Origin: Candidatus Ruminococcus avistercoris
GTDB taxonomy: Bacteria > Bacillota > Clostridia > Lachnospirales > Lachnospiraceae
Direction: 5' to 3'
Assembly (NCBI GenBank): GCA_019120315.1
Contig: DWVJ01000034.1
Span: 121,455 to 185,454, forward strand
Length of the DNA: 64,000 nt
Made by a program: the position numbers and the translations under genes
Part shown: one piece after another, positions 1 through 64,000 of the stretch
Layout: each line of letters opens with the position of its first letter
Numbering within the stretch: the stretch's first letter is position 1
The notes under the pieces: model-generated
What the model saw: only the letters and a program-made list of their open reading frames with translations
The model's database searches: none
What the model was told of the DNA's origin: nothing

Positions 1-1
1 A

Positions 2-112
2 CTGACACCAGGACCGCTGACCACCACAGAAACGGTGAAACAGGAGATGATGACGGATCACTGTACCTGGGATGACGATTACAAACAGATTACGCAGAAA
101 ATAAACTGCTGA
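2..112 (+). pseudogene. phnW: N-terminal fragment of phnW, cut off by the window edge and by a frame break
   Basis: Frame 2 from the window edge translates to [17 protein letters not shown] and then CTWDDDY, the conserved N-terminus of 2-aminoethylphosphonate:pyruvate transaminase. It runs into a TGA at 110-112. The gene resumes in frame 1 at about position 97 ([13 protein letters not shown]). From memory of the family, some 45 residues between these blocks are missing, including the glycine-rich LQGSG(T/S) stretch that helps bind the PLP phosphate. The start codon lies off the window. A natural deletion or an assembly gap would both look like this. Confidence 0.75.
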
Positions 113-141
113 TCATAGCCAACGGCGCTTACGGAGAGCGT

Positions 142-960
142 ATGACAGATATCGCCGGTCACGCGGGGCTTAAATTTGCCGTTTACCGGGAGCATTACGA
201 TCAGATTCCCCGGGCAAAAAGGGTAAAAGAGATCCTGGAGCAGGATCCTGAAATCACCCATGTGGCCATGGTACACAGTGAGACCACTTCCGGGATTCTC
301 AATGACATTGAGGCGGTGGGGAAAGTGGTAAAGGCTGCCGGCAAAGTATTCATCGTGGACGCCATGAGCAGCTTTGGCGGCATGGAAATTCCCGTAAAAG
401 ACTGGGGGATTGATTTTATCATCAGCAGCGCGAACAAATGTATCCAGGGTGTTCCCGGATTTTCCTTTATCATTGCCAGAAAGGATCTGCTGAAGGTCAG
501 CGAGGGCAAAGCAAGAAGCCTTTCTCTGGATCTCTATGACCAGTGGAAAACCATGGAGGCGGACGGCAAATGGAGATTCACCTCACCGACCCATGTGGTG
601 CTGGCATTTGCCAAAGCTATGGAGGAACTGGAAGAAGAAGGAGGCATTCCGGCCCGCCATCAGCGCTATGCGGACAATAACCGTCTGCTGATCGAAAAGA
701 TGAAAGAAATGGGGATCCGGCCTTATATTGATGCAGAGCACCAGGGCCCCATCATCACCACCTTTTTCTACCCGGAACATGCGGACTTTTCATTCCAGGA
801 GATGTACGATTACATCAAAGAAAGGGGCTACGCCATTTATCCGGGCAAGGTAACGGAGGCGGATACCTTCCGTATCGGTAATATCGGAGAGATCTACAGG
901 GAGGATATCGAGAAGCTCTGCAGCCTGATGAAAGATTTTTTGGAAGAAAGGAACAGATAA
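142..960 (+). CDS. phnW: 2-aminoethylphosphonate--pyruvate transaminase, C-terminal part (probably disrupted gene)
   Basis: PhnW is a cytosolic PLP enzyme that moves the amino group of 2-aminoethylphosphonate to pyruvate, giving phosphonoacetaldehyde and alanine. The family hallmarks are visible: VHSETTSG, VDAMSSFGG (the Asp that holds the PLP ring nitrogen), the PLP lysine in SSANKCIQGVPG, SLSLDLYDQW and RIGNIGE. The 272-aa ORF is about 90 residues short of the usual 360-370 aa. The homologous sequence continues upstream of this ATG in frame 1 to about position 97, so the ATG at 142 is only the first in-frame Met, not a natural start. phnX follows after 3 bp, so the pair forms one operon. 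Without the N-terminal cofactor segment activity is doubtful. Confidence 0.85.
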   Translation: MTDIAGHAGLKFAVYREHYDQIPRAKRVKEILEQDPEITHVAMVHSETTSGILNDIEAVGKVVKAAGKVFIVDAMSSFGGMEIPVKDWGIDFIISSANKCIQGVPGFSFIIARKDLLKVSEGKARSLSLDLYDQWKTMEADGKWRFTSPTHVVLAFAKAMEELEEEGGIPARHQRYADNNRLLIEKMKEMGIRPYIDAEHQGPIITTFFYPEHADFSFQEMYDYIKERGYAIYPGKVTEADTFRIGNIGEIYREDIEKLCSLMKDFLEERNR

Positions 961-963
961 ATC

Positions 964-1737
964 ATGGAAAACAGAAAGATTGACGGGGTAATTTTTGACT
1001 GGGCGGGAACCACAGTGGATTACGGAAGCTTCGCGCCGGTGCAGGCCTTCGTGGAGGTCTTTAAACATTTTGGCATCGAACCCACCATGGAGGAAGTGAG
1101 AAAACCCATGGGCATGCTGAAAATCGACCATATCCGTACCATGCTGAAGATGGAGAGAATCACAAAATGCTGGCAGGAGAAGTACGGCTGCGTTCCCGCA
1201 GACGATGACGCACAGAAGCTGTACGGTCATTTTGAGGAAAAACTGCTTTCTATTCTGGATCGTTTTGCCGATCCCAAGCCCGGTGTGGTGAGGACCGTGC
1301 AGGCGCTGAGAGAGCGGGGCATCGTCATCGGTTCCACCACCGGATATAATGACAAAATGATGGAAATTGTGGCGCCGCAGGCTGCAAAAAACGGATATGA
1401 GCCGGACTGCATGGTGACGCCTGACAGCGTGGGCGGTATGGGTAGGCCTTATCCTTATATGATTTTCCGCAACATGGAAGCGTTAAAGCTGCCGGATGTA
1501 CACCGGGTGATCAAAGTGGGAGATACCATTTCGGATATCAAAGAGGGGAAACAGGCCGGTGTGATCAGTGTTGGCGTGATTGTGGGCAGTTCCCAGATGG
1601 GACTGACAAAGGAAGAATATGAGGCTCTTTCACCGGAAGAAAAACAGGAGAAGTGCGGGAAGGTGAAAGCGGAATTTCTGGAGGCAGGGGCAGATCATGT
1701 GATTTTGAATATGGAAGATCTGCTAAAAATGTTCTGA
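964..1737 (+). CDS. phnX: Phosphonoacetaldehyde hydrolase (phosphonatase)
   Basis: This HAD-superfamily enzyme splits phosphonoacetaldehyde into acetaldehyde and phosphate, the second step of 2-aminoethylphosphonate use. The nucleophile is Asp12 in FDWAGTTVD, and the Schiff-base lysine typical of phosphonatases is Lys53 in PMGMLKIDHI. HAD motif II is the GSTTGY segment, and motifs III/IV are in KVGDTISDIKEG. At 257 aa it is close to normal family length. It starts 3 bp after phnW. Unlike its partner it looks intact, so any phosphonoacetaldehyde arising another way could still be broken down. The identification is firm. Confidence 0.95.
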   Translation: MENRKIDGVIFDWAGTTVDYGSFAPVQAFVEVFKHFGIEPTMEEVRKPMGMLKIDHIRTMLKMERITKCWQEKYGCVPADDDAQKLYGHFEEKLLSILDRFADPKPGVVRTVQALRERGIVIGSTTGYNDKMMEIVAPQAAKNGYEPDCMVTPDSVGGMGRPYPYMIFRNMEALKLPDVHRVIKVGDTISDIKEGKQAGVISVGVIVGSSQMGLTKEEYEALSPEEKQEKCGKVKAEFLEAGADHVILNMEDLLKMF

Positions 1738-1740
1738 CCG

Positions 1741-1769
1741 TTTACAAATCAGAGAAAAAATGATATGAT
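1741..1769 (+). promoter_or_regulatory. Sigma-A promoter of the small membrane protein gene
   Basis: TTTACA, a 17-bp spacer and TATGAT lie just after the phnX stop codon, about 30 bp before the next ATG, which carries the ribosome binding site GGAAGG. Confidence 0.65.
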
Positions 1770-1797
1770 AGTCCAAAAATACGAAGGAAGGTAGCTT

Positions 1798-2133
1798 ATG
1801 CGCAACGACAGATTTTCTTACATTTTGAGGACTGTTGCAGGACTTTATCTGATTTACCTGTCTTATAATATTCTGACTGCAGTGATGAGGGGAGAAACCG
1901 GCAACCATACGCTTTTTGTTACCATTGCGGCGGTGATATTCATTATAGCCGGAGCGGCGCTGGCGATTTTCGGCGGCCGGGGACTGATCATGATGAGTAA
2001 AAATCCTCCGGAAGAAGAGACGGAGGAAGAGGATTCTGAAATCGACGATGTGGAGGAAGTTCAGGAGGAAGAGCCGGAAACCATTGCAGCAAAGGAAGCT
2101 GTGCCGGAAGAGACAGAAGAAAAAGAACAGTAA
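1798..2133 (+). CDS. Small membrane protein with acidic cytoplasmic tail, function unknown
   Basis: This 111-aa protein is not recognised as a named family. Two hydrophobic segments are visible, at about residues 10-27 (YILRTVAGLYLIYLSYNIL) and 38-63 (TLFVTIAAVIFIIAGAALAIFGG). The last 45 residues are strongly acidic, with runs of Glu and Asp. The start is fixed by GGAAGG 8 bp upstream. It has its own promoter and a terminator directly after, so it is a single-gene unit. Similar two-TM proteins with Glu-rich tails are common in Lachnospiraceae, but no role can be read from the sequence. Confidence 0.7.
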   Translation: MRNDRFSYILRTVAGLYLIYLSYNILTAVMRGETGNHTLFVTIAAVIFIIAGAALAIFGGRGLIMMSKNPPEEETEEEDSEIDDVEEVQEEEPETIAAKEAVPEETEEKEQ

Positions 2134-2137
2134 TAGC

Positions 2138-2177
2138 AAAGTGGTGCATTCTCTGAAAGGAGCTGCATCACTTTTTT
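2138..2177 (+). terminator. Rho-independent terminator
   Basis: The stem AGTGGTGCA / TGCATCACT (one G-U pair) is followed by TTTTTT. It closes the small membrane protein gene. Confidence 0.8.
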
Positions 2178-2193
2178 AACGTTTTGTCCTGAG

Positions 2194-2240
2194 AAATAAA
2201 ACATCCGGGTTGGCGGGGCGTTTTCCTGGCCAACCCGGAT
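2194..2240 (-). terminator. Terminator of iolB
   Basis: A 12-bp perfect inverted repeat, ATCCGGGTTGGC / GCCAACCCGGAT, is followed on the minus strand by GTTTTATTT. It lies 22 bp beyond the iolB stop codon. Confidence 0.8.
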
Positions 2241-2262
2241 ATTTCTGACTGATTTTAATAAC

Positions 2263-3069
2263 TTATTTCAGCGTATCCAGACTCTCGCCGTCCCAGATCT
2301 TGGCGTTGGGATCCAGCATCCATTTATGGGTTTCATCGTCGATACGTGTTTTCTCCCAGGGATTTCCCGGCAGATGACGGATACCCCAGGTATAGCAAAG
2401 AGCATATCCAGGGCAGGCAACCATGGGATGGGGCTTTTCGGTGATAACCGCAAGACCATTATGCTTGATTTCTGTCACTTCACCGTTGATCCAGCCGGCG
2501 CCGTATCCGATGGGTTTGTCGAAGCGGAAGAAGTAAACTTCCGGCTGCGGATGCCAGTGAGGCGGATAGCTTGACCATTTACCGGGAAGATTGACAACCT
2601 CTCCCAGAACCATGTTGGAATACGGAGCGTTTTCGTAGTCGAAGCAGGTTCTTACGTTTCTTCTGGTCGTGCCCTGCAGTTCGTCCACACCGCGCGCCCA
2701 GGTGTCGGTATCCTCCGGCATATACATTTTCGCTTCGAATTTGCGGTCGTTCATGGTTTTCTGTACGTAGAATACACTGCTGTCATGCGCTGTGATGGTA
2801 CAGCTGTCTCCGGCGCAAAGATGCAGGCAGTAGGGATTGTAATCAAAGGGGTTGGGACGATCCATTTCAACGGTTTTTCCGTCGTATTCCACTTTCGCTT
2901 TTCCTTCAAACATAATCCATGCCATTTCTTTTTCTGTCTCATGGAAAGAATAGGTATCGCCGGCTTCCATTACCAGAAGCCCTACATCCATCATGGCTTT
3001 GATACCTTCGCCCTCGTTCAGGTTCAAATATTCATTGTAGCCGCGAACGGGTTCTTTTTGAACATACAT
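2263..3069 (-). CDS. iolB: 5-deoxy-glucuronate isomerase (IolB)
   Basis: IolB converts 5-deoxy-glucuronate to 5-dehydro-2-deoxy-gluconate in myo-inositol catabolism. The 268-aa protein is a two-cupin (bicupin) fold. The metal site is seen in SSYPPHWHPQPEVYFF (two His and a Glu), followed by GYALCYTWGIRHLPGNPW. The start is supported by GGGAGG 8 bp upstream. No other iol gene lies in this window, so the gene stands alone between two terminated units. A homologue acting on another deoxy-uronate cannot be excluded, but the motif set fits IolB well. A palindrome in its upstream region may be an operator. Confidence 0.88.
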   Translation of the reverse strand: MYVQKEPVRGYNEYLNLNEGEGIKAMMDVGLLVMEAGDTYSFHETEKEMAWIMFEGKAKVEYDGKTVEMDRPNPFDYNPYCLHLCAGDSCTITAHDSSVFYVQKTMNDRKFEAKMYMPEDTDTWARGVDELQGTTRRNVRTCFDYENAPYSNMVLGEVVNLPGKWSSYPPHWHPQPEVYFFRFDKPIGYGAGWINGEVTEIKHNGLAVITEKPHPMVACPGYALCYTWGIRHLPGNPWEKTRIDDETHKWMLDPNAKIWDGESLDTLK

Positions 3070-3090
3070 TCTGCATACCTCCCTTAATAT

Positions 3091-3106
3091 GTAATATCAG
3101 TATTAC
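3091..3106 (-). promoter_or_regulatory. Palindrome upstream of iolB, possible operator
   Basis: GTAATA-tcag-TATTAC is a perfect 6-bp inverted repeat, with a second overlapping palindrome CAGTAATACTG on the opposite strand. It lies about 20 bp upstream of the iolB start. A weak TTGACG-N17-CAAAAT promoter reads through this region on the minus strand. The regulator is unknown. Confidence 0.35.
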
Positions 3107-3155
3107 TGTATCTATTTTGACAGATAATTAAAGAGCCGTCAAGTGTAAAATCAGA

Positions 3156-3677
3156 TTAACGGCGGCGCTTTCGCCTTTTTTTCTTTTTGCCGCCGCTGCC
3201 AAGCAAAGCGGTGAAGCAGACGATGCGAACCAGCATGATTCCAAAGAATGCCCCCACGCAGTCGATGGCCACATCCCGTTTTGAGGGTCCGCGGCCCTCC
3301 ACCATGGATTGGTGGAATTCATCGGTACAGGCAAAACCAAAGCAGATGATTCCGGCCACCACAAGAAGAGGAAAACCCCGCAGGCCGTAAACATAAAAAG
3401 GAAAGGAGATGGCGATGGCCAGCAGGAAATATTCCGTCATGTGGGCGGCTTTACGGACTGGTCCGTGGATCTGCTCGATATAGTAGTCCACTCCCATATC
3501 GGAAATATCCTTGTCCAGGATCTCGGCGCCGATGGTTACGATGTGATAGCTGACTTTGTAGCTGAGTTCGCCGGACACCTGGCCGCTCTGGGATGAAAAG
3601 GAGAATATGACGTACATCATCAGCAGAGCGGGCAGAAAGGACAGGGGTTTCAGTAAAAAAATAATCAATCGTTTCAT
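3156..3677 (-). CDS. VanZ-family membrane protein
   Basis: The 173-aa protein has about four hydrophobic segments and the two VanZ signatures: RKAAHMTEYFLLAIA and TDEFHQSMVEGRGPSKRDVAIDCVGAFFG. VanZ confers low-level teicoplanin resistance in Tn1546 by an unknown mechanism, and most homologues are of unknown function. The C-terminus is a run of Lys and Arg (GGKKKKRRKRRR), probably cytoplasmic. The start follows AGGAGG by 8 bp. It has its own near-perfect promoter, and no resistance genes are nearby, so a housekeeping role is more likely. Confidence 0.85.
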   Translation of the reverse strand: MKRLIIFLLKPLSFLPALLMMYVIFSFSSQSGQVSGELSYKVSYHIVTIGAEILDKDISDMGVDYYIEQIHGPVRKAAHMTEYFLLAIAISFPFYVYGLRGFPLLVVAGIICFGFACTDEFHQSMVEGRGPSKRDVAIDCVGAFFGIMLVRIVCFTALLGSGGKKKKRRKRRR

Positions 3678-3706
3678 AGACGGTTCCTCCTGTTTATATG
3701 CCGCCT

Positions 3707-3735
3707 ACTATAGCACGATTGGCGGGCGATGTCAA
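3707..3735 (-). promoter_or_regulatory. Strong sigma-A promoter of the VanZ-like gene
   Basis: On the minus strand TTGACA, exactly 17 bp and TATAGT lie about 30 bp upstream of the start codon. Confidence 0.85.
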
Positions 3736-3772
3736 AAGCAGATTTCGCCGCCTGTTTTGTGGAGGCGGTCAC

Positions 3773-3801
3773 TTGAATTCGTTATAGCGCCATGGTATCA
3801 T
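3773..3801 (+). promoter_or_regulatory. Promoter of the thyA-folA-polC gene cluster
   Basis: TTGAAT, a 17-bp spacer and TATCAT lie about 55 bp before the thyA start. It is divergent from the VanZ promoter, with 37 bp between the two -35 boxes. Confidence 0.65.
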
Positions 3802-3854
3802 AAGGTTAAAAAGTTTTGTTGCAGATTCAGACAGAAAGAACGAGGAAAAGTAAA

Positions 3855-4703
3855 ATGAGCTTGGCAGACAGACTGTTTATTGATATGTGCAGCGATATCA
3901 TAGAGAACGGCTGCAGTACAGAAGGAGAGAAGGTGCGTCCGGTCTGGGAAGACGGAACGCCCGCCTATACCATCAAAAAGTTCGGCGTGGTCAACCGTTA
4001 TGATCTGACGAAAGAATTTCCGGCTATTACTCTGCGAAGGACGGCTTTAAAAAGCGCCTTTGACGAGATACTTTGGATTTGGCAGAAAAAATCCAATAAT
4101 ATCAAGGATCTGAACAGCCATATCTGGGACAGCTGGGCTGATGAAGAGGGATCCATAGGGAAAGCCTACGGCTATCAGCTGGGAGTGAAACATCAGTATC
4201 GGGAAGGGATGATGGATCAGGTGGACAGAGTGCTTTACGATCTGAAGGAAAATCCATACAGCCGCCGTATTATGACAAATATCTATGTCCATCAGGATCT
4301 CCATGAGATGAACCTGTACCCCTGCGCCTATTCCATGACCTTCAATGTGACGCAGGAAAAAGGCGGCGGTCAGCTGATACTGAACGGAGTGCTGAATCAG
4401 CGTTCTCAGGACGTTCTGGCGGCCAACAACTGGAATGTCTGCCAGTATGCCCTGCTGCTGATGATGATTGCGCAGGTCAGCGATATGAAAGCGGGGCAGC
4501 TGCTCCATGTGATTGCGGACGCCCACATCTACGACCGACATATTCCCATCGTGAAAGAACTGATCAGACGGCCTGCTTACGATGCGCCCAAGGTGTGGCT
4601 GAACCCGCAGGTGAAGGACTTCTATCAGTTTACGGTGGAGGATCTCCATGTGGAAGACTATGTGACTGGTCCGCAGATTAAAAATATTCCCATTGCAGTA
4701 TAG
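3855..4703 (+). CDS. thyA: Thymidylate synthase (ThyA)
   Basis: ThyA methylates dUMP to dTMP with methylene-tetrahydrofolate, yielding dihydrofolate. The catalytic cysteine is Cys157 in MNLYPCAYSMTFNV. The dUMP-phosphate arginines are in NPYSRRIM, and QRSQDVLAANNWNVCQYA and HIYDRHI are the substrate-binding blocks. I start at 3855 rather than the longer ORF start at 3816, because GAGG lies 9 bp upstream and the extra 13 residues do not resemble the family. That gives 282 aa. The next gene, folA, regenerates tetrahydrofolate from its product, so the two form a functional pair. Confidence 0.95.
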   Translation: MSLADRLFIDMCSDIIENGCSTEGEKVRPVWEDGTPAYTIKKFGVVNRYDLTKEFPAITLRRTALKSAFDEILWIWQKKSNNIKDLNSHIWDSWADEEGSIGKAYGYQLGVKHQYREGMMDQVDRVLYDLKENPYSRRIMTNIYVHQDLHEMNLYPCAYSMTFNVTQEKGGGQLILNGVLNQRSQDVLAANNWNVCQYALLLMMIAQVSDMKAGQLLHVIADAHIYDRHIPIVKELIRRPAYDAPKVWLNPQVKDFYQFTVEDLHVEDYVTGPQIKNIPIAV

Positions 4704-4717
4704 AAAGGAAGACCGTT

Positions 4718-5209
4718 ATGAATATGATTTTGTCGGCAGATCAGAACTGGGGAATCGGCTGTAACAATAAGCTGCTGGTTTCCATTCCCTCAGATATGAA
4801 ATTTTTCCGTCAGGAAACCACCGGAAAGGTGGTGGTGATGGGCAGAAAGACGCTGGAAAGCTTTCCGGGAGGCATGCCGTTAAAAAACCGGATCAATATC
4901 GTGTTGACGAAAGATGCCGGGTACGACGCCAAAGGCGCGGTGACAGTACATTCCAAAGAAGAACTTTTGGAGGAACTGAAAAAATATAACGATGAGGATG
5001 TTTATGTGATCGGAGGGGGAGAAGTCTATCATATGATGCTTCCCTACTGTGACACCATCCATGTGACAAAGATTGATTTTGCCTACCAGGCAGATACTTT
5101 TTTCCCAAATCTGGATCAGATGCCGGAGTGGGAGATCACGGCTTCCAGCGAGGAGCAGACATATTTTGACCTGGAATACACCTTTTTGAAATACGAGAGA
5201 AAGAAATGA
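4718..5209 (+). CDS. folA: Dihydrofolate reductase
   Basis: The 163-aa enzyme reduces dihydrofolate with NADPH and is the trimethoprim target. Family blocks are MNMILSADQNWGIGCNNKLL (N-terminal strand and Met20-loop region), the substrate-binding region SDMKFFRQET, the NADPH motif VVMGRKTLES, and VYVIGGGEVYHMMLPYCD. A GAAAGGAAG site precedes the ATG. It follows thyA by 14 bp and its TGA overlaps the next ATG (ATGA), so translation is coupled into the xpaC-like gene. Confidence 0.95.
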   Translation: MNMILSADQNWGIGCNNKLLVSIPSDMKFFRQETTGKVVVMGRKTLESFPGGMPLKNRINIVLTKDAGYDAKGAVTVHSKEELLEELKKYNDEDVYVIGGGEVYHMMLPYCDTIHVTKIDFAYQADTFFPNLDQMPEWEITASSEEQTYFDLEYTFLKYERKK

Positions 5210-6444
5210 AAAATAACGATTGGTATGATCTGGGAGAACAGATCAAAGATATGGTGCAGTCGGCAGTCGACTCTCAGGATTTTCGAAAACTGAATCAGAC
5301 GGTTTCGGGCGTCATCAACCAGGCGGTCAGTTCTGCCGCCGACAGCGTGAAAAAAGGGATGGAGAAGGCGGAAGAAGCTTTCGAAACCCGCAGCGCACAG
5401 TATTATGAAAAATATCCCAATAAAGAAATCAAGGGCGACTTTAAAAAGGCCAATTACAGCAGTACGCTGCAGAGAAAGAGGGGATATGACACGACACGTT
5501 TCGCTTCAAGATCCGGCGGCGCCGGGATCGTGATGGCGGTGCTGGGATTTGTACTTGGCGGCGTCTTTGGCATCACGGCGCTGGCCATGGGGATGATCGG
5601 CCTTCTGACTTTGGCCGGGCCGCTGCTGGCCACGACTGTCTTTCTGGGAGCTTTGTTTCTGGCAGGCATGATCGTGGGCGGAAAGGGCGTTTCCCTCTGG
5701 AGCCGGGCAAAAAGGTTTAAACGGTATGTGAAAAAGCTGGATGGCAGGGAATTCTGCCAGGTCAGTGAACTTGCCCCTCTGGCGGGGAAATCTCCCGCCG
5801 CTACGGCAAAGGATTTGAAAATCATGATTAAAAAGGGCATGTTTCTCCAGGGCCATCTGGACGAGCAGGGCTCCTGCCTGATGGTGACGGAAAATGCCTG
5901 GGAGCAGTATCAGGCAGCCTTGCGGGCAAAAAGAGAGCGGGAGGCCAAAGCCACAGAGTGGGAGCGGCGGATGAATGATCCCGGCCGCAGTGAAGAATGT
6001 AAAGCTATACTGCGGGAAGGCCAGGAATATATACGGCGGATCCACAGAGCCAACGATGATATTCCCGATCCTGTGATGTCGGAAAAACTCTCCCGCCTGG
6101 AAGGAATCATGATCCGGATTTTCCAACAGGTGGAAAAAGATCCGGATGTGGCCGGGGAACTGCACAAATTTATGAATTATTATCTGCCCACCACCACCAA
6201 GCTGGTGGACGCCTACCAGGAACTTTATGACCAGCCGGCAGCGGGAGAAAACATGGCAGGGACGAAAAAGGAGATCGAGGATACGCTGGACACCATCAAC
6301 TTTGCCTTTGAAAAGCTGCTGGATCGTTTTTTCCAGGACACAGCCTGGGATATTTCCACGGATATTACGGTGATGAAAACCATGCTGGCCCAGGAGGGAC
6401 TGATGGACGACAGCCTGAAAAAATCCACATCCAAGAAAGGATAG
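5206..6444 (+). CDS. XpaC-family protein (5-bromo-4-chloroindolyl phosphate hydrolysis family)
   Basis: The 412-aa protein has an N-terminal helical part (residues 1-90), two strongly hydrophobic segments around 105-160 rich in Gly and Ala, and a winged-helix-like block at about 180-230 (CQVSELAPLAGKSPAATAKD). The C-terminal half is helical and contains the XpaC feature FMNYYLPTTTKLVDAY. XpaC was named for indolyl-phosphate hydrolysis in Bacillus; its biochemical role is unsettled. A telA homologue follows at once, as in the B. subtilis xpaC-yaaN pair. The start codon overlaps the folA stop. Confidence 0.8.
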   Translation: MKNNDWYDLGEQIKDMVQSAVDSQDFRKLNQTVSGVINQAVSSAADSVKKGMEKAEEAFETRSAQYYEKYPNKEIKGDFKKANYSSTLQRKRGYDTTRFASRSGGAGIVMAVLGFVLGGVFGITALAMGMIGLLTLAGPLLATTVFLGALFLAGMIVGGKGVSLWSRAKRFKRYVKKLDGREFCQVSELAPLAGKSPAATAKDLKIMIKKGMFLQGHLDEQGSCLMVTENAWEQYQAALRAKREREAKATEWERRMNDPGRSEECKAILREGQEYIRRIHRANDDIPDPVMSEKLSRLEGIMIRIFQQVEKDPDVAGELHKFMNYYLPTTTKLVDAYQELYDQPAAGENMAGTKKEIEDTLDTINFAFEKLLDRFFQDTAWDISTDITVMKTMLAQEGLMDDSLKKSTSKKG

Positions 6445-6450
6445 AAAACT

Positions 6451-7596
6451 ATGAGTGAAGAAATGAAAAAAACAGCGGTTACACCCAGTCTGACTTTTGG
6501 AGTCATGGAAGAATCCGATCTTCTCCCTTCGGCGCAGGAGGAGAGTCCAAAGCCGGAACCGATGGAGGAGGAAGCAACCCTTACGGAAGAAGAAAAGAAA
6601 ATGGTGGAAGAGTTTGTCGGGCAGATTGACCTTGGAAATTCCGGGGCGATCCTGCAGTATGGCGCTGCCACTCAGAAAAAGATGGCGGATTTTTCAGCCG
6701 ATACGCTGGAGAATGTCCGCACCAAAGATCTGGGAGAGGTGGGAGATCTGCTCACGGAAGTGGTGACGGAACTGAAAAATTTCGATGTGGATGAAGAAGA
6801 AAAGGGTATCCTGGGATTTTTCAAAAAAACATCCAATAAGCTAAACGCCATGAAGACCAGATATGAGAAGGCGCAGGTCAATGTGGATAAGATCTGCAGC
6901 GTGCTAGAGCAGCATCAGATTCAGCTGATGAAAGATATCGCCATGCTGGACAAGATGTATGAACTCAACCTTGCCTATTATAAAGAACTGACCATGTATA
7001 TTCTGGCCGGAAAGAAAAAGCTAAAAAAGACCAGGGAACAGGAACTGCCGGCGCTGGTGGAAAAAGCCAGAAAAAGCGGGTTTCCTGAAGACGCCCAGGC
7101 GGCAAAAGATCTGGAGAACCTGTGTGAACGGTTCGAGAAAAAGATCCACGATCTGGAACTGACCCGGATGATTTCCGTTCAGACGGCGCCCCAGCTGCGT
7201 CTCGTCCAGAGCAGCGACAACGTGATGGTGGAAAAAATCCAGTCCACCATCGTCAATACCATCCCTCTGTGGAAAAGTCAGATGGTGATCGCCCTGGGGG
7301 TGGCCCATTCCACGCAGGCGGCAAAAGCCCAGCAGCAGGTGACGGACATGACCAATGAACTGCTGAAGAAAAACGCGGCCAGCTTAAAGACCGCTACGGT
7401 GGAGAGCGCGAAAGCGGCAGAGCGGGGAATTGTGGACATGGAAACATTAAAAGCGACCAACGAATCTCTGATCACAACATTGGATGAGGTGATGAAAATC
7501 CAGACGGAGGGACGGGAGAAACGCCAGGCTGCCGAGACAGAGCTGCGTGCCATGGAGGAACAGCTGAAAGAAAAACTTCTGGAAATTAGAAGATAA
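6451..7596 (+). CDS. TelA/YaaN-family protein (toxic anion resistance family)
   Basis: The 381-aa protein is almost wholly alpha-helical and charged, with no signal peptide or membrane segment. Recognisable blocks are QIDLGNSGAILQYGAATQKK, LTEVVTELKNFDVDEE, and VQTAPQLRLVQSSDNVMVEK followed by IPLWKSQM. The family name comes from plasmid tellurite resistance, but chromosomal homologues are linked to envelope stress rather than tellurite. The first 50 residues are Glu/Pro rich and probably disordered. It sits 6 bp after the xpaC-like gene, its usual partner, which suggests the soluble protein works with the membrane protein. Confidence 0.85.
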   Translation: MSEEMKKTAVTPSLTFGVMEESDLLPSAQEESPKPEPMEEEATLTEEEKKMVEEFVGQIDLGNSGAILQYGAATQKKMADFSADTLENVRTKDLGEVGDLLTEVVTELKNFDVDEEEKGILGFFKKTSNKLNAMKTRYEKAQVNVDKICSVLEQHQIQLMKDIAMLDKMYELNLAYYKELTMYILAGKKKLKKTREQELPALVEKARKSGFPEDAQAAKDLENLCERFEKKIHDLELTRMISVQTAPQLRLVQSSDNVMVEKIQSTIVNTIPLWKSQMVIALGVAHSTQAAKAQQQVTDMTNELLKKNAASLKTATVESAKAAERGIVDMETLKATNESLITTLDEVMKIQTEGREKRQAAETELRAMEEQLKEKLLEIRR

Positions 7597-7608
7597 GAGG
7601 TAAGACAG

Positions 7609-8667
7609 ATGGACAGACGAAAAACAAAAATCATACAGATCGGGAACCGTTTCATCGGCGGCGGCAATACCATTTTGATCCAGTCCATGACCAATACGAA
7701 GACGGAGGATGTGAAAAGTACGGTAGATCAGATTCAGGCGCTGACGGCCGCCGGCTGTGAGATCATCCGCTGCGCTGTCCCGACCATGGAGGCGGCCAGA
7801 GCGATCGGGAAGATCAAAAAGGAGATTTCCATTCCTCTGGTAGCAGATATTCATTTTGATTATAAGCTGGCCATTGCCGCCATTGAGAACGGAGCCGACA
7901 AAATCCGGATCAACCCGGGAAACATCGGCGGAAAGGAGAAAATAAAAGCGGTGGTGGACGCGGCCAGGGAACGGGGGATTCCCATCCGCGTGGGAGTCAA
8001 CAGCGGTTCCCTGGAAAAAGAACTGGTGGAGAAATACCACGGCGTGACGGCGGAAGGTCTGGTGGAAAGTGCGCTGGATAAAGTACATATCATTGAAGAA
8101 CTGGGATATGACAATCTGGTTATCAGTATCAAGTCTTCCGACGTGATGATGTGCGCCAGAGCCCATGAGATGATTTCGCGCCGCACTTCTTATCCCCTTC
8201 ACGTGGGAATCACGGAGGCGGGCACGCTGTATTCCGGGAATATCAAGTCGGCTGTGGGCCTGGCAGTGATCCTCTATCAGGGTATCGGCGATACGATCCG
8301 GGTATCTCTTACCGGTGATCCGCTGGAGGAAATCAAATCGGCCAAATGTATTTTAAAAACACTGGGTCTGCGAAAAGGCGGCGTGGAAGTGGTGTCCTGT
8401 CCCACCTGCGGCCGCACGCAGATCGATCTCATCGGCCTGGCTAATCAGGTGGAGGATATGGTACAGGATATTCCTCTGGACATCAAAGTGGCCGTTATGG
8501 GATGCGTGGTCAACGGACCGGGAGAGGCAAAAGAAGCGGATATCGGAATCGCCGGGGGAAAAGGAGAAGGCTTGCTGATCAAAAAGGGGGAGATTATCCG
8601 AAAAGTTCCGGAAGACAAATTGTTATCCGCTTTGCGCCAGGAACTGATAAACTGGAAGGATGCATGA
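7609..8667 (+). CDS. ispG: 4-hydroxy-3-methylbut-2-enyl diphosphate synthase (IspG/GcpE)
   Basis: IspG reduces MEcPP to HMBPP in the methylerythritol phosphate route to isoprenoids, using a [4Fe-4S] cluster. The cluster ligands are visible: Cys264 and Cys267 in CPTCGRTQIDL, Cys299 in VMGCVVNGPGE and Glu306 just after. The N-terminal TIM barrel begins with NTILIQSMTNT. At 352 aa it is the short, plant-domain-free bacterial form. The stop codon overlaps the polC start region. Confidence 0.96.
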   Translation: MDRRKTKIIQIGNRFIGGGNTILIQSMTNTKTEDVKSTVDQIQALTAAGCEIIRCAVPTMEAARAIGKIKKEISIPLVADIHFDYKLAIAAIENGADKIRINPGNIGGKEKIKAVVDAARERGIPIRVGVNSGSLEKELVEKYHGVTAEGLVESALDKVHIIEELGYDNLVISIKSSDVMMCARAHEMISRRTSYPLHVGITEAGTLYSGNIKSAVGLAVILYQGIGDTIRVSLTGDPLEEIKSAKCILKTLGLRKGGVEVVSCPTCGRTQIDLIGLANQVEDMVQDIPLDIKVAVMGCVVNGPGEAKEADIGIAGGKGEGLLIKKGEIIRKVPEDKLLSALRQELINWKDA

Positions 8668-11600
8668 TGGAGAAAAAGTTTTTTGACGTATTTCCCAAGC
8701 TGCTGATTGACGGAGAGCTGAAAGATTATGTGGAAGAAGCCAAAGTGACGCGGGTGACTTCCAATCCTTCGAAGACCCGCCTGCGGGTTTATCTCAACAG
8801 CCGTCAGTGGATTCATAAAAAGAATATCTATGCGTTGGAACGTTCGATCCGGGAACAGTTTTTCCCGGGTCTTCCCATGGAAATCAAAATTATCGAAGAT
8901 TTCCAGCTGTCCCGCCAGTATACGCCGGAAAATTTCTGGGAGGTTTATCGGGACAGTCTGCTGCTGGAATTAAAGGAATACAGCGCGGTGCTCTATAATC
9001 TGCTGATCCAGGGAAAACTGGAGTTTGAAGGGCAGGAGTCTTTGAGGATCACGCTGCCGGACACGGTGATTTCCCGGGAGCGGGGGGAAGAGCTGGAGCG
9101 GATTCTGGACAAGGTATTTTGCGAACGGTGCCACTTTGCCCTGCAGATTTCTGTGGAATATGTACAGGCAAAGGAAAGCCGCGCCAGGATCAACAGCGAA
9201 CAAAAAATTCAGGAGGAGGCCCGCCACCTTCAGGAGACGGCCGATGCTGCCAGAGAACAGGCGGCCATGGAAGAGGTCAAAGGTTCCACGAAGGAGACGA
9301 AGGAAAAACAAGCCCCCGGGAAAACCCGTGAGAACGGGAAAAAACAGCAGACACAAAATAAATCCTTCCGCGGACGGCAGTCCCGTCCGGGTATCCGCCG
9401 CAGCGCCAATCCTGATGTGATCTATGGAAGAGATTTTGAGGAAGACGCTGCCGTCACCATTGACAGCATTGCCGGAGAAATGGGAGATGTGGTGATCCGG
9501 GGAAAGATCCTGTCGGTGGATTCCCGGGAAATCCGCAATGAAAAGACCATTCTCATGTTCAACGTCACAGACTTTACCGACACCATCACAGTGAAAATGT
9601 TTCTCCCAAACGCTCAGGTGGCGGAAGCGGCGGAACAGATCAAAAAAGGCGCTTTTGTAAAAATCAAAGGCGTCACCATCGTGGATAAATTTGACCATGA
9701 ACTGACCATCGGTTCCGTCATCGGCATCAAAAAAATACCGGATTTTACCACCAGCCGGGTGGATACCAGCCCGGTAAAAAGAGTGGAACTGCACTGTCAT
9801 ACGAAAATGAGCGATATGGACGGGGTGACCGATGCGGCCGCACTGGTAAAAAGAGCCTACTCCTGGGGGCATCCGGCCATCGCCATCACCGACCACGGGG
9901 TGGTACAGTCATTCCCGGAGGCCAACCATGCACTGGAGGATATCGACCGGGCCTACCGGGATCAATATGCAAAAGACCATCCCGATGTGAGCAAAGAAGA
10001 ATTGAAAAAGATTTCCAGTCCCTTTAAGGTGATCTACGGTATGGAGGCCTATCTGGTGGATGATCTGAAGGGAATCGTGGAAAACGGCAAAGGGCAGAGT
10101 CTGGACGGTTCCTTTGTGGTATTTGACATTGAAACTACGGGATTTAGTCCCGCAGCCAACAAAATCATCGAGATCGGCGCCGTGCGGGTGGAGGAAGGAA
10201 AGATCACTGACAGGTTTTCTTCTTTTGTCAATCCGCAGGTTCCCATCTCCTTTAAAATAGAAAACCTCACCGGGATCAATGACTCCATGGTGGTCAATGA
10301 ACGCACCATCGATCAGGTGCTGCCGGAATTTCTGGAGTTTTCCAGAGGAGCAGTTATGGTGGCTCACAACGCGTCCTTTGATATGAGCTTTATCGAAAAG
10401 AACTGTCGGGATATTGGATATGAAACGGATTTCACTTCCGTGGATACGGTGGGAATGGCCCGCTTCCTGCTGCCAGGCCTGAACCGGTTCAAGCTGGATA
10501 CGGTGGCCAAGGCGCTGGGTGTGCCTCTTTTGAATCATCACCGTGCTGTGGACGATGCGGCCTGCACGGCGGAGATTTTCGTACGCTTTCTCAAGATGCT
10601 TAAGGAACGGGAGATCGACAATCTGGACAGTCTGAATGCGCAGGGGCAGGTTTCTGTCCATACCTTAAAAAAGCTGCCCACCTATCATGCCATCATACTG
10701 GCCAGAAACGATATCGGCCGCGTCAATCTGTACCGGTTGGTGTCCCGTTCTCACCTGGAGTTCTATAACCGCCGGCCCCGGCTGCCCAAAAGCGTGTTTC
10801 TGCAGCACCGGGAAGGGTTGATCATCGGTTCTGCCTGCGAGGCGGGGGAACTGTATCAGGCCCTTTTGCGGGGAGCGCCGGAGCAGGAGATCGCTCGGCT
10901 GGTGCAGTTTTACGATTATCTGGAGATTCAGCCCCTAGGAAATAACGCCTTTATGCTCCGGGAGGATCGGGATGATGTGAAGAGCGAGGAAGATTTAAAA
11001 GAACTGAACAGAAAAATTGTGCGGCTGGGCGAACAGTTTCAAAAACCAGTGGCGGCTACCTGCGACGTCCATTTCATGGATCCCCAGGATGAAGTTTACC
11101 GCCGCATTATCATGACGGGAAAGGGATTTGCCGACGCGGATCAGCAGGCGCCGCTGTTTCTTAGGACCACGGAGGAGATGCTGGGAGAGTTCGAATATCT
11201 GGGAGCAAAAAAAGCGGAAGAAGTGGTGATCGAAAATCCGGCGAAGATCGCGGCCATGTGCGAGAAGATTTCGCCTATCCGCAAAGGAAAATTTCCGCCG
11301 GTGATCGAGGATTCCGATAAAACGCTGCGGGAAATCTGCTACAACCGGGCTCATGAGATTTACGGAGAAACGCTGCCAAAAATCGTTCAGGAGCGTCTGG
11401 AACGGGAATTGAACTCCATTATCTCCAACGGCTACGCGGTGATGTATATCATCGCCCAGAAATTGGTGTGGAAGTCCAATGAGGACGGCTATCTGGTGGG
11501 CTCCAGGGGATCGGTAGGTTCTTCCTTCGTGGCCACCATGGCCGGTATCACGGAGGTGAATCCCCTGTCTCCTCATTATTATTGCGAGAAATGTCATTAC

Positions 11601-13190
11601 TATGATTTCGACTCCGACGAGGTGAAAGCCTACGCCGGAAAAGCCGGCTGTGACATGCCGGATAAAAACTGTCCCGTCTGCGGCACGCCCCTGAAAAAAG
11701 AAGGGTTTGACATTCCTTTCGAAACGTTCCTGGGCTTTAAAGGCAACAAGGAGCCGGATATCGACCTGAACTTTTCCGGCGATTACCAGGGCAAGGCGCA
11801 TAAATATACGGAGGTTATCTTTGGCGCAGGCCAGACCTTCCGTGCCGGGACCATCGGTACGCTGGCGGCCAAGACGGCTTTTGGCTATGTGAAAAAATAT
11901 TATGAGGAACACGGTATTCATAAAAGAAACTGTGAGGTGGACCGGATCGTGGAAGGATGTACCGGCATCCGCCGTACCACGGGACAGCACCCCGGCGGTA
12001 TCATCGTTCTGCCCATCGGGGAAGATATCAACTCCTTCACGCCGGTGCAGCATCCGGCCAACGATGTGAATACGGATATCATCACCACCCATTTTGATTA
12101 CCATTCCATCGATGAGAATCTGCTGAAGCTGGATATACTGGGGCACGATGATCCCACCATGATTCGTATGCTGGAGGATCTGACAGGATTGGATGCCAAG
12201 ACCATCCCCCTGGACAATAAAGAGGTGATGAGTCTGTTCAAGAGCACAAAGGAGCTGGGTATCACGCCGGAGGATATCGGCGGCTGCCCCCTGGGCTGCC
12301 TGGGTATCCCGGAGTTTGGAACCGATTTCGTTATCCAGATGCTGCAGGATACCAAACCTCAGACTTTTTCCGACCTGGTAAGGATCTCCGGACTGTCCCA
12401 CGGAACCGATGTGTGGCTGGGCAATGCTCAGACGCTGATCCAGGAGGGCAAGGCCACCATTTCCACCGCCATCTGTACCCGTGACGATATCATGACGTAC
12501 CTGATCCAGAAAGGGGTGGAGAGTGAACAGGCTTTCACCATCATGGAGAGCGTCCGCAAAGGCAAAGGACTGAAACCGGAATGGGAAGAAGAGATGAAGG
12601 CCCATGATGTGCCGGACTGGTATATCTGGTCCTGCAAGAAGATCAAGTATATGTTCCCCAAGGCTCATGCGGCGGCCTATGTCATGATGGCTTACCGGAT
12701 CGCCTACTATAAAATTTTTTACCCGCTGGCCTACTATGCGGCCTACTTTAGTATCCGCGCCTCTGCCTTTTCCTATGAACTGATGTGTATGGGGAGGGAG
12801 CGGCTGGAATATCACATGGAAGAATACCGGAAACGTTCTGACAGCTTGACCAACAAGGAGCAGGATACGGTGAAGGATATGAAGATTGTCCAGGAAATGT
12901 ACGCCAGAGGATTTGAATTTACACCGGTGGATCTCTACCGGGCGCAGGCGCACCGGTTCCAGATCGTGGACGGAAAACTGATGCCGGCCTTGGATACCAT
13001 AGAAGGGCTGGGCGACAAGGCGGCGGACGCCGTGGTGCTGGCGGCCAGGGACGGAAAGTTTCTGTCCAAAGATGATCTGCGCAATCGCACCAAGATCAGC
13101 AAAACGGTCATCGATCTGATGGATGAGCTGAATCTTCTGGGAGATATCCCCGATTCCAATCAGATTTCCATCTTTGACTTTAAAGGATAA
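8667..13190 (+). CDS. polC: DNA polymerase III alpha subunit, PolC type
   Basis: PolC is the replicative polymerase of low-GC Gram-positives. I place the start at the second of two adjacent ATGs (8664 and 8667), since GGAAGG lies 7 bp before it; the ORF-track start at 8502 is inside ispG. That gives 1507 aa. Domain order: N-terminal domain and a basic, Gln-rich linker (to about 235), OB fold, PHP domain from about 372 (HCHTKMSDMDG), DnaQ-like proofreading exonuclease from about 484 (VVFDIETTGF), which splits the PHP domain as usual, then palm and fingers. The latter contain a zinc knuckle near 972 (CEKCHYYDF ... CPVCGTPL) and the catalytic block KEPDIDLNFSGDYQ. Confidence 0.96.
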   Translation: MEKKFFDVFPKLLIDGELKDYVEEAKVTRVTSNPSKTRLRVYLNSRQWIHKKNIYALERSIREQFFPGLPMEIKIIEDFQLSRQYTPENFWEVYRDSLLLELKEYSAVLYNLLIQGKLEFEGQESLRITLPDTVISRERGEELERILDKVFCERCHFALQISVEYVQAKESRARINSEQKIQEEARHLQETADAAREQAAMEEVKGSTKETKEKQAPGKTRENGKKQQTQNKSFRGRQSRPGIRRSANPDVIYGRDFEEDAAVTIDSIAGEMGDVVIRGKILSVDSREIRNEKTILMFNVTDFTDTITVKMFLPNAQVAEAAEQIKKGAFVKIKGVTIVDKFDHELTIGSVIGIKKIPDFTTSRVDTSPVKRVELHCHTKMSDMDGVTDAAALVKRAYSWGHPAIAITDHGVVQSFPEANHALEDIDRAYRDQYAKDHPDVSKEELKKISSPFKVIYGMEAYLVDDLKGIVENGKGQSLDGSFVVFDIETTGFSPAANKIIEIGAVRVEEGKITDRFSSFVNPQVPISFKIENLTGINDSMVVNERTIDQVLPEFLEFSRGAVMVAHNASFDMSFIEKNCRDIGYETDFTSVDTVGMARFLLPGLNRFKLDTVAKALGVPLLNHHRAVDDAACTAEIFVRFLKMLKEREIDNLDSLNAQGQVSVHTLKKLPTYHAIILARNDIGRVNLYRLVSRSHLEFYNRRPRLPKSVFLQHREGLIIGSACEAGELYQALLRGAPEQEIARLVQFYDYLEIQPLGNNAFMLREDRDDVKSEEDLKELNRKIVRLGEQFQKPVAATCDVHFMDPQDEVYRRIIMTGKGFADADQQAPLFLRTTEEMLGEFEYLGAKKAEEVVIENPAKIAAMCEKISPIRKGKFPPVIEDSDKTLREICYNRAHEIYGETLPKIVQERLERELNSIISNGYAVMYIIAQKLVWKSNEDGYLVGSRGSVGSSFVATMAGITEVNPLSPHYYCEKCHYYDFDSDEVKAYAGKAGCDMPDKNCPVCGTPLKKEGFDIPFETFLGFKGNKEPDIDLNFSGDYQGKAHKYTEVIFGAGQTFRAGTIGTLAAKTAFGYVKKYYEEHGIHKRNCEVDRIVEGCTGIRRTTGQHPGGIIVLPIGEDINSFTPVQHPANDVNTDIITTHFDYHSIDENLLKLDILGHDDPTMIRMLEDLTGLDAKTIPLDNKEVMSLFKSTKELGITPEDIGGCPLGCLGIPEFGTDFVIQMLQDTKPQTFSDLVRISGLSHGTDVWLGNAQTLIQEGKATISTAICTRDDIMTYLIQKGVESEQAFTIMESVRKGKGLKPEWEEEMKAHDVPDWYIWSCKKIKYMFPKAHAAAYVMMAYRIAYYKIFYPLAYYAAYFSIRASAFSYELMCMGRERLEYHMEEYRKRSDSLTNKEQDTVKDMKIVQEMYARGFEFTPVDLYRAQAHRFQIVDGKLMPALDTIEGLGDKAADAVVLAARDGKFLSKDDLRNRTKISKTVIDLMDELNLLGDIPDSNQISIFDFKG

Positions 13191-13221
13191 GAAAAAGGTC
13201 TGCCAAAAGCAGACCTTTTTC
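13191..13221. terminator. Bidirectional terminator between polC and the aminotransferase gene
   Basis: GAAAAAGGTCTGC / GCAGACCTTTTTC is a 13-bp perfect stem with a 5-nt loop and T runs on both strands. It starts directly after the polC TAA and abuts the stop codon of the converging gene. Confidence 0.92.
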
Positions 13222-14319
13222 TTATCCGAGCAGTTCTTTGAAGGCTTCCAGCAGCCGGTCGTTCTGCTCCGGCTTCATCATGCAGAAGCGGACGTATTTA
13301 TCATCCAGGAAGGGGAAGGTGGAGCAGTCGCGGATCATCATGCATTGACGGATGCAGTGATCAAAGAGCTGATCCGAGGTGACGTCTTCCTTCAAAATCC
13401 GCATGAGGATGAAATTGGCAAAAGGACGGTAGACCTTCACCGTATCCCAGGAAGACAGTTCTTCGAATATGCGTGCTCTCTCCCCGCTGATCAGATGGGC
13501 GGTCTGGGCAATATATTCCTGATCCTGAAACATCAGACGGCCGGCGATCTCCGCCAGAGAATTGATGGTCCAGGGGTTTTTGCGGGTATTGATGGCTTTG
13601 CACACATCCCGGTTGCCCGTGACGGCGTAGCCCAGCCGCAGCCCCGGAGCGGCAAAAAATTTAGAGGTGCCCCGCAGGATAATCAGGTTGTTGTAGTTAT
13701 TGGTGAGCGGGATGGAGGTTACCCGTTCTTCCTTGGGGGCAAATTCCGCATAAGTTTCATCCACCATCACGAAAATGCCATACTGCAGACAGGTATCCAG
13801 GATACGGCGCATCTGCGTGCGGTTGATGGCGGTGGATGTGGGGTTGTTGGGGTTGCAAAGGATCAGAAGATCCAGTGAGTCGTTGAGGTGACTGCAGAAA
13901 TCTTCCGTGTTCAGGGAAAATCCGTCTTTTTCTTTCAGCGGATAGTAATTGACAGTGCCGCCCTCCAGGGAAACCTCCCGCTCGTATTCTGAATAGGTGG
14001 GGCCCAGGATCATTGCCTTTTTGGGACGCTGGGTCTGAATGAATAAAGAGATCAGCTCGGTGGAACCGTTTCCCACGATGATGTTCTCGATCTGGCTGTC
14101 GGTGTAGCGGGCGATACAGGCGCGCAGCGCTTTATATTCCCGGTCCGGGTAGGTGGTGATGGCATCCAGATTTTCCGCCAGTGTGTTTCGCAGGGCGAAG
14201 GAGATCCCCAGGGGATTGACGTTGGCGCTGAAGCTTACGATGTCTTCCTTGTTAATATGATAAATGGTTTCTATCTTTTCCAGGTCGCTGCCATGGAAAT
14301 GATCTTTATGCTGTAACAT
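13222..14319 (-). CDS. Class I/II PLP aminotransferase of the HisC/CobD type
   Basis: Fold-type I PLP enzyme, related to histidinol-phosphate aminotransferase and threonine-phosphate decarboxylase CobD. Motifs: FSANVNPLG, TTYPDREYKALR, VGNGSTELI (PLP phosphate), CNPNNPT, MVDETYAEF, the PLP lysine Lys220 in LRGTSKFFAAPGLRLGY, and the C-terminal VRFCMM arginine. I choose the start at 14319 (365 aa) because AAAGGA lies 6 bp upstream and the family usually begins at about this point with HGGD-like residues (here HGSDL). No cobalamin or histidine gene is nearby, so the substrate is open. It diverges from the DUF5717 operon. Confidence 0.82.
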   Translation of the reverse strand: MLQHKDHFHGSDLEKIETIYHINKEDIVSFSANVNPLGISFALRNTLAENLDAITTYPDREYKALRACIARYTDSQIENIIVGNGSTELISLFIQTQRPKKAMILGPTYSEYEREVSLEGGTVNYYPLKEKDGFSLNTEDFCSHLNDSLDLLILCNPNNPTSTAINRTQMRRILDTCLQYGIFVMVDETYAEFAPKEERVTSIPLTNNYNNLIILRGTSKFFAAPGLRLGYAVTGNRDVCKAINTRKNPWTINSLAEIAGRLMFQDQEYIAQTAHLISGERARIFEELSSWDTVKVYRPFANFILMRILKEDVTSDQLFDHCIRQCMMIRDCSTFPFLDDKYVRFCMMKPEQNDRLLEAFKELLG

Positions 14320-14345
14320 ATCTGTCCTTTCCGCAGCCGTGCAGG

Positions 14346-14374
14346 TTGCATCCAAAGTTTTTGTAGTGTATAAT
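14346..14374 (+). promoter_or_regulatory. Promoter of the DUF5717-DUF5716-TPR operon
   Basis: TTGCAT, a 17-bp spacer and TATAAT lie about 55 bp before the first start codon. Confidence 0.75.
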
Positions 14375-14376
14375 TC

Positions 14377-14404
14377 ATTATAGCGTTTGAAAAAGAATAG
14401 TCAA
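14377..14404 (-). promoter_or_regulatory. Divergent promoter of the aminotransferase gene
   Basis: On the minus strand TTGACT, a 16-bp spacer and TATAAT. Its -10 box lies 2 bp from the -10 box of the divergent promoter, so the two probably interfere with each other. Confidence 0.75.
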
Positions 14405-14429
14405 TAGCAGAAAATACAGGTAGAAACGA

Positions 14430-17400
14430 ATGAAAAAAAGAGTAGAGCAACTGATTAACGGAACGTTTGAATATACCCATCCGGGATTTGATATATCAAA
14501 GACATCCATCGACCTGGTACTGGCAGAAGGAGAACAGCACAGAGACGAGATCGTCTTTGGGGCGCAGGACGGCAGTTCCATCCGCGGGATGCTGGTTTCC
14601 AATGATCGCCGGATCCTTCTGTCGGAGGACCGGTTTCAGGGGAAAATCATCCACGTAATCTATGAGATAGACACGAGAGGATTGCGTCCCGGGGACAGAG
14701 GTCATGGAAGTATCGTCATCATGAGCGATATCGGACAGGCGGTGATACCGGTTCATTATGAGGTCGGAAAAGGGCAGGTCAATTCCACCAGAGGCACGCT
14801 GAAGAATCTGGATGATTTTACAGCTCTGGCCAGGGAGGATTACCGGGAGGCTTTCCGCATTTTCACCGGAAAGGATTTTTTGAATTTCCCGGAAGAAGAA
14901 AAAGAAAACTGCCGGTCACTGTATAAAGGCATGGCTCACAACCCGGTAACTTACCAGCACATGGAAGAATTCCTCATCGGCGCCGGGAGGAAAGAGCCGG
15001 TGCGGCTTTCTCTGGACAAGGATTATAAAGAATCGCTGAAACTGGATGGTTCTATGAAGGATACCCTCTATATATACCGCAGTACCTGGGGATATCTGCG
15101 GGCCGAGGTGGAGACGGAGGGGGATTTCCTGGAGGTGGATAAGAAGATCATCACTTCCGAGGATTTCATCGGCAGCGTATTCGGCCTGGAGTATATCATA
15201 CTGCGGGACCGCCTTGGCAAAGGGAAACGGTATGGCAAGATCCGTATCCATACTGTTTACGGACAGCTGCAGTTTGAGATCGTGGCTTCCGCGGCGAATG
15301 AATATGAAATCAGCATGCACCGTTTCGAAAACCGGATTCGCAGGGATCTGACCAGAAGCTGGCTGGACCGCAGCATGGAGAAGACAGACAGCCGTCAGTT
15401 CCAGGAGCAAACGGATCAGATATTAAAGGAACTGAAAAACTCAGGCAGCTATAACGCCATGATGCAGCTGTATGAAGCGTGGGTCTGCCTGGAAACCGGC
15501 GAGCGGGCCAAGGCGGAGGAGCTGATCGCACAGCTGGCGGACAGAACCTTTCAGGCGTCGGAGAGTCAGGAGGAAGCCGCCTATCTGTATCTGGCCAGAC
15601 AGACGGGACTGCGTCAGCAGGATACGATGGAATACAGGGAACGGATCCGCTCTCTGTACCGGAGAAATCCCAGAAGTCTGGTGATCCTCTATGTGCTTCT
15701 TCGCGATGAGGAAATCAGCCATTCCCCGGTGAAGCAGATGAATCTTCTGGAACAGCAGTTTGAAATGGGAGTCGCCAGTCCCGTTCTCTATCTTATGGCC
15801 TGCCGGGTACTGCAGGAGGATGTCGGTCAGTTTCGTAAGCTGACGCCCTTTATGGTTCAGGTGCTGGCCTTCGCCGGCCGCCATCAGATGATGACGAAAG
15901 AACTGGGAATGCGCATCGCCCATCTGGCCTCCCATGAAAAGACCTTCCGTCCCGGTGTGTACCGGATTCTCTGTGAAGCCTACAAGGTGTGTCCGGGGAA
16001 AGATGTGGTGGAGGCCGTCTGCAGGCTGGTGATGCTGGGACAGCCGGGGAAGAAAGAATATTTTAAATGGTACGCGCGGGCGGTGGATCTGGATATCCGC
16101 ATCACCCGTCTGTACGAATTTTACATAGAAACCATGAGCCGTCATTATCAGGAAGCGCTTCCCAGGGCGGTGCGTCTGTATTTTTCCTATCAGAATACCC
16201 TGAGCAGTGAGCGCAAAGCCTTTATCTATGCCCGTGTCATCCGGGACAAGGCGCAGGATATGCAGACCTACCTGGCTTACCGGGAAGCCATGGAGACGTT
16301 TGCCCATAAAAGCCTGGCAGAAAAGCGGATCAACGAAGATTATGCCGTTCTCTACCAGGAGTTTATCACCGAAGTGAGGGATCAGGATCAGGCCAGGGAC
16401 TTCGCGTTTGTGATGTTTACCCACCGTCTGTACAGCGACGATCCCAAAGTGCGCAATGTGGTGGTGTGTCATGGAGCGCTGAAGGAGGAGCAGAGCTATC
16501 CCTGCCGGGACGGAGTGGCATATATTAATCTTTACGCTTCGGATGCGCAGATCTTCTTTGAAGACGCCAAGCATCGCCGTTATGTGGCCACCGTGGATTA
16601 TAATCTGCAGAAACTGATGGAGGAAAAAGAGCCGGCACGTCAGTGTATGGCTTACAATATTGCCGATCCCGGTCTTTTGCTGTATATCTGCGGAAGCGAC
16701 CCTATGAAGACGGAAGTGAGCGTAAGAAATATGGGCAGCTTCCAGCTGGTAGCCGACTCCGAAGCCTTTGAGGAGGATTACCGGCGTAAAGTACGCAGGA
16801 AGCTTCTGGATTATTACGATAAAAATGCAGGGGATGATACCCTCAATGAATACCTTGGACGACTGGATTATGAGGAATTTTACAAGGTGGATTACCTCCT
16901 GCTGCAGGATATTTTGATCCGCCACGGGTTTGTCCGGGAGTCTTTTGATCTGATCCAGAAATACGGTTATGAAGGAATCGATATGACGGCGCTGTTCAAA
17001 CTTTGCCGCCGTCTGATTTTGGACAGTCAGTTTACGGAAAACGAAGAACTGCTTTATCTGGCTTATTACGTGATGGAGCAGGGAAAATACGACGAGGTTC
17101 TTTTAGGATATTTAAGAGACAGCTATATGGGACCGGTGGAAAATATGGTCCTGATCTGGGAACGGTTAAAGGGTTTTCAGATGGACGGATACACCTTGGA
17201 GGAGGAAATTTTGCTCCTGGCCATGTATGCCAGGGTAAATTTCCCCAAATTTGCCAAAGTGCTGGAAAGTTATGTGAAAAACAGAGGCAAGGAAGCGGTG
17301 ATCGCCGCCGCCTTTACCTTCCTCTCTTACGGATACTTTCTGGAAGATATCCGCATCGACATGTTTGTGTTTAAGGGGCTGGAAAGCTTTTATGAAGATG

Positions 17401-17969
17401 GAAGCGATCTGGATCTGATCTGCTGGCTGGCGCTGCTGAAGCGTTACCGTTTTTGCAAAAAGCTTAATACGTATCAGAAGGAAAATGTAAAAGGGATTTT
17501 AAACCTCTGCCGCAGGGAGAATCTGCGATTTGCTTTTTTCAAAGAGCTGCCCCAGGAACTGACACGCGGGATGCAGCTGGAGGACAAGATTTTTGTGGAG
17601 AAACGGTTTGCTCCGGACGCCCGGGTGACGCTGCATTTTGCCATTACAGGAGAGGGCGCGGAGCCGGTGTATAAAAGCGAACCGATGAAGAAGGGATTCC
17701 ACGGCGTGTTTGTCAGAGAATTCCTGCTGTTCTACGGAGAACGGCTCACTTACTATCTGACGGTGGAGCAGAAGGAAAAAAGCTTTCGCACCGAGGAAGA
17801 GGAGGTTTGGATGGAATCGGTTTCCGATTCCGGAACTACCCGCTACGACATGATCAATCAGATGCTGGCATACCGAAAGATGGGAAACGACCGGGAGTGC
17901 CAAAATATCATGAAAAAATACCGCCGCATGGAACAGGTGACGGAGCGGCTGTTTAAAATGATACCGTGA
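14430..17969 (+). CDS. Large DUF5717-like protein with helical repeats, function unknown
   Basis: The 1179-aa protein resembles the DUF5717 family, which I know only from Lachnospiraceae and relatives. No signal peptide or membrane segment is visible, so it should be cytosolic. The first 300 residues are beta-rich and contain two similar blocks (EIVFGAQDGSSIRGMLVSND and a second starting at about 190), resembling immunoglobulin-like folds. Residues about 310-1010 are a long array of helix pairs (LYEAWVCLETGERAKAEELI and similar), as in TPR or HEAT-type solenoids. The last 150 residues are beta-rich again (ARVTLHFAITGEG). Two partner genes follow in the same direction. This looks like a scaffold. 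Confidence 0.75.
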   Translation: MKKRVEQLINGTFEYTHPGFDISKTSIDLVLAEGEQHRDEIVFGAQDGSSIRGMLVSNDRRILLSEDRFQGKIIHVIYEIDTRGLRPGDRGHGSIVIMSDIGQAVIPVHYEVGKGQVNSTRGTLKNLDDFTALAREDYREAFRIFTGKDFLNFPEEEKENCRSLYKGMAHNPVTYQHMEEFLIGAGRKEPVRLSLDKDYKESLKLDGSMKDTLYIYRSTWGYLRAEVETEGDFLEVDKKIITSEDFIGSVFGLEYIILRDRLGKGKRYGKIRIHTVYGQLQFEIVASAANEYEISMHRFENRIRRDLTRSWLDRSMEKTDSRQFQEQTDQILKELKNSGSYNAMMQLYEAWVCLETGERAKAEELIAQLADRTFQASESQEEAAYLYLARQTGLRQQDTMEYRERIRSLYRRNPRSLVILYVLLRDEEISHSPVKQMNLLEQQFEMGVASPVLYLMACRVLQEDVGQFRKLTPFMVQVLAFAGRHQMMTKELGMRIAHLASHEKTFRPGVYRILCEAYKVCPGKDVVEAVCRLVMLGQPGKKEYFKWYARAVDLDIRITRLYEFYIETMSRHYQEALPRAVRLYFSYQNTLSSERKAFIYARVIRDKAQDMQTYLAYREAMETFAHKSLAEKRINEDYAVLYQEFITEVRDQDQARDFAFVMFTHRLYSDDPKVRNVVVCHGALKEEQSYPCRDGVAYINLYASDAQIFFEDAKHRRYVATVDYNLQKLMEEKEPARQCMAYNIADPGLLLYICGSDPMKTEVSVRNMGSFQLVADSEAFEEDYRRKVRRKLLDYYDKNAGDDTLNEYLGRLDYEEFYKVDYLLLQDILIRHGFVRESFDLIQKYGYEGIDMTALFKLCRRLILDSQFTENEELLYLAYYVMEQGKYDEVLLGYLRDSYMGPVENMVLIWERLKGFQMDGYTLEEEILLLAMYARVNFPKFAKVLESYVKNRGKEAVIAAAFTFLSYGYFLEDIRIDMFVFKGLESFYEDGSDLDLICWLALLKRYRFCKKLNTYQKENVKGILNLCRRENLRFAFFKELPQELTRGMQLEDKIFVEKRFAPDARVTLHFAITGEGAEPVYKSEPMKKGFHGVFVREFLLFYGERLTYYLTVEQKEKSFRTEEEEVWMESVSDSGTTRYDMINQMLAYRKMGNDRECQNIMKKYRRMEQVTERLFKMIP

Positions 17970-17994
17970 GTCCGGATCGATGGGAGGCTAATAA

Positions 17995-19242
17995 ATGAAT
18001 GAAGTCAGAAATATAATCGTAGGGTTCGAGATGGGAGAAAAGACTTCCCAGATCTGCTACTTTGACAGGACGGAGGGAGAGCCGGTTTCTCTTTCTGTGA
18101 TTGCCGGACAGAGTCAGTATGCGTTCCCCACCTGCATCAGCAAAAAGCCGGGGGAGGCGGTCTATCATTACGGAGTGGAAGCGGAGTATTTTGCCGCTCA
18201 TCAGGATGAAATTCTCATCGACCGGCTGTTGGAGCGCTGTCTTTTGGAGGAACCGGTGCAGGTGGAGGACCAGATGGTCAAACCTTCCTCTCTGGCGGCG
18301 ATTTTTCTGGGACAGGCATTGGGAATGCTGGGGGCAAATAATCTGTCCAAAAATATTTCCGGTATCATGGTGACCGTTCCCCGTCTGACCAGACCGCTGG
18401 TGGAAAATCTGCGGGAGGCCTTTCAGATTCTGCAGTTTCCGCCAGGAAGATGCTTTCTGCAGACTTATGATGAAAGTTTTTACTACTATACTATTTCGCA
18501 GAAACCAGAATTTTGGAGCCGGAAAGTGGGACTTTTTACCTTCGAAGGGGACGAGGTGGCGTTTCGCTGCCTGGATGTCAACCGTCAGGTCAGACCGGCG
18601 GAGGCTTTTGTAAAAGCCGGAAAACGGGCCGGGCTTTCCCTGGACAAAGAGCAAAGAGACGTGGATTTCTGCAAAATGATTCAGGAATCTTTTGGCAGCG
18701 AGATGTATTCCGGCGTTTTCCTGGTGGGCAGCGGATTCGACCGGGAGTGGGCGGTACGTTCCGTTCCCATGCTGTGCAAAAACCATCGCCATGTATTTTA
18801 CGGCAATAATCTGTACTGCAAAGGAGCCTGTTACGGAGCCAGAGAAAAGGTGGAAGGCCGTCAGGTCAAGGATCTGGTTTACCGGGGGGAGGATATCGTG
18901 ACCGGCATGCTGGGCATGGAAATGCTGGTGTCCGGCGTTCATACTTATTATCCGCTGGTGGAGCCGGGAATCCACTGGTATGAGGCAAAAAAGGAGTTTG
19001 AGATTCTGCTGGAGGATACGGCAGATCTGGTGTTCCTTGCCGGAGAACCAAAATCCGCCCAGCTGCAGCGATACAGCATGTCCCTTCCGGGACTGCCCCA
19101 CAGACCGCCCAAGGCAACCCGTCTTCGGATCAGCCTGGAGTTTGAATCCTTAAGCCGTATCCATATCCGGGTGACGGACCTGGGACTGGGAGAGTTGTTT
19201 CCCGCAAGCGGCCTGGAATGGAACGAGACGCTGGTACAGTAA
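17995..19242 (+). CDS. DUF5716-like protein with an actin/Hsp70-type ATPase fold
   Basis: The 415-aa protein begins with IIVGFEMGEKTSQICYFD, which fits the phosphate-1 hairpin of the actin/Hsp70/sugar-kinase fold. Further blocks are GIMVTVPRLTRPLVENLREAF, an Hsp70-like segment at about residues 121-141, and SGVFLVGSGFDREW near 239, which fits the phosphate-2/adenosine region. CKGACYGAREK near 279 matches the Hsp70 spacing. The C-terminal 110 residues are a beta-rich domain (RLRISLEFESLSRIHIRVTD). I recall such proteins as DUF5716, usually beside DUF5717. GGGAGG precedes the ATG. ATP binding is inferred, not shown. Confidence 0.72.
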   Translation: MNEVRNIIVGFEMGEKTSQICYFDRTEGEPVSLSVIAGQSQYAFPTCISKKPGEAVYHYGVEAEYFAAHQDEILIDRLLERCLLEEPVQVEDQMVKPSSLAAIFLGQALGMLGANNLSKNISGIMVTVPRLTRPLVENLREAFQILQFPPGRCFLQTYDESFYYYTISQKPEFWSRKVGLFTFEGDEVAFRCLDVNRQVRPAEAFVKAGKRAGLSLDKEQRDVDFCKMIQESFGSEMYSGVFLVGSGFDREWAVRSVPMLCKNHRHVFYGNNLYCKGACYGAREKVEGRQVKDLVYRGEDIVTGMLGMEMLVSGVHTYYPLVEPGIHWYEAKKEFEILLEDTADLVFLAGEPKSAQLQRYSMSLPGLPHRPPKATRLRISLEFESLSRIHIRVTDLGLGELFPASGLEWNETLVQ

Positions 19243-19254
19243 AGGAGGAACGGG

Positions 19255-20034
19255 ATGATCGGTTATCGCTTATGTCAGACGAAAAAAGCAAAAAATCCTT
19301 ATTTCATCGAAAATATCAGCACCAACATCTACACGATGGAAGAACTGTGCTTCTATATGAGTCAGAATCTCTATCTGCTGGATGAGACCATTCTCAATGG
19401 GGGGCTGATCCTTTGGCTGAAAGAGGAACTGGGGCTGACGGCCCTGGCCAGGAGGCTGGAGAAGCTGCTGGAGGACAAAGCATCCATGGCAGAGCTGATT
19501 CTGCCTGTCATGAAAGAAATTCAGTATCTGAACCAGGCGGAGCAAAAAGCGCTGCAGCAGAATCTGAAGCAGATGGAAGAGCAGCCTGCGCTGATGCGAA
19601 GAAAAAAGAAAGGCGATTATCTGGTGGGATACCGCAAATACGGCAACGCCCTGCGGGTGTACGGCGATGCGCTCAAAGACGCCCGGGAGGATCCCCAGGC
19701 GGAACCGGCTTTTTGCGGCAGCGTGCTGCACAATATGGGATGCGCCTATGCCCGTCTCTTTCAGATGGAGGAGGCGCTGTCCTGTTTCAAACAGGCCAAT
19801 GAACTGCTGCACAGCAGAACATCTCTGAAAAGTTATCTTTCGGCGATCTATCTGCTGAAATCCAGGGAAGAGTTTCAGGAGAAGGCCGGGCAGGAGAAGG
19901 CGGACGATACGCTGATCTGTGAGATCGAAGGGGAAGTACTCCGGGAAGAAAAAGATGGGGCGGCGGACGGGGAAGTCACCGATGAGATGCTGACGTCCAT
20001 GACGGAGGAATACCATAAAAATACAGGATGGTAA
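19255..20034 (+). CDS. Tetratricopeptide-repeat protein, third gene of the DUF5716/5717 operon
   Basis: The 259-aa protein starts 12 bp after the DUF5716-like gene behind a strong AAAGGAGG. The N-terminal 120 residues hold a conserved-looking opening (YFIENISTNIYTMEELCFY) and helices. Residues about 125-205 carry TPR-like helices, the clearest being MGCAYARLFQMEEALSCFKQ. The last 40 residues are acidic. It has no membrane segment. Its place suggests it is an adaptor between the ATPase-like protein and the large scaffold. Function unknown. Confidence 0.68.
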   Translation: MIGYRLCQTKKAKNPYFIENISTNIYTMEELCFYMSQNLYLLDETILNGGLILWLKEELGLTALARRLEKLLEDKASMAELILPVMKEIQYLNQAEQKALQQNLKQMEEQPALMRRKKKGDYLVGYRKYGNALRVYGDALKDAREDPQAEPAFCGSVLHNMGCAYARLFQMEEALSCFKQANELLHSRTSLKSYLSAIYLLKSREEFQEKAGQEKADDTLICEIEGEVLREEKDGAADGEVTDEMLTSMTEEYHKNTGW

Positions 20035-20043
20035 GCCGGCCGG

Positions 20044-20072
20044 TTGACATGACTGGTCTGGTATGGTAATAT
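20044..20072 (+). promoter_or_regulatory. Promoter of the amino-acid ABC transporter operon
   Basis: TTGACA, 17 bp and TAATAT, about 60 bp before the binding-protein gene. Confidence 0.85.
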
Positions 20073-20134
20073 AAAATGCATGGTTTAGCATAGCAGAGTG
20101 TTACCATAGGAAACTATATCGGGAGGACGATCAA

Positions 20135-21010
20135 GTGAAAAAGAAATTAATCAGTATGATGTTGACGGCTGTGATGGCGTTTTCTTTGCTGGCCGGCTGC
20201 GGAGCAAAGGAAGAAGCCGAGCCGGAAGCACAGGAGAACACCGCCCAGGCCGACAAAGAGCAGGCGGAGGAACCGGCCGAACAGGAGGAATCTTCTGAGG
20301 AGAAAACTACCTTTACCGTCGGGTTCGACGCGGAGTATCCGCCTTACGGATACATGGACGAAAACGGCGAGTATACCGGATTTGACTTGGAACTGGCCCA
20401 GGCGGTCTGCGATCTGGAAGGATGGGAACTGGTGAAAACTCCCATTTCATGGGATTCCAAGGATATGGAACTGGAATCCGGCACCATCGACTGTATCTGG
20501 AACGGATTTACCATGAACGGCCGTGAGGACGACTATACCTGGTCCGATCCCTATGTGGACAACAGCCAGGTGATGGTGGTCGCTGAAAACTCCGGTATCG
20601 AAACCTTTGACGATCTGGCAGGCAAGGTGGTAGGCGTACAGGCGGCGTCTGCGGCGCTGCAGCTTCTTCAGGATGAGGAAGGCCAGAAAGCGCTGGCGGA
20701 TACCTTCGGTGCGCTGCAGGAGTTTGCCGATTACAACAGCGCCTTCGTGGAACTGCAGGCAGGATCGGTACAGGCTGTGGCCATGGATATCGGCGTGGCT
20801 CAGTATCAGATCAAGACCAGAGGAGAAGGCTTTAAGATCATGGATGAAAAGCTGAATTCCGAGAAATATGCCATCGGATTCAAGCTGGGCAATGAAGAAC
20901 TGCGGGATAAGGTGAACGCTGATCTGCAGACTCTTCTGGCGGATGGAACCTTCGATGAACTGGCAGAAAAATATGAACTGTCGGATATGGTTTGTCTGGA
21001 AGCAAAATAA
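20135..21010 (+). CDS. Amino-acid ABC transporter substrate-binding lipoprotein
   Basis: A 291-aa family-3 solute-binding protein anchored outside the membrane. It has a lipoprotein signal (MKKKLISMMLTAVMAFSLLAGC, Cys22 lipidated), a 30-residue Glu/Gln/Ala linker, then the binding core with FTVGFDAEYPPYGYMDENG, YTGFDLELAQAVCDLEG, WNGFTMNGRE, a DDLAGKVVGVQ hinge block and AIGFKLGNEELRDKVN. It belongs to the polar amino-acid group (His/Gln/Cys/Arg type); the ligand cannot be fixed. It is first in the operon and is followed by a GC-rich hairpin that may raise its level over the permease. Confidence 0.93.
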   Translation: MKKKLISMMLTAVMAFSLLAGCGAKEEAEPEAQENTAQADKEQAEEPAEQEESSEEKTTFTVGFDAEYPPYGYMDENGEYTGFDLELAQAVCDLEGWELVKTPISWDSKDMELESGTIDCIWNGFTMNGREDDYTWSDPYVDNSQVMVVAENSGIETFDDLAGKVVGVQAASAALQLLQDEEGQKALADTFGALQEFADYNSAFVELQAGSVQAVAMDIGVAQYQIKTRGEGFKIMDEKLNSEKYAIGFKLGNEELRDKVNADLQTLLADGTFDELAEKYELSDMVCLEAK

Positions 21011-21020
21011 GAGGCGGTGC

Positions 21021-21067
21021 ATAACCCCCCGGATTTGCCGCAAAAAGCGGCAGGTTGCGGGGGGTAT
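21021..21067 (+). promoter_or_regulatory. GC-rich stem-loop between binding protein and permease genes
   Basis: TGCCGC-aaaaa-GCGGCA forms the inner stem and ACCCCCCG / CGGGGGGT the outer stem, separated by a small internal loop. No T run follows, so it is more likely an mRNA stabiliser or partial attenuator than a full terminator. Confidence 0.6.
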
Positions 21068-21103
21068 TCTCGCCGTATGGGAAAAGAAAGGAATACAAAG
21101 GAT

Positions 21104-21754
21104 ATGGAATTTTCAGTTATGCTGGGACAGCTGGCCGAAGGTATGGTGAAGTCCATCGGGATCTTCGCGCTGACGCTGCTTTTTTCCCTCCCCCTGGGTC
21201 TTTTAGTCTCCTTTGGGCGCATGGCCAAAAACAGGGTGATCAGCACGGTTTTCAAAATTTATATTTCCATCATGAGAGGGACGCCGCTGATGCTGCAGCT
21301 GCTGGTGGTATTCTACGGGCCTTTTTATCTGTTCGGGGCCAATATCGGCGGCATGTACCGCTTTATTGCCATTATTCTGGGCTTCTCATTGAATTATGCG
21401 GCTTATTTTGCCGAGATTTACCGTTCGGGAATCGAATCCATGCCCCGCGGGCAGTACGAGGCGGCCAAAGTGTTGGGTTACAACGGGCGGCAGACCTTCC
21501 TGAAGATTATCCTGCCGCAGGTGATAAAGAGAATCCTGCCGGCGGTGACCAATGAGGTGATCACCCTGGTCAAGGATACGTCCCTGGCCTTTGCCCTGGC
21601 ATATATGGAGATGTTTACCGTCGCCAAACAGATCGCCGCGGCCAACACTACCTTCATGCCCTTTGTCGTGGCGGGCGTATTCTACTACGTATTCAACCTG
21701 CTGGTGGCCGTGGTGATGGAAGCCATCGAGAAAAAGCTGAATTACTATCATTAG
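21104..21754 (+). CDS. Amino-acid ABC transporter permease
   Basis: A 216-aa His/Glu/Gln/Arg/opine-type permease with about five membrane segments. The family signature is in ISIMRGTPLMLQLLVVFYG near the N-terminus, and the EAA loop is in YEAAKVLGYNGRQTFLKIILPQ. I use the ATG at 21104, with AAAGGA 11 bp upstream; the ORF-track start at 21017 lies in the hairpin and codes for a non-homologous leader. An ATG at 21077 is also possible. It pairs with the flanking lipoprotein and ATPase. Confidence 0.92.
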   Translation: MEFSVMLGQLAEGMVKSIGIFALTLLFSLPLGLLVSFGRMAKNRVISTVFKIYISIMRGTPLMLQLLVVFYGPFYLFGANIGGMYRFIAIILGFSLNYAAYFAEIYRSGIESMPRGQYEAAKVLGYNGRQTFLKIILPQVIKRILPAVTNEVITLVKDTSLAFALAYMEMFTVAKQIAAANTTFMPFVVAGVFYYVFNLLVAVVMEAIEKKLNYYH

Positions 21755-21763
21755 GAGGAAGCC

Positions 21764-22522
21764 ATGAATCTGTTGGAAATGAATCATATCAGGAAAACGT
21801 TTGACGATCTGGAAGTGATAAAAGACATTTCTCTGTCCGTGAAGGAAGGCGAGATCCTTTCCATCATCGGCCCGTCCGGATCGGGGAAATCCACGCTGCT
21901 GCGCTGCGCCACCATGCTGGAGGAGATCGACGGCGGCGAGATTCTCTATATGGGAGAGCGGGCGGCCTGGATGGAAGGAAAGAAGGCCTGCCATCCGGGA
22001 AAAGCCCAGATGAAACGGCTGCAGGAGTATTTCGGGCTGGTGTTTCAAAGCTTCAATCTTTTTCCCCATTACAGCGTGATGAAAAATCTCACCGATGCAC
22101 CCATCAATATCCAGAAGAGAAATAAAGAAGAGGTGTACCGGGAGGCCAGGGAGCTGCTGGCCAAAATGGGACTGGAGGACAAGGAAGACGCCTATCCCTG
22201 TCAGCTGTCCGGAGGCCAGTGCCAGCGTGTGGCCATCGCCAGGGCCCTGGCGCTCAACCCCAAGATCATGTTTTTCGACGAGCCCACCTCCGCCCTGGAC
22301 CCGGAGCTGACCGGCGAGGTGCTCAAAGTGATCCGCTCCCTTGCGGATCTGCACATCACCATGGTGATCGTCACCCATGAGATGTCCTTTGCCAGGGAGA
22401 TCTCCGACCGGGTGATCTTCATGGACAAAGGCGTGGTGGCGCTGGAAGGAACGCCGGAAGAGGTCTTTACCTCCAGTCATAACCGGATGCAGGAGTTTCT
22501 GGGGAAATTCCGGCAGCATTAG
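21764..22522 (+). CDS. Amino-acid ABC transporter ATP-binding protein
   Basis: A 252-aa ATPase of the GlnQ/HisP class that powers the transporter. Walker A is GPSGSGKST, the Q loop is in [19 protein letters not shown], the ABC signature is [16 protein letters not shown], Walker B is [14 protein letters not shown] and the switch His is in [11 protein letters not shown] 20-residue insertion before the Q loop ([18 protein letters not shown]) is longer than in E. coli GlnQ but is seen in clostridial members. It starts 9 bp after the permease gene. Confidence 0.94.
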
Positions 22523-22540
22523 GAGGAGACAAAAGCAGGC

Positions 22541-22569
22541 TTGCTTTTAAAAAAGAGGTAGGCTATAAT
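22541..22569 (+). promoter_or_regulatory. Promoter of purB
   Basis: TTGCTT, 17 bp and TATAAT, about 47 bp before the start. It overlaps a short inverted repeat AAAAGCA / TGCTTTT that could weakly terminate the preceding operon. Confidence 0.7.
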
Positions 22570-22615
22570 CAGAAAAAAGGCGATAAGTCGCCGGAAGAGG
22601 AGAGAGAACACAGGT

Positions 22616-24049
22616 ATGAGTACAGACAGATACGTAAGCCCCTTGTCAGAACGGTATGCCAGCAGAAAGATGCAGTATATCTTTTCACCGGATATGAAGT
22701 TCCGGACCTGGAGAAAGCTGTGGATTGCTCTGGCGGAGACTGAAAAGGAACTGGGGCTCCCCATAACGCAGGAACAGATCGATGAATTAAAAGCCAATGC
22801 GGAAAATATCAATTACGATGTGGCGAAAGAACGGGAGAAAAAGGTGCGTCACGACGTGATGTCCCATGTGTATGCCTACGGCGTACAGTGTCCCAAGGCG
22901 AAAGGAATCATCCATCTTGGAGCGACATCCTGCTACGTGGGAGACAACACCGATGTGATCGTGATGACGGAAGCGCTGAAGCTGGTGAAGAAAAAACTGA
23001 TCAACGTGCTGGCTGAACTGAAAGATTTTGCCGGTCAGTATAAAGCCCTTCCCACACTGGCGTTCACCCATTTCCAGCCGGCTCAGCCGACGACGGTGGG
23101 CAAGCGTGCCACACTTTGGATGAATGAATTTCTGATGGATCTGGAGGATCTGGAATATGTGCTGGGCGGCATGAAGCTGCTGGGCTCCAAGGGTACCACC
23201 GGCACCCAGGCCAGCTTCCAGGAACTGTTTGACGGAGATCAGGAGAAGATCGACCAGATCGATCCCATGATCGCCCAGAAGATGGGATTTAAGGAGTGTG
23301 TTCCCGTTTCCGGACAGACCTATTCCCGGAAGGTGGATACCCGCGTGCTTAACGTACTGGCAGGCATTGCCGCCAGCGCTCACAAGTTTTCCAATGATAT
23401 TCGTCTTTTGCAGCATCTGAAAGAGGTGGAAGAGCCCTTTGAGAAAAACCAGATCGGTTCCTCGGCCATGGCTTATAAGAGAAATCCCATGCGCAGCGAG
23501 CGGATCGCTTCTTTGGCCCGTTACGTGATGATCGACGCGCTGAATCCGGCTATCACTTCCGCTACCCAATGGTTTGAGCGTACGCTGGACGATTCCGCAA
23601 ATAAGCGGCTGAGTATTCCGGAAGCATTCCTGGCGGTGGACGGCATCCTGGATCTCTGTCTGAATGTGGTGGACGGACTGGTGGTTTATCCCAAGGTGAT
23701 TGAAAAACGGCTGATGGCGGAACTGCCTTTCATGGCTACGGAAAATATCATGATGGATGCGGTGAAAGCCGGCGGAGACCGGCAGGAACTTCACGAGAGG
23801 ATCCGGGAGCTGTCCATGGTGGCGGCGCGGCATGTGAAAGCGGAAGGAAAAGACAACGATCTGCTGGAACTGATCGCCGCGGACGACGCCTTCAACCTGA
23901 CGCTGGAGGAACTGAAAAAGACCATGGATCCCTCCAAATATACCGGCAGGGCCGCCCTGCAGGTGGATGCGTTCCTGGAAAACTGCATCAATCCTGTTCT
24001 GGAGGCAAACAAAGAGCTTCTGGGCGTGACGGCGGAAATCAACGTATAA
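22616..24049 (+). CDS. purB: Adenylosuccinate lyase
   Basis: PurB removes fumarate from SAICAR and from adenylosuccinate in purine synthesis. The fumarase-superfamily signature GSSAMAYKRNP lies near residue 285 with the catalytic Ser loop. HLGATSCYVGDNTD and HFQPAQPTTVGKR are the other active-site blocks. The 477-aa length with the C-terminal extension ending in TGRAALQVDAFL matches the longer clostridial/eukaryote-like subgroup rather than B. subtilis PurB (431 aa). It has its own promoter and terminator. Confidence 0.95.
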   Translation: MSTDRYVSPLSERYASRKMQYIFSPDMKFRTWRKLWIALAETEKELGLPITQEQIDELKANAENINYDVAKEREKKVRHDVMSHVYAYGVQCPKAKGIIHLGATSCYVGDNTDVIVMTEALKLVKKKLINVLAELKDFAGQYKALPTLAFTHFQPAQPTTVGKRATLWMNEFLMDLEDLEYVLGGMKLLGSKGTTGTQASFQELFDGDQEKIDQIDPMIAQKMGFKECVPVSGQTYSRKVDTRVLNVLAGIAASAHKFSNDIRLLQHLKEVEEPFEKNQIGSSAMAYKRNPMRSERIASLARYVMIDALNPAITSATQWFERTLDDSANKRLSIPEAFLAVDGILDLCLNVVDGLVVYPKVIEKRLMAELPFMATENIMMDAVKAGGDRQELHERIRELSMVAARHVKAEGKDNDLLELIAADDAFNLTLEELKKTMDPSKYTGRAALQVDAFLENCINPVLEANKELLGVTAEINV

Positions 24050-24063
24050 CGGCAGAAATGACG

Positions 24064-24100
24064 GGACGCTGCAAAGGAGAAATTTTGCAGCGTCCTTTTT
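24064..24100 (+). terminator. Terminator of purB
   Basis: A 12-bp perfect stem GGACGCTGCAAA / TTTGCAGCGTCC followed by TTTTT. Confidence 0.92.
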
Positions 24101-24125
24101 CAGCTGTAAAAAGGAGGAAAAAGAA

Positions 24126-25406
24126 ATGGAACGTAATACGGATCAGGGAAATCCGCTGGCGCTGCTGCCGATCCTGGTGTTTCTGATAATCTTTCTGGGA
24201 GCCGGCTGCATCACCGGAGATTTCTACAGCGTGCCGGCCATCGTGGGATTTCTCATCGCGCTGCTGGTGGGTTTTCTGCAAAACCGGAAAGTCAGTTTTC
24301 AGGAGAAAATCACACTGATTACCCAGGGGGTGGCTGATGAAAACATCGTGACCATGTGTCTGATCTTTCTGGTGGCCGGCGGCTTTTCCAAGGCGGTGGA
24401 TATGGCTGGCGGCGTGGAGAGTACGGTCAATCTGGGGCTGTCCATCATGCCTCCCAACGTGGCGGTGGCGGGGCTTTTTGTGATCAGCTGTTTTATCTCC
24501 GTATCCATGGGGACTTCCATGGGTACCATCGCAGCCATGGCGCCCATCGCCGTGGGGATCAGCGACAAAGCGGGAGTGGGCATGGCTGTCTGTGCCGGAG
24601 CCGTGATGGGGGGCGCCATGTTCGGAGATAATCTGTCCATGATTTCCGATACCACCATCGCGGCCGTCCGCACCCAGGGCGCCGAGATGAAGGATAAATT
24701 CCGGGAAAACTTTCTGATCGTACTGCCGGCTGCCGTCATCACCGTGATTCTGTTTCTGATCGTGCCCGGTTCCGGACAGGGAGCGTCCTTTGAAGGGCTG
24801 GAGTACAATGTGCTGAAGATCCTTCCCTATCTGGTGGTGCTGATCGGAGCTCTGATCGGAATCAATGTCTTTGTGGTGCTGATCAGCGGAATTGTGCTGT
24901 CTCTGTTGGTAGGAGTAGGGACTGGAGCCATTGCTCCGACTGAAATCTTCCAGGTGGTGGGGGACGGCGTCACTTCCATGTACGATATCACGGTGATATC
25001 CATCGTGGTGGCTTTCATCGTATCCCTGGTGCGCGCCCACGGAGGAATCCAGTATATTCTGGTGAAAATCAAGAAACGGGTCAGAGGGAAGCGGGGCGGC
25101 GAGCTGGGGATCGCTTTGCTGGTTTTGCTGGTGGACTGCTGTACGGCCAATAACACGGTGGCCATCGTCATGACCGGCCCCATCGCCAGAAACATCAGCG
25201 AAGAGTACGGGATCTCGCCCCGCAGGAGCGCTTCCCTGCTGGATATCTTCGCTTCGGTGGGGCAGGGGCTGATCCCTTACGGGGCCCAGCTTCTGTCGGC
25301 TGCCAGTCTCACCGGCCTGACGCCCTTTCAGATCCTGCCTTATATGTACTATCCCGTACTGATGGCCGTCAGCGCCCTGTTGTTCATTTTCCTGCGTAAG
25401 AGATAG
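24126..25406 (+). CDS. NhaC-family Na+/H+ antiporter-like transporter
   Basis: A 426-aa protein with about 11-12 membrane segments. Family blocks include SMGTSMGTIAAMAPIAVGIS, GAVMGGAMFGDNLSMISDTT (the Asp-containing core helix) and VDCCTANNTVAIVMTGPIA, with an internal symmetry between the two halves. NhaC-type proteins exchange Na+ for H+, but related members move organic anions or amino acids, so the substrate is uncertain. It has a strong AAGGAGG and sits between purB and purA without obvious functional link. No promoter was identified apart from readthrough past the purB terminator. Confidence 0.82.
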   Translation: MERNTDQGNPLALLPILVFLIIFLGAGCITGDFYSVPAIVGFLIALLVGFLQNRKVSFQEKITLITQGVADENIVTMCLIFLVAGGFSKAVDMAGGVESTVNLGLSIMPPNVAVAGLFVISCFISVSMGTSMGTIAAMAPIAVGISDKAGVGMAVCAGAVMGGAMFGDNLSMISDTTIAAVRTQGAEMKDKFRENFLIVLPAAVITVILFLIVPGSGQGASFEGLEYNVLKILPYLVVLIGALIGINVFVVLISGIVLSLLVGVGTGAIAPTEIFQVVGDGVTSMYDITVISIVVAFIVSLVRAHGGIQYILVKIKKRVRGKRGGELGIALLVLLVDCCTANNTVAIVMTGPIARNISEEYGISPRRSASLLDIFASVGQGLIPYGAQLLSAASLTGLTPFQILPYMYYPVLMAVSALLFIFLRKR

Positions 25407-25433
25407 AAAAAGCGGGAAAAATTCAATTAAGGT

Positions 25434-25462
25434 TTTACTTCTTTATCAGAATGTAGTATACT
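25434..25462 (+). promoter_or_regulatory. Promoter of purA
   Basis: TTTACT, 17 bp and TATACT in an AT-rich stretch about 75 bp before purA. Confidence 0.6.
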
Positions 25463-25536
25463 CAATACGGTAGTGATTTTACTGCGATCAAGAGCAAATG
25501 ACTCTGTTACAGAGAGAAGCTGGGAGGAAATAAAAA

Positions 25537-26811
25537 ATGGTAAAAGCTGTCGTCGGAGCAAACTGGGGTGACGAGGGAAAAGGCAAGATTACGGATATGC
25601 TTGGAAAGGAAGCCGACATCATCGTACGTTTCCAGGGCGGAGCCAATGCGGGCCATACGATTGTAAATAATTATGGAAAGTTCGCGCTGCATACACTTCC
25701 TTCGGGAGTATTTTACGATCATACCACCAGTGTGATCGGAAATGGCGTGGCTTTGCATGTTCCAACATTGATAAAAGAAATTCAGGGTCTGGTGGACCGG
25801 GGCGTGCCCAAACCGAAGATTCTGGTGTCTGACCGGGCGCAGATGGTGATGTCCTATCACATCCTCTTCGATCAGTATGAGGAGGAACGTCTGGCGGGCA
25901 AATCCTTCGGCTCCACCAAATCGGGCATCGCGCCCTTTTATTCCGATAAATATGCCAAGATCGGTTTTCAGGTGAGCGAGCTTTTTGACGAAGCGTCCCT
26001 GAAGGAAAAGGCAGAGCGGGTCTGCGTGACCAAGAACGTGATGCTGGAGCACCTGTATCACAAACCGGTTTTGAATCCGGAGGATATTTACAGAGAATTG
26101 CTGGAATACAAAGAGATGATCGCCCCCTATGTGTGCGATGTGTCTTCTTACCTGTGGAATGCCATCCAGGAGGGCAAAGAGATTCTGCTGGAGGGACAGC
26201 TGGGATCACTGAAGGATCCGGATCACGGAATCTATCCCATGGTAACATCCTCTTCCACGCTGGCTGCCTATGGCGCCATCGGAGCGGGGATCCCCCCTTA
26301 TGAGATTAAAAAAATCATCACGGTCTGCAAGGCTTATTCCAGCGCGGTGGGCGCAGGAGCCTTTGTGTCGGAGATCTTCGGCGAGGAAGCCGATGAACTG
26401 AGAAGAAGAGGCGGAGACGGCGGAGAGTACGGCGCCACCACAGGACGGCCCAGAAGAATGGGATGGTTCGACTGCGTAGCCTCCCGGTACGGATGCCGGA
26501 TACAGGGAACCACTGATGTGGCCTTCACCGTGCTGGACGTGCTGGGCTATCTGGACGAAATTCCGGTGTGCGTGGCCTACGATATCGATGGAAAGATCAC
26601 CACGGAATTCCCCACCACAGCGATGCTGGAGAAGGCAAAACCGGTGATCGAGAAGCTGCCGGGCTGGAAATGCGATATCCGGGGTATCAAAAAATACGAG
26701 GATCTTCCGGAAAACTGCCGCAGATATGTGGAGTTTGTGGAAGAAAAGATCGGATTCCCCATCACCATGGTTTCCAATGGACCGGGCAGAGAGGATATTA
26801 TCTATCGCTGA
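25537..26811 (+). CDS. purA: Adenylosuccinate synthetase
   Basis: PurA joins IMP and aspartate with GTP hydrolysis, the first committed step to AMP. Landmarks are the P-loop/active-site GANWGDEGKGKITD at the N-terminus, GGANAGHTI, STKSGIAPFYSDK, LEGQLGSLKDPDHGIYPMVTSSST, TTGRPRRMGWFD and SNGPGRED at the C-terminus. Oddities are GANWGDEGKGK where most have GxQWGDEGKGK, and GSLKDPDHG where many have GxxLDIDxG; both also occur in some clostridial PurA. Its product is the substrate of PurB 1.5 kb upstream. GGGAGG precedes the ATG. Confidence 0.96.
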   Translation: MVKAVVGANWGDEGKGKITDMLGKEADIIVRFQGGANAGHTIVNNYGKFALHTLPSGVFYDHTTSVIGNGVALHVPTLIKEIQGLVDRGVPKPKILVSDRAQMVMSYHILFDQYEEERLAGKSFGSTKSGIAPFYSDKYAKIGFQVSELFDEASLKEKAERVCVTKNVMLEHLYHKPVLNPEDIYRELLEYKEMIAPYVCDVSSYLWNAIQEGKEILLEGQLGSLKDPDHGIYPMVTSSSTLAAYGAIGAGIPPYEIKKIITVCKAYSSAVGAGAFVSEIFGEEADELRRRGGDGGEYGATTGRPRRMGWFDCVASRYGCRIQGTTDVAFTVLDVLGYLDEIPVCVAYDIDGKITTEFPTTAMLEKAKPVIEKLPGWKCDIRGIKKYEDLPENCRRYVEFVEEKIGFPITMVSNGPGREDIIYR

Positions 26812-26824
26812 GACGAAGAAAAAT

Positions 26825-26870
26825 AAAAAATGTGCTGCAGAATCAAAGGCCTGCAGCACATTTTTATTTT
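26825..26870. terminator. Bidirectional terminator after purA
   Basis: ATGTGCTGCAG / CTGCAGCACAT is an 11-bp perfect stem with A runs before and T runs after it. It serves purA on the plus strand and the small converging gene on the minus strand. Confidence 0.9.
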
Positions 26871-27058
26871 TTCCTGTCTTTCAGGTAGCGGTAAACCAGG
26901 ATGTAGCCGTAGATCAGTACGGGCACCGCAACCGTACAGAAGAGGGACGCCTTAAACCAGCCGTCGGCATCCGGACTGCCCGAGAGGGCGAAGAAAAAAG
27001 TGGCGCCGTACAAAAGGAGCAGCAGCAGCGCTCCCGCCAGAGCAAGAATGCGTTTCAT
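26864..27058 (-). CDS. Small two-TM membrane protein, leader cut by an IS element
   Basis: A 64-aa protein with a hydrophobic N-terminal segment (ILALAGALLLLLLYGATFFFA) and a second segment (LFCTVAVPVLIYGYILVYRYL), ending in KDRKK. I choose the ATG at 27058 because GGGAGGAGAG lies just before it; the ORF-track start is a TTG upstream. No family is recognised. The complete insertion sequence begins 24 bp upstream of this start, so the gene keeps its ribosome binding site but has lost its native promoter. Expression would now depend on the IS. Confidence 0.6.
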   Translation of the reverse strand: MKRILALAGALLLLLLYGATFFFALSGSPDADGWFKASLFCTVAVPVLIYGYILVYRYLKDRKK

Positions 27059-27073
27059 ATATCTCTCTCCTCC

Positions 27074-27081
27074 CAAAATCC
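27074..27081. repeat. Target-site duplication, left copy
   Basis: CAAAATCC directly abuts the left inverted repeat of the IS; an identical copy abuts the right end. Confidence 0.9.
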
Positions 27082-27224
27082 GGTAGTGTCAAATACTACC
27101 TGTTTTTTTGTATCTAAATTCTATAGAAACCTTGATTTTTAGGGAAATCTGCAATAAAAAGAGCATTGACCTCCCTTTTCTGGTATAATGTCTATCGCCA
27201 AACAAACACCCCAGAAAGGAGCCA

Positions 27225-28700
27225 ATGCTCATGGACATTATACTTTATCTTCTCACCATCATTCAATACCTTTATCAGTTGAATTGCTGGCTAATCACTT
27301 TTATCTGCAGATATATTCCTCTCAAGCAGTGGGCTTTTGACGACTCCCACTCTCCCAAATATCAGAAATTCAAAGTGGATGAACTCCCACGTATCAGAAC
27401 CTTTATCAAACAGGACTGGCAGTTCCTCCTTGAATACTATCTCTGGCGCTACGGCAAACCCCTGAAACCTGTCCGGCGGCGAAACGGAAAGTCCGTCCCT
27501 GAGGATATCCTCTGCCCCCTGTGCGGTGCCCCTCATCTCTTTATCTATGATAACAACGGCGGCAACGGCCAGTACCAGTGCAAAGTCTGCGGACAGACCT
27601 TCTCTTCCGGTGACCTTGTAACAACTCCCTTCCGCCTCTTATGCCCGCACTGCGGTCATTCCCTCTCCAGGATAAAGAGTCGGAAACATTTCGTCATCCA
27701 TAAATGTATCAATCCGAAATGCCCCTACTATCTTCACAATCTGAAGAAAGTCGACCAGGAAGACCTGAAAGAGGACTACGGGAAAAATAAATATAAACTC
27801 CACTACATCTACCGTGAATTCACGATAGATTTCTTCCGCATGGACTTAAACTCCCTGCCAAAGCATGCTTCTTCTCTCAGGTTCAGCAAACACAACGCCC
27901 ATGTCATGTCCCTGTGCCTGACCCTCCATATCAACCTCGGCCTGTCACTTCGTAAAACCAGCCAGGCTCTTAAGGATCTCTATAACATCCGCATCTCCCA
28001 TCAGCAGATCGCAAACTACTGCAAGACCGCCGCTGTATGCATCAAACCCTTTACCGACCAGTATCCCTACAGAAAAGGGAACACTTTCATCGCCGATGAA
28101 ACCTACATCAAAGTCCGCGGTGTGAAAACCTTTGTCTGGCTGATCATGAATGCCGCCTGCCGTTCCATCATCGGCTATCAGGTTTCTGACAATCGTGGCG
28201 TGGGGCCCTGCATCCTCGCCATGCGCATGGCCTTCCAGGGACTTAAGAGGCTGCCGGATCACTTTAAATTTGTTGCGGACGGCTACAGCGCTTACCCGCT
28301 TGCCGCAATGGAGTTTGCAAAGAAGTTTGGAAAAGATTTTACCTTTACGATCACCCAGGTCATTGGACTTACCAACGACGATGCTGTATCCAAAGACAAC
28401 CGCCCATTCAAACAGATCGTGGAACGGCTGAACCGCACGTATAAAGCTTCCTATCGGAAAACAAACGGCTTTGACAACATCGAAGGAGCCAACTATGATC
28501 TGGCTCTCTGGGTTGCTTATTATAACTTCCTGCGTCCTCATAAGCACAACCGTTATCGGGTGCTCAATGATGTGGAACTTCTCCATGGTGCTGACAATAT
28601 GCCAGGAAAATGGCAGCTCCTTATCTTTCTCGGTCAGCAGACAATCCTGCATATGCAGGAAAATAGCGCCGCGTCACGGGAGCGGGGCTGTTGTCAATAG
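27225..28700 (+). CDS. DDE transposase with N-terminal zinc ribbons (IS6-like)
   Basis: The 491-aa transposase has a hydrophobic opening (residues 1-30), two CxxC zinc-ribbon units at about 100-180 (CPLCGAPHLF ... CKVCGQTF and CPHCGHSLSR ... CINPKCPYY), a helical DNA-binding part with LSLRKTSQALKDLYNI, and a DDE core: ADETYIKVRG, VADGYSAYPLA and VERLNRTYKASYRKT. Between the second Asp and the Glu lie 47 residues, more than the about 34 usual in IS6. The reading frame is uninterrupted and flanking repeats are intact, so the element may be active. AAAGGAG precedes the start region. Confidence 0.88.
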   Translation: MLMDIILYLLTIIQYLYQLNCWLITFICRYIPLKQWAFDDSHSPKYQKFKVDELPRIRTFIKQDWQFLLEYYLWRYGKPLKPVRRRNGKSVPEDILCPLCGAPHLFIYDNNGGNGQYQCKVCGQTFSSGDLVTTPFRLLCPHCGHSLSRIKSRKHFVIHKCINPKCPYYLHNLKKVDQEDLKEDYGKNKYKLHYIYREFTIDFFRMDLNSLPKHASSLRFSKHNAHVMSLCLTLHINLGLSLRKTSQALKDLYNIRISHQQIANYCKTAAVCIKPFTDQYPYRKGNTFIADETYIKVRGVKTFVWLIMNAACRSIIGYQVSDNRGVGPCILAMRMAFQGLKRLPDHFKFVADGYSAYPLAAMEFAKKFGKDFTFTITQVIGLTNDDAVSKDNRPFKQIVERLNRTYKASYRKTNGFDNIEGANYDLALWVAYYNFLRPHKHNRYRVLNDVELLHGADNMPGKWQLLIFLGQQTILHMQENSAASRERGCCQ

Positions 28701-28783
28701 AACCGTGGAATACCGGAACAGTCGGCAGCGCCGGCTGTGAGGATATGCCGCGAAAGTCTGTTGACAAAAAGCCCACGGAGCAT

Positions 28784-28910
28784 CCTGTCTGACAGGAAAG
28801 GGGCAACCGCACCCTTTCCCTGCCTTCCGGCGAGGACAGGTGCGGGCAGAGCCCGCTATTGAGTCAAGGGACTGGTCCCTTGCGGGTTCTCAGGGCAGCG
28901 CCCTGAGCCC
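28784..28910 (+). ncRNA. Array of four stable hairpins in the IS tail, possible structured RNA
   Basis: Between the transposase stop and the right IS end lie in series: nested stems CCTGTC / GACAGG and GGAAAGGG / CCCTTTCC; GCGGGC-aga-GCCCGC; the 18-bp palindrome CAAGGGACTGGTCCCTTG; and CTCAGGGC-agc-GCCCTGAG, which extends by GGG/CCC. No ORF explains them. They could be a terminator or readthrough barrier, a transposition-control RNA or DNA hairpins for the transposase. That they form an RNA is inference. Confidence 0.45.
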
Positions 28911-29004
28911 TCGGAAGCTTTTCAATATCAATATCTGCAATTTTCAAGGTTCTTCTGAGCCTATTTTTTATGACTTATTTTTTCATAGATTACTTGACAC
29001 TACC

Positions 29005-29012
29005 CAAAATCC
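29005..29012. repeat. Target-site duplication, right copy
   Basis: CAAAATCC directly follows the right inverted repeat and matches the left copy exactly. Confidence 0.9.
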
Positions 29013-29200
29013 TGTCAAGTTTCTGCCATGTTTTCTGACACTGAGTATAAGGGAAGGAAAGGGGCATGTCAACGGAAAAAGGGGAGAAGAAAAAAATTCA
29101 TAAAAATTTCATAGTCTGCTTTCTTGTAATTTCCCGGGAAAAGGAATAGAGTATAATCATTCGAAATAAACTGATACAAGAAAAAGGATGGAATGATAAA

Positions 29201-29593
29201 ATGCGTGAAAAATTCAGAAGGTTTATGACAGGACGGTATGGCGTGGATGATCTGGGGAGATTTACCCTGTATCTTTCCCTGGGGCTTTTGATCCTTTCTT
29301 TTTTTATCCGATACCGGATACTGTACATACTGGCGGTGGCGCTGCTGGCGATCTGTTATCTGCGGATGTTCTCACGGAATATTTCCCGCAGATACGAAGA
29401 AAATCAGAAGTTTCTGGCCTGGAAAACAAAAGTGACGGGCCGTTTTTTTACTGCCAGGAAACGCCATGCGGATAAGGAGCACCGCTATTTCCGCTGCCCT
29501 TCCTGCCGTCAGACGGTGCGGGTTCCGCGGGGGAAAGGAAAGATTTCCATCTCCTGTCCCAAATGCGGCGCGCAGTTTATCAAACGGACCTGA
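29201..29593 (+). CDS. Membrane protein with C-terminal zinc ribbon
   Basis: A 130-aa protein with a basic N-terminus, two adjacent membrane segments at about residues 22-58 (FTLYLSLGLLILSFFI and ILYILAVALLAICYL), a basic linker and a zinc-ribbon domain with two CxxC pairs (RCPSCRQTVRVPRG and SCPKCGAQF). The ribbon resembles those in MJ0042-type and other bacterial zinc ribbons. Just upstream is a TATAAT (29152-29157) without a good -35. It leads a three-gene run with the DUF5685-like and J-domain genes, 11 bp from the next. Function unknown. Confidence 0.72.
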   Translation: MREKFRRFMTGRYGVDDLGRFTLYLSLGLLILSFFIRYRILYILAVALLAICYLRMFSRNISRRYEENQKFLAWKTKVTGRFFTARKRHADKEHRYFRCPSCRQTVRVPRGKGKISISCPKCGAQFIKRT

Positions 29594-29604
29594 GAGGATA
29601 ACAT

Positions 29605-30435
29605 ATGTTTGGATACGTTACGATTAACAGGGAAGAGCTGAAGATCAAGGATATGAGGCGGTACCAGTCTTTCTACTGCGGTATCTGCAGGGAGCTGAAA
29701 GACCGCCATGGCAGCCTGTCGCGGATCACGCTGACTTACGATATGACGTTCCTGGCGATTCTGCTGACCGGGCTGTATGAGGGGGAAAAGAAAGAGGGAT
29801 GCGGCCGCTGTCTTTTGCATCCGCTGAAAAAGCATCCCTACCTGCAGAATGCATATACGGCCTACGCGGCGGATATGAATCTGCTGCTGAGCTATTATAA
29901 TCTGCTGGATAACTGGTTTGATGAAAGAAAACCTCTATCCTATACGGCTGCCCGGGCTCTTCGGAAAGAGTTTCTGGCGGTATGTAAGCGATATCCCCGG
30001 CAGCACCGGGCGGTGAAACGGTATATGAAGCTGCTTGGCCGCTGCGAGCAAAAAAACAGCTGCAATCTGGACCGGGGCGCCGGACTGACCGGAGAGCTGA
30101 TGGGAGAGATCTTTGTGTACCGGCAGGACGCCTGGGAAGAGATTTTGCGCAGGCTTGGTTTTTTCATGGGGAAATTCATCTATCTGATGGATGCCTACGA
30201 CGATCTTGAAAAGGATATCCGCAAGGGGAATTATAATCCATGGGTGTTCACATGCCGGAGGGAGGATTTCATGAAGGACAGCGAGCAGATCCTGACCATG
30301 ATGATGAGCGAGTGCGCGCGGGAATTTGAAAAGCTGCCCATTGTGGAATATGTGGACATTCTGCGCAATGTGCTGTATTCTGGTATATGGACCAAATATG
30401 AAATTGTGAAACGAAAATACAGGGAGAATCACTGA
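29605..30435 (+). CDS. DUF5685-like protein
   Basis: The 276-aa protein matches my memory of DUF5685, found in Firmicutes and always uncharacterised. It opens with [20 protein letters not shown] and [14 protein letters not shown]; further Cys residues lie in [14 protein letters not shown] and [12 protein letters not shown], so a metal site built from these Cys is possible. Near residue 195 is [20 protein letters not shown], an Asp-rich helix that recalls metal-binding motifs of isoprenoid-synthase folds. It is otherwise helical, without membrane segments. Its stop overlaps the J-domain start by one base, so the two are coupled. Confidence 0.78.
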
Positions 30436-31052
30436 TGGTAAATCCATATGAAGTGCTGGGGGTACCGGAAAACGCCAGCATGGATGAGATAAAAAAAGCC
30501 TACCGGAAGCTAAGCCGGCTGTACCATCCCGACGCCAACATCAATAATCCCAATAAAAAGCAGGCGGAGGAAAAGTTCAAGCAGGTGCAGGAGGCCTATA
30601 ATCAGATCATTGCCGCCAGGGAACGGGGAGAGACGGGCGGCTACGGCGGTTTTTACGGGCAGAGCGGTCAGACCTCCTACGGAAACGACGAAGAGGCTAT
30701 CAAGATGCAGGCGGCGGCCAATTATATCAACAGCCGTCATTTCCGGGAGGCGCTGAATGTGCTGAACGGGATGGGTGTCAGAAACGCACAGTGGTATTAC
30801 ATGCGGGCGGTGGCCCATGCGGGTCTGGGGAGCAACGTAAACGCCCTGGAGGACGCCAGGGAAGCGCTGCGGCGTGATCCACAGAATGCCCGGTACCGGA
30901 TGCTGGTCAGTCAGCTGGAGTCCGGCGGACAGTGGTATCAGACCATGGGCAGCGGCTACGGCTACGAGCGGCCGGATGAAAATATGGGCAACTGCTGCTG
31001 GCAGTGCCTGCTGGCCAATCTGCTGTGCAATTGCTGCTGCTGCCGGTGCTGA
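30435..31052 (+). CDS. J-domain protein with TPR-like helices and Cys-rich tail
   Basis: A 205-aa Hsp40-type co-chaperone. The J domain occupies residues 1-65 ([25 protein letters not shown]) with the HPD tripeptide in RLYHPDAN, which stimulates Hsp70 ATPases. There is then a Gly/Tyr/Gln-rich linker and a helical segment with TPR character ([20 protein letters not shown]). The C-terminus ends in eleven Cys within 24 residues ([20 protein letters not shown]). It lacks the zinc-finger and client domains of DnaJ. The Cys-tail could bind metal or be acylated. It is translationally coupled to the DUF5685-like gene. Confidence 0.88.
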
Positions 31053-31115
31053 GCCTGGGAGCGGATAAAAAAGAAATATTTTCAAAAAAGGTATAGAACG
31101 AAAAAGACGGGTCAT

Positions 31116-31240
31116 ACTATAGATGTCGGCAGAGGGATGACACAGCCAGGTGTTGCTTTTTGCTGACACGAAGGGAAAGCCGTTGGATCCCCTCCAATGG
31201 CAGGCGACCAATGATAAAAATTAATACTTATCCTCCCCTT
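31116..31240 (+). ncRNA. Candidate structured RNA between the J-domain gene and the thi operon
   Basis: The 360-bp gap 31053-31413 has no ORF of note. It holds GTCGGCA / TGCTGAC closing a domain that contains ACAC / GTGT, then an 8-bp stem GCCGTTGG-atcccct-CCAATGGC (one G-U pair), whose loop ATCCC can pair with GGGAT upstream, a possible pseudoknot. I could not match it to any riboswitch I know; it is not a TPP aptamer. It may also be an unstructured 3' UTR. Confidence 0.35.
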
Positions 31241-31265
31241 AAAAAAATAAATATCGATTCATTCG

Positions 31266-31314
31266 GCAAAATGGCGGTTTTATCCCGGGAATCGGGTTTT
31301 ACGCCATTTTTTGC
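31266..31314 (+). terminator. Long-stem terminator upstream of thiM
   Basis: GCAAAATGGCG / CGCCATTTTTTGC forms a strong stem with a T run, and a smaller CCCG / CGGG hairpin sits inside its loop. It may end the J-domain operon. HMP-PP (thiS-motif) riboswitches are also embedded in terminators, but a separate promoter lies downstream, which argues against control of thiM. Confidence 0.7.
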
Positions 31315-31349
31315 TGTGAGAAGATCAAAAGACAGAAAAAAGACGGCGG

Positions 31350-31378
31350 TTGCAAGGGGATAAAAAGGCTGATATAAT
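31350..31378 (+). promoter_or_regulatory. Promoter of the thiM-thiE-HAD-thiD operon
   Basis: TTGCAA, 17 bp and TATAAT. It leaves only about 30 nt of leader before thiM, too short for a riboswitch. Confidence 0.75.
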
Positions 31379-31413
31379 AAAAAAACAATGGAAAAATACG
31401 AGGTGAAAATCGA

Positions 31414-32229
31414 ATGAGTGTCATAAAAGATGCGGCAAATTTAAATACCAGAATGCGGGAAGTGGTTCCCCTGGTACATAATATTACCAATTATGTTACG
31501 GTCAACGACTGCGCCAACGCCCTGCTGGCCATCGGGGCGTCTCCCATCATGGCGGACGATATCCGGGAAGCTTCCGATATCACGGCGATATCTTCGGCTC
31601 TGGTGATCAATATCGGCACGCTCAATCAGCGCACGGTGGAGTCGATGATTGCATCCGGCAGGACGGCCAATCAGCTGGGCATTCCCGTGGTCTTTGATCC
31701 GGTGGGAGCCGGCGCCTCCGCCTTTCGCAACGAGACGGTGGAGCGGATCCTTCAGGAAGTAAAGATATCGATTTTAAGAGGCAATCTGTCAGAGGTTTCT
31801 TACGTGGCCGGATTGTCCGCCGCCGCCAAAGGCGTGGACGTATCCGAGGAGGATGCGGCCAATGATCCTGTGGATGCGGCCTGCCAGGCGGCCCGCCGTC
31901 TTGGCTGCACCGTCGGAGTGACGGGAGCGGTGGACATCGTGACAGACGGAAACAGAGTGGCGAAGATTCACAACGGCCATCCCTTGATGGCGAAAGTAAC
32001 CGGTACCGGATGCATGACCTCCGCCATCACCGCAGGCTACGCGGGCATGCAGGAGGATATGTGGACGGCGGCCACAGCAGGCATCCTCTCCATGGGACTG
32101 GCGGGAGAGATCGCTTACGGCCGGGTGGCCCATATGGGGACGGGAAGCTTCCGCACCGGCATCATCGACGGGCTGAGCAGCCTGAATGAAACTTTGATGG
32201 AGGAGATGGCGAAAGTTGAAGAAATGTGA
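31414..32229 (+). CDS. thiM: Hydroxyethylthiazole kinase
   Basis: ThiM phosphorylates 4-methyl-5-(2-hydroxyethyl)thiazole so that it can be joined to HMP-PP, a salvage step of thiamine synthesis. The 271-aa ribokinase-like fold shows [45 protein letters not shown] and the anion-hole/catalytic block [22 protein letters not shown] lies before the ATG. It overlaps thiE by 14 bp. No thiC, thiG or thiS is present here, so the operon looks made for recycling of thiazole and pyrimidine. Confidence 0.95.
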
Positions 32230-32851
32230 TGTGGATTATACCTTATATCTGTGCACCGACAGGGATCTGATGAGCACCGACACCCTGGAGGAGGCGGTGA
32301 CCCAGGCTATCGAAGGGGGCTGTACCGTGATCCAGCTGCGGGAGAAAGACTGCTCCTCGCTGGATTTTTACCGTACCGCTTTAAATATCCGGGAAATTAC
32401 GCGAAAGTATCACATTCCCTTTATCATCAATGACCGGGTGGATATTGCTCTGGCGGTGGACGCGGACGGCGTGCACGTGGGGCAGAGCGATCTGCCGGCA
32501 AAGGAAGTACGCCGGATCCTGGGGCCGGATAAGATCCTGGGCGTGTCCGCCGCCCGTCTTAATGAGGCGAAAAAGGCGGTGGAGGACGGCGCCGACTATC
32601 TGGGGGTGGGAGCCATGTTTCCCACCGGCACTAAGACGGATGCCCGTCCGGTGACGATGGAAGAATTAAAAGAGATCCGCCGGGCGGTGAAGGCGCCCAT
32701 CGTGGTGATCGGCGGCATCAACCTGAATACGATGGATCAGTTCAAAGATACGGGCATCGACGGACTGGCGGTGGTTTCCGCCGTGATCGCAGCGGATGAT
32801 ATCAAGGAAGCGGCGAAAGAGATGGTGCGAAGATTCAGGGAGAACGGATGA
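32216..32851 (+). CDS. thiE: Thiamine-phosphate synthase
   Basis: ThiE condenses HMP-PP with thiazole phosphate to give thiamine monophosphate. The 211-aa TIM barrel contains [50 protein letters not shown] and [11 protein letters not shown], all family landmarks. The start is a TTG inside thiM, with GGAGGAG 10 bp upstream; no ATG fits in frame. The long overlap implies translational coupling with thiM. Its stop overlaps the HAD gene start. Confidence 0.95.
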
Positions 32852-33504
32852 TGAAGGAATTTACGGGAGCAATCTTTGATCTGGATGGAACGCTGCTGGA
32901 TTCCATGTGGGTGTGGGAACAGATCGATGTGGATTTTCTGTCCAGGCGGGGCATCGACCTGCCGGAAGATTATCTGAAAAAAATCACACCCATGGGGTTT
33001 GAGGCGGCGGCACGTTATACCATTGACCGTTTCGGACTGCAGGAACAGCCCCGGGATCTGATCGGGGAGTGGTATGCGATGGCGGAGGATTACTATAAGA
33101 CGAAAGTGGGTTTGAAGCCCCATGCGAAGGAGTTTCTGCGCTGCCTGGCGGATCAGGGCGTGCGTATCGGGGCGGCCACTTCTTCCGATTCCAGACTTTT
33201 TGAGCCGGCTCTGCGTCACAATAACATCCGGGACTATTTTACCTGCGTGACTACGGTGCGGGACGTCAGCCGGGGAAAAGGATTTCCGGACATCTATCTA
33301 TATACCGCGGGAAGGCTGGAAATCAGTCCCGCCCGCTGCGCCGTATTTGAAGATATCCCGGAGGGAATCCGGGGAGCGAAGGACGGCGGATTTATGACGG
33401 TGGGCGTGTACGATTCCTATTCCGGTCACGAAAAGGAAGAGATGATCGGTCTGTCTGACTATTATATTTATGATTATAAGGAACTTCTGGAGGTAGTAAG
33501 GTGA
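32848..33504 (+). CDS. HAD-family phosphatase inside the thiamine operon
   Basis: A 218-aa HAD subfamily IA hydrolase of the beta-phosphoglucomutase type. Motif I is [11 protein letters not shown] (nucleophile Asp), motif II is the Thr/Ser in AATSSDSR, the motif III lysine is in SRGKGFPD, and motif IV is [16 protein letters not shown]. It overlaps thiE by 4 bp and thiD by 4 bp, so it is made together with thiamine enzymes. A thiamine-phosphate or HMP-phosphate phosphatase is a reasonable guess from context only; the family is promiscuous. Confidence 0.85.
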
Positions 33505-34286
33505 AAATGAAAACAGTGCTGACCATAGCGGGCAGCGATTCCAGCGGCGGCGCCGGCATTCAGGCGGATATCAAAACCATCACGGCCCACGGACTTTATG
33601 CGTCCAGCGCGGTGACGGCGCTGACGGCTCAGAATACGACGGGAGTGTACGGGATCATGGAGGCGACGCCGGAATTTCTGGCCAGCCAGCTGGACTGCGT
33701 GTTTCAGGATATTTTTCCCGATGCGGTAAAGATCGGGATGGTATCTTCCGCGCCGCTGATTAAAGTGATCGCGGCCAAACTGAAAGAATACCAGGCCCGT
33801 CACATCGTGGTGGATCCGGTGATGGTGGCCACCAGCGGAGGCCGTCTGCTGGCCGATGACGCGGCGGATACGCTGATTAGAGAACTGATTCCCCTGGCCC
33901 AGGTGATCACCCCTAATATTCCCGAGGGCGAGGTACTGTGCGGCTTTTCCATCGAAACGCCGGAAGATATGGAACGGGCGGCAAAAGATATTGCCGGGAA
34001 AGCCGGCACAGCGGTTCTGCTAAAAGGCGGACATGAATTGAACGACGCCAATGATCTCCTGTGTGAGCAGGGATCCTGCCGGTGGTTTCGGGGAGAAAGG
34101 ATTGATAATCCCAATACCCACGGCACCGGCTGTACTTTGTCTTCGGCCATCGCCTGCGGATTGGCGAAGGGATTGCCTTTGCGGGACAGTGTGAAGGAGG
34201 CCAAAAATTATATTTCCGGGGCTCTGCGCTCTGGTCTTGACCTGGGAGCCGGTAGCGGCCCTTTGAATCATATATTTATGCTGTAG
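33501..34286 (+). CDS. thiD: Hydroxymethylpyrimidine/phosphomethylpyrimidine kinase
   Basis: ThiD phosphorylates HMP twice to HMP-PP, the second substrate of ThiE. The 261-aa ribokinase-fold protein has TIAGSDSSGGAGIQADIKT, AVTALTAQNTTGV, AVKIGMVSS, VVDPVMVATSGGRLL, TPNIPEGEVLCG (in place of TPNxPEAE) and the catalytic NTHGTGCTLSSAIA. I keep the GTG start at 33501, 7 bp after GGAGG, over the ATG two codons later. It closes the operon. Confidence 0.94.
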   Translation: MKMKTVLTIAGSDSSGGAGIQADIKTITAHGLYASSAVTALTAQNTTGVYGIMEATPEFLASQLDCVFQDIFPDAVKIGMVSSAPLIKVIAAKLKEYQARHIVVDPVMVATSGGRLLADDAADTLIRELIPLAQVITPNIPEGEVLCGFSIETPEDMERAAKDIAGKAGTAVLLKGGHELNDANDLLCEQGSCRWFRGERIDNPNTHGTGCTLSSAIACGLAKGLPLRDSVKEAKNYISGALRSGLDLGAGSGPLNHIFML

Positions 34287-34302
34287 GAAACGTATAAATT
34301 GG

Positions 34303-34331
34303 TTGAAAAAAAGCGGCGATTCGGTTATACT
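34303..34331 (+). promoter_or_regulatory. Promoter of the SEC-C protein gene
   Basis: TTGAAA, 17 bp and TATACT, about 65 bp before the start. Confidence 0.75.
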
Positions 34332-34396
34332 GGTAATCAGGCATCACTGGCGGAGTGATGAAAGCAAGAACGTTTGGAAAGAAAGAAGGTACGTGC

Positions 34397-34903
34397 ATGA
34401 GTTTATTAAAGCAATGGAGAGATATGGCATATGATCAGAAAGCAGACAGGGGAAAACTCCAGAAATTCTGGGCCGACTATTTTCTGATTGAAAAAAGAAT
34501 ATATGAGGAACTGCTGAAAAATCCCGATGAGGTGGTTACGGGAACGGTAAAAGAGCTGGCGGAGAAATATCACATCAGCGTCATGACTATGACCGGTTTC
34601 CTGGACGGCATCAACGACAGCTTAAAGACCCCAAATCCCATCGAGGAGATGGAGGAGGATACACAGGTAAATCTGGGATTTGACAAAGAGCTCCTTTATA
34701 AAAACATGGTAGACGCCAAAGCAGACTGGCTCTATGAGCTTCCTGCCTGGAAGGAAATCTTCTCCGATGAAAAGAGAAAAGCGCTCTATCTGGAGCAGAA
34801 AAAATCCGGCACCATCGTGAAGGGACCCAAGGTGGGAAGAAACGATCCCTGCCCCTGCGGAAGCGGCAAGAAATATAAACACTGCTGCGGACGGAACGCA
34901 TAG
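34397..34903 (+). CDS. SEC-C motif protein
   Basis: A 168-aa protein with a helical body and a C-terminal SEC-C zinc motif ([19 protein letters not shown]), the same metal-binding tail as in SecA. I start at 34397, where GAAGG lies upstream; the longer ORF adds 14 unlike residues. The helical part ([19 protein letters not shown] ... [14 protein letters not shown]) recalls a family of small Clostridia proteins without assigned role. It is monocistronic with its own promoter and terminator. SEC-C tails usually bind SecB, ribosomes or nucleic acid; which applies here is unknown. Confidence 0.8.
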
Positions 34904-34934
34904 AGATAATCTAAAGAAAATATAAATTGCAGAG

Positions 34935-34962
34935 AAAGCCTTGACTTCCAGTCAGGGCTTTA
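34935..34962 (+). terminator. Terminator of the SEC-C gene, overlapping the next promoter
   Basis: AAAGCCTTGAC / GTCAGGGCTTT with one G-U pair, followed by a short T/A-rich stretch. Its loop and right arm lie within the next promoter. Confidence 0.65.
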
Positions 34963-34969
34963 TTAATAT
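34941..34969 (+). promoter_or_regulatory. Promoter of the GntR-ABC operon
   Basis: TTGACT, 17 bp and TAATAT, overlapping the terminator stem of the preceding gene. Confidence 0.7.
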
Positions 34970-34972
34970 ATT

Positions 34973-34999
34973 AAGTGTATTAAGACAACTAGTACACTT
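34973..34999 (+). promoter_or_regulatory. Probable operator of the YtrA-type regulator
   Basis: The inverted repeat AAGTGTA-N13-TACACTT lies directly after the -10 box and just before the regulator gene. YtrA-class GntR proteins bind such GTGTA...TACAC repeats in their own promoters, so autorepression is likely. Confidence 0.65.
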
Positions 35000-35022
35000 G
35001 GTACGCAGGAAAGGAGGAGGAC

Positions 35023-35394
35023 ATGATTGTATTGGATTATCAGGACCGGCGGCCTCTGTATGAGCAGGTGTCCCAGAAGCTGCGGCAGATGATAGAAAAG
35101 GGCATACTGGCCAGGGATCAGCAGCTTCCTTCCGTCAGGAGTCTGGCCATGGAGCTTTCCATCAACCCCAACACCATTCAGCGGGCTTATGCGCTGTTGG
35201 AGAAGGAAGGATATATTTATCCGGTGAAGGGGAAAGGAAATTTTGTCTCTCCAAAGGAAAATTTCATGGAGGAGAGAAAGGCGGGATTCTTCCGGGAATT
35301 ACATGAACTTCTGGTAGAGGGGTTTGATATGGGAGTCACCCGTCGGCAGGTCTGCGAACAGATTGACAGTGTCTATAAGGAGGGGAGCCGATGA
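35023..35394 (+). CDS. GntR-family regulator, YtrA subgroup
   Basis: A 123-aa regulator: a winged helix in residues 1-75 (PLYEQVSQKLRQMIEKGIL, LPSVRSLAMELSINPNTIQRAY, GYIYPVKGKGNFV) and only a short helical tail of about 45 residues, which defines the YtrA subgroup. Such regulators repress downstream ABC exporter genes and respond to cell-wall-active peptides or antibiotics in several Firmicutes. It is first in the operon, overlaps the ATPase gene by 4 bp (ATGA), and has a matching palindrome upstream. Confidence 0.92.
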   Translation: MIVLDYQDRRPLYEQVSQKLRQMIEKGILARDQQLPSVRSLAMELSINPNTIQRAYALLEKEGYIYPVKGKGNFVSPKENFMEERKAGFFRELHELLVEGFDMGVTRRQVCEQIDSVYKEGSR

Positions 35395-36293
35395 TAGAGG
35401 TAAAAAATGTCCACAAGCGGTTTGAAAAGATCGAAGCGCTGAAAGGGATGAGCACAGAAATCAGGGAAGGAGCCGTCTTCGGACTGGTGGGATCCAACGG
35501 AGCGGGAAAGAGTACTTTTCTTCGTATCCTAAGCGGCGTATTAAGACCCGACGAGGGGGAGGTACTGATCGACGGGATTCCGGTTTATGAGCGGATCGAG
35601 GCCAAAGAGAAGCTGTTTTTCATACCGGATGATCAATACTTTTTTCCCAACAGCTGCCCAAAGGATATGATGGAGTATTACAGTATCTTATATTCCGGCT
35701 TTGACCGGCGAAAATTTCTGGAGTATATGCAGCGGTTTGGCCTGGATCCCGGGAGGAAGCTGTCTACCTTTTCCAAAGGCATGAAGCGGCAGGTATCGGT
35801 CCTGCTGGGGATTTGCGCCGGCACCAAATATCTGCTGTGTGACGAAACCTTTGACGGCCTGGATCCGGTGATGCGTCAGGCGGTAAAAAGTATTTTTGTG
35901 TCGGAGATCATGGGAAGAGAATTCACGCCCATCATTGCTTCGCATAACTTAAGGGAACTGGAGGATATCTGCGACCATGTGGGGCTTCTGCATCAGGGCG
36001 GCATTCTCTTTTCCAAGGATCTGGAGGAGATGAAACACAATATCCAGAAAATACAGTGCGTGATACCCGATACGGCGCTGGAAGAGCAGCTGCTGAAAGA
36101 ACTGGATGTGCTTCAGTGTGTGCGCAGCGGTTCCCTTCTTACAATCACAGCCAGAGGGACCAAGATTGAAATCATGGAGCGGGTGGAAGACAAACAGCCG
36201 CTGTTCTGTGAGATCCTCCCGCTGACGCTGGAGGAGATATTTATCAGTGAAACGGAGGTAGCAGGCTATGACATCAAACATCTCATTTTTTAG
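35391..36293 (+). CDS. ABC transporter ATP-binding protein of the YtrA-linked exporter
   Basis: A 300-aa ATPase. Walker A is GLVGSNGAGKSTFLRIL; the signature is the divergent LSTFSKGMKRQVSVLLGIC; Walker B is YLLCDETFDGLDPV, where the usual Pro after the Glu is Thr-Phe; the switch His is in ASHNLREL. The C-terminal 80 residues are an extra domain ending in LTLEEIFISETEV. Such half-size ATPases pair with ABC-2-like permeases for export. It overlaps the permease gene by 26 bp. Confidence 0.92.
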   Translation: MIEVKNVHKRFEKIEALKGMSTEIREGAVFGLVGSNGAGKSTFLRILSGVLRPDEGEVLIDGIPVYERIEAKEKLFFIPDDQYFFPNSCPKDMMEYYSILYSGFDRRKFLEYMQRFGLDPGRKLSTFSKGMKRQVSVLLGICAGTKYLLCDETFDGLDPVMRQAVKSIFVSEIMGREFTPIIASHNLRELEDICDHVGLLHQGGILFSKDLEEMKHNIQKIQCVIPDTALEEQLLKELDVLQCVRSGSLLTITARGTKIEIMERVEDKQPLFCEILPLTLEEIFISETEVAGYDIKHLIF

Positions 36294-38400
36294 TATGGTA
36301 AAAAATGATCTGAAACGGAGAATCTGGGCGATGGCTCTTTTGTTTCTGGGACTTTTCGCCGCTCTGCCTCTGGCAGGCATGATGTATACGGAAAGTCTGC
36401 AAAATCAGCTGGCGAACCGGATGCTGTCCTGGGAAAAGATGATAGCGGAACTGGCGGAATTTGTCGGACCGGTCAATTACGGCATGTTCGCTGTGGTCGT
36501 CGGCGCTTCTGTCCTGGCGGCCTTCACTGGGTTTTCTTTTCTGCAGTCTTCCAGAAAGCTGGATCTGTTTCACAGCATTCCGGTGACCAGGAAACGGCTG
36601 TTTTTCGTCCAGTATGTGAGCGGCATTCTGGCTTTTGTCATCCCGTATGCTCTCAGTCTGGTGCTGCTTTTGGTCGTTTGTATCGTAAAAACAGTATGTA
36701 CGGCGGCGGTGCTGGTGAGCCTGGTTATCAGAGCGGCGATGCATGTGCTGTATTTTCTGCTGCTGTATCATCTGGCGCTGATTGCCATCCTTCTGACCGG
36801 ACGTATCCTGGTCAGCTTTCTGGGACTGGGTGTGTTCTACGGATATGCTTTTCTGGTATGGCAGGTGGCGCTGGGGTATTTCCAGGAATTTTTCCAGACT
36901 TTCTATCCTGGAAATCAGGAGCTGGCTGGGAAAATTACGCAGATGTTTTCTCCGGCTTTTCTCTATTTGTCCCATATCCAGGCGTTTGAAGGAAAAGGGC
37001 TGCAAAGCGCCGCGGTTTTTGGAGAACACTGGAAGTATCTGCTGGTGCTGCTGGCGGAAATCCTTTTGTTTCTGGCAGTATCCTTCTGGCTGTACCAGAA
37101 GCGCCGCTCCGAAGCGGCGGGCCATTCCATGGCCTTTGAAAGATGCAAACCGGTGGTCAAAGTACTGCTGCTGACAGCTCTGTCGGGAGCCGGCGGGCTG
37201 ATTTTCTCCAGCCTTTCCGAAGGAAGAAAAACTGCCTGGATGGTGTTTGGCATCCTCTTTTGCGCTCTGGTATTCCACTGCGTGATCGAAGTGATCTACT
37301 CCTATGAATTCAGACAGGTACTTTCCCACCGGCTGACGCTGGTGATTCCCCTTGGCATCACCCTGGCGCTGGCGCTGGCTTTTCGTTTCGATTGGTTCGG
37401 ATACGATACTTTTTTGCCTTCTGTGGATCGTCTGGAGGGGATCAGCGTCTACCTGAACGGACTGGAAAAGGGGCGATACCTGGACGGGACGGATCAAAAC
37501 GGCATGAACAACATGGAGTACGCGCTGCAGACAGGCGAGATGACAAAAGATCTGCAGCCGGGCTATGAGCTGGCCGCAGCCGGTGTGCAAAATGAAAAAG
37601 AGGGACGCAAGAATCCTTCCGAAACCCAAAGCAGCAGTGTCTGGAATGAAGGCGATATCACGGTTGACGCCATCGTGGCCTATGATATGAGAAACGGCGG
37701 CCGGAAGATCCGTACCTATCAGCTGACGGCGGAACAGGTGGAACAGCTGCTTCCGGATCTGTACGAAGTGGAAGGATTCAAGGAGGGGCATAACACTATT
37801 TTGGGAGTCGATGTGGATACGCTGCAGTTCGACTATGTGGAAATGTATGACGCTTACCACAGCGGCAGGATCAATCTTGCTCCAGAAGATGCCAGGCAGC
37901 TGCTGCAGGCGTATCAGAAGGAACTGGCAGCCGCCTCTTACGAGGATCTCAAACCGGAGCAGATCGCCGGAGAACTGAGCTTTTACAGAAACAGCGATGG
38001 ACTGTCGGTCGATATCATTGTTTATGAAAGCTTCCAGGAGACGATGCAGCTTTTGGAAAAACTAGGTTATCCCATGCGAAAAACGCCGGACGAAAAGGAT
38101 ACGGTACGAATCGATATCTACAGTTATGAAGAGGAACTGTATGATAACATGGATGGGGAATATGATGCACCCACTGTGACCTTTGAAGGCAAAAAGGATA
38201 TGGGAGAGATTCTAAAGGCGGCGATATCCGACAAGGCGGCTTATTTTGAAATCGATCAGGACTATATGGCGACGGTGACCATCAATGAACAGGGAGGGCA
38301 GCAGAGCAATTATATACAGTCTACCTATTATTTCAAAAAGGGAGAAATACCGGAGTGTGTGACAAAAGCTTTCCGGGAATGGAAAGAAAATCAGCATTGA
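36268..38400 (+). CDS. ABC-2-type permease with a large C-terminal extracytoplasmic domain
   Basis: A 710-aa membrane protein. The N-terminal 370 residues contain about eight membrane segments, including LLFLGLFAALPLAGMMY, the LDLFHSIPVTRKRLFFVQY loop typical of this exporter class, and LLLVVCIVKTVCTAAVLVSL. From about residue 385 a soluble domain of about 325 residues follows, with several DIYSYEEELYDNMDGEYD-like acidic stretches and no recognised fold. GGAGG precedes the start, which lies inside the ATPase gene. With the YtrA-type regulator it suggests a role in envelope-stress response; the cargo is unknown. Confidence 0.85.
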   Translation: MTSNISFFSMVKNDLKRRIWAMALLFLGLFAALPLAGMMYTESLQNQLANRMLSWEKMIAELAEFVGPVNYGMFAVVVGASVLAAFTGFSFLQSSRKLDLFHSIPVTRKRLFFVQYVSGILAFVIPYALSLVLLLVVCIVKTVCTAAVLVSLVIRAAMHVLYFLLLYHLALIAILLTGRILVSFLGLGVFYGYAFLVWQVALGYFQEFFQTFYPGNQELAGKITQMFSPAFLYLSHIQAFEGKGLQSAAVFGEHWKYLLVLLAEILLFLAVSFWLYQKRRSEAAGHSMAFERCKPVVKVLLLTALSGAGGLIFSSLSEGRKTAWMVFGILFCALVFHCVIEVIYSYEFRQVLSHRLTLVIPLGITLALALAFRFDWFGYDTFLPSVDRLEGISVYLNGLEKGRYLDGTDQNGMNNMEYALQTGEMTKDLQPGYELAAAGVQNEKEGRKNPSETQSSSVWNEGDITVDAIVAYDMRNGGRKIRTYQLTAEQVEQLLPDLYEVEGFKEGHNTILGVDVDTLQFDYVEMYDAYHSGRINLAPEDARQLLQAYQKELAAASYEDLKPEQIAGELSFYRNSDGLSVDIIVYESFQETMQLLEKLGYPMRKTPDEKDTVRIDIYSYEEELYDNMDGEYDAPTVTFEGKKDMGEILKAAISDKAAYFEIDQDYMATVTINEQGGQQSNYIQSTYYFKKGEIPECVTKAFREWKENQH

Positions 38401-38425
38401 CAAATGAAAAAAAATCGGTTAGGAT
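38397..38425 (+). promoter_or_regulatory. Promoter of the thrS T-box transcript
   Basis: TTGACA, 17 bp and TAGGAT. The -35 box overlaps the stop codon of the preceding permease gene. Confidence 0.8.
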
Positions 38426-38431
38426 TACAGA

Positions 38432-38675
38432 TAAGTTAAGAGACAACACGTTGACGAGACGAGTAGAATGACGGAACCTGCCAGAGAGGGATACGGCTGC
38501 TGGAAGTATCCTCAGGGGAAACATTTGAAAACTACCTCCGAGTGGCCCCAATCCGGCCCGGTGATTCCGTTATCATCCAATGAAGTGGTTCCGGCGCAAG
38601 CCGGGGCAATCAGGGTGGAACCGCGCATAGAGTCGTCCCTGTCTGCGAGAGCAGACGGGACGGCTTTCTTTTTGC
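38432..38675 (+). promoter_or_regulatory. T-box leader of thrS
   Basis: The conserved T-box AGGGTGGAACCGCG is at 38612-38625, preceded by a stem arm that would form the antiterminator. Upstream is a stem I with an S-turn-like GAGTAGAATGA, a distal AGAGAGG bulge, and GAAAACTACCTCCGAG, in which ACC (38534-38536) or ACT is a candidate Thr specifier. A terminator stem with T run (38632-38673) follows. Uncharged tRNA-Thr should stabilise the antiterminator and switch thrS on. Confidence 0.93.
38632..38673 (+). terminator. Regulated terminator of the T-box leader
   Basis: GTCGTCCC-t-GTCTGC / GCAGAC-GGGACGGC with a GAGA tetraloop, followed by TTTCTTTTT. Confidence 0.9.
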
Positions 38676-38722
38676 CAGAGCAGGAAAGTGTAAAAAAATA
38701 ATAGAAAAAAGGAGAGAGCATC

Positions 38723-40687
38723 ATGAAAATTACGTTAAAAGACGGATCAGTAAAAGAGTATCAGCAGTCCATGTCCGTGTATGACATTGCCAGAGATATC
38801 AGCGAAGGTTTGGCCAGAGCAGCCACAGCCGGAGAGGTGGACGGCCATGTGGTGGACCTGCGGACTGTGGTGGACAAAGACAGCGAAGTAAATATTCTGA
38901 CGGCGTCAGACAAAGAAGGGCTGGCGGCGCTGCGCCACACCACCTCCCACGTGCTGGCAGAGGCGGTCAAACGGCTGTATCCTCAGGCAAAACTGGCCAT
39001 CGGCCCTTCCATCGACACCGGTTTTTATTACGATTTTGACTGTCAGTCCTTTACCAGAGAAGATCTGGATGAAATCGAAAAAGAGATGAAAAAGGTGATC
39101 AAAGAGGGCGCGCAGATCAAACGGTTTACGCTGCCCAGAGAGGAAGCCATCGCTTTCATGAAGGAAAAAGACGAGCCCTACAAAGTGGAACTGATCGAGG
39201 ATCTGCCGGAAGACGCTGAAATCTCCTTCTATTCCCAGGGGGATTTCGTGGATCTGTGCGCCGGACCTCATCTGATGTCCACCAAGGGAATCAAGGCGTT
39301 CAAGCTGATCTCTTCTTCAGGAGCTTACTGGAGAGGCAGCGAGAAGAATAAAATGCTGACCCGCATCTACGGTACGGCCTATGCAAAGAAAGATGAGTTA
39401 AAGGAGCATATGCAGCGGCTGGAGGAGGCCAAGAAACGGGATCACAATAAACTGGGCCGCGAGATGGAGCTGTTCACCACCGTGGATGTGATCGGACAGG
39501 GTCTGCCGCTGATCATGCCAAAGGGCGTGACTATCATCCAGACGCTGCAGCGCTGGATTGAAGACGAGGAGGAAAAACGCGGTTATATCCGTACCAAGAC
39601 GCCGCTGATGGCCAAGAAAGACCTCTATGTGATCTCCGATCACTGGAATCATTATAAAGAAGGCATGTTTGTCCTGGGAGATGAAGAAAAGGACGATGAG
39701 GTTTTCGCCCTGCGTCCCATGACCTGTCCCTTCCAGTACTACGTATACAAGGCCACCCAGCACAGCTACCGGGAACTGCCCCTGCGTTACGGCGAGACTT
39801 CCACGCTGTTTCGGAATGAGGATTCCGGCGAGATGCACGGCCTGACCCGTGTCCGCCAGTTTACCATCTCCGAGGGTCACCTGATCCTGCGCCCGGATCA
39901 GGTGGAAGAGGAATTCAAAGGCTGCGTGGATCTGGCGAAATACTGCATGACCACCCTGGGTCTGCAGGATGACGTGACTTATCGTCTGTCTTTGTGGGAT
40001 CCCAACAACCAGGAGAAATATCTGGGTACAGAGGAAATGTGGAACGAAGTACAGGATACCATGCGTCAGATTTTAAATGATATCGGTCTTGAGTACACGG
40101 AGGAAGAAGGGGAAGCCGCCTTCTACGGCCCCAAGCTGGATATTCAGGCGAAAAATGTATACGGTAAAGAAGATACCATGATCACCATACAGCTGGATAT
40201 GTTCCTGGCGGAACGGTTCGATATGAACTATATCGACAGCGACGGGGAGAAGAAACGTCCCTATATCATTCACCGTACTTCCATGGGCTGCTATGAACGT
40301 ACTTTGGCCTGGCTGATTGAAAAATACGCGGGACTGTTCCCCACCTGGCTCTGTCCGGAGCAGGTACGGGTACTGCCCATTTCCGAGAAATATCAGGATT
40401 ACGCGGCGAAGGTGGAAGCGAAGCTGAAAGAAAACGGCATCCGCTGCAGCACCGACAACAGAAGTGAAAAAATCGGCTACAAGATCCGGGAAGCCCGGGT
40501 GCAGAAGGTTCCCTACATGCTGGTGGTAGGCGCCAAAGAGGAGGAAGAGGGCGTCGTATCCGTGAGAAGCCGTTATCTGGGCGACGAAGGACAGAAAAAC
40601 CTGGATACCTTTATCGATGACATCTGCCGTGAGATCCGGACGAAGGAAATCCGGAAAATCGAAGTGGAAAACGATCAGAATAAATAA
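38723..40687 (+). CDS. thrS: Threonyl-tRNA synthetase
   Basis: A 654-aa class II synthetase that charges tRNA-Thr. Order of domains: TGS (residues 1-62, MKITLKDGSVKEYQQSMSVY), the editing domain with the HTTSHVLAEAVK zinc/editing motif and DLCAGPH, the catalytic core with motif 2 RNEDSGEMHGLTRVRQF and motif 3 IIHRTSMGCYERTLAWLIEKY, and the anticodon domain with QVRVLPISEKYQDYA. Full length. It is controlled by the T-box leader. Confidence 0.97.
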   Translation: MKITLKDGSVKEYQQSMSVYDIARDISEGLARAATAGEVDGHVVDLRTVVDKDSEVNILTASDKEGLAALRHTTSHVLAEAVKRLYPQAKLAIGPSIDTGFYYDFDCQSFTREDLDEIEKEMKKVIKEGAQIKRFTLPREEAIAFMKEKDEPYKVELIEDLPEDAEISFYSQGDFVDLCAGPHLMSTKGIKAFKLISSSGAYWRGSEKNKMLTRIYGTAYAKKDELKEHMQRLEEAKKRDHNKLGREMELFTTVDVIGQGLPLIMPKGVTIIQTLQRWIEDEEEKRGYIRTKTPLMAKKDLYVISDHWNHYKEGMFVLGDEEKDDEVFALRPMTCPFQYYVYKATQHSYRELPLRYGETSTLFRNEDSGEMHGLTRVRQFTISEGHLILRPDQVEEEFKGCVDLAKYCMTTLGLQDDVTYRLSLWDPNNQEKYLGTEEMWNEVQDTMRQILNDIGLEYTEEEGEAAFYGPKLDIQAKNVYGKEDTMITIQLDMFLAERFDMNYIDSDGEKKRPYIIHRTSMGCYERTLAWLIEKYAGLFPTWLCPEQVRVLPISEKYQDYAAKVEAKLKENGIRCSTDNRSEKIGYKIREARVQKVPYMLVVGAKEEEEGVVSVRSRYLGDEGQKNLDTFIDDICREIRTKEIRKIEVENDQNK

Positions 40688-40751
40688 AAAAGAATAAACG
40701 ACAGAAAATCGACGCATACTACCGGAAAATGAAAAAAAGGAGGTAGTGTGT

Positions 40752-41075
40752 ATGCCGGCATTAACCTGTGCAGCAATCACATGTATTTACAACAAAGACG
40801 AACTGTGTTCCAAGGGAGATATCAAAGTAGGGGGCGAAGATGCCCGTCAGTCCGACGATACCTTCTGTGCCAGCTTTGTGGAGCGGGGAACGGACTCCGT
40901 CACCAACAGTACGGCAGGCGGCTGCGGATGTTCCACCATCGACATCTGCTGCGAAGCCTGCAGCTGTCAGTACAATGATCATCAGAACTGTACGGCCAGT
41001 CAGATCGACATCGAGGGCAGCAACGCCTGTGAATGTACTCAGACAGAATGCAGAAGTTTTTGCTGCAAAAACTGA
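40752..41075 (+). CDS. Cys-rich DUF1540 protein with two repeats
   Basis: A 107-aa protein with 21 or so cysteines, made of two DUF1540 units: CAAITCIYNKDELCSKGDI ending in TFCASF, and CCEACSCQYNDHQNCTASQI ending in ECRSFCC. The even spacing of Cys suggests metal binding. DUF1540 is widespread in Clostridia and of unknown role. I start at the ATG at 40752, 8 bp after AGGAGG, not at the GTG at 40746. It is followed by a terminator; a link to thrS is not evident. Confidence 0.88.
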   Translation: MPALTCAAITCIYNKDELCSKGDIKVGGEDARQSDDTFCASFVERGTDSVTNSTAGGCGCSTIDICCEACSCQYNDHQNCTASQIDIEGSNACECTQTECRSFCCKN

Positions 41076-41089
41076 AACAGGAAAGAGAC

Positions 41090-41135
41090 AAGGGCATCCC
41101 GCGGGTCTGACAGATCCGAAAGGGGATGCCCCTTT
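41090..41135 (+). terminator. Terminator of the DUF1540 gene
   Basis: GGGCATCCC / GGGATGCCC outer stem with an inner CGG-TCT / AGA-CCG hairpin, followed by CTTT. The T run is short. Confidence 0.7.
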
Positions 41136-41171
41136 CATGCAAAACGCAGATGACATCAAAAGAAGAAGGAG

Positions 41172-41780
41172 ATGGTTCAGTGGCGCCGCAGGCTGCACCA
41201 GATACCGGAGACAGGACTTGACCTGCCCCAGACGGCAGCCTTTGTCAGGGAAAAACTGGACAGCTTCCAGATTCCCTATGACACGCTGGTGAATGGGAAC
41301 TGTATTGTGGCACATCTGGGGAAGGGCGAAGGATGCCTTCTGCTCCGGGCGGATATGGACGCGCTGCCCATGAAAGAAGAAACCGGCCTTCCTTTTGCCT
41401 CTCAGAATGACAATATGCATGCCTGCGGCCATGGTAATTCATGTGGATTCGACCAGGGCGACAGGAAACATTGCCTATGGTACCCAGTGTAATGCTTCCG
41501 TCTACGGATTTAAGATTACGTTGAAAGGCAAAGGGACGCACGGAGCCATGCCCCAGGACGGCATCGATCCCATCAATGCCGGCGTGCATCTTTATCTGGG
41601 CCTGCAGGAGCTGATTGCCAGAGAATGCAATCCCTGCCAGGATGTGGTTCTCACCATCGGACAGTTTTCGGCCGGAAATACCGCCAATGTGATTCCGAAC
41701 CAGACTGATTCAGCGAGAACGCCATCCCCATCGCAGCGGCAGTCTACGCCTGCGCGGCGCTGAGCTGGCAGCGGCAGTAA
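41172..41780 (+). pseudogene. Decayed M20-family amidohydrolase (aminoacylase/hippuricase type)
   Basis: The pieces of one M20D peptidase are visible in more than one frame. The N-terminal part has RRRLHQIPETGLDLPQTAAF, LLRADMDALPMKEETGLPFAS and NMHACGHG (metal ligands), then the frame is lost. The middle part resumes with RATGNIAYG, ITLKGKGTHGAMPQDGIDPI and LTIGQFSAGNTANVIPNQT. The last piece, in another frame, is SENAIPIAAAVYACAALSW ending at TAA 41778-41780. At least two internal segments are missing, including the second metal-binding region (PAEE), and the total is about 200 codons instead of about 390. It cannot be functional. Confidence 0.88.
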
Positions 41781-41787
41781 TCCGGTG

Positions 41788-41820
41788 GCCGGAGATGTTT
41801 GACACATCTTCGGCCTTTTC
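41788..41820 (+). terminator. Terminator after the M20 remnant
   Basis: GGCCGGAGATGT / ACATCTTCGGCC with a short loop, followed by TTTT. Confidence 0.8.
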
Positions 41821-41907
41821 TATTCTCTGATGACAGAAAAGTCATTCTATCTATAAAACAATCCCTGATAAAGTAAAAATATATAAAAATAATTTTAATT
41901 TTTGTAT

Positions 41908-41917
41908 AAAACGTTTA
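41908..41917 (+). promoter_or_regulatory. LacI-type operator-like palindrome upstream of the sugar ABC operon
   Basis: AAAACGTTTA, with the perfect core AAACGTTT, lies in the very AT-rich 235-bp leader. The same ten bases occur inside the promoter of the LacI-family gene at the end of this cluster (48468-48477). Confidence 0.6.
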
Positions 41918-41942
41918 AATGTGAAAAATGTACAAAAATCTA

Positions 41943-41970
41943 TTGACTTATGAAAAAATCTCGGTAAAAT
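41943..41970 (+). promoter_or_regulatory. Promoter of the sugar ABC operon
   Basis: TTGACT, a 16-bp spacer and TAAAAT, about 85 bp before the first gene. The whole region 41820-42054 is AT-rich and has no ORF. Confidence 0.65.
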
Positions 41971-42054
41971 TAGATATAACATAAAAATAAATTAAAACAA
42001 AGTAAAAATGAAATGAAATTATAATAAAAAATATAAAACAAAGGAGGAAAGAGA

Positions 42055-43554
42055 GTGGATAATTTTATTCAGATACGGGGCGTATCAAAACAATTTTACG
42101 GCGTTTACGCACTCAAAGATATCAGTTTTGATATTGCCAAAGGCAGCGTGCACGCCATCATGGGTGAAAACGGCGCAGGAAAAAGCACGCTGATGAAAAT
42201 CCTGGGCGGTGTGTACCAGGCCGACGGCGGTACGATTTCCATCGACGGCACGGTACGTAATATCCGAAACGTACAGGATTCCGCAGCATGTGGAATCAGT
42301 GTAATTTATCAGGAATTTAATCTGGTTCCGGAACTGACGGTGGCGGAGAATATTTATATTTCCGATGTGCCGAAGAAGACGTTCCTGGGGATCGTGGAAA
42401 AGAAAAAACGCAGGGCTAAGGCGAAAGAGATACTGGACATGCTGGAAATCCAGGTGAATCCGGACGAATTCGTGAAAAATTTGTCCGTATCGGAAAAACA
42501 GATGGTGGAAATTGCCAAGGCGCTTTCCAGAAACGCCCAGATCATCATTATGGATGAACCGACGGCCGCTTTAAATGAAGAAGAAGTGCAAAAGCTGGAA
42601 GAGATTGTCGGTATGCTCAAAAGGGACGGCAAAACGATTCTGTATATTTCTCACCGGCTGAAAGAAGTGTTCGATATGACGGATACCGTAACCGTACTGC
42701 GAAATGGAGAGTACGTGGATACGCGGCCCACCAGCGAACTGACGGAAGGCGAGGTCATCCGGCTGATGGTTGGCCATGACGTGGATTATGAGGCGGTTCG
42801 TCCCAGCTATGTGCAGGAAGAGGTGTTGCTGCAGGTTGAGGATCTGACGCTGAAAAATGTATTTGAATCGGTTTCTTTTGAATTGCATAAAGGCGAGATC
42901 CTGGGCATGGCAGGCCTGATGGGATGCGGAAGAGAAGAAGTCCTTTCCGCCATATACGGACTTTTTGGCTATGACAGCGGAAGGATTCGTCTGGAAGGAA
43001 AGGACGTCCGCTTTAAAAATTCCAGAGACGCCATCGAACACGGGATCTGTTTTCTGACGGACGACAGAAAGGACGCGGGGATTTTCCCACAGATGTCGGT
43101 GGAGGAAAATATCACCATCATGTCCATCCGTTATCTGAAGAAAAAGGCAGGATTTTATATCAATCCCAGGGATGAAGCATCCCAGCTGGAGAAGATGACC
43201 AGGTTTATGAATATTAAGTATGCCAGGCCGGAACAGAAAATTTCTTACTTAAGCGGCGGAAATCAGCAGAAAGTGTTATTGGGAAGAGATCTTCTGCTGG
43301 ACAATAAGATTTTTATCATGCTGGAGCCCACTAGAGGAATCGACGTGGGAGCCAAGGAAGAAATTTACAATCTGCTGTATCAGCTGGCCAGGGGAGGCAT
43401 GGGAATTATCGCGGTGTTCTCTGATATGAATGAACTGATTCGTGTCTGTGACCGGGCGGTGGTATTCTGTGACGGGAAAATTACCGGGGCTTTATCAAGG
43501 GAAGAATTCAACAAAGAACGAATACTGACATACGCGGCGGGAAAGGGGGCCTGA
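42055..43554 (+). CDS. Sugar ABC transporter ATP-binding protein (RbsA/MglA class)
   Basis: A 499-aa duplicated ATPase for a monosaccharide importer. First half: Walker A MGENGAGKSTLMKIL, signature LSVSEKQMVEIAKAL, Walker B IIIMDEPTAAL. Second half: degenerate Walker A GLMGCGREEVL, signature LSGGNQQKVLLGRDL, and LEPTRGIDVG in place of Walker B. The start is GTG at 42055, 7 bp after AGGAGG. The permeases and binding protein follow at 7-bp to 25-bp spacing. The substrate is unknown; the family covers ribose, galactose, xylose, allose and inositol. Confidence 0.94.
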   Translation: MDNFIQIRGVSKQFYGVYALKDISFDIAKGSVHAIMGENGAGKSTLMKILGGVYQADGGTISIDGTVRNIRNVQDSAACGISVIYQEFNLVPELTVAENIYISDVPKKTFLGIVEKKKRRAKAKEILDMLEIQVNPDEFVKNLSVSEKQMVEIAKALSRNAQIIIMDEPTAALNEEEVQKLEEIVGMLKRDGKTILYISHRLKEVFDMTDTVTVLRNGEYVDTRPTSELTEGEVIRLMVGHDVDYEAVRPSYVQEEVLLQVEDLTLKNVFESVSFELHKGEILGMAGLMGCGREEVLSAIYGLFGYDSGRIRLEGKDVRFKNSRDAIEHGICFLTDDRKDAGIFPQMSVEENITIMSIRYLKKKAGFYINPRDEASQLEKMTRFMNIKYARPEQKISYLSGGNQQKVLLGRDLLLDNKIFIMLEPTRGIDVGAKEEIYNLLYQLARGGMGIIAVFSDMNELIRVCDRAVVFCDGKITGALSREEFNKERILTYAAGKGA

Positions 43555-43561
43555 GGAACTC

Positions 43562-44524
43562 ATGAAACAGAAACTATCCAGGCAGAGTGAAAATATCAGT
43601 CTTGTGGCGGTGATCGTGGTACTGTTTATCATTTTCACCATTCTCCAGCCCAATATGATGACCCTGTTCAATATAAAAAACATTCTGGTACAGGTTTCCC
43701 TGACGGCGATTGCGGCGGCAGGCATGACCTTCGCCTATACAGCGGGAGTTTTTGATATGTCTGTAGGATCCATTCTGGCGCTGATCAGTGTGGTGGTTGC
43801 CAAAGTAGCCACCACGGCAGGGGTTGTCCCGGCCATTGGGGCGGCTTTCCTGATCGCGGTGGTTGTGGGGATTTTAAACGGACTGATCGTTACGAAACTG
43901 GGGATCCAGGCTTTTGCCGCTACGCTGGTCACGATGATTCTGATCCGGGGGATTGCGGTTTTGATGGCTGACGGCGCCGACGTACCGCTGTATTCTGTCA
44001 ATGCCATAAAATTTATTTCCTCTGGTACGATTCTGGGTATTCCCTTCCCGATTATCCTGACGGTTCTGGTCTATGCGGCTTCTTACTTTCTGTATTATAA
44101 GACAGAATTCGGTATGAAGATCCGAAGTGTGGGTTCCAACGGGGATGCTTCCAGGATATCCGGTATCCGGACAGACCGGATGATTACGGCGGCATTTGTC
44201 CTCACGGCAGTGACGGCTGTCTTTTCCAGTCTGATCAAGACGGCGCAGGTGATGTTTGGAAAAGCGACGATTGGAGAGGATTTTGCGCTGGATGTGATGA
44301 CCACCGTTATTCTTGGCGGAACGGTGATCACGGGAGGAAAGGGAAACCTGACCGGTACGCTGATTGCCTCCGTATTAATTGCCGTGATAAAAAATGGTCT
44401 GAATATCAACAACGTAAACTCATATTATCAGCAGCTGGCCATTGGCATTATTCTGATTTTTGCGCTGGTTTTCAACGGTATGAAGTCTATGAAAAATGCC
44501 AGGCAGATTCGACGGGAGGGATAA
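43562..44524 (+). CDS. Sugar ABC transporter permease 1 (RbsC-like)
   Basis: A 320-aa permease with 8-9 membrane segments. Typical blocks are AAAGMTFAYTAGVFDMSVGS, GLIVTKLGIQAFAATLVTMI and VILGGTVITGGKGNLTGTLIA, the last being the cytoplasmic coupling loop of the RbsC/XylH class. It is followed by a second, similar permease, so the channel is probably a heterodimer as in Rbs-like systems with two permease genes. Confidence 0.92.
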   Translation: MKQKLSRQSENISLVAVIVVLFIIFTILQPNMMTLFNIKNILVQVSLTAIAAAGMTFAYTAGVFDMSVGSILALISVVVAKVATTAGVVPAIGAAFLIAVVVGILNGLIVTKLGIQAFAATLVTMILIRGIAVLMADGADVPLYSVNAIKFISSGTILGIPFPIILTVLVYAASYFLYYKTEFGMKIRSVGSNGDASRISGIRTDRMITAAFVLTAVTAVFSSLIKTAQVMFGKATIGEDFALDVMTTVILGGTVITGGKGNLTGTLIASVLIAVIKNGLNINNVNSYYQQLAIGIILIFALVFNGMKSMKNARQIRREG

Positions 44525-44530
44525 AGAGAA

Positions 44531-45499
44531 ATGAAAAAGATCAATATAGGCAGACATATTGTTATACTGATTCTGATTGTATTGTGGGGAATCATGTTTA
44601 TCCTGAACGACAGTTTCCGGACCGGCGCCAATCTGGGGAGTATTCTTCGGGAAGCTTCTTCCACGGGAGTCGCGGCTCTGGGTATGACGTTTATCATTAT
44701 CATGGGAGATTTCGATCTTTCCATCGGTTCCATGCTGGCGCTGATCGGCATGATTATGGCGGGAAGCATGGACAGTATGGGACTGATTCCGGCATTGGTG
44801 TTTGGCTGCGGGGCCGGTCTGATCTGTGGTCTGGTGAATGGAATTATCATATCCTATTTCCATGTGCCGGCGTTTATCACCACCCTTGGAACGTATTACA
44901 GTTTTCGCGCTCTGGCCTATATTTTTAACAATGCCAACACGATCATCTGTACCGAATCTGCGTTCCTTAAGATGGGAACAGGCAGTGCAGCCGGCATTCC
45001 GATCCCTTTTCTGGTATTTCTGGTACTGGCGGCGGCGGGAGGCGTGGTGCTGAATCGTACCACCTACGGAAGGAATGTGAGGGCTTTGGGAAATTCAGAA
45101 AAAGCCTGTCAGATCAGCGGTATCGATACCAGAAAAGTACGGTGTATTGCCTTTGTACTGATGGGATTTTGTACAGCGGTTTCGGCCGTGATTGTGACGG
45201 CAAGACAGGCGTGTGCCAGCCCGGATGTGGCGGCAAACTTTCATTTTGATGCGATCACCATGGTGGTTCTTGGGGGAACAAAAATGACAGGAGGGGAGGG
45301 AAGTATTTTAAACACAGTGATTGCGGCGATTCTGTATGCCAGCGTATCCAATTGCCTGAATCTGTATCATGTGGATGCGCAGTGGCAGAGAGTCTGTATG
45401 GGATTGATTCTGCTGGCGGCATTTTCCTTTGATTTTATCCAGAAGACCGTTGGCAGAACCCGTAAAAACGTGCAGAAAAAAGCAGCGGAAAGTATGTAA
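44531..45499 (+). CDS. Sugar ABC transporter permease 2 (RbsC-like)
   Basis: A 322-aa permease paralogous to the previous gene: ALGMTFIIIMGDFDLSIGSM, GLICGLVNGIIISYFHVPAF and MVVLGGTKMTGGEGSILNTV correspond to the same blocks. GGGAGGG lies before the ATG, 6 bp after permease 1. The C-terminus is basic and cytoplasmic (GRTRKNVQKK). Having two distinct permeases in tandem is usual for part of this family. Confidence 0.92.
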   Translation: MKKINIGRHIVILILIVLWGIMFILNDSFRTGANLGSILREASSTGVAALGMTFIIIMGDFDLSIGSMLALIGMIMAGSMDSMGLIPALVFGCGAGLICGLVNGIIISYFHVPAFITTLGTYYSFRALAYIFNNANTIICTESAFLKMGTGSAAGIPIPFLVFLVLAAAGGVVLNRTTYGRNVRALGNSEKACQISGIDTRKVRCIAFVLMGFCTAVSAVIVTARQACASPDVAANFHFDAITMVVLGGTKMTGGEGSILNTVIAAILYASVSNCLNLYHVDAQWQRVCMGLILLAAFSFDFIQKTVGRTRKNVQKKAAESM

Positions 45500-45524
45500 A
45501 ATATGTAAGAAAAGGAGAAGGTGT

Positions 45525-46556
45525 ATGAAAAACTTGAAAAAATTATTGGCGGTTGTATTAATGGTTGTCATGGCATTGCAGATTGCAGCCTGCGGAAGTT
45601 CTGAGGGAGAAAGTGACAGCGCTCCGGCAACAGAGGATGCACAGGACGAGTCCGCAGACAGCGAAGAGAAAACGGCATCATCCGGTGAATCTAAAGGAGT
45701 GATTGCTTATTCCTGTTATAATATGAGCTGGGAATATTACGTTACCCTGGCACAGGGCGTAAAGGAAGCGGCAGAGGAAGCAGGTTATGAATACGTGGAG
45801 CATGATCAGCAAAGCGACCAGAGTCTGATGATTCAGGGCTGTACTGATCTTTTGAATCAGGATATTGCCTGCCTGGTGCTGACACCCTGTAAACCGGAGG
45901 CGACAGCAAGCATCTATGAACTGGCGGAAGAAAAGGGCATACCGGTGATCCTGGTGGACATCAGTACAGAGGCGACAGGATATCTGGCTTGCCTGAAATC
46001 TGACAATTATGACGGCGGCGTCCTGGCCGGGAACTATGTTCTGGACAACCTGACCGATGCCCAGTCCAAAAAGGCAGCTATGATCACGGTGGATCCTTCC
46101 AATACCAATATTGTCAGAAGCGACGGATTTAAAGATACGCTGGAAGAAGGCGGCTGGACCATAGCGGCAGAATTATCCGGACAGTCTGAACCGGATATCG
46201 CATACTCCTGCATGCAGGACATCATCACAGCCAATCCGGATGTGGAAGTGGTATTCTGCAGCAACGACCCCATGGCAATCTCTGCTTCCCAGGCAATCGC
46301 GGATGCAGGACTGACCCCGGGGGAAGATGTAAAGGTGCTGGGATACGATGCACAGAGCAACGCATTTGAGCCCATTAAAAACGGCACGGTGCTGGGTACG
46401 GTAGCGCAGGATCCCTATGGCATGGGATCAGGAGCGGTAGACTGTTTCCTGAAGAATCTCAATGGGGAAGAACTGACCTATGATGATGAAGAAACGAAAA
46501 TCATTTATACGGATCAGTGGATCATCGATGCGAACAACGTAGAAGAATATGAATAA
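45525..46556 (+). CDS. Sugar-binding lipoprotein of the ABC transporter
   Basis: A 343-aa periplasmic-binding-protein type 1 (RbsB-like). The lipoprotein signal is MKNLKKLLAVVLMVVMALQI with the lipidated Cys in AACG. After an acidic linker the core starts at GVIAYSCYNMSWEYYVTLAQ, then QGCTDLLNQDIACLVLTPC, VDISTEATGYLACLKSDNY, CSNDPMAISASQAIADAG and GYDAQSNAFEPI. The start at 45525 is set by AAGGAGAAG and by the signal peptide; the ORF track begins too early. The ligand pocket residues do not let me name the sugar. It overlaps the next gene by 8 bp. Confidence 0.93.
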   Translation: MKNLKKLLAVVLMVVMALQIAACGSSEGESDSAPATEDAQDESADSEEKTASSGESKGVIAYSCYNMSWEYYVTLAQGVKEAAEEAGYEYVEHDQQSDQSLMIQGCTDLLNQDIACLVLTPCKPEATASIYELAEEKGIPVILVDISTEATGYLACLKSDNYDGGVLAGNYVLDNLTDAQSKKAAMITVDPSNTNIVRSDGFKDTLEEGGWTIAAELSGQSEPDIAYSCMQDIITANPDVEVVFCSNDPMAISASQAIADAGLTPGEDVKVLGYDAQSNAFEPIKNGTVLGTVAQDPYGMGSGAVDCFLKNLNGEELTYDDEETKIIYTDQWIIDANNVEEYE

Positions 46557-47382
46557 ACAGGAAGAATTCAAACTGGGAATCTGTATGTGGGGCTTTCCGG
46601 AAAAAGGAGTTTTGGGGCTGAGAACGGCCGGGGAAATGGGCTTCCAGGGCGCGGAGATCAGTCTGGGATCCTTTGAAGAGCATTATCCCATGTCGGATGA
46701 AAACGTGCAAAGAGAATACCGGGAAATCAGTCGGGAGTGCGGTATCACGCTTACCGCGCTTTCGGTGGAACATCTGAATCAGTATGGTCTGTCACATCCG
46801 ATGAATAGCAGAAGAGGAAAGATTGCGCTGGAAGGAAGCCGAATAGGGCTGGAAACAGCGGCCAGGATGGATATACCGGTTGTCCAGCTTCCCAGTTTTA
46901 ACAGTGGGGCGATTCGCACAGAGGAAGATTTTGAAAATACATGTGAAAAAATTGCGCTGCTCTGTGAAGAAGCGGAACAGTACGGAATCATCGTGGCGTC
47001 GGAAAATACCCTTTCTGTGGAAGATACGCTGCGTATGTTCGGAAAGATCGGATGCAAAAATTTCCGTCTGATGTTTGATTCCCAGAATTATTTTCTGGAT
47101 CACGGAGCAGATACGGCGCAGGTTTTGAGAGAGCTATATCCCTATGTGGAACAGATTCATCTAAAAGACGGTTACAACGGACAGATCAGCAGCGCGCTGC
47201 TTGGCAGGGGGGAGACGCATTTTTTGCAGACGGCGCGGGTGATCAGAGAAACTGCCTGTGCCCGGTGGCTTTTGCTGGAAAATTATTACGACCGGCCGCC
47301 GCTTAATCAGCTGTGTGCAGATCCGCTGGAACTGGTACGGACAGATATGAAAACGATAAAAACAGTTTTTGAAATGCAATAG
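46549..47382 (+). CDS. Sugar phosphate isomerase/epimerase, TIM-barrel (AP-endonuclease 2-like)
   Basis: A 277-aa xylose-isomerase-like TIM barrel. Metal-site candidates are Glu in IIVASENTLSVEDTLRMF, Asp and Gln in LMFDSQNYFLDHG, His in EQIHLKDGYNG and Glu in LLLENYYDRPP, the usual four positions of tagatose-3-epimerase/IolE/IolI relatives. Gene order with a sugar importer and a zinc dehydrogenase suggests it isomerises the imported sugar or its oxidised product. The start overlaps the binding-protein stop and has no strong ribosome site of its own, so coupling is likely. Confidence 0.85.
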   Translation: MNKQEEFKLGICMWGFPEKGVLGLRTAGEMGFQGAEISLGSFEEHYPMSDENVQREYREISRECGITLTALSVEHLNQYGLSHPMNSRRGKIALEGSRIGLETAARMDIPVVQLPSFNSGAIRTEEDFENTCEKIALLCEEAEQYGIIVASENTLSVEDTLRMFGKIGCKNFRLMFDSQNYFLDHGADTAQVLRELYPYVEQIHLKDGYNGQISSALLGRGETHFLQTARVIRETACARWLLLENYYDRPPLNQLCADPLELVRTDMKTIKTVFEMQ

Positions 47383-47394
47383 GAGGTGTTTGCT

Positions 47395-48432
47395 GTGGGA
47401 AAAATGTTGGCAGCGGTGTTTCAGGGAAATGGAGTATTAAAGCTTGAAGAGAGAGAAATTCCACAGATCATTCATCCGACAGATGTTCGGATTAAGGTGA
47501 CGGCCGCGGGAATCTGCGGAAGTGATCTGCATATCCTGCATGTTCCTCCGGCACAGTACGCAAAACCGGGGACACCCATGGGACACGAATTTTTTGGCGT
47601 AGTAGATGAGGTGGGAGCAGAGGTTACGCAGTATAAACCGGGCGACACGGTTGTGGTGGACAATATTCAGAAATGCCACGTGTGTGAATACTGCAGAAAC
47701 GGGATGGATAATCTGTGTCCGGATGCAGAAATATACGGGCAGACTCTGCCGGGAGGATTTGCTCAGTACGCTGTGATTCCGGAAGCGCAGCTGCTTCCCA
47801 TGCCGTCTGCGGTAAAACCGGAGCTGGCTGCACAGACGGAGCCGCTGGCCTGTGTCATGAACGGCATGAAAAAAATCAATCCCACGCCGGATGATAAGGT
47901 GCTGCTGTACGGCGCAGGCCCCATCGGCCTGACTTTCATCAGAGTACTCAAACTGTACGGCGTAAAAAATCTGGCAGTGTGTGAGATGGCTTCGGAACGA
48001 AAAGAATGGGCAAAAAAATGCGGAGCTGATCTGGTACTGGATTCTTCTCAGGATGACGTAAAGGAGGTACTGCAGGAAAAATGGGGCAGCCTGTGCGATA
48101 TCGTGATCGATGCGGTAGGGGCCGGAAGTATTTTCGGAGAAGCGGTTCATCTGCTGCAGGCCGGCGGCCGTCTGCTGATCTTTGGGCAGAATGCCAACGC
48201 CATGTCCCAGGTGCCGCCTGCCGTCATTACGCGGAATGAACTGACGGTAATGGGAACCTACTGTGCCCATCATACGTTTCCCACGGCAATCAAACTGCTG
48301 CAGGACGAGCGGCTGGGTCTGGAACAGATTGTCAGTCATAAACTGGAACTGAAAGATATTCTGACAGGAATTGAATTGCTGAAACAGCAGAAGGCATGCA
48401 GGGTGATCATTTATCCCAACGGTATTCAATGA
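47395..48432 (+). CDS. Zinc-dependent medium-chain dehydrogenase (sorbitol/threonine DH type)
   Basis: A 345-aa MDR enzyme. The catalytic zinc ligands are in AAGICGSDLHILHV and GHEFFGVVDEVG; the structural-zinc lobe shows KCHVCEYCRNGMDNLCP; the Rossmann glycine motif is YGAGPIGLTF. Several in-frame starts exist (GTG 47386, GTG 47395, ATG 47404); I use 47395 since AGGAGG lies 8 bp before it. It likely oxidises a polyol or sugar acid taken up by the neighbouring transporter. The substrate cannot be told from sequence. Confidence 0.88.
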   Translation: MGKMLAAVFQGNGVLKLEEREIPQIIHPTDVRIKVTAAGICGSDLHILHVPPAQYAKPGTPMGHEFFGVVDEVGAEVTQYKPGDTVVVDNIQKCHVCEYCRNGMDNLCPDAEIYGQTLPGGFAQYAVIPEAQLLPMPSAVKPELAAQTEPLACVMNGMKKINPTPDDKVLLYGAGPIGLTFIRVLKLYGVKNLAVCEMASERKEWAKKCGADLVLDSSQDDVKEVLQEKWGSLCDIVIDAVGAGSIFGEAVHLLQAGGRLLIFGQNANAMSQVPPAVITRNELTVMGTYCAHHTFPTAIKLLQDERLGLEQIVSHKLELKDILTGIELLKQQKACRVIIYPNGIQ

Positions 48433-48458
48433 GAAATAAAGGGTGGGAAGGCTTGCAT

Positions 48459-48486
48459 TTGACAAGGAAAACGTTTATGCTAAAAT
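48459..48486 (+). promoter_or_regulatory. Promoter of the lacI-like gene with operator between -35 and -10
   Basis: TTGACA, a 16-bp spacer and TAAAAT. The spacer contains AAAACGTTTA (48468-48477), identical to the palindrome upstream of the ABC operon. This points to autoregulation and control of both units by the same repressor. Confidence 0.72.
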
Positions 48487-48513
48487 TATATGCGATAGAG
48501 GAGAACGTTGTGA

Positions 48514-49536
48514 ATGAAATGTACGATTAGAGATATTGCCAAAATGGCGGGTACCTCCCCATCCTCTGTTTCACTGGTCCTGAATAACAAACCGGGTGTC
48601 CGCAAAGAAATGCGTCAGCAGATTACGAAACTTCTGCAGGAAAATGGTTATACGCTAAGATCCCAGGAAAATGACGAAAAACAGGAGACAAAACGCATCG
48701 GGTTCATTTATTACAAAAGTTCCAACTGGATAGCCAGAAGAAAAGATAATTTTCTCCTGCGTATCCTGGATGGAGTGGAAAGCGCCTGTCAGAAGCAAAA
48801 CTGCGAATGTACAATGGTCAATGCCAATTATGACGACCTGGAAAGAGTACTGCAGGATATGACGAAGGGCAAGGTGGACGGAGTGATTTTTCTGGGGACA
48901 GAGTATGCTCACGATTCCAGAAAACTGACGGTAAACCTGGAAGTTCCCTTCCTGTGTATTGACCGGTACTTTGACGAAGAAGATTTCGACTGCATCAATA
49001 TTGACAATCTGCAGAGCCATTACCAGTCCATCCGCCATCTGATGGAGCTGGGGCACAGAAAAATCGGTTATCTGACCAGCAACCTGGAGAGCGGAGCGCT
49101 CCAGAACAGAAAAGAAGCTTTTTGCAGCGTGATGAACAAACTCGGTCTCAAGGTGTGGCCGGAACACATTATCTACCTTAGCCTGCTTCAGGAAGAAGCG
49201 GAAGAAAGCCTGGAACAGTATCTGGAAACATTTCAGGAACTGCCCACCGCATTTATTGCCTGTAATGATGTTATAGCGATCGCAGCCGTCGGCATGCTGC
49301 AGCGCGCCGGATACAAAGTTCCGGAGGATATCTCCGTTATCGGCTTTGACGACTCGGGCGTATGTGAGATGATTGTACCGCGTCTGACGACCATCCATGC
49401 TGATCTGGAACGGATGGGAAGTCTTGCAGTGGAAAGACTGAGAAACGTGATCGATCAGAAAGCTTCGGAAGTCCTGAAGATGACCATTGGAACAAGGCTG
49501 GTATGCAGGGAAACCACAGGACCGGCAAAAGAATAG
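48514..49536 (+). CDS. LacI-family transcriptional regulator
   Basis: A 340-aa repressor. The N-terminal helix-turn-helix is TIRDIAKMAGTSPSSVSLVL with the hinge NNKPGVRKEMRQQI, followed by a periplasmic-binding-like sensor (RIGFIYYKSSNW, GVIFLGTEY, CIDRYFDEEDFDCI, ACNDVIAIAAVGMLQ, ISVIGFDDSG). It follows the sugar operon and probably senses a metabolite of it. Unlike most LacI proteins the hinge lacks the YxPN(x)xAR motif (here PGVRKEMRQQI), a common variant in Clostridia. Confidence 0.94.
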   Translation: MKCTIRDIAKMAGTSPSSVSLVLNNKPGVRKEMRQQITKLLQENGYTLRSQENDEKQETKRIGFIYYKSSNWIARRKDNFLLRILDGVESACQKQNCECTMVNANYDDLERVLQDMTKGKVDGVIFLGTEYAHDSRKLTVNLEVPFLCIDRYFDEEDFDCINIDNLQSHYQSIRHLMELGHRKIGYLTSNLESGALQNRKEAFCSVMNKLGLKVWPEHIIYLSLLQEEAEESLEQYLETFQELPTAFIACNDVIAIAAVGMLQRAGYKVPEDISVIGFDDSGVCEMIVPRLTTIHADLERMGSLAVERLRNVIDQKASEVLKMTIGTRLVCRETTGPAKE

Positions 49537-49590
49537 GCGGATGAAGGATAATTCCGTATGTACGGTTTTATCATAAAACGTGCAGGAATT

Positions 49591-49636
49591 GAAAAAGGGG
49601 AGGGTTACCGAACAAATCAGTGCGGTAACCCTCCCT
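49591..49636 (-). terminator. Terminator between the lacI-like gene and the converging lipoprotein gene
   Basis: A 13-bp perfect stem GGGAGGGTTACCG / CGGTAACCCTCCC. On the minus strand it is followed by CCTTTTTC; on the plus strand only by TTC, so it mainly serves the minus-strand gene. Confidence 0.88.
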
Positions 49637-49639
49637 TCA

Positions 49640-50344
49640 TTATGATACCTCAATCTCAAAAGACAGTTCCTCGCCTGCCAGCGCACTGTCAAAGACCAGC
49701 GTCCCTTTGGTGAAATCCGCGCTCACCTCAAAGGCAATCTGACCGGAACTGGACTGGCCTTTTTCAGCCGGCTCGGGCGATTTCAGGAAAGCGGCGTAGT
49801 AAGGGGTGCAGGCAGTATCGCCTTCCACCAGCTTAAAACTCATGCTGTCCAGCAAAAGCGCCTGGTCGGAGGAGTTGGTATAGGAGTAGTCGATTACCAC
49901 CACCTTCTCCGGATTGCTGGCGTTGTTTTCATCCCGCTCATCCGTCACCTGTGCTTTTTCTATGTTCAGTGTGCCAAGTTCCGCGCCGGATTCAGCGGTG
50001 ATCACGCAGTCCTGCTTCAGGGGCGCCGTATCGATGGCGGACAGATCCGGCACCTGGCTGTCTGTGGTGCCTTCTCCCTGGATTTCCTCCACCGGCGTCT
50101 GTTCTTCGCTGCTGTCTGCGGCAGGTTCGTTGGCATCCGGATCCGGGTCGGCGTTATCTGTGTCTTTGGCAGCGTCGCCGGAGTCTTCGGCTTCCGATTG
50201 ACTGTCCGTATCTGCAGCCGCCTGTGTCGGCGTCGGTGTGGCCGTATTCTCATTGGTATCTGTTTTCCCGCCGCCACATCCAAAGAGGGAAAACGCAAGA
50301 AGACTCACAAGAGTCAGTGTCATCAACAGTGCTTTTCTTTTCAT
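49640..50344 (-). CDS. Lipoprotein with long acidic low-complexity linker, DUF4352/5067-like domain possible
   Basis: A 234-aa exported lipoprotein. The signal is MKRKALLMTLTLVSLLAFSL and the lipobox is LFGC. Residues about 25-95 are a Thr/Asp/Glu/Ala/Pro-rich spacer, then a beta-sandwich-like domain with VVVIDYSYTNSSDQALLLDS and LAGEELSFEIEVS at the C-terminus, resembling small telokin-like/DUF5067 lipoprotein domains. I start at 50344, where GAAAGGAATG precedes the ATG. The role is unknown; it is a single-gene unit on the minus strand. Confidence 0.75.
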   Translation of the reverse strand: MKRKALLMTLTLVSLLAFSLFGCGGGKTDTNENTATPTPTQAAADTDSQSEAEDSGDAAKDTDNADPDPDANEPAADSSEEQTPVEEIQGEGTTDSQVPDLSAIDTAPLKQDCVITAESGAELGTLNIEKAQVTDERDENNASNPEKVVVIDYSYTNSSDQALLLDSMSFKLVEGDTACTPYYAAFLKSPEPAEKGQSSSGQIAFEVSADFTKGTLVFDSALAGEELSFEIEVS

Positions 50345-50425
50345 GAATTCATCATTCCTTTCTGAACAGAATTTCTGTTTCCATTGTATTGTACCAGCAC
50401 AGACCGGCTCGTGCAAGAAAAAGTG

Positions 50426-50453
50426 TTTGCTTTTCCTTTAAATGTGATATACT
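50426..50453 (+). promoter_or_regulatory. Extended -10 promoter of the M16C protease operon
   Basis: TGATATACT is a full extended -10 (TGnTATACT). A weak -35 TTTGCT lies 16 bp upstream. The start codon is about 45 bp further on. Confidence 0.65.
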
Positions 50454-50499
50454 GTCATTAGCGCGAAAAGCGCCATTCATACAGAAGTGGAGGTTTCAC

Positions 50500-53427
50500 A
50501 TGAACGTTGAGAAGCTGAAAGAATATACGTTGTTAAAACAGGAGAAAATCGCGGATATCCGTTCCATGGGATATCTGCTGCGTCATGATAAAAGCGGGGC
50601 CAGAGTGATGGTTCTGGAAAATGATGATGAGAATAAGGTGTTCAACATCGCCTTTCGCACGCCGCCGGCGGACAGTACAGGGGTGCCCCACATTCTGGAG
50701 CACAGCGTGCTGTGCGGGTCCCGGAAATTTCCTCTGAAGGATCCCTTTGTGGAACTGGTGAAAGGGTCTTTGAATACCTTTCTCAATGCCATGACTTATC
50801 CGGATAAGACCATGTATCCCGTGGCCAGCTGCAATGATCAGGATTTCAGAAACCTGATGGACGTCTATCTGGATGCGGTGTTTTATCCCAATATTTATCA
50901 GAAGGAAGAGATTTTTCGTCAGGAAGGGTGGCATTATGAGCTGAAGGATGTGAAAGATCCCATTACTTATAACGGAGTGGTGTACAACGAGATGAAAGGT
51001 GTGTTTTCCTCGCCGGAAGAGATGATGGAGCGGGAGATCTTCAATACCCTTTTCCCCGATACGGCCTATGGAGTGGAGTCCGGCGGCGATCCCCAGGTGA
51101 TTCCGCAGCTGACGTATGAAGCTTTCCTGGATTTTCACCGCAGATATTATCATCCCTCCAACAGCTATATCTATCTCTATGGCGACATGGATATGGAAGA
51201 GCGGCTGACCTGGCTGGACAGAGAATACCTCAGCCATTTCGATACGTTTGAAGTGGATTCCCGGATTGCTTTGCAGCCATCTTTTGACCGGCCGGTGGAA
51301 AAGGAAATCTATTATCCCATCGGCGACAATGAACCGGAGGAGGACAACACCTATCTGACCTGGAACGTGGTGACGGGCGACGGGCTGGATGTGGAGCGCA
51401 ACACCGCCTTTGAAATCCTGGAGTACGCCCTTTTGTCGGCGCCGGGCGCGCCCCTGAAACAGGCCCTCCTGGACGCCGGAATCGGCAAGGATGTGATGGG
51501 TTCCTATGAGGATGGCATCCTGCAGCCTTTCTTTTCCATCGTGGCGAAGAATGCCAATGAAAAGGATCGGGAACGGTTTTGCAGTCTGATCGAAGAGACC
51601 CTTGCCAGTCTGGCAGAAAAGGGGATCAACCGCAAAGCGCTGGAAGCCGGCATCAACTATTTCGAATTCCGTTTCCGGGAGGCGGATTATTCCTCCTTCC
51701 CCAAGGGACTGATGTACGGTATCGACGTCTTTGACAGCTGGCTTTATGATGAGGACAAACCCTTTGATTATCTGCGTCAGCTGCAGATCTTCGACGGACT
51801 GAAAAAGAAAATGACAGAAGGGTACTTTGAGAATCTGGTGAAAACGTGTCTTTTGGGCAGCAGCCATCGGGCGGTACTCACCGTAAAACCGCAAAAGGGG
51901 CTGGCACGGGAAAGAGAAAAACAGCTGGAGGATCAGCTGGCGGCATATAAAGCTTCCTTAAATGAAGAACAGCTGCAGCAGCTGGCAAGGCAGACCAGGG
52001 CGCTGACGAAGTACCAGGAAGCGCCGGAGACGCCGGAGGCGCTGGCCTCCATTCCCATGCTGAAAAGGCAGGATATCAAAAGAGAAGGACCGAAACTTTA
52101 CAATGAAGAGTGCAGCCTGGATGATGTTCCGGTGCTGTATCATGAGATTCCCACCAACGGAATCAGCTATCTGATCCTTCTGTTTGATACGGACAAGGTT
52201 CCAAAGGAACTGATTCCCTATCTGGGACTGTTAAAGGCAGTGCTGGGTTACGTGGATACGGAGCACTACAGTTACGATGAACTGTTTAATGAAATCAACG
52301 CCAACTCCGGCGGAATCCTCTGCGGCATGCATATCCTGTCCCGGCCGGATGATCTGCAGTCCTGCCGCGGCATGTTCGGCATCAAGGCAAAATGTCTGTA
52401 TTCTCAGGTGGGATTCGTATTCCGGATGATCGAGGAGATCCTCACCACCTCCCGGCTGGATGATGAAAAAAGGCTGTATGAGATTATCGCCCAGCAGAAA
52501 TCCCGGCTGCAGATGGCCATACCGGGTTCCGGCCACACCTCGGCGGTTTCCCGGCTGACTTCCTATTATTCCCCCAGCGGCTGTCTGCAGGAGCAGATCA
52601 GCGGCATCGGTTACTATAAATTTATCGAAAAACTGGAAGAACAGTATGAAAGCTGCAAGGAAGAGATTATCGCCAACCTGAAAGAGCTGATGAAATATAT
52701 TTTCCGCCGGGAGAATTTTCATATTGATTACACGGCGGACCGGGAAGGTTTCCGGGTTTTGGAAGAAAGCATTCCGCAGCTTGACAGTATGCTCTGCAAC
52801 GAACCGGTGGAGGAACGAACCGTTTCCTTTGTCCCGGAAAAGAAAAACGAGGGCTTTATGACTTCGGGACAGGTACAGTATGTGGCGGTGGGCGGCAATT
52901 TCAAAAAAGCCGGCTATCCTTACACGGGAGCGCTGCAGATCCTGCGGATGATCATGAGTTACGACTATCTCTGGAACAATATCCGTGTCAAAGGCGGAGC
53001 CTACGGCTGCATGAGCGGGTTTAAACGCACCGGAGACGCCTACTTTGTGTCCTACCGGGATCCCCATCTGGAAAAAACCATTTCCGTCTACGAAGGCATT
53101 CCGGATTACCTGCGCAGCTTTACGGCGGATGAGAGGGAGATGACCAAGTATATCATCGGTACCGTCAGCGGACTGGATACGCCGCTTACCCCCCAGGGGA
53201 AAGGGATGCTCTCCTTCCACGCTTACTATGCGGGCGTGACACGGGAACAGATGCAAAAAGAAAGAGATGAGATCCTGAACGCGGATGAAAAAGATATACG
53301 CAGACTGGCGGATATCGTGGAGGCGGTGCTTGAGCAGGGCAATCTGTGCGTCATCGGCAGCGAAGCCGCCATTGAAAAGAATGAAGAAAGATTCCTGTCT
53401 GTAAAGCATCTGATCGGACAGGAATGA
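50500..53427 (+). CDS. M16C zinc peptidase (presequence-protease/insulinase family)
   Basis: A 975-aa cytosolic metallopeptidase with four M16 repeats. The inverted zinc motif HILEH (His64, Glu67, His68) is near the N-terminus, followed by SVLCGSRKFPLKDPFVEL and the distal Glu in VVYNEMKGVFSSP. The second half includes YNIRVKGGAYGC-like LWNNIRVKGGAYGCMSGF, the substrate-binding Arg/Tyr block of PreP. Such enzymes degrade small peptides in an enclosed chamber. I start at 50500 with GGAGG 8 bp upstream; the ORF track adds 37 upstream residues. era follows after 12 bp. Confidence 0.92.
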   Translation: MNVEKLKEYTLLKQEKIADIRSMGYLLRHDKSGARVMVLENDDENKVFNIAFRTPPADSTGVPHILEHSVLCGSRKFPLKDPFVELVKGSLNTFLNAMTYPDKTMYPVASCNDQDFRNLMDVYLDAVFYPNIYQKEEIFRQEGWHYELKDVKDPITYNGVVYNEMKGVFSSPEEMMEREIFNTLFPDTAYGVESGGDPQVIPQLTYEAFLDFHRRYYHPSNSYIYLYGDMDMEERLTWLDREYLSHFDTFEVDSRIALQPSFDRPVEKEIYYPIGDNEPEEDNTYLTWNVVTGDGLDVERNTAFEILEYALLSAPGAPLKQALLDAGIGKDVMGSYEDGILQPFFSIVAKNANEKDRERFCSLIEETLASLAEKGINRKALEAGINYFEFRFREADYSSFPKGLMYGIDVFDSWLYDEDKPFDYLRQLQIFDGLKKKMTEGYFENLVKTCLLGSSHRAVLTVKPQKGLAREREKQLEDQLAAYKASLNEEQLQQLARQTRALTKYQEAPETPEALASIPMLKRQDIKREGPKLYNEECSLDDVPVLYHEIPTNGISYLILLFDTDKVPKELIPYLGLLKAVLGYVDTEHYSYDELFNEINANSGGILCGMHILSRPDDLQSCRGMFGIKAKCLYSQVGFVFRMIEEILTTSRLDDEKRLYEIIAQQKSRLQMAIPGSGHTSAVSRLTSYYSPSGCLQEQISGIGYYKFIEKLEEQYESCKEEIIANLKELMKYIFRRENFHIDYTADREGFRVLEESIPQLDSMLCNEPVEERTVSFVPEKKNEGFMTSGQVQYVAVGGNFKKAGYPYTGALQILRMIMSYDYLWNNIRVKGGAYGCMSGFKRTGDAYFVSYRDPHLEKTISVYEGIPDYLRSFTADEREMTKYIIGTVSGLDTPLTPQGKGMLSFHAYYAGVTREQMQKERDEILNADEKDIRRLADIVEAVLEQGNLCVIGSEAAIEKNEERFLSVKHLIGQE

Positions 53428-53439
53428 CGAGGATACAGT

Positions 53440-54348
53440 ATGGAAAAAAAGGAACATAAATCAGGATTTGCGGCCATCATCGGCCGGCCAAACGTGGGGA
53501 AATCCACCCTGATGAACCAGCTGGTGGGACAGAAGATCGCCATCACATCCAAAAAGCCCCAGACTACCCGCAATCGGATCCAGACGGTTTACACCTGCGA
53601 ACAGGGACAGATCATTTTCCTGGACACGCCGGGGATCCACAAAGCGAAAACCCGGCTGGGCGAGTACATGGTGGACGTGGCCTCCAGAACGCTCAAAGAT
53701 GTGGATGTGATCCTCTGGCTGGTGGAACCTTCCGACTATATTGGACCCGGCGACCGGCATATCGCCGGACAGCTGGGGAGCGTTCGCCTGCCGGTGATTC
53801 TGGTGATCAACAAAATCGATACGGTAAAAAAAGAAGAGATTCTGCCCTTTATCGACGCGTATCGGAAGCTGTATGATTTTGACGAAATCATTCCCGTCTC
53901 CGCGCTGCGGGGAATAAATACCGACGATATCATCGAGACGATTTTCAAATACCTGCCCTACGGCCCACGGTATTACGATGAGGATGTGGTTACCGATCAG
54001 CCGGTGCGCCAGATCGTGGCGGAGATTATCCGGGAGAAGGCGCTGCATGCGCTGGATGACGAAATCCCCCACGGTATCGCCGTCTCTGTGGATCTGATGA
54101 AAAAACGTCCCAGAGGTTCGGTCACCGACATCGATGCCACCATCGTCTGCGAGAAGGAGTCCCATAAAGGCATCATCATCGGCAAGCAGGGCGCCATGCT
54201 GAAAAAGATCGGCAGCAACGCCCGCTACGAGATCGAGCGTCTGGTGGAAGGAAAGGTCAATCTGAAGCTGTGGGTGAAGGTGAAAAAAGACTGGAGGGAC
54301 AGCGATTTTCTCATAAAAAATTTCGGCTACGACAGGAAAGAAGTATAG
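53440..54348 (+). CDS. era: GTPase Era
   Basis: A 302-aa ribosome-assembly GTPase binding 16S rRNA near its 3' end. G1 is GRPNVGKST, G2 is in KPQTTRNRI, G3 is DTPGIH, G4 is NKIDTV and G5 is SALRG. The C-terminal KH domain has the block VCEKESHKGIIIGKQGAML. It lies between the peptidase gene and recO, the common era-recO order of Firmicutes. Confidence 0.97.
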   Translation: MEKKEHKSGFAAIIGRPNVGKSTLMNQLVGQKIAITSKKPQTTRNRIQTVYTCEQGQIIFLDTPGIHKAKTRLGEYMVDVASRTLKDVDVILWLVEPSDYIGPGDRHIAGQLGSVRLPVILVINKIDTVKKEEILPFIDAYRKLYDFDEIIPVSALRGINTDDIIETIFKYLPYGPRYYDEDVVTDQPVRQIVAEIIREKALHALDDEIPHGIAVSVDLMKKRPRGSVTDIDATIVCEKESHKGIIIGKQGAMLKKIGSNARYEIERLVEGKVNLKLWVKVKKDWRDSDFLIKNFGYDRKEV

Positions 54349-54354
54349 AAAACC

Positions 54355-55098
54355 ATGAATGGACCTGTAACGGTAAACGGCGTCGTCCTGCTGGCGGCGC
54401 CTTCGGGCGAATACGATAAACGGCTGGTACTGCTGACGAAGGAGAGGGGAAAGATCACCGCCTTTGCCAGGGGCGCCAGAAAAAGCAACAGTCCGCTGCT
54501 GGCGGCGGCCAATCCCTTTGTCTTCGCCACATTTTATGTCTATGAGGGGCGTACGGCCTACAATCTGTACCAGGCGGAGATCCATCACCATTTCACCGAT
54601 CTGGCCCGGGAGATACCGGGCGTGTACTACGGCTTTTACTTTCTGGAGTTCGCCGACTACTACGGCCGGGAAGGGGTGGACGGTTCCTCCATGGTCAATC
54701 TTCTGTTTGTGGCGCTGAAAAGTCTCGGGAATCCAAAGATATCCAATGAACTGGTGCGGTACGTCTACGAACTGAAGCTGATGGTGTTAAACGGGGAATA
54801 TCCCCAGGTGTTTGCCTGCGGCGGCTGCGGGACAAAAGAGGATCTGAGATATTTCAGCGTGGAGGAAAGCAGCGTATTCTGCGGTGGCTGCGGGGCGGCG
54901 CGCCGGAGGAAAATTCCGTTGTCCCCCTCCCTTCTTTATACGATCCAGTATGTTATCGCCGCTCCGCTGGAGAAACTTTATACCTTTACCGTCACCGATG
55001 AGGTGCTCTCATCCCTGGCTTCTTTAATGAAAGATTACGTGAAACGGTACACGGATAAAAGATTCAAAAGTCTGGAAATACTGGAAATGATGTGTTGA
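54355..55098 (+). CDS. recO: DNA repair protein RecO
   Basis: A 247-aa mediator of RecF-pathway recombination. The N-terminal OB fold carries NGVVLLAAPSGEYDKRLVLLTKE and GARKSNSPLLAAANPF, then a helical bundle, then the zinc finger CGGCGTKEDLRYFSVEESSV with its second pair in FCGGCGAAR. It lies 6 bp after era, without its own promoter. RecO loads RecA onto SSB-coated DNA with RecR. Confidence 0.95.
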   Translation: MNGPVTVNGVVLLAAPSGEYDKRLVLLTKERGKITAFARGARKSNSPLLAAANPFVFATFYVYEGRTAYNLYQAEIHHHFTDLAREIPGVYYGFYFLEFADYYGREGVDGSSMVNLLFVALKSLGNPKISNELVRYVYELKLMVLNGEYPQVFACGGCGTKEDLRYFSVEESSVFCGGCGAARRRKIPLSPSLLYTIQYVIAAPLEKLYTFTVTDEVLSSLASLMKDYVKRYTDKRFKSLEILEMMC

Positions 55099-55123
55099 AA
55101 ATATGGCCGTCTGCGGTTATAAT
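55095..55123 (+). promoter_or_regulatory. Promoter of the lipoprotein-glyS unit
   Basis: TTGAAA, 17 bp and TATAAT. The -35 box overlaps the recO stop codon. Confidence 0.8.
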
Positions 55124-55156
55124 CTAGGATAGACTTAAGCTGAGGAGGCATATGTT

Positions 55157-55780
55157 GTGAAAAAATACATAGCGCTTTTGGCCGGCATATCCATCGTGCT
55201 TCTCACCGGCTGCGGCTCCGGGGCGGATCAAAGCACGGTTTCCATAGATGGAAAAGGCAAAGTGACGGCCATGACGGTGGAATCCTTTGACAAATCCTGG
55301 TATGATTTCGGGGAGCTGGAACAAACCGTTGACCAGGCAGTGGCCGACTACAACGGACAGCATGAAAAAAATTCTATCCGGGTCAAAACCTGCAAACAGG
55401 ATGAAAAAGCACAGACGGTCACCGTGACGCTGGAGTATGCGTCCTGCGAAGACTACCGGGCGTTCAATCAAAGAGAACTGTACCGGGGGACGGTAAAGGA
55501 AACACAGGAAGAATACGGCCTTCCGGAGGTGTTCCTGGACCGGAAAGAGAAAGAGGTGCAGGCGAAGGCGGTTCTGGCAGATCATCCCGACGCCCAGGCA
55601 ATCCTGCTGCAGGAGCCGGTGACGGTAAAGACGCCGGAAGAGATCCTGTATGTCAGCGGCAACGTAACGATCACGGGCGAGAACACGGCCCGGGTGGAGG
55701 ACGACGGGATGCAGGACAATGAAAACGCGGATACCAGCATCTATGAGTATGCCTATATCATATATCTCAATGAAAAATAA
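55157..55780 (+). CDS. Small lipoprotein of unknown function
   Basis: A 207-aa lipoprotein. The signal is [20 protein letters not shown] with the lipidated Cys at residue 19. The start is a GTG with GGAGG 8 bp upstream. The mature part is a mixed alpha/beta domain with [40 protein letters not shown] and AYIIYLNEK at the end. I do not recognise the family; it resembles lipoproteins common in Lachnospiraceae. glyS follows after about 20 bp and seems to share its promoter. Confidence 0.75.
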
Positions 55781-55800
55781 AGAAAAAGAGGAGAACAGTG

Positions 55801-57195
55801 ATGGAAAAAACAATGGACAAAATCGTCGCCCTGGCGAAATCCAGAGGATTCGTATATCCGGGGTCTGAAATCTACGGAGGACTGGCCAACACCTGGGATT
55901 ACGGCAATCTGGGCGTGGAACTGAAAAACAATGTTAAACGGGCCTGGTGGAAAAAATTTATCCAGGAAAATCCCTACAATGTAGGCGTGGACTGCGCGAT
56001 TTTGATGAATCCCCAGACCTGGGTGGCCTCCGGTCATCTGGGCGGATTCTCCGATCCGCTGATGGACTGCCGGGAATGCCACGAGCGTTTCCGTGCCGAC
56101 CAGCTGATCGAAAACTTCAGCAAGGAACACGGCATTACCCTGGAAACTTCTGTGGACGCCTGGAGCCAGGAGCAGATGCGGGACTTCATCGAGGAGCATC
56201 AGATTCCCTGTCCCACCTGCGGCAAACACAATTTTACCGATATCCGTCAGTTCAACCTGATGTTTAAGACTTTCCAGGGCGTGACAGAAGACGCAAAAAA
56301 TACCGTATACTTAAGACCGGAGACGGCGCAGGGTATCTTTGTCAATTTCAAGAATGTACAGAGAACCTCCCGCAAGAAGATTCCCTTTGGAATCGGACAG
56401 ATCGGAAAATCCTTCCGCAACGAGATCACACCCGGAAACTTCACCTTCCGTACCCGTGAGTTCGAGCAGATGGAACTGGAGTTTTTCTGTGAGCCGGATA
56501 CCGACCTGGAATGGTTTGCCTACTGGAAGAGTTTCTGCCTGAACTGGCTGAAAGAACTGGGATTAAAAGACGAGGAGATCCGGGTAAGAGATCATGAACC
56601 GGAGGAACTTTCCTTCTACAGCAAGGCCACCACAGACGTGGAATTTCTCTTCCCCTTCGGCTGGGGCGAGCTGTGGGGAATCGCCGACCGTACCGATTAT
56701 GACCTGACCCAGCATCAGAATACTTCCGGTCAGGATCTGACCTACTTTGACGATGAGAAAAAGATCAAATATGTTCCTTATGTAATCGAGCCCTCCCTGG
56801 GCGCCGACCGTATGGTGCTGGCCTTCCTGTGCAGCGCCTATGACGAGGAAGTGCTGGACGCCGAGAAAAACGATGTGCGTACCGTACTGCATTTCCACCC
56901 GGCGCTGGCTCCGGTGAAGGTGGGCGTGCTGCCCCTGTCCAAGAAACTGAACGAGGGCGCGCTTAAAATCTATGATATGCTCAGCAAAACCTACAACTGC
57001 GAATATGACGACAGAGGAAATATCGGCAAACGGTACCGCCGTCAGGATGAGATCGGTACGCCGTACTGTGTGACTTACGATTTTGAGTCGGAGACAGACG
57101 GCGCCGTGACGGTCCGCGACCGGGATACCATGGAGCAGGAGCGGATCAAAATTGAGGATCTGGAGAGTTATCTGGCTGAGAAATTGCGCTTTTGA
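55801..57195 (+). CDS. glyS: Glycyl-tRNA synthetase, homodimeric type
   Basis: A 464-aa class II synthetase. Motif 1/N-terminal block: [20 protein letters not shown], then a zinc-binding insertion with CRECHERF ... CPTCGKHNF, motif 2 near [20 protein letters not shown], motif 3 [13 protein letters not shown] and the anticodon domain with [19 protein letters not shown]. It is the single-chain alpha2 type. I prefer the ATG at 55801 over the GTG one codon earlier. No T-box leader was seen in front, unlike thrS. Confidence 0.96.
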
Positions 57196-57205
57196 CGAAA
57201 AACTG

Positions 57206-57234
57206 TTGTCTAAAACTGCGGTTTTTGCTATAAT
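57206..57234 (+). promoter_or_regulatory. Promoter of the phosphofructokinase gene
   Basis: TTGTCT, 17 bp and TATAAT, about 50 bp before the start. Confidence 0.75.
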
Positions 57235-57283
57235 CAATCGTGGAGAAGTGATATCTATTTAATCATTTAGGAGGAATATTACT

Positions 57284-58537
57284 ATGGCAAAGAAAAATAT
57301 TGTTGTAGGTCAGTCCGGCGGACCGACTGCTGTTATCAACTCCAGCCTTGCAGGCGTTATCGCAGCAGCCAGAGATCTGGGATATGACAAAATTTACGGC
57401 ATGCATCACGGAATCCAGGGATTTTTAAATGAAGATCTGGTGGATATTTCCGAGTATGTAAAGGACAAAAACGACATCGAAATGCTCAAGAGAACACCTT
57501 CCGCGTTTCTGGGATCCTGCCGTTTCAAACTGCCGAAGATCGAGGGCAACGAAGCGACTTACGACAAGATTTTTGAAATCATGGAAAAAAATGACATTGA
57601 ATGTCTGTTCTATATCGGCGGAAACGATTCTATGGACACCATCAAAATGCTTTCCGATTATGCCGAACTGAAAGGCAAAAAGCAAAGATTCATGGGTGTT
57701 CCCAAAACCATCGACAATGACCTGCCCATCACAGACCATACGCCGGGTTACGGTTCTGCCGCAAAATATATCGCATCCTCACTGAAAGAAGTGATCCGTG
57801 ACAACTCCAGCTTCGGTATCGAGAAACCGACCGTAGTGGTTGTGGAGATCATGGGACGTCACGCAGGATGGCTGACCGCTGCCGCAGCGCTCTCCAGAGG
57901 CGAGGACTGTGAAGGACCGGATATGATCTATCTGCCGGAGACCGATTTCGATATGGACGACTTCATGGCAAGAGTGAAAAAACTTTCTGAAGAGAAGAGC
58001 TCTGTTGTCATCGCCGTATCCGAAGGTATCAAACTGGCTGACGGCCGTTTCGTATGCGAGCTGGGAAGCGCTTCCGATTATGTGGACGCTTTCGGCCACA
58101 AACAGCTGTCCGGCTGCGCAGTGGTACTGGCTAACAAGATTCAGGCGGAACTGGGCCTGAAATCCCGCGCCATCGAGTACTCCACTCTGCAAAGAGCGGC
58201 AACTCACCTGGCATCTCTGACCGACATCAACGAAGCCTTCAACGCCGGCTACGAAGCCTGCAAGGCTGCTGATGACGGAAAGACCGGCATGATGGTTACC
58301 ATCGAAGTGGTAAACCGCGAGCCCTATCAGGTAACCTACAATATCTATGATATCCATGCCATTGCAAACGTGGAAAGACCGGTACCGGCCGAGTGGATTA
58401 CCAAAGACGGTACAGACTTAAGCGACGAGTATATCAAATATGCACGTCCGCTGATCATGGGCGAACTGCAGCCTGTGATGGTAGACGGTCTGCCAAGACA
58501 TCTGGTAATGAACAAATCTACCTACAGAAATAAATAA
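57284..58537 (+). CDS. pfp: 6-phosphofructokinase, PPi-dependent type
   Basis: A 417-aa phosphofructokinase-fold enzyme. VVGQSGGPTAVINSSLAG is the nucleotide/PPi loop; YIGGNDSMDT has Asn-Asp where ATP enzymes have GGDGS, and VPKTIDNDLPITD has the Lys and the Asp-Asn-Asp that mark PPi-dependent members, so pyrophosphate is the likely donor. MGRHAGW is the sugar-phosphate contact. It has its own promoter and a strong terminator, and ppdK follows. PPi-PFK is reversible and can serve in glycolysis or gluconeogenesis. Confidence 0.9.
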   Translation: MAKKNIVVGQSGGPTAVINSSLAGVIAAARDLGYDKIYGMHHGIQGFLNEDLVDISEYVKDKNDIEMLKRTPSAFLGSCRFKLPKIEGNEATYDKIFEIMEKNDIECLFYIGGNDSMDTIKMLSDYAELKGKKQRFMGVPKTIDNDLPITDHTPGYGSAAKYIASSLKEVIRDNSSFGIEKPTVVVVEIMGRHAGWLTAAAALSRGEDCEGPDMIYLPETDFDMDDFMARVKKLSEEKSSVVIAVSEGIKLADGRFVCELGSASDYVDAFGHKQLSGCAVVLANKIQAELGLKSRAIEYSTLQRAATHLASLTDINEAFNAGYEACKAADDGKTGMMVTIEVVNREPYQVTYNIYDIHAIANVERPVPAEWITKDGTDLSDEYIKYARPLIMGELQPVMVDGLPRHLVMNKSTYRNK

Positions 58538-58548
58538 GCATCGTAGCG

Positions 58549-58586
58549 AAAATCCGCTGCCTGAGATCAGGCGGCGGATTTTTTTT
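58549..58586 (+). terminator. Terminator of the phosphofructokinase gene
   Basis: AAATCCGCTGCCTGA / TCAGGCGGCGGATTT with one G-U pair, followed by TTTTTT. Confidence 0.9.
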
Positions 58587-58636
58587 ATTCAACACAGAAA
58601 TTTTGTTATAAATGCACAAGGATTAGCAGAATTTTC

Positions 58637-58664
58637 TTGACTGACCTGTCAGATATGTTAGAAT
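58637..58664 (+). promoter_or_regulatory. Promoter of ppdK with extended -10
   Basis: TTGACT, a 16-bp spacer and TAGAAT preceded by TGT (TGnTAGAAT), about 35 bp before the start. Confidence 0.75.
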
Positions 58665-58698
58665 GAAAGATAGAAATACCCCTTAAGGAGGAAATTTA

Positions 58699-61329
58699 AT
58701 GGTAAAATGGGTTTATTTGTTCAAAGAAGGAAACGCTGACATGAGAAACCTGCTGGGCGGCAAAGGCGCCAACCTGGCGGAGATGACCAATCTGGGACTT
58801 CCGATTCCCCAGGGTTTTACAGTGACCACCGAAGCGTGCACCGACTATTATAAGAACGGAAAAGAGATCTCCCAGGAGATACAGGATCAGATTTTTGACG
58901 CGTTGAAAAAACTGGAGGAGCTGCAGGGCAAGACCTTCGGTGACGTGAACGATCCTTTGCTGGTGTCGGTGCGTTCCGGCGCCCGCGCTTCCATGCCCGG
59001 CATGATGGATACGATCCTGAATCTTGGCCTGAATGACGAGGCGGTGGAAGGATTTGCCAAAAAGACGGGAAATCCGCGCTTTGCCTATGACTCCTACCGC
59101 CGTTTTATCCAGATGTATTCCGACGTGGTAATGGAGGTACCAAAATCCTATTTCGAGAAGATCATCGACGAGGTGAAGGAGAAGAAAGGCATCACCTATG
59201 ACACCGAGATGACGGTGGAGGATCTGAAGGAGCTGGTAAACCGTTTTAAAGCAGTGTACAAAGACGCCATGAACGGAGAAGATTTCCCACAGGATGCGAA
59301 AGAGCAGCTGATGGGAGCGGTGAAGGCCGTGTTCCGTTCCTGGGATAACGACCGGGCCATCGTATACCGCCGGATGAACGACATCCCCGGCGACTGGGGA
59401 ACGGCGGTCAACGTACAGGCCATGGTATTCGGCAACATGGGCGATACCTCCGGAACCGGCGTGGCCTTTACCAGAAATCCGGCCACCGGAGAGAAAGGAA
59501 TCTTCGGAGAATATCTGATCAATGCCCAGGGCGAAGACGTGGTGGCAGGCGTGCGCACGCCCCAGCCCATCAGCCGCCTGGCTCAGGATCTGCCGGAATG
59601 CTACAAAGAATTTATGGATCTGGCCATGAAGCTGGAGAACCATTACCGGGATATGCAGGATATGGAATTCACCATCCAGGAGGGCAAGCTGTACTTCCTG
59701 CAGACCAGAAACGGCAAGCGGACGGCTCCTGCGGCACTGAAGATCGCCTGCGACCTGGTGGACGAGGGCATGATCACCGAAAAAGAAGCGGTGACCCGCA
59801 TCGAGGCCAAAGCGCTGGATCAACTTTTGCATCCCACCTTTGACAAAGATGCGCTGGCCAAGGGGACCCTGATCGGAAACGCGCTGCCGGCTTCTCCGGG
59901 TGCGGCGGCAGGAAAGGTTTACTTTACGGCAGAAGAAGCCAAGGCAGCCCATGAGGGCGGGGCACGGGTCATCCTGGTTCGTCAGGAAACCTCGCCGGAG
60001 GATATCGAAGGCATGCATGCATCGGAGGGGATTCTGACGGCCAGAGGCGGCATGACCTCCCACGCAGCCGTGGTGGCCAGAGGCATGGGTACGGCCTGCG
60101 TATCCGGCTGCGGCGAATTGAAAGTTTATGAGGAAGAAAAATATTTCCAGCTGGGTGATGTGACGGTGAAAGAGGGAGAGTACATTTCCCTGGACGGCAG
60201 CACCGGCAATATCTATCTGGGAGACATTCCTACCCAGGAAGCCTCCATCGGCGGCAACTTTGCCCGTATGATGGACTGGGCGGACAAGTACAGAAGACTG
60301 CGGGTACGGACCAACGCCGACACCCCGGCGGATACCCGCAATGCGGTGAAACTGGGCGCGGAAGGCATCGGACTGTGCCGTACGGAGCATATGTTCTTCG
60401 AGCCGGATCGGATTCCCAAGATCCGCAAGATGATCCTCTCCGACAGCCAGGAAGAGAGGGAAAAAGCCTTAAATGAGCTGATCCCCTACCAGAAGGGAGA
60501 CTTCAAGGCCATGTACGAGGCCCTGGAGGGAAGACCGATGACTGTGCGCTATCTGGATCCGCCCCTGCACGAGTTCGTTCCCACCACCGAGGAAGATATC
60601 GCCCAGATGGCACAGGAGATGGGTATCACCGAGGCGGAAGTACGGGCCAAATGCGACGAACTCCATGAGTTCAACCCCATGATGGGACACAGAGGCTGCC
60701 GTCTGGCGGTTACCTATCCGGAAATCGCCCGCATGCAGACCAGGGCGGTGATCGAGGCGGCCATTGAAGTCAAGGCGGAAAAAGGCTGGGATATCGTGCC
60801 GGAGATCATGATCCCGCTGGTTGGAGACAAGAAGGAACTGAAATTTGTCAAAGACGTGGTAGTGGAAACTGCGGAGCAGGTGAAGAAAGAAAAAGGTTCT
60901 GATATATCCTATCACATCGGCACCATGATCGAGATCCCGCGGGCGGCGCTGCTGGCCGGCGAGATTGCCGAAGAAGCTGAATTCTTCTCCTTTGGTACCA
61001 ACGACCTGACCCAGATGACCTTCGGTTTCTCCCGTGACGATGCCGGAAAATTCCTGGAAGCCTACTATAAGGCAAAGATCTACGAATCAGATCCCTTTGC
61101 CAGACTGGATCAAAGCGGTGTAGGCCAGCTGGTGGCGGATGCGGCCAGAAGAGGAAGACAGACCCGGCCGGATCTGAAGCTTGGCATCTGCGGCGAGCAC
61201 GGCGGAGATCCCAGTTCTGTGGAATTCTGCCATAAGATCGGCTTGGACTATGTGTCCTGCAGCCCCTACCGGGTACCCATTGCCCGTCTGGCGGCAGCAC
61301 AGGCAGCGATCAACAACAGCGAGGATTAA
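58699..61329 (+). CDS. ppdK: Pyruvate, phosphate dikinase
   Basis: An 876-aa enzyme converting pyruvate, ATP and Pi to PEP, AMP and PPi, and back. N-terminal ATP-grasp: LLGGKGANLAEMTNLGLPIP and SVRSGARASMPGMMDTILN. The swivelling domain holds the catalytic His in LTARGGMTSHAAVVARGMGT (phospho-His). The C-terminal PEP/pyruvate barrel has GLCRTEHMFFE, GTMIEIPRAALLA, FSFGTNDLTQMTFG and the Cys acid of LGICGEHGGDP. AAGGAGG precedes the ATG. It follows the PPi-dependent phosphofructokinase, whose PPi it could supply or consume. Confidence 0.97.
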   Translation: MVKWVYLFKEGNADMRNLLGGKGANLAEMTNLGLPIPQGFTVTTEACTDYYKNGKEISQEIQDQIFDALKKLEELQGKTFGDVNDPLLVSVRSGARASMPGMMDTILNLGLNDEAVEGFAKKTGNPRFAYDSYRRFIQMYSDVVMEVPKSYFEKIIDEVKEKKGITYDTEMTVEDLKELVNRFKAVYKDAMNGEDFPQDAKEQLMGAVKAVFRSWDNDRAIVYRRMNDIPGDWGTAVNVQAMVFGNMGDTSGTGVAFTRNPATGEKGIFGEYLINAQGEDVVAGVRTPQPISRLAQDLPECYKEFMDLAMKLENHYRDMQDMEFTIQEGKLYFLQTRNGKRTAPAALKIACDLVDEGMITEKEAVTRIEAKALDQLLHPTFDKDALAKGTLIGNALPASPGAAAGKVYFTAEEAKAAHEGGARVILVRQETSPEDIEGMHASEGILTARGGMTSHAAVVARGMGTACVSGCGELKVYEEEKYFQLGDVTVKEGEYISLDGSTGNIYLGDIPTQEASIGGNFARMMDWADKYRRLRVRTNADTPADTRNAVKLGAEGIGLCRTEHMFFEPDRIPKIRKMILSDSQEEREKALNELIPYQKGDFKAMYEALEGRPMTVRYLDPPLHEFVPTTEEDIAQMAQEMGITEAEVRAKCDELHEFNPMMGHRGCRLAVTYPEIARMQTRAVIEAAIEVKAEKGWDIVPEIMIPLVGDKKELKFVKDVVVETAEQVKKEKGSDISYHIGTMIEIPRAALLAGEIAEEAEFFSFGTNDLTQMTFGFSRDDAGKFLEAYYKAKIYESDPFARLDQSGVGQLVADAARRGRQTRPDLKLGICGEHGGDPSSVEFCHKIGLDYVSCSPYRVPIARLAAAQAAINNSED

Positions 61330-61385
61330 TCTTGCTTTTGATTTACTGCTGTCTTTTGAGCAGGAGGCGGTAAACGGATGAAGAT

Positions 61386-61418
61386 AAGCGTATCATTAGA
61401 GATAGTGATGCGCTTATT
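61386..61418 (+). repeat. 33-bp direct repeat, copy 1 (terminator-like hairpin)
   Basis: AAGCGTATCA / TGATGCGCTT form a hairpin with one G-U pair, followed by TTATTTTTT. The 33 bases recur exactly at 62182-62214, on the other side of the toxin-antitoxin pair. It also serves as a terminator for ppdK. Confidence 0.9.
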
Positions 61419-61506
61419 TTTTGCCAGGATTGCATATTTGAGCTGTTCTCCATTCCAGATACCGCAATCGCTTCCGTCCCCCTCTCCCTCTTTGCGGCTT
61501 CCTGGC

Positions 61507-61535
61507 TTGACCTGGTGGCATAAAATGAGTATAAT
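61507..61535 (+). promoter_or_regulatory. Promoter of the toxin-antitoxin pair
   Basis: TTGACC, 17 bp and TATAAT. A partial inverted repeat TGGTTAG / CTACCA just downstream is a possible autorepression site. Confidence 0.75.
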
Positions 61536-61578
61536 ATGGTTAGAATAATACTACCAAATACAAACGGGAGGTGTGGCA

Positions 61579-61866
61579 ATGATTATTCGTCCATCCGCAG
61601 CAATCCGCCAGAATTACAATGAGATTGCCGAAATGTGCAGAAAGACAGCAGAGCCGGTTTTCCTTACCAAGAATGGCGAGGGAGATTTAGTCGTTATGGA
61701 TATTGAAACCTTTAACCGCAGGGAGAAGATGCTGAAACTCCGTGAGGAACTGCTTGCAGTTGAGGAGGACAGGATGCACGGAAACAAAGGTTATTCTGTC
61801 GATGAAGTCGCAGCCATGATGCGCAGCGCAATCAAGGAGGCGACGGGTTGTGGAAAATCAGAGTAA
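61579..61866 (+). CDS. Phd/YefM-type antitoxin
   Basis: A 95-aa antitoxin. The Phd fold is at the N-terminus (IIRPSAAIRQNYNEIAEMC, EPVFLTKNGEGDLVVMDIET, FNRREK); the rest is a helical, charged tail (RMHGNKGYSVDEVAAMMR) that would wrap the toxin. The start is the ATG at 61579, 7 bp after GGGAGG, not the GTG two codons before. Its 3' end overlaps the toxin gene by 17 bp. Phd/YefM proteins repress their own promoter, and a palindrome lies there. Confidence 0.9.
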   Translation: MIIRPSAAIRQNYNEIAEMCRKTAEPVFLTKNGEGDLVVMDIETFNRREKMLKLREELLAVEEDRMHGNKGYSVDEVAAMMRSAIKEATGCGKSE

Positions 61867-62167
61867 ATATCGTATCATCGTATCAGAGCAGACGACGCGG
61901 ATGCTTGTTTCCCACGCCGCTTTTTTGGCGCAGGTCAGTCTGGAAGCAGCGGAAAGGCTGACTGCGGAATTTGAAAAGACGGCAAATTCACTGGAAATCA
62001 TGCCCCAGAGATGCCCGTGGCTTTCCGGGGAATACATTCCTAAAAATGCCTACCGATTTATTTTGTTTGAAAAACGCTATATGATTATCTTTCAAATCAT
62101 AGACGATACCGTCTATGCGGATTATGTGGTGGATTGCAGGCAGGATTACGGATGGCTCATCCGCTGA
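61850..62167 (+). CDS. RelE/ParE-family toxin
   Basis: A 105-aa toxin with YRIIVSEQTTRMLVSHAAFL (N-terminal strand and helices), MPQRCPWLSGEYIPKNAYR and FILFEKRYMIIFQIIDDTVY, then a VVDCRQDYGWLI tail. The RelE/ParE fold is clear, but whether it cuts mRNA or blocks gyrase is not evident. The start is GTG at 61850, with AAGGAGG 9 bp upstream, inside the antitoxin gene. The pair sits between ppdK and an IS110-family element, bracketed by 33-bp repeats, which suggests arrival as a cassette. Confidence 0.88.
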   Translation: MENQSKYRIIVSEQTTRMLVSHAAFLAQVSLEAAERLTAEFEKTANSLEIMPQRCPWLSGEYIPKNAYRFILFEKRYMIIFQIIDDTVYADYVVDCRQDYGWLIR

Positions 62168-62181
62168 CAACAAAATATCAG

Positions 62182-62214
62182 AAGCGTATCATTAGAGATA
62201 GTGATGCGCTTATT
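62182..62214 (+). repeat. 33-bp direct repeat, copy 2 (terminator-like hairpin)
   Basis: Identical to 61386-61418. It lies 15 bp after the toxin stop and is followed by CTTTTT. The copies are 796 bp apart (start to start). Confidence 0.9.
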
Positions 62215-62370
62215 CTTTTTATATTGAACCGGGTTTTTTATAAAACTTCCGGAATCGGCAATAATAATATATATGATTAGTAAAATATTTTTTTATTGCC
62301 GATACGTGATATAATAACTGTAAATAGATGGAGGAAAGAGTGAAAAATAAAGTAGATTTTTGGACGCACC

Positions 62371-62417
62371 TATATAAGGGTTCATAAAAACCCTGATTTT
62401 AAGGCTATATAGCAATA
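62371..62417. repeat. Nested inverted repeat near the 3' side of the IS110 element
   Basis: CTATATA / TATATAG encloses AGGGTT-cataaa-AACCCT. It lies just beyond the transposase stop, so it may mark an end of the element. The 260 bp between the toxin and transposase genes are otherwise AT-rich with no ORF. Confidence 0.45.
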
Positions 62418-62426
62418 AAATAAAGA

Positions 62427-63578
62427 TTAGTTATCGTTGCGCTTCACTAACTTAGAACTATCGTAACCAAGGCTTTCAAGATAAGCAAAAACATTGTCCT
62501 CATTGAGGACGACTTGCTCCACATGATTACGAGGATCCATCAATTCCTCGTAGTCAGTAGGACTGAAGGGTTTCTTTTCAGATACCATGTGATAAATGCA
62601 GACCACCATCATTGGTTTTAGGTAATCGCCTGCTTTGGAAATCCGGACAGACTTTTTCTTCCCGGCGGATTCGTTGTTGGCAGGCGCAAGCCCACACCAG
62701 GAACATAGATGTTTTGCATCATCAAAAATGTTCATATCAACACCTGTTTCCGCAAGAACAATGGTGGAGCTTAACTCGGTCATTCCGGGCATGGTACTGA
62801 CAAATTCCACAAACTCATAATAAGGCTTGATGCGGACATAGAGTTCCACTTCGGTCTGGGTAATCATATCGTCAAGATATTCCAGATGCCCACGGGCAAG
62901 TTCAAGCTTTTTAGCCTGGTCTGCTTCAATATTGTAGCCTCTGATTGCTTCGATGATTTCATCCGACTTGGCTCTCGCCCCTTTTTTTATGAGTTTGCGG
63001 ACAGCTTTTTCATCCATGGAAGCAGCGGTATGTTCTAACAGATAAGACATGATTTCAGTCGCTGTCCTGCCGAAGGGATCAGAAAGCACACTGGCAATGC
63101 CGACATTGGAAACGGTCATACAGTTTTGGATGCGGTTCTTTTCAGAAGATTTCATGCAGACCAGTTTGAAACGGTACCTGGCAAGTTCCCTGAGCTGGCG
63201 GAAATCCTTGGGAGGAATAAAAGAACATCTGACAAGATCAAATTTGTAGAGGTCGGCGATCCATTTGGAATCCTTTTTGTCCGTTTTCTTGCCTTTGATG
63301 GCTTTGACATATTTGGGATGTGTGAGGCAGACATCGATGTCATTTTCGAGATAATTAAAAATAGGAATCCAATACTTGCCAGTGGATTCCATACAAACAT
63401 GAAAGCAATTATTCTCGATGAGCCAGTTGTGAAACCTTTGGATATCCGAGTTGATGGTTGAAAAAGATTTTTGTTTGTATTCGGATATTCCATCATTGTT
63501 AGTGATTACGATGGTTGCAACGATAACATTTTTGTGGACATCAAGTCCACAGCAGATGGAGTATTTTAACTTCATCAT
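62427..63578 (-). CDS. IS110-family transposase (DEDD recombinase)
   Basis: A 383-aa transposase. The N-terminal RuvC-like DEDD domain has the first Asp in CCGLDVHKNVIVATI, Glu in CMESTGKYWIPIFNYLE, and Asp residues in KGKKTDKKDSKWIADLYKF. The C-terminal Tnp_20 domain has VSTMPGMTELSSTIVLAETG, then CSWCGLAPANNESAGKKKS with the likely catalytic Ser of the ESAGK motif. I start at 63578 (the first of two adjacent Met codons) because AAGGTGG lies about 8 bp upstream. Full length and uninterrupted. IS110 enzymes recombine DNA guided by a bridge RNA, and a candidate is encoded just upstream. Confidence 0.92.
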   Translation of the reverse strand: MMKLKYSICCGLDVHKNVIVATIVITNNDGISEYKQKSFSTINSDIQRFHNWLIENNCFHVCMESTGKYWIPIFNYLENDIDVCLTHPKYVKAIKGKKTDKKDSKWIADLYKFDLVRCSFIPPKDFRQLRELARYRFKLVCMKSSEKNRIQNCMTVSNVGIASVLSDPFGRTATEIMSYLLEHTAASMDEKAVRKLIKKGARAKSDEIIEAIRGYNIEADQAKKLELARGHLEYLDDMITQTEVELYVRIKPYYEFVEFVSTMPGMTELSSTIVLAETGVDMNIFDDAKHLCSWCGLAPANNESAGKKKSVRISKAGDYLKPMMVVCIYHMVSEKKPFSPTDYEELMDPRNHVEQVVLNEDNVFAYLESLGYDSSKLVKRNDN

Positions 63579-63600
63579 AAGTATCACCACCTTAAGAAAA

Positions 63601-63784
63601 AAGGAATAGCAACAGTGACTGTCATCCTGCGACTGAATAAACATGGTTTATTACCAATGATAAGAGTCCGGGCTCAAAGTCCCACTTGTTTGTGCTTGAA
63701 AGGATGACGGCACATATAAGTATACGGGGTCGAAATAAATTCGCCACTCCTCCTTCCGTGCTCTGTAGTATATTGCTATTCCTT
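63601..63784 (-). ncRNA. Candidate bridge RNA of the IS110 element
   Basis: On the minus strand, upstream of the transposase, the 184-nt segment is closed by a 12-bp perfect stem, AAGGAATAGCAA / TTGCTATTCCTT, and followed by TTTTCTT. Inside are an 8-bp stem GTCATCCT / AGGATGAC (63621-63628 with 63701-63708), TGGT / ACCA and a GAGCCCGGACTC near-palindrome. Size and position fit the bridge RNAs known from IS110-group elements (about 177 nt in IS621). Base pairing is seen; RNA status is inferred. Confidence 0.55.
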
Positions 63785-64000
63785 ATAAGAATTATAGATC
63801 AAAGAGTGGAGGGGCACAACTTTTTTCATAACTTGTTTGTGCCTTGAGAGAAGCGAAAGGAATGGTAAAAAGTATGAAAGTATCTGTTCCGCAAAGACGG
63901 GGACAGATTCAAGCGAGATTTTTATGAAGTGGTTAGATGAGGTTCGCCAAAGCACATGGAAGAGATAAAACAGCATTGTGAAAAAGTCATACAGATACTC
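63785..64000. other. Window end without a recognisable gene
   Basis: Only short frames occur. A 7-bp inverted repeat GGCACAA / TTGTGCC lies at 63813-63843. ACTTGTTTGTGC at 63831-63842 repeats a stretch inside the candidate bridge RNA (63684-63695). The 66-aa minus-strand ORF 63776-63976 has no convincing start site or family. Confidence 0.6.

What the first reader, a model, noticed from the sequence alone, without database searches (positions are those of the whole stretch)
63601..63784. Candidate IS110 bridge RNA with a 12-bp closing stem
Upstream of an intact IS110 transposase a 184-nt stretch is closed by a perfect 12-bp inverted repeat, has an internal 8-bp stem and ends in TTTTCTT on the minus strand. 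IS110-group elements encode their bridge RNA at this place. Sequence and length differ enough from the published examples I recall that this could define another guide format.
Basis: partly seen in the sequence, partly recalled or inferred. Interest (0 to 1): 0.7.

Follow-up and report, generated by a model that had tools for sequence, protein, structure and literature searches.

The report
Bridge RNA aimed at gene starts
The hairpin-closed stretch is the guide RNA of an IS110-family jumping gene; its guides read the start codon and ribosome-binding site of host genes, and they lie in the opposite order to the best-studied relative, although this copy's own transposase gene has lost a conserved piece.

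Summary
In detail: a perfect 12-bp inverted repeat (63601-63612 / 63773-63784), an inner 8-bp stem and a U-rich tail lie just upstream of an IS110 transposase on the minus strand. One detail is wrong: the transposase is not intact. It lacks 40 residues that all compared full-length relatives keep.
The bridge-RNA interpretation is well supported. The RNA is conserved in about 125 elements from Bacillota genomes. The closing stem shows compensatory changes in 11 of 12 pairs. An unbiased covariation scan picks out two guide segments: one copies the flank beside the left end (239/255 variable positions identical; 125 when permuted), the other copies the element's right end. Two element subfamilies within one genome carry different guides and sit at correspondingly different sites. 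Empty sites confirm the junctions.
The target is the translation-start signal read antisense: CAT-NN-T(T/A) (start codon), then CCTCC (Shine-Dalgarno). The RNA's other target guide is itself Shine-Dalgarno-like. Along the RNA the order is RT guide, hairpin, LT guide: opposite to IS621/ISEc21 and as reported for IS1111, yet the RNA lies upstream, as in IS110. Start-signal targeting has a precedent in IS900. No Rfam match. New variant of a known kind.

The parts
62336..63869 (-). IS110-family element, LE at the high coordinate, RE at the low one; about 1,534 bp; crossover base T at 63870 (left) and 62336 (right)
   Evidence: ends from alignment of LE and RE of about 30 close relatives with different flanks; empty sites of relatives L013 and L005
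62427..63575 (-). transposase gene with a 120-nt in-frame deletion at about 62614 between GATGATGGT-type repeats; 382 aa instead of 422
   Evidence: Pfam DEDD_Tnp_IS110 1.7e-24 and Transposase_20 1.2e-15 (on the longer frame 62427-63644); deletion by alignment with L083, 91% identical; counterpart segment kept by all compared relatives incl. IS621
63595..63784 (-). bridge RNA, about 190 nt, 5' end at 63784 (inferred)
   Evidence: covariance model hit 205 bits (the window sequence is one of those the model was built from); compensatory changes
63773..63784 (-). 5' arm of the closing stem
   Evidence: perfect 12 bp; 11 of 12 pairs with both-side changes among 36 sequences
63601..63612 (-). 3' arm of the closing stem, followed by the U-rich tail to about 63595
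63744..63757 (-). RT guide GGAAGGAGGAGUGG (Shine-Dalgarno-like; complementary to the top strand of the flank next to RE)
   Evidence: 8 of 9 bases complementary to the window's right flank TCCTCCATC (sequence; coordinates); across elements own-guide pairing above dealt flanks, 28/3000 at fixed register, 5/3000 for best of four registers
63713..63725 (-). LT guide GUAUACUU-AUAUG (same sense as the flank next to LE)
   Evidence: top of unbiased covariation scan; 239/255 variable positions identical
63658..63669 (-). LD guide GGACUCUU-AUCA (same sense as the RE end CACTCTT)
   Evidence: top of unbiased covariation scan; 100/120 against 70 permuted, max 86
63701..63708 (-). 5' arm of the 8-bp stem of the donor domain (other arm 63621-63628)
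   Evidence: the 7 pairs of helix 6 all have some both-side changes, but only 73% of cells pair because MAFFT misaligns the helix in far relatives
63681..63697 (-). AAGCACAAACAAGUGGG, 5' side of the donor domain; repeated in LE; role unknown
   Evidence: near-invariant in 36 sequences
63791..63796 (-). -10 box TATAAT
   Evidence: 84 of 98 distinct relatives have at least 5/6 match near this place; about 30 in shuffles, max 40
63814..63819 (-). -35 box TTGTGC, 17-bp spacer
   Evidence: sequence; weakly conserved
63842..63860 (-). palindrome near LE, CCTTTCGC-TTCT-CTCAAGG; counterparts with different sequence in relatives
63827..63843 (-). LE copy of the GGCACAAACAAGT motif
63870..63879 (-). left target flank TTTCATACTT
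   Evidence: same in relatives G032 and G329 without the element
62322..62335 (-). right flank TCCTCCATCTATTT
62336..62347 (-). RE end TTTTTCACTC-TT

Best explanation
The stretch is the bridge RNA of an IS110-group element. A sigma-70-type promoter inside the left end (-35 TTGTGC, -10 TATAAT) starts a transcript at about 63784; it runs about 190 nt, is tied together by the closing stem and stops in the U tract before the transposase's ribosome-binding site. The closing stem encloses two domains. Domain 1 binds the target: the left flank CAT-NN-T(T/A) is recognised by pairing of the RNA segment YAU-NN-U(U/A) with its bottom strand, and the right flank CCTCC by pairing of the Shine-Dalgarno-like segment GGAGG with its top strand. 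Domain 2 binds the element's own joined ends, with a segment that copies the right end (CACTC-TT). The transposase then recombines at a shared T or A. The site so described is a gene's start codon and ribosome-binding site on the opposite strand, so the element drops between the two. Shown by comparison: RNA conservation, closing stem, left-target guide, right-end guide, target site. Inferred: transcription, binding to the protein, chemistry, the strength of the Shine-Dalgarno pairing. This copy is probably immobile on its own, because its transposase lacks 40 conserved residues.
For: RNA: 36-sequence alignment, 25 of 35 pairs with changes on both sides, covariation score 0.398 against 0.186 shuffled and 0.09-0.14 slid. 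Model found in 38 of 398 sampled Bacillota genomes. Promoter. Target guide: 239/255 (permuted 125, max 152 of 2000), 88/90 within the close clade, 94% at register 0 and at most 54% at other registers. Within Merdibacter massiliensis, guide UAUAUAU: 8 of 8 sites CATATAT; guide UAUUUUU: 7 CATTTTT and 3 CATCTTT. Unbiased mutual-information scans over all RNA positions put the guide diagonals on top. GTG-start cases fit too: L037 guide CACAC, site CACAC; L134 guide UACAC, site CACAC. Start codons: 49 of 52 distinct sites open a frame of 50 codons or more (or to the end of the flank), against 27% of other CATs; 47 of 52 have a Shine-Dalgarno-like 5-mer. Empty sites.
Against: No RNA was observed. 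The stem of the target domain (CAC/GUG) hardly varies, so it has no covariation support. The right-target guide is only weakly supported, since Shine-Dalgarno sequences are present at any gene start and their distance to the crossover varies (0-5 nt). A guide for the left end (RD) was not found. In the window itself the left flank lies inside a reading frame in relatives and the right flank is not homologous to theirs, so this copy's two flanks do not come from one simple insertion.
Confidence: 0.9

Rival explanations
1. The hairpin is a transcription attenuator or terminator in the leader of the transposase mRNA and guides nothing.
For: The 3' arm runs into a U tract right before the transposase's ribosome-binding site.
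Against: Covariation of inner segments with flanking host DNA and with the RE end has no place in this account. A loop of about 160 nt is far too long for an ordinary intrinsic terminator hairpin. Attenuation could still be a side effect.
Confidence: 0.03
2. It is a bridge RNA, but the site is recognised only through the start-codon side; the Shine-Dalgarno-like segment is a structural or protein-binding element, and the Shine-Dalgarno flank is a by-product of insertions surviving at gene starts.
For: The distance of CCTCC from the crossover varies (0-5 nt), no RNA x RT column pair stands out in the scan, and the segment is conserved like a structural element.
Against: Own-guide pairing exceeds that with flanks dealt from other elements (28/3000 at fixed register, 5/3000 best of four), and guides with a longer GGAGG-to-hairpin distance sit at sites with a longer distance (means 1.7 and 3.1 nt, p = 0.002; p = 0.009 without Merdibacter). 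Neither control removes shared ancestry. Cases such as L121 (guide GGGGGUG, flank CACCCC) and L128 (guide GGAGAG, flank CTCTCC) fit pairing.
Confidence: 0.2
3. The target domain keeps the IS621 order and the real RT guide lies 3' of the LT guide, so no reversal of order exists.
For: The stem closing the target domain hardly varies, so the loop borders rest on energy prediction, and no covariation fixes the RT guide.
Against: The GGAGG segment lies 5' of the LT guide and no other GGAGG was seen in the window's RNA (and sequence); a hairpin with some compensatory change (helix 4, one of two pairs) separates them.
Confidence: 0.15

Closest known systems
IS621 bridge RNA (Durrant et al. 2024, PMC11208160; structure PMC11208158)
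   Same: RNA upstream of the transposase on the same strand, about 180-190 nt, two guide domains, a segment copying the left target and one copying the right end, crossover base included in the guides
   Different: IS621 order is LT guide, hairpin, RT guide (checked in an E. coli copy); here RT guide, hairpin, LT guide. [quoted passage not shown] here one long stem closes around both domains. Transposase 326 aa against 422 aa; different targets
seekRNA of IS1111-type elements (Siddiquee et al. 2024, PMC11187229)
   Same: top-strand match 5' of bottom-strand match, as here
   Different: IS1111 RNA usually lies downstream of the transposase and the elements have subterminal inverted repeats; here it lies upstream
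ISEc21 (IS110 type, PMC11187229)
   Same: upstream non-coding region that encodes the RNA
   Different: bottom-strand match 5' of top-strand match, the opposite order
IS900 of Mycobacterium avium subsp. paratuberculosis
   Same: IS110 family; target motif CATGNNNNNNTCTCCTT (PMC8141618), which reads as a start codon and Shine-Dalgarno antisense (my reading)
   Different: host phylum; no bridge RNA of it was compared here

Membership tests
IS110 family (DEDD recombinases) | RuvC-like DEDD domain and Transposase_20 domain | tested here: met
   Pfam PF01548 and PF02371 above cut-off; IS621 and ISCro4 are the solved relatives
IS110 family (DEDD recombinases) | complete transposase in this copy | tested here: not met
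   40 residues missing from the C-terminal domain
IS110 group (against IS1111) | long non-coding region upstream of the transposase | tested here: met
   about 290 nt upstream, about 90 nt downstream
IS110 group (against IS1111) | bottom-strand guide 5' of top-strand guide, as in ISEc21 and IS621 | tested here: not met
   order is reversed, as far as the RT guide is rightly identified; the IS621 copy shows the published order
IS1111 group | RNA downstream of the transposase | tested here: not met
   RNA is upstream
IS1111 group | subterminal inverted repeats of 7-17 bp | not tested
   no systematic search; none evident by eye between LE and RE
bridge RNA | conserved RNA secondary structure | tested here: met
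bridge RNA | guide covarying with target DNA | tested here: met
   left target; right target weak:
bridge RNA | guides covarying with both donor ends | tested here: inconclusive
   right end (LD) met; left end (RD) guide not found:
bridge RNA | binds the recombinase and is needed for recombination | not testable with these tools
   needs protein and RNA
any Rfam family | match to a curated covariance model | tested here: not met
   no match with E up to 1

The most novel reading that the evidence does not exclude
A large clade of IS110 elements in Bacillota carries a bridge RNA that combines the IS110 position with the IS1111 guide order, and has settled on a target that every bacterial genome offers in great number: the ribosome-binding site and start codon, with a Shine-Dalgarno sequence as one guide. 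Mainly two or three guide bases drift, each with its target. It could be an intermediate in the proposed move of the RNA from one end of the element to the other.
Probability: 0.5. Interest if true: 0.65.

Novelty: new variant of a known kind. Interest (0 to 1): 0.5.

Why it matters
It gives a bridge-RNA account of why some IS110 elements sit between ribosome-binding site and start codon (compare the IS900 target motif), and supplies natural reprogramming data: many guides, each with its sites, including two guides in one genome. The reversed guide order in an upstream RNA separates two features that the published examples had tied together (position and order) and so bears on how IS110 and IS1111 RNAs are related. 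A compact, conserved RNA with a built-in promoter and closing stem may also be useful for recombinase engineering.

Tried and rejected
Rfam, permissive: nothing. Near copies in phages: none; plasmids: only transposase-level matches. Complementarity of the 5' side of the donor domain (AAGCACAAACAAGU) to the left end: not found; it repeats LE in the same sense instead. A guide for RD: no convincing diagonal in the scan (one position continues the LT-guide diagonal into LE). Pre-insertion site of the window's own copy: relatives share only the left flank. Extending the model to IS621 and to Mycobacterium, Streptomyces, Citrobacter and Bradyrhizobium IS110 elements: no hit; the Enterococcus one hits at 110 bits. 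First translation of the transposase was one base out of frame and was redone. The query was shorter than planned (2,958 of 5,100 bases), so only about ten sites were tested. A sub-threshold DEDD hit in a 1416-aa frame of the own genome looks like an acyl-CoA-dehydratase activase by its sequence, not a transposase (not scanned).

Full report
What is there. On the minus strand the window carries an IS110-family element of about 1.53 kb (62336-63869). Its transposase gene (62427-63575) matches DEDD_Tnp_IS110 and Transposase_20. Upstream lies the stretch in question. The 12-bp arms, the inner 8-bp stem and the TTTTCTT tail are as described; 1 of 1000 shuffles has an inverted repeat that long. The fold is better than most shuffles (z -2.27). 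Rfam has nothing for it.

The transposase is not intact. Relatives with 82-86% identical protein span 422 residues where the window has 382. Alignment with a 91% identical gene shows a 120-nt in-frame gap at about 62614 between GATGATGGT-type repeats. The lost segment (QCALAA...RIKKRRGHKKAIIAIARMM) is kept by all compared full-length relatives, and its counterpart is kept by IS621. The source genome holds no other DEDD transposase over the Pfam cut-off. A second bridge RNA, on contig C23, is followed by a transposase remnant with a 100-aa frame.

The RNA is real by comparison. The non-coding region aligns in about 30 close relatives and the RNA in relatives down to 42% protein identity. In 36 sequences the closing stem has changes on both sides in 11 of 12 pairs; over the whole structure the covariation score is 0.398, against 0.186 in shuffles and 0.09-0.14 when the partners are slid. 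The structure was partly drawn by me on this alignment, which favours it in these counts; the closing stem, however, was also RNAalifold's own prediction. The covariance model finds the RNA in 38 of 398 Bacillota genomes and, in all, in about 125 elements. A -10 box lies most often 6-8 nt before the closing stem (84 of 98 relatives with at least 5/6 match within the stretch examined; shuffles 30, max 40), so the transcript probably begins with the closing stem. In the window this is TTGTGC, 17 bp, TATAAT.

Target guide. The flank beside the left end reads CAT-NN-T(T/A) in most elements. The RNA carries YAU-NN-U(U/A) in the same sense. Taking the flank by a landmark inside LE, independent of the guide, the three variable positions agree in 239 of 255 cells (85 distinct pairs; permuted 125, max 152 of 2000), in 88 of 90 within the close clade, and not when the register is shifted. 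In Merdibacter massiliensis two subfamilies of the element have different guides; all 8 copies of one and 7 of 10 of the other sit at the matching sequence, the other 3 differing at one base. A scan of all RNA positions against all flank positions ranks this diagonal first. Permutations do not remove shared ancestry; the within-genome comparison and the register control are the best guards here.

Donor guide. The right end reads CA-NN-C-T(T/A), and the RNA copies it at 63658-63669. The scan ranks RNA 127 and 126 with LD-4 and LD-5 first; 100 of 120 cells agree, permuted 70, max 86, even though a few right ends in that count were mis-anchored. The last base (T or A) agrees among left flank, right end and both guides in nearly all elements, while the base before it may differ between target and donor. 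The effective core therefore looks like one base.

What the target is. In 49 of 52 distinct insertion sites the CAT is the reverse of an ATG that opens a frame of at least 50 codons (or to the end of the flank), against 27% of other CATs nearby, and 47 of 52 have a Shine-Dalgarno-like 5-mer just upstream. Two sites read CAC, a GTG start, and there the guides read CACAC and UACAC. Uninterrupted sites in relatives of two elements (L013, L005) join the two flanks without gain or loss beyond the crossover and nearby drift. The element thus enters between ribosome-binding site and start codon. IS900 has the like motif CATGNNNNNNTCTCCTT (PMC8141618).

Order of the guides. The GGAGG of the RNA (most often GGAGGUGAG) lies 5' of the LT guide, with a hairpin between. 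[quoted passage not shown] In the window 8 of 9 bases pair. Across elements its own flank pairs better than flanks of other elements (28/3000 at fixed register; best of four registers 5/3000), and the spacing of GGAGG in the guide goes with the spacing in the target (p = 0.002). This is moderate evidence. IS621 in E. coli, read in the same way, shows LT guide (AUCGGGCCU) before RT guide, with flank ATCAGGCCT, as published (PMC11208160). The IS621 RNA sequence used as the probe came from memory; its 100% match beside an annotated IS621 transposase is the check. Siddiquee et al. report the IS621-like order for ISEc21 and the reverse for IS1111 elements (PMC11187229). The present family has the reverse order with the RNA upstream. 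Whether one of the six elements drawn by Durrant et al. already shows this I could not see; figures are not held.

Limits. The window ends at or near the end of its contig. Its left flank lies inside a 143-aa reading frame of relatives, the right flank is an unrelated Shine-Dalgarno-like sequence, and relatives do not join the two. This copy has mixed flanks, by recombination between copies or by assembly. The conclusions on target choice rest on relatives. No guide for the left end was found.

Noticed in passing
window 63827-63860 and 63681-63697: Near the left end a palindrome (different sequence but kept as a palindrome in relatives) is followed by GGCACAAACAAGT, which recurs in the same sense in the donor domain of the RNA. 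Role unknown.
   Followed up: partly
L060, L078, L032 upstream of the transposase: In L060 and L078 the LE motif runs directly into the RNA copy of GCACAAACAAGT, as if a deletion between the two repeats had removed promoter and target domain while keeping donor domain and transposase start; L032 also lacks the target domain.
   Followed up: no
window 63870-64000: Left flank is the 3' part of a 143-aa reading frame in relatives (L113 532-963); the rest of that frame was not found in the assembly.
   Followed up: yes
L144 1938-2135 (own genome, contig C23): A second, diverged bridge RNA (128 bits) with a transposase remnant sits directly upstream of a 743-aa reading frame; its left flank CATTTTA and guide CCUUUUA fit the same target type.
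   Followed up: partly
window 61573-62167: A Phd/YefM-like antitoxin and ParE-like toxin pair lies beside the right end of the element.
   Followed up: partly
left ends of relatives: LE keeps a CAT 12 nt inside the target CAT, so an in-frame ATG behind GAAAGGA would read into the target gene after insertion; the element may supply a substitute translation start.
   Followed up: no
L159, L163 (Citrobacter and Bradyrhizobium IS110 elements): Their upstream regions contain GTGGTGAC..GATCCCGTT and TGACCCCGT.AAAAAAC stretches that resemble pieces of this RNA, although the model does not hit; the format may reach beyond Bacillota.
   Followed up: no
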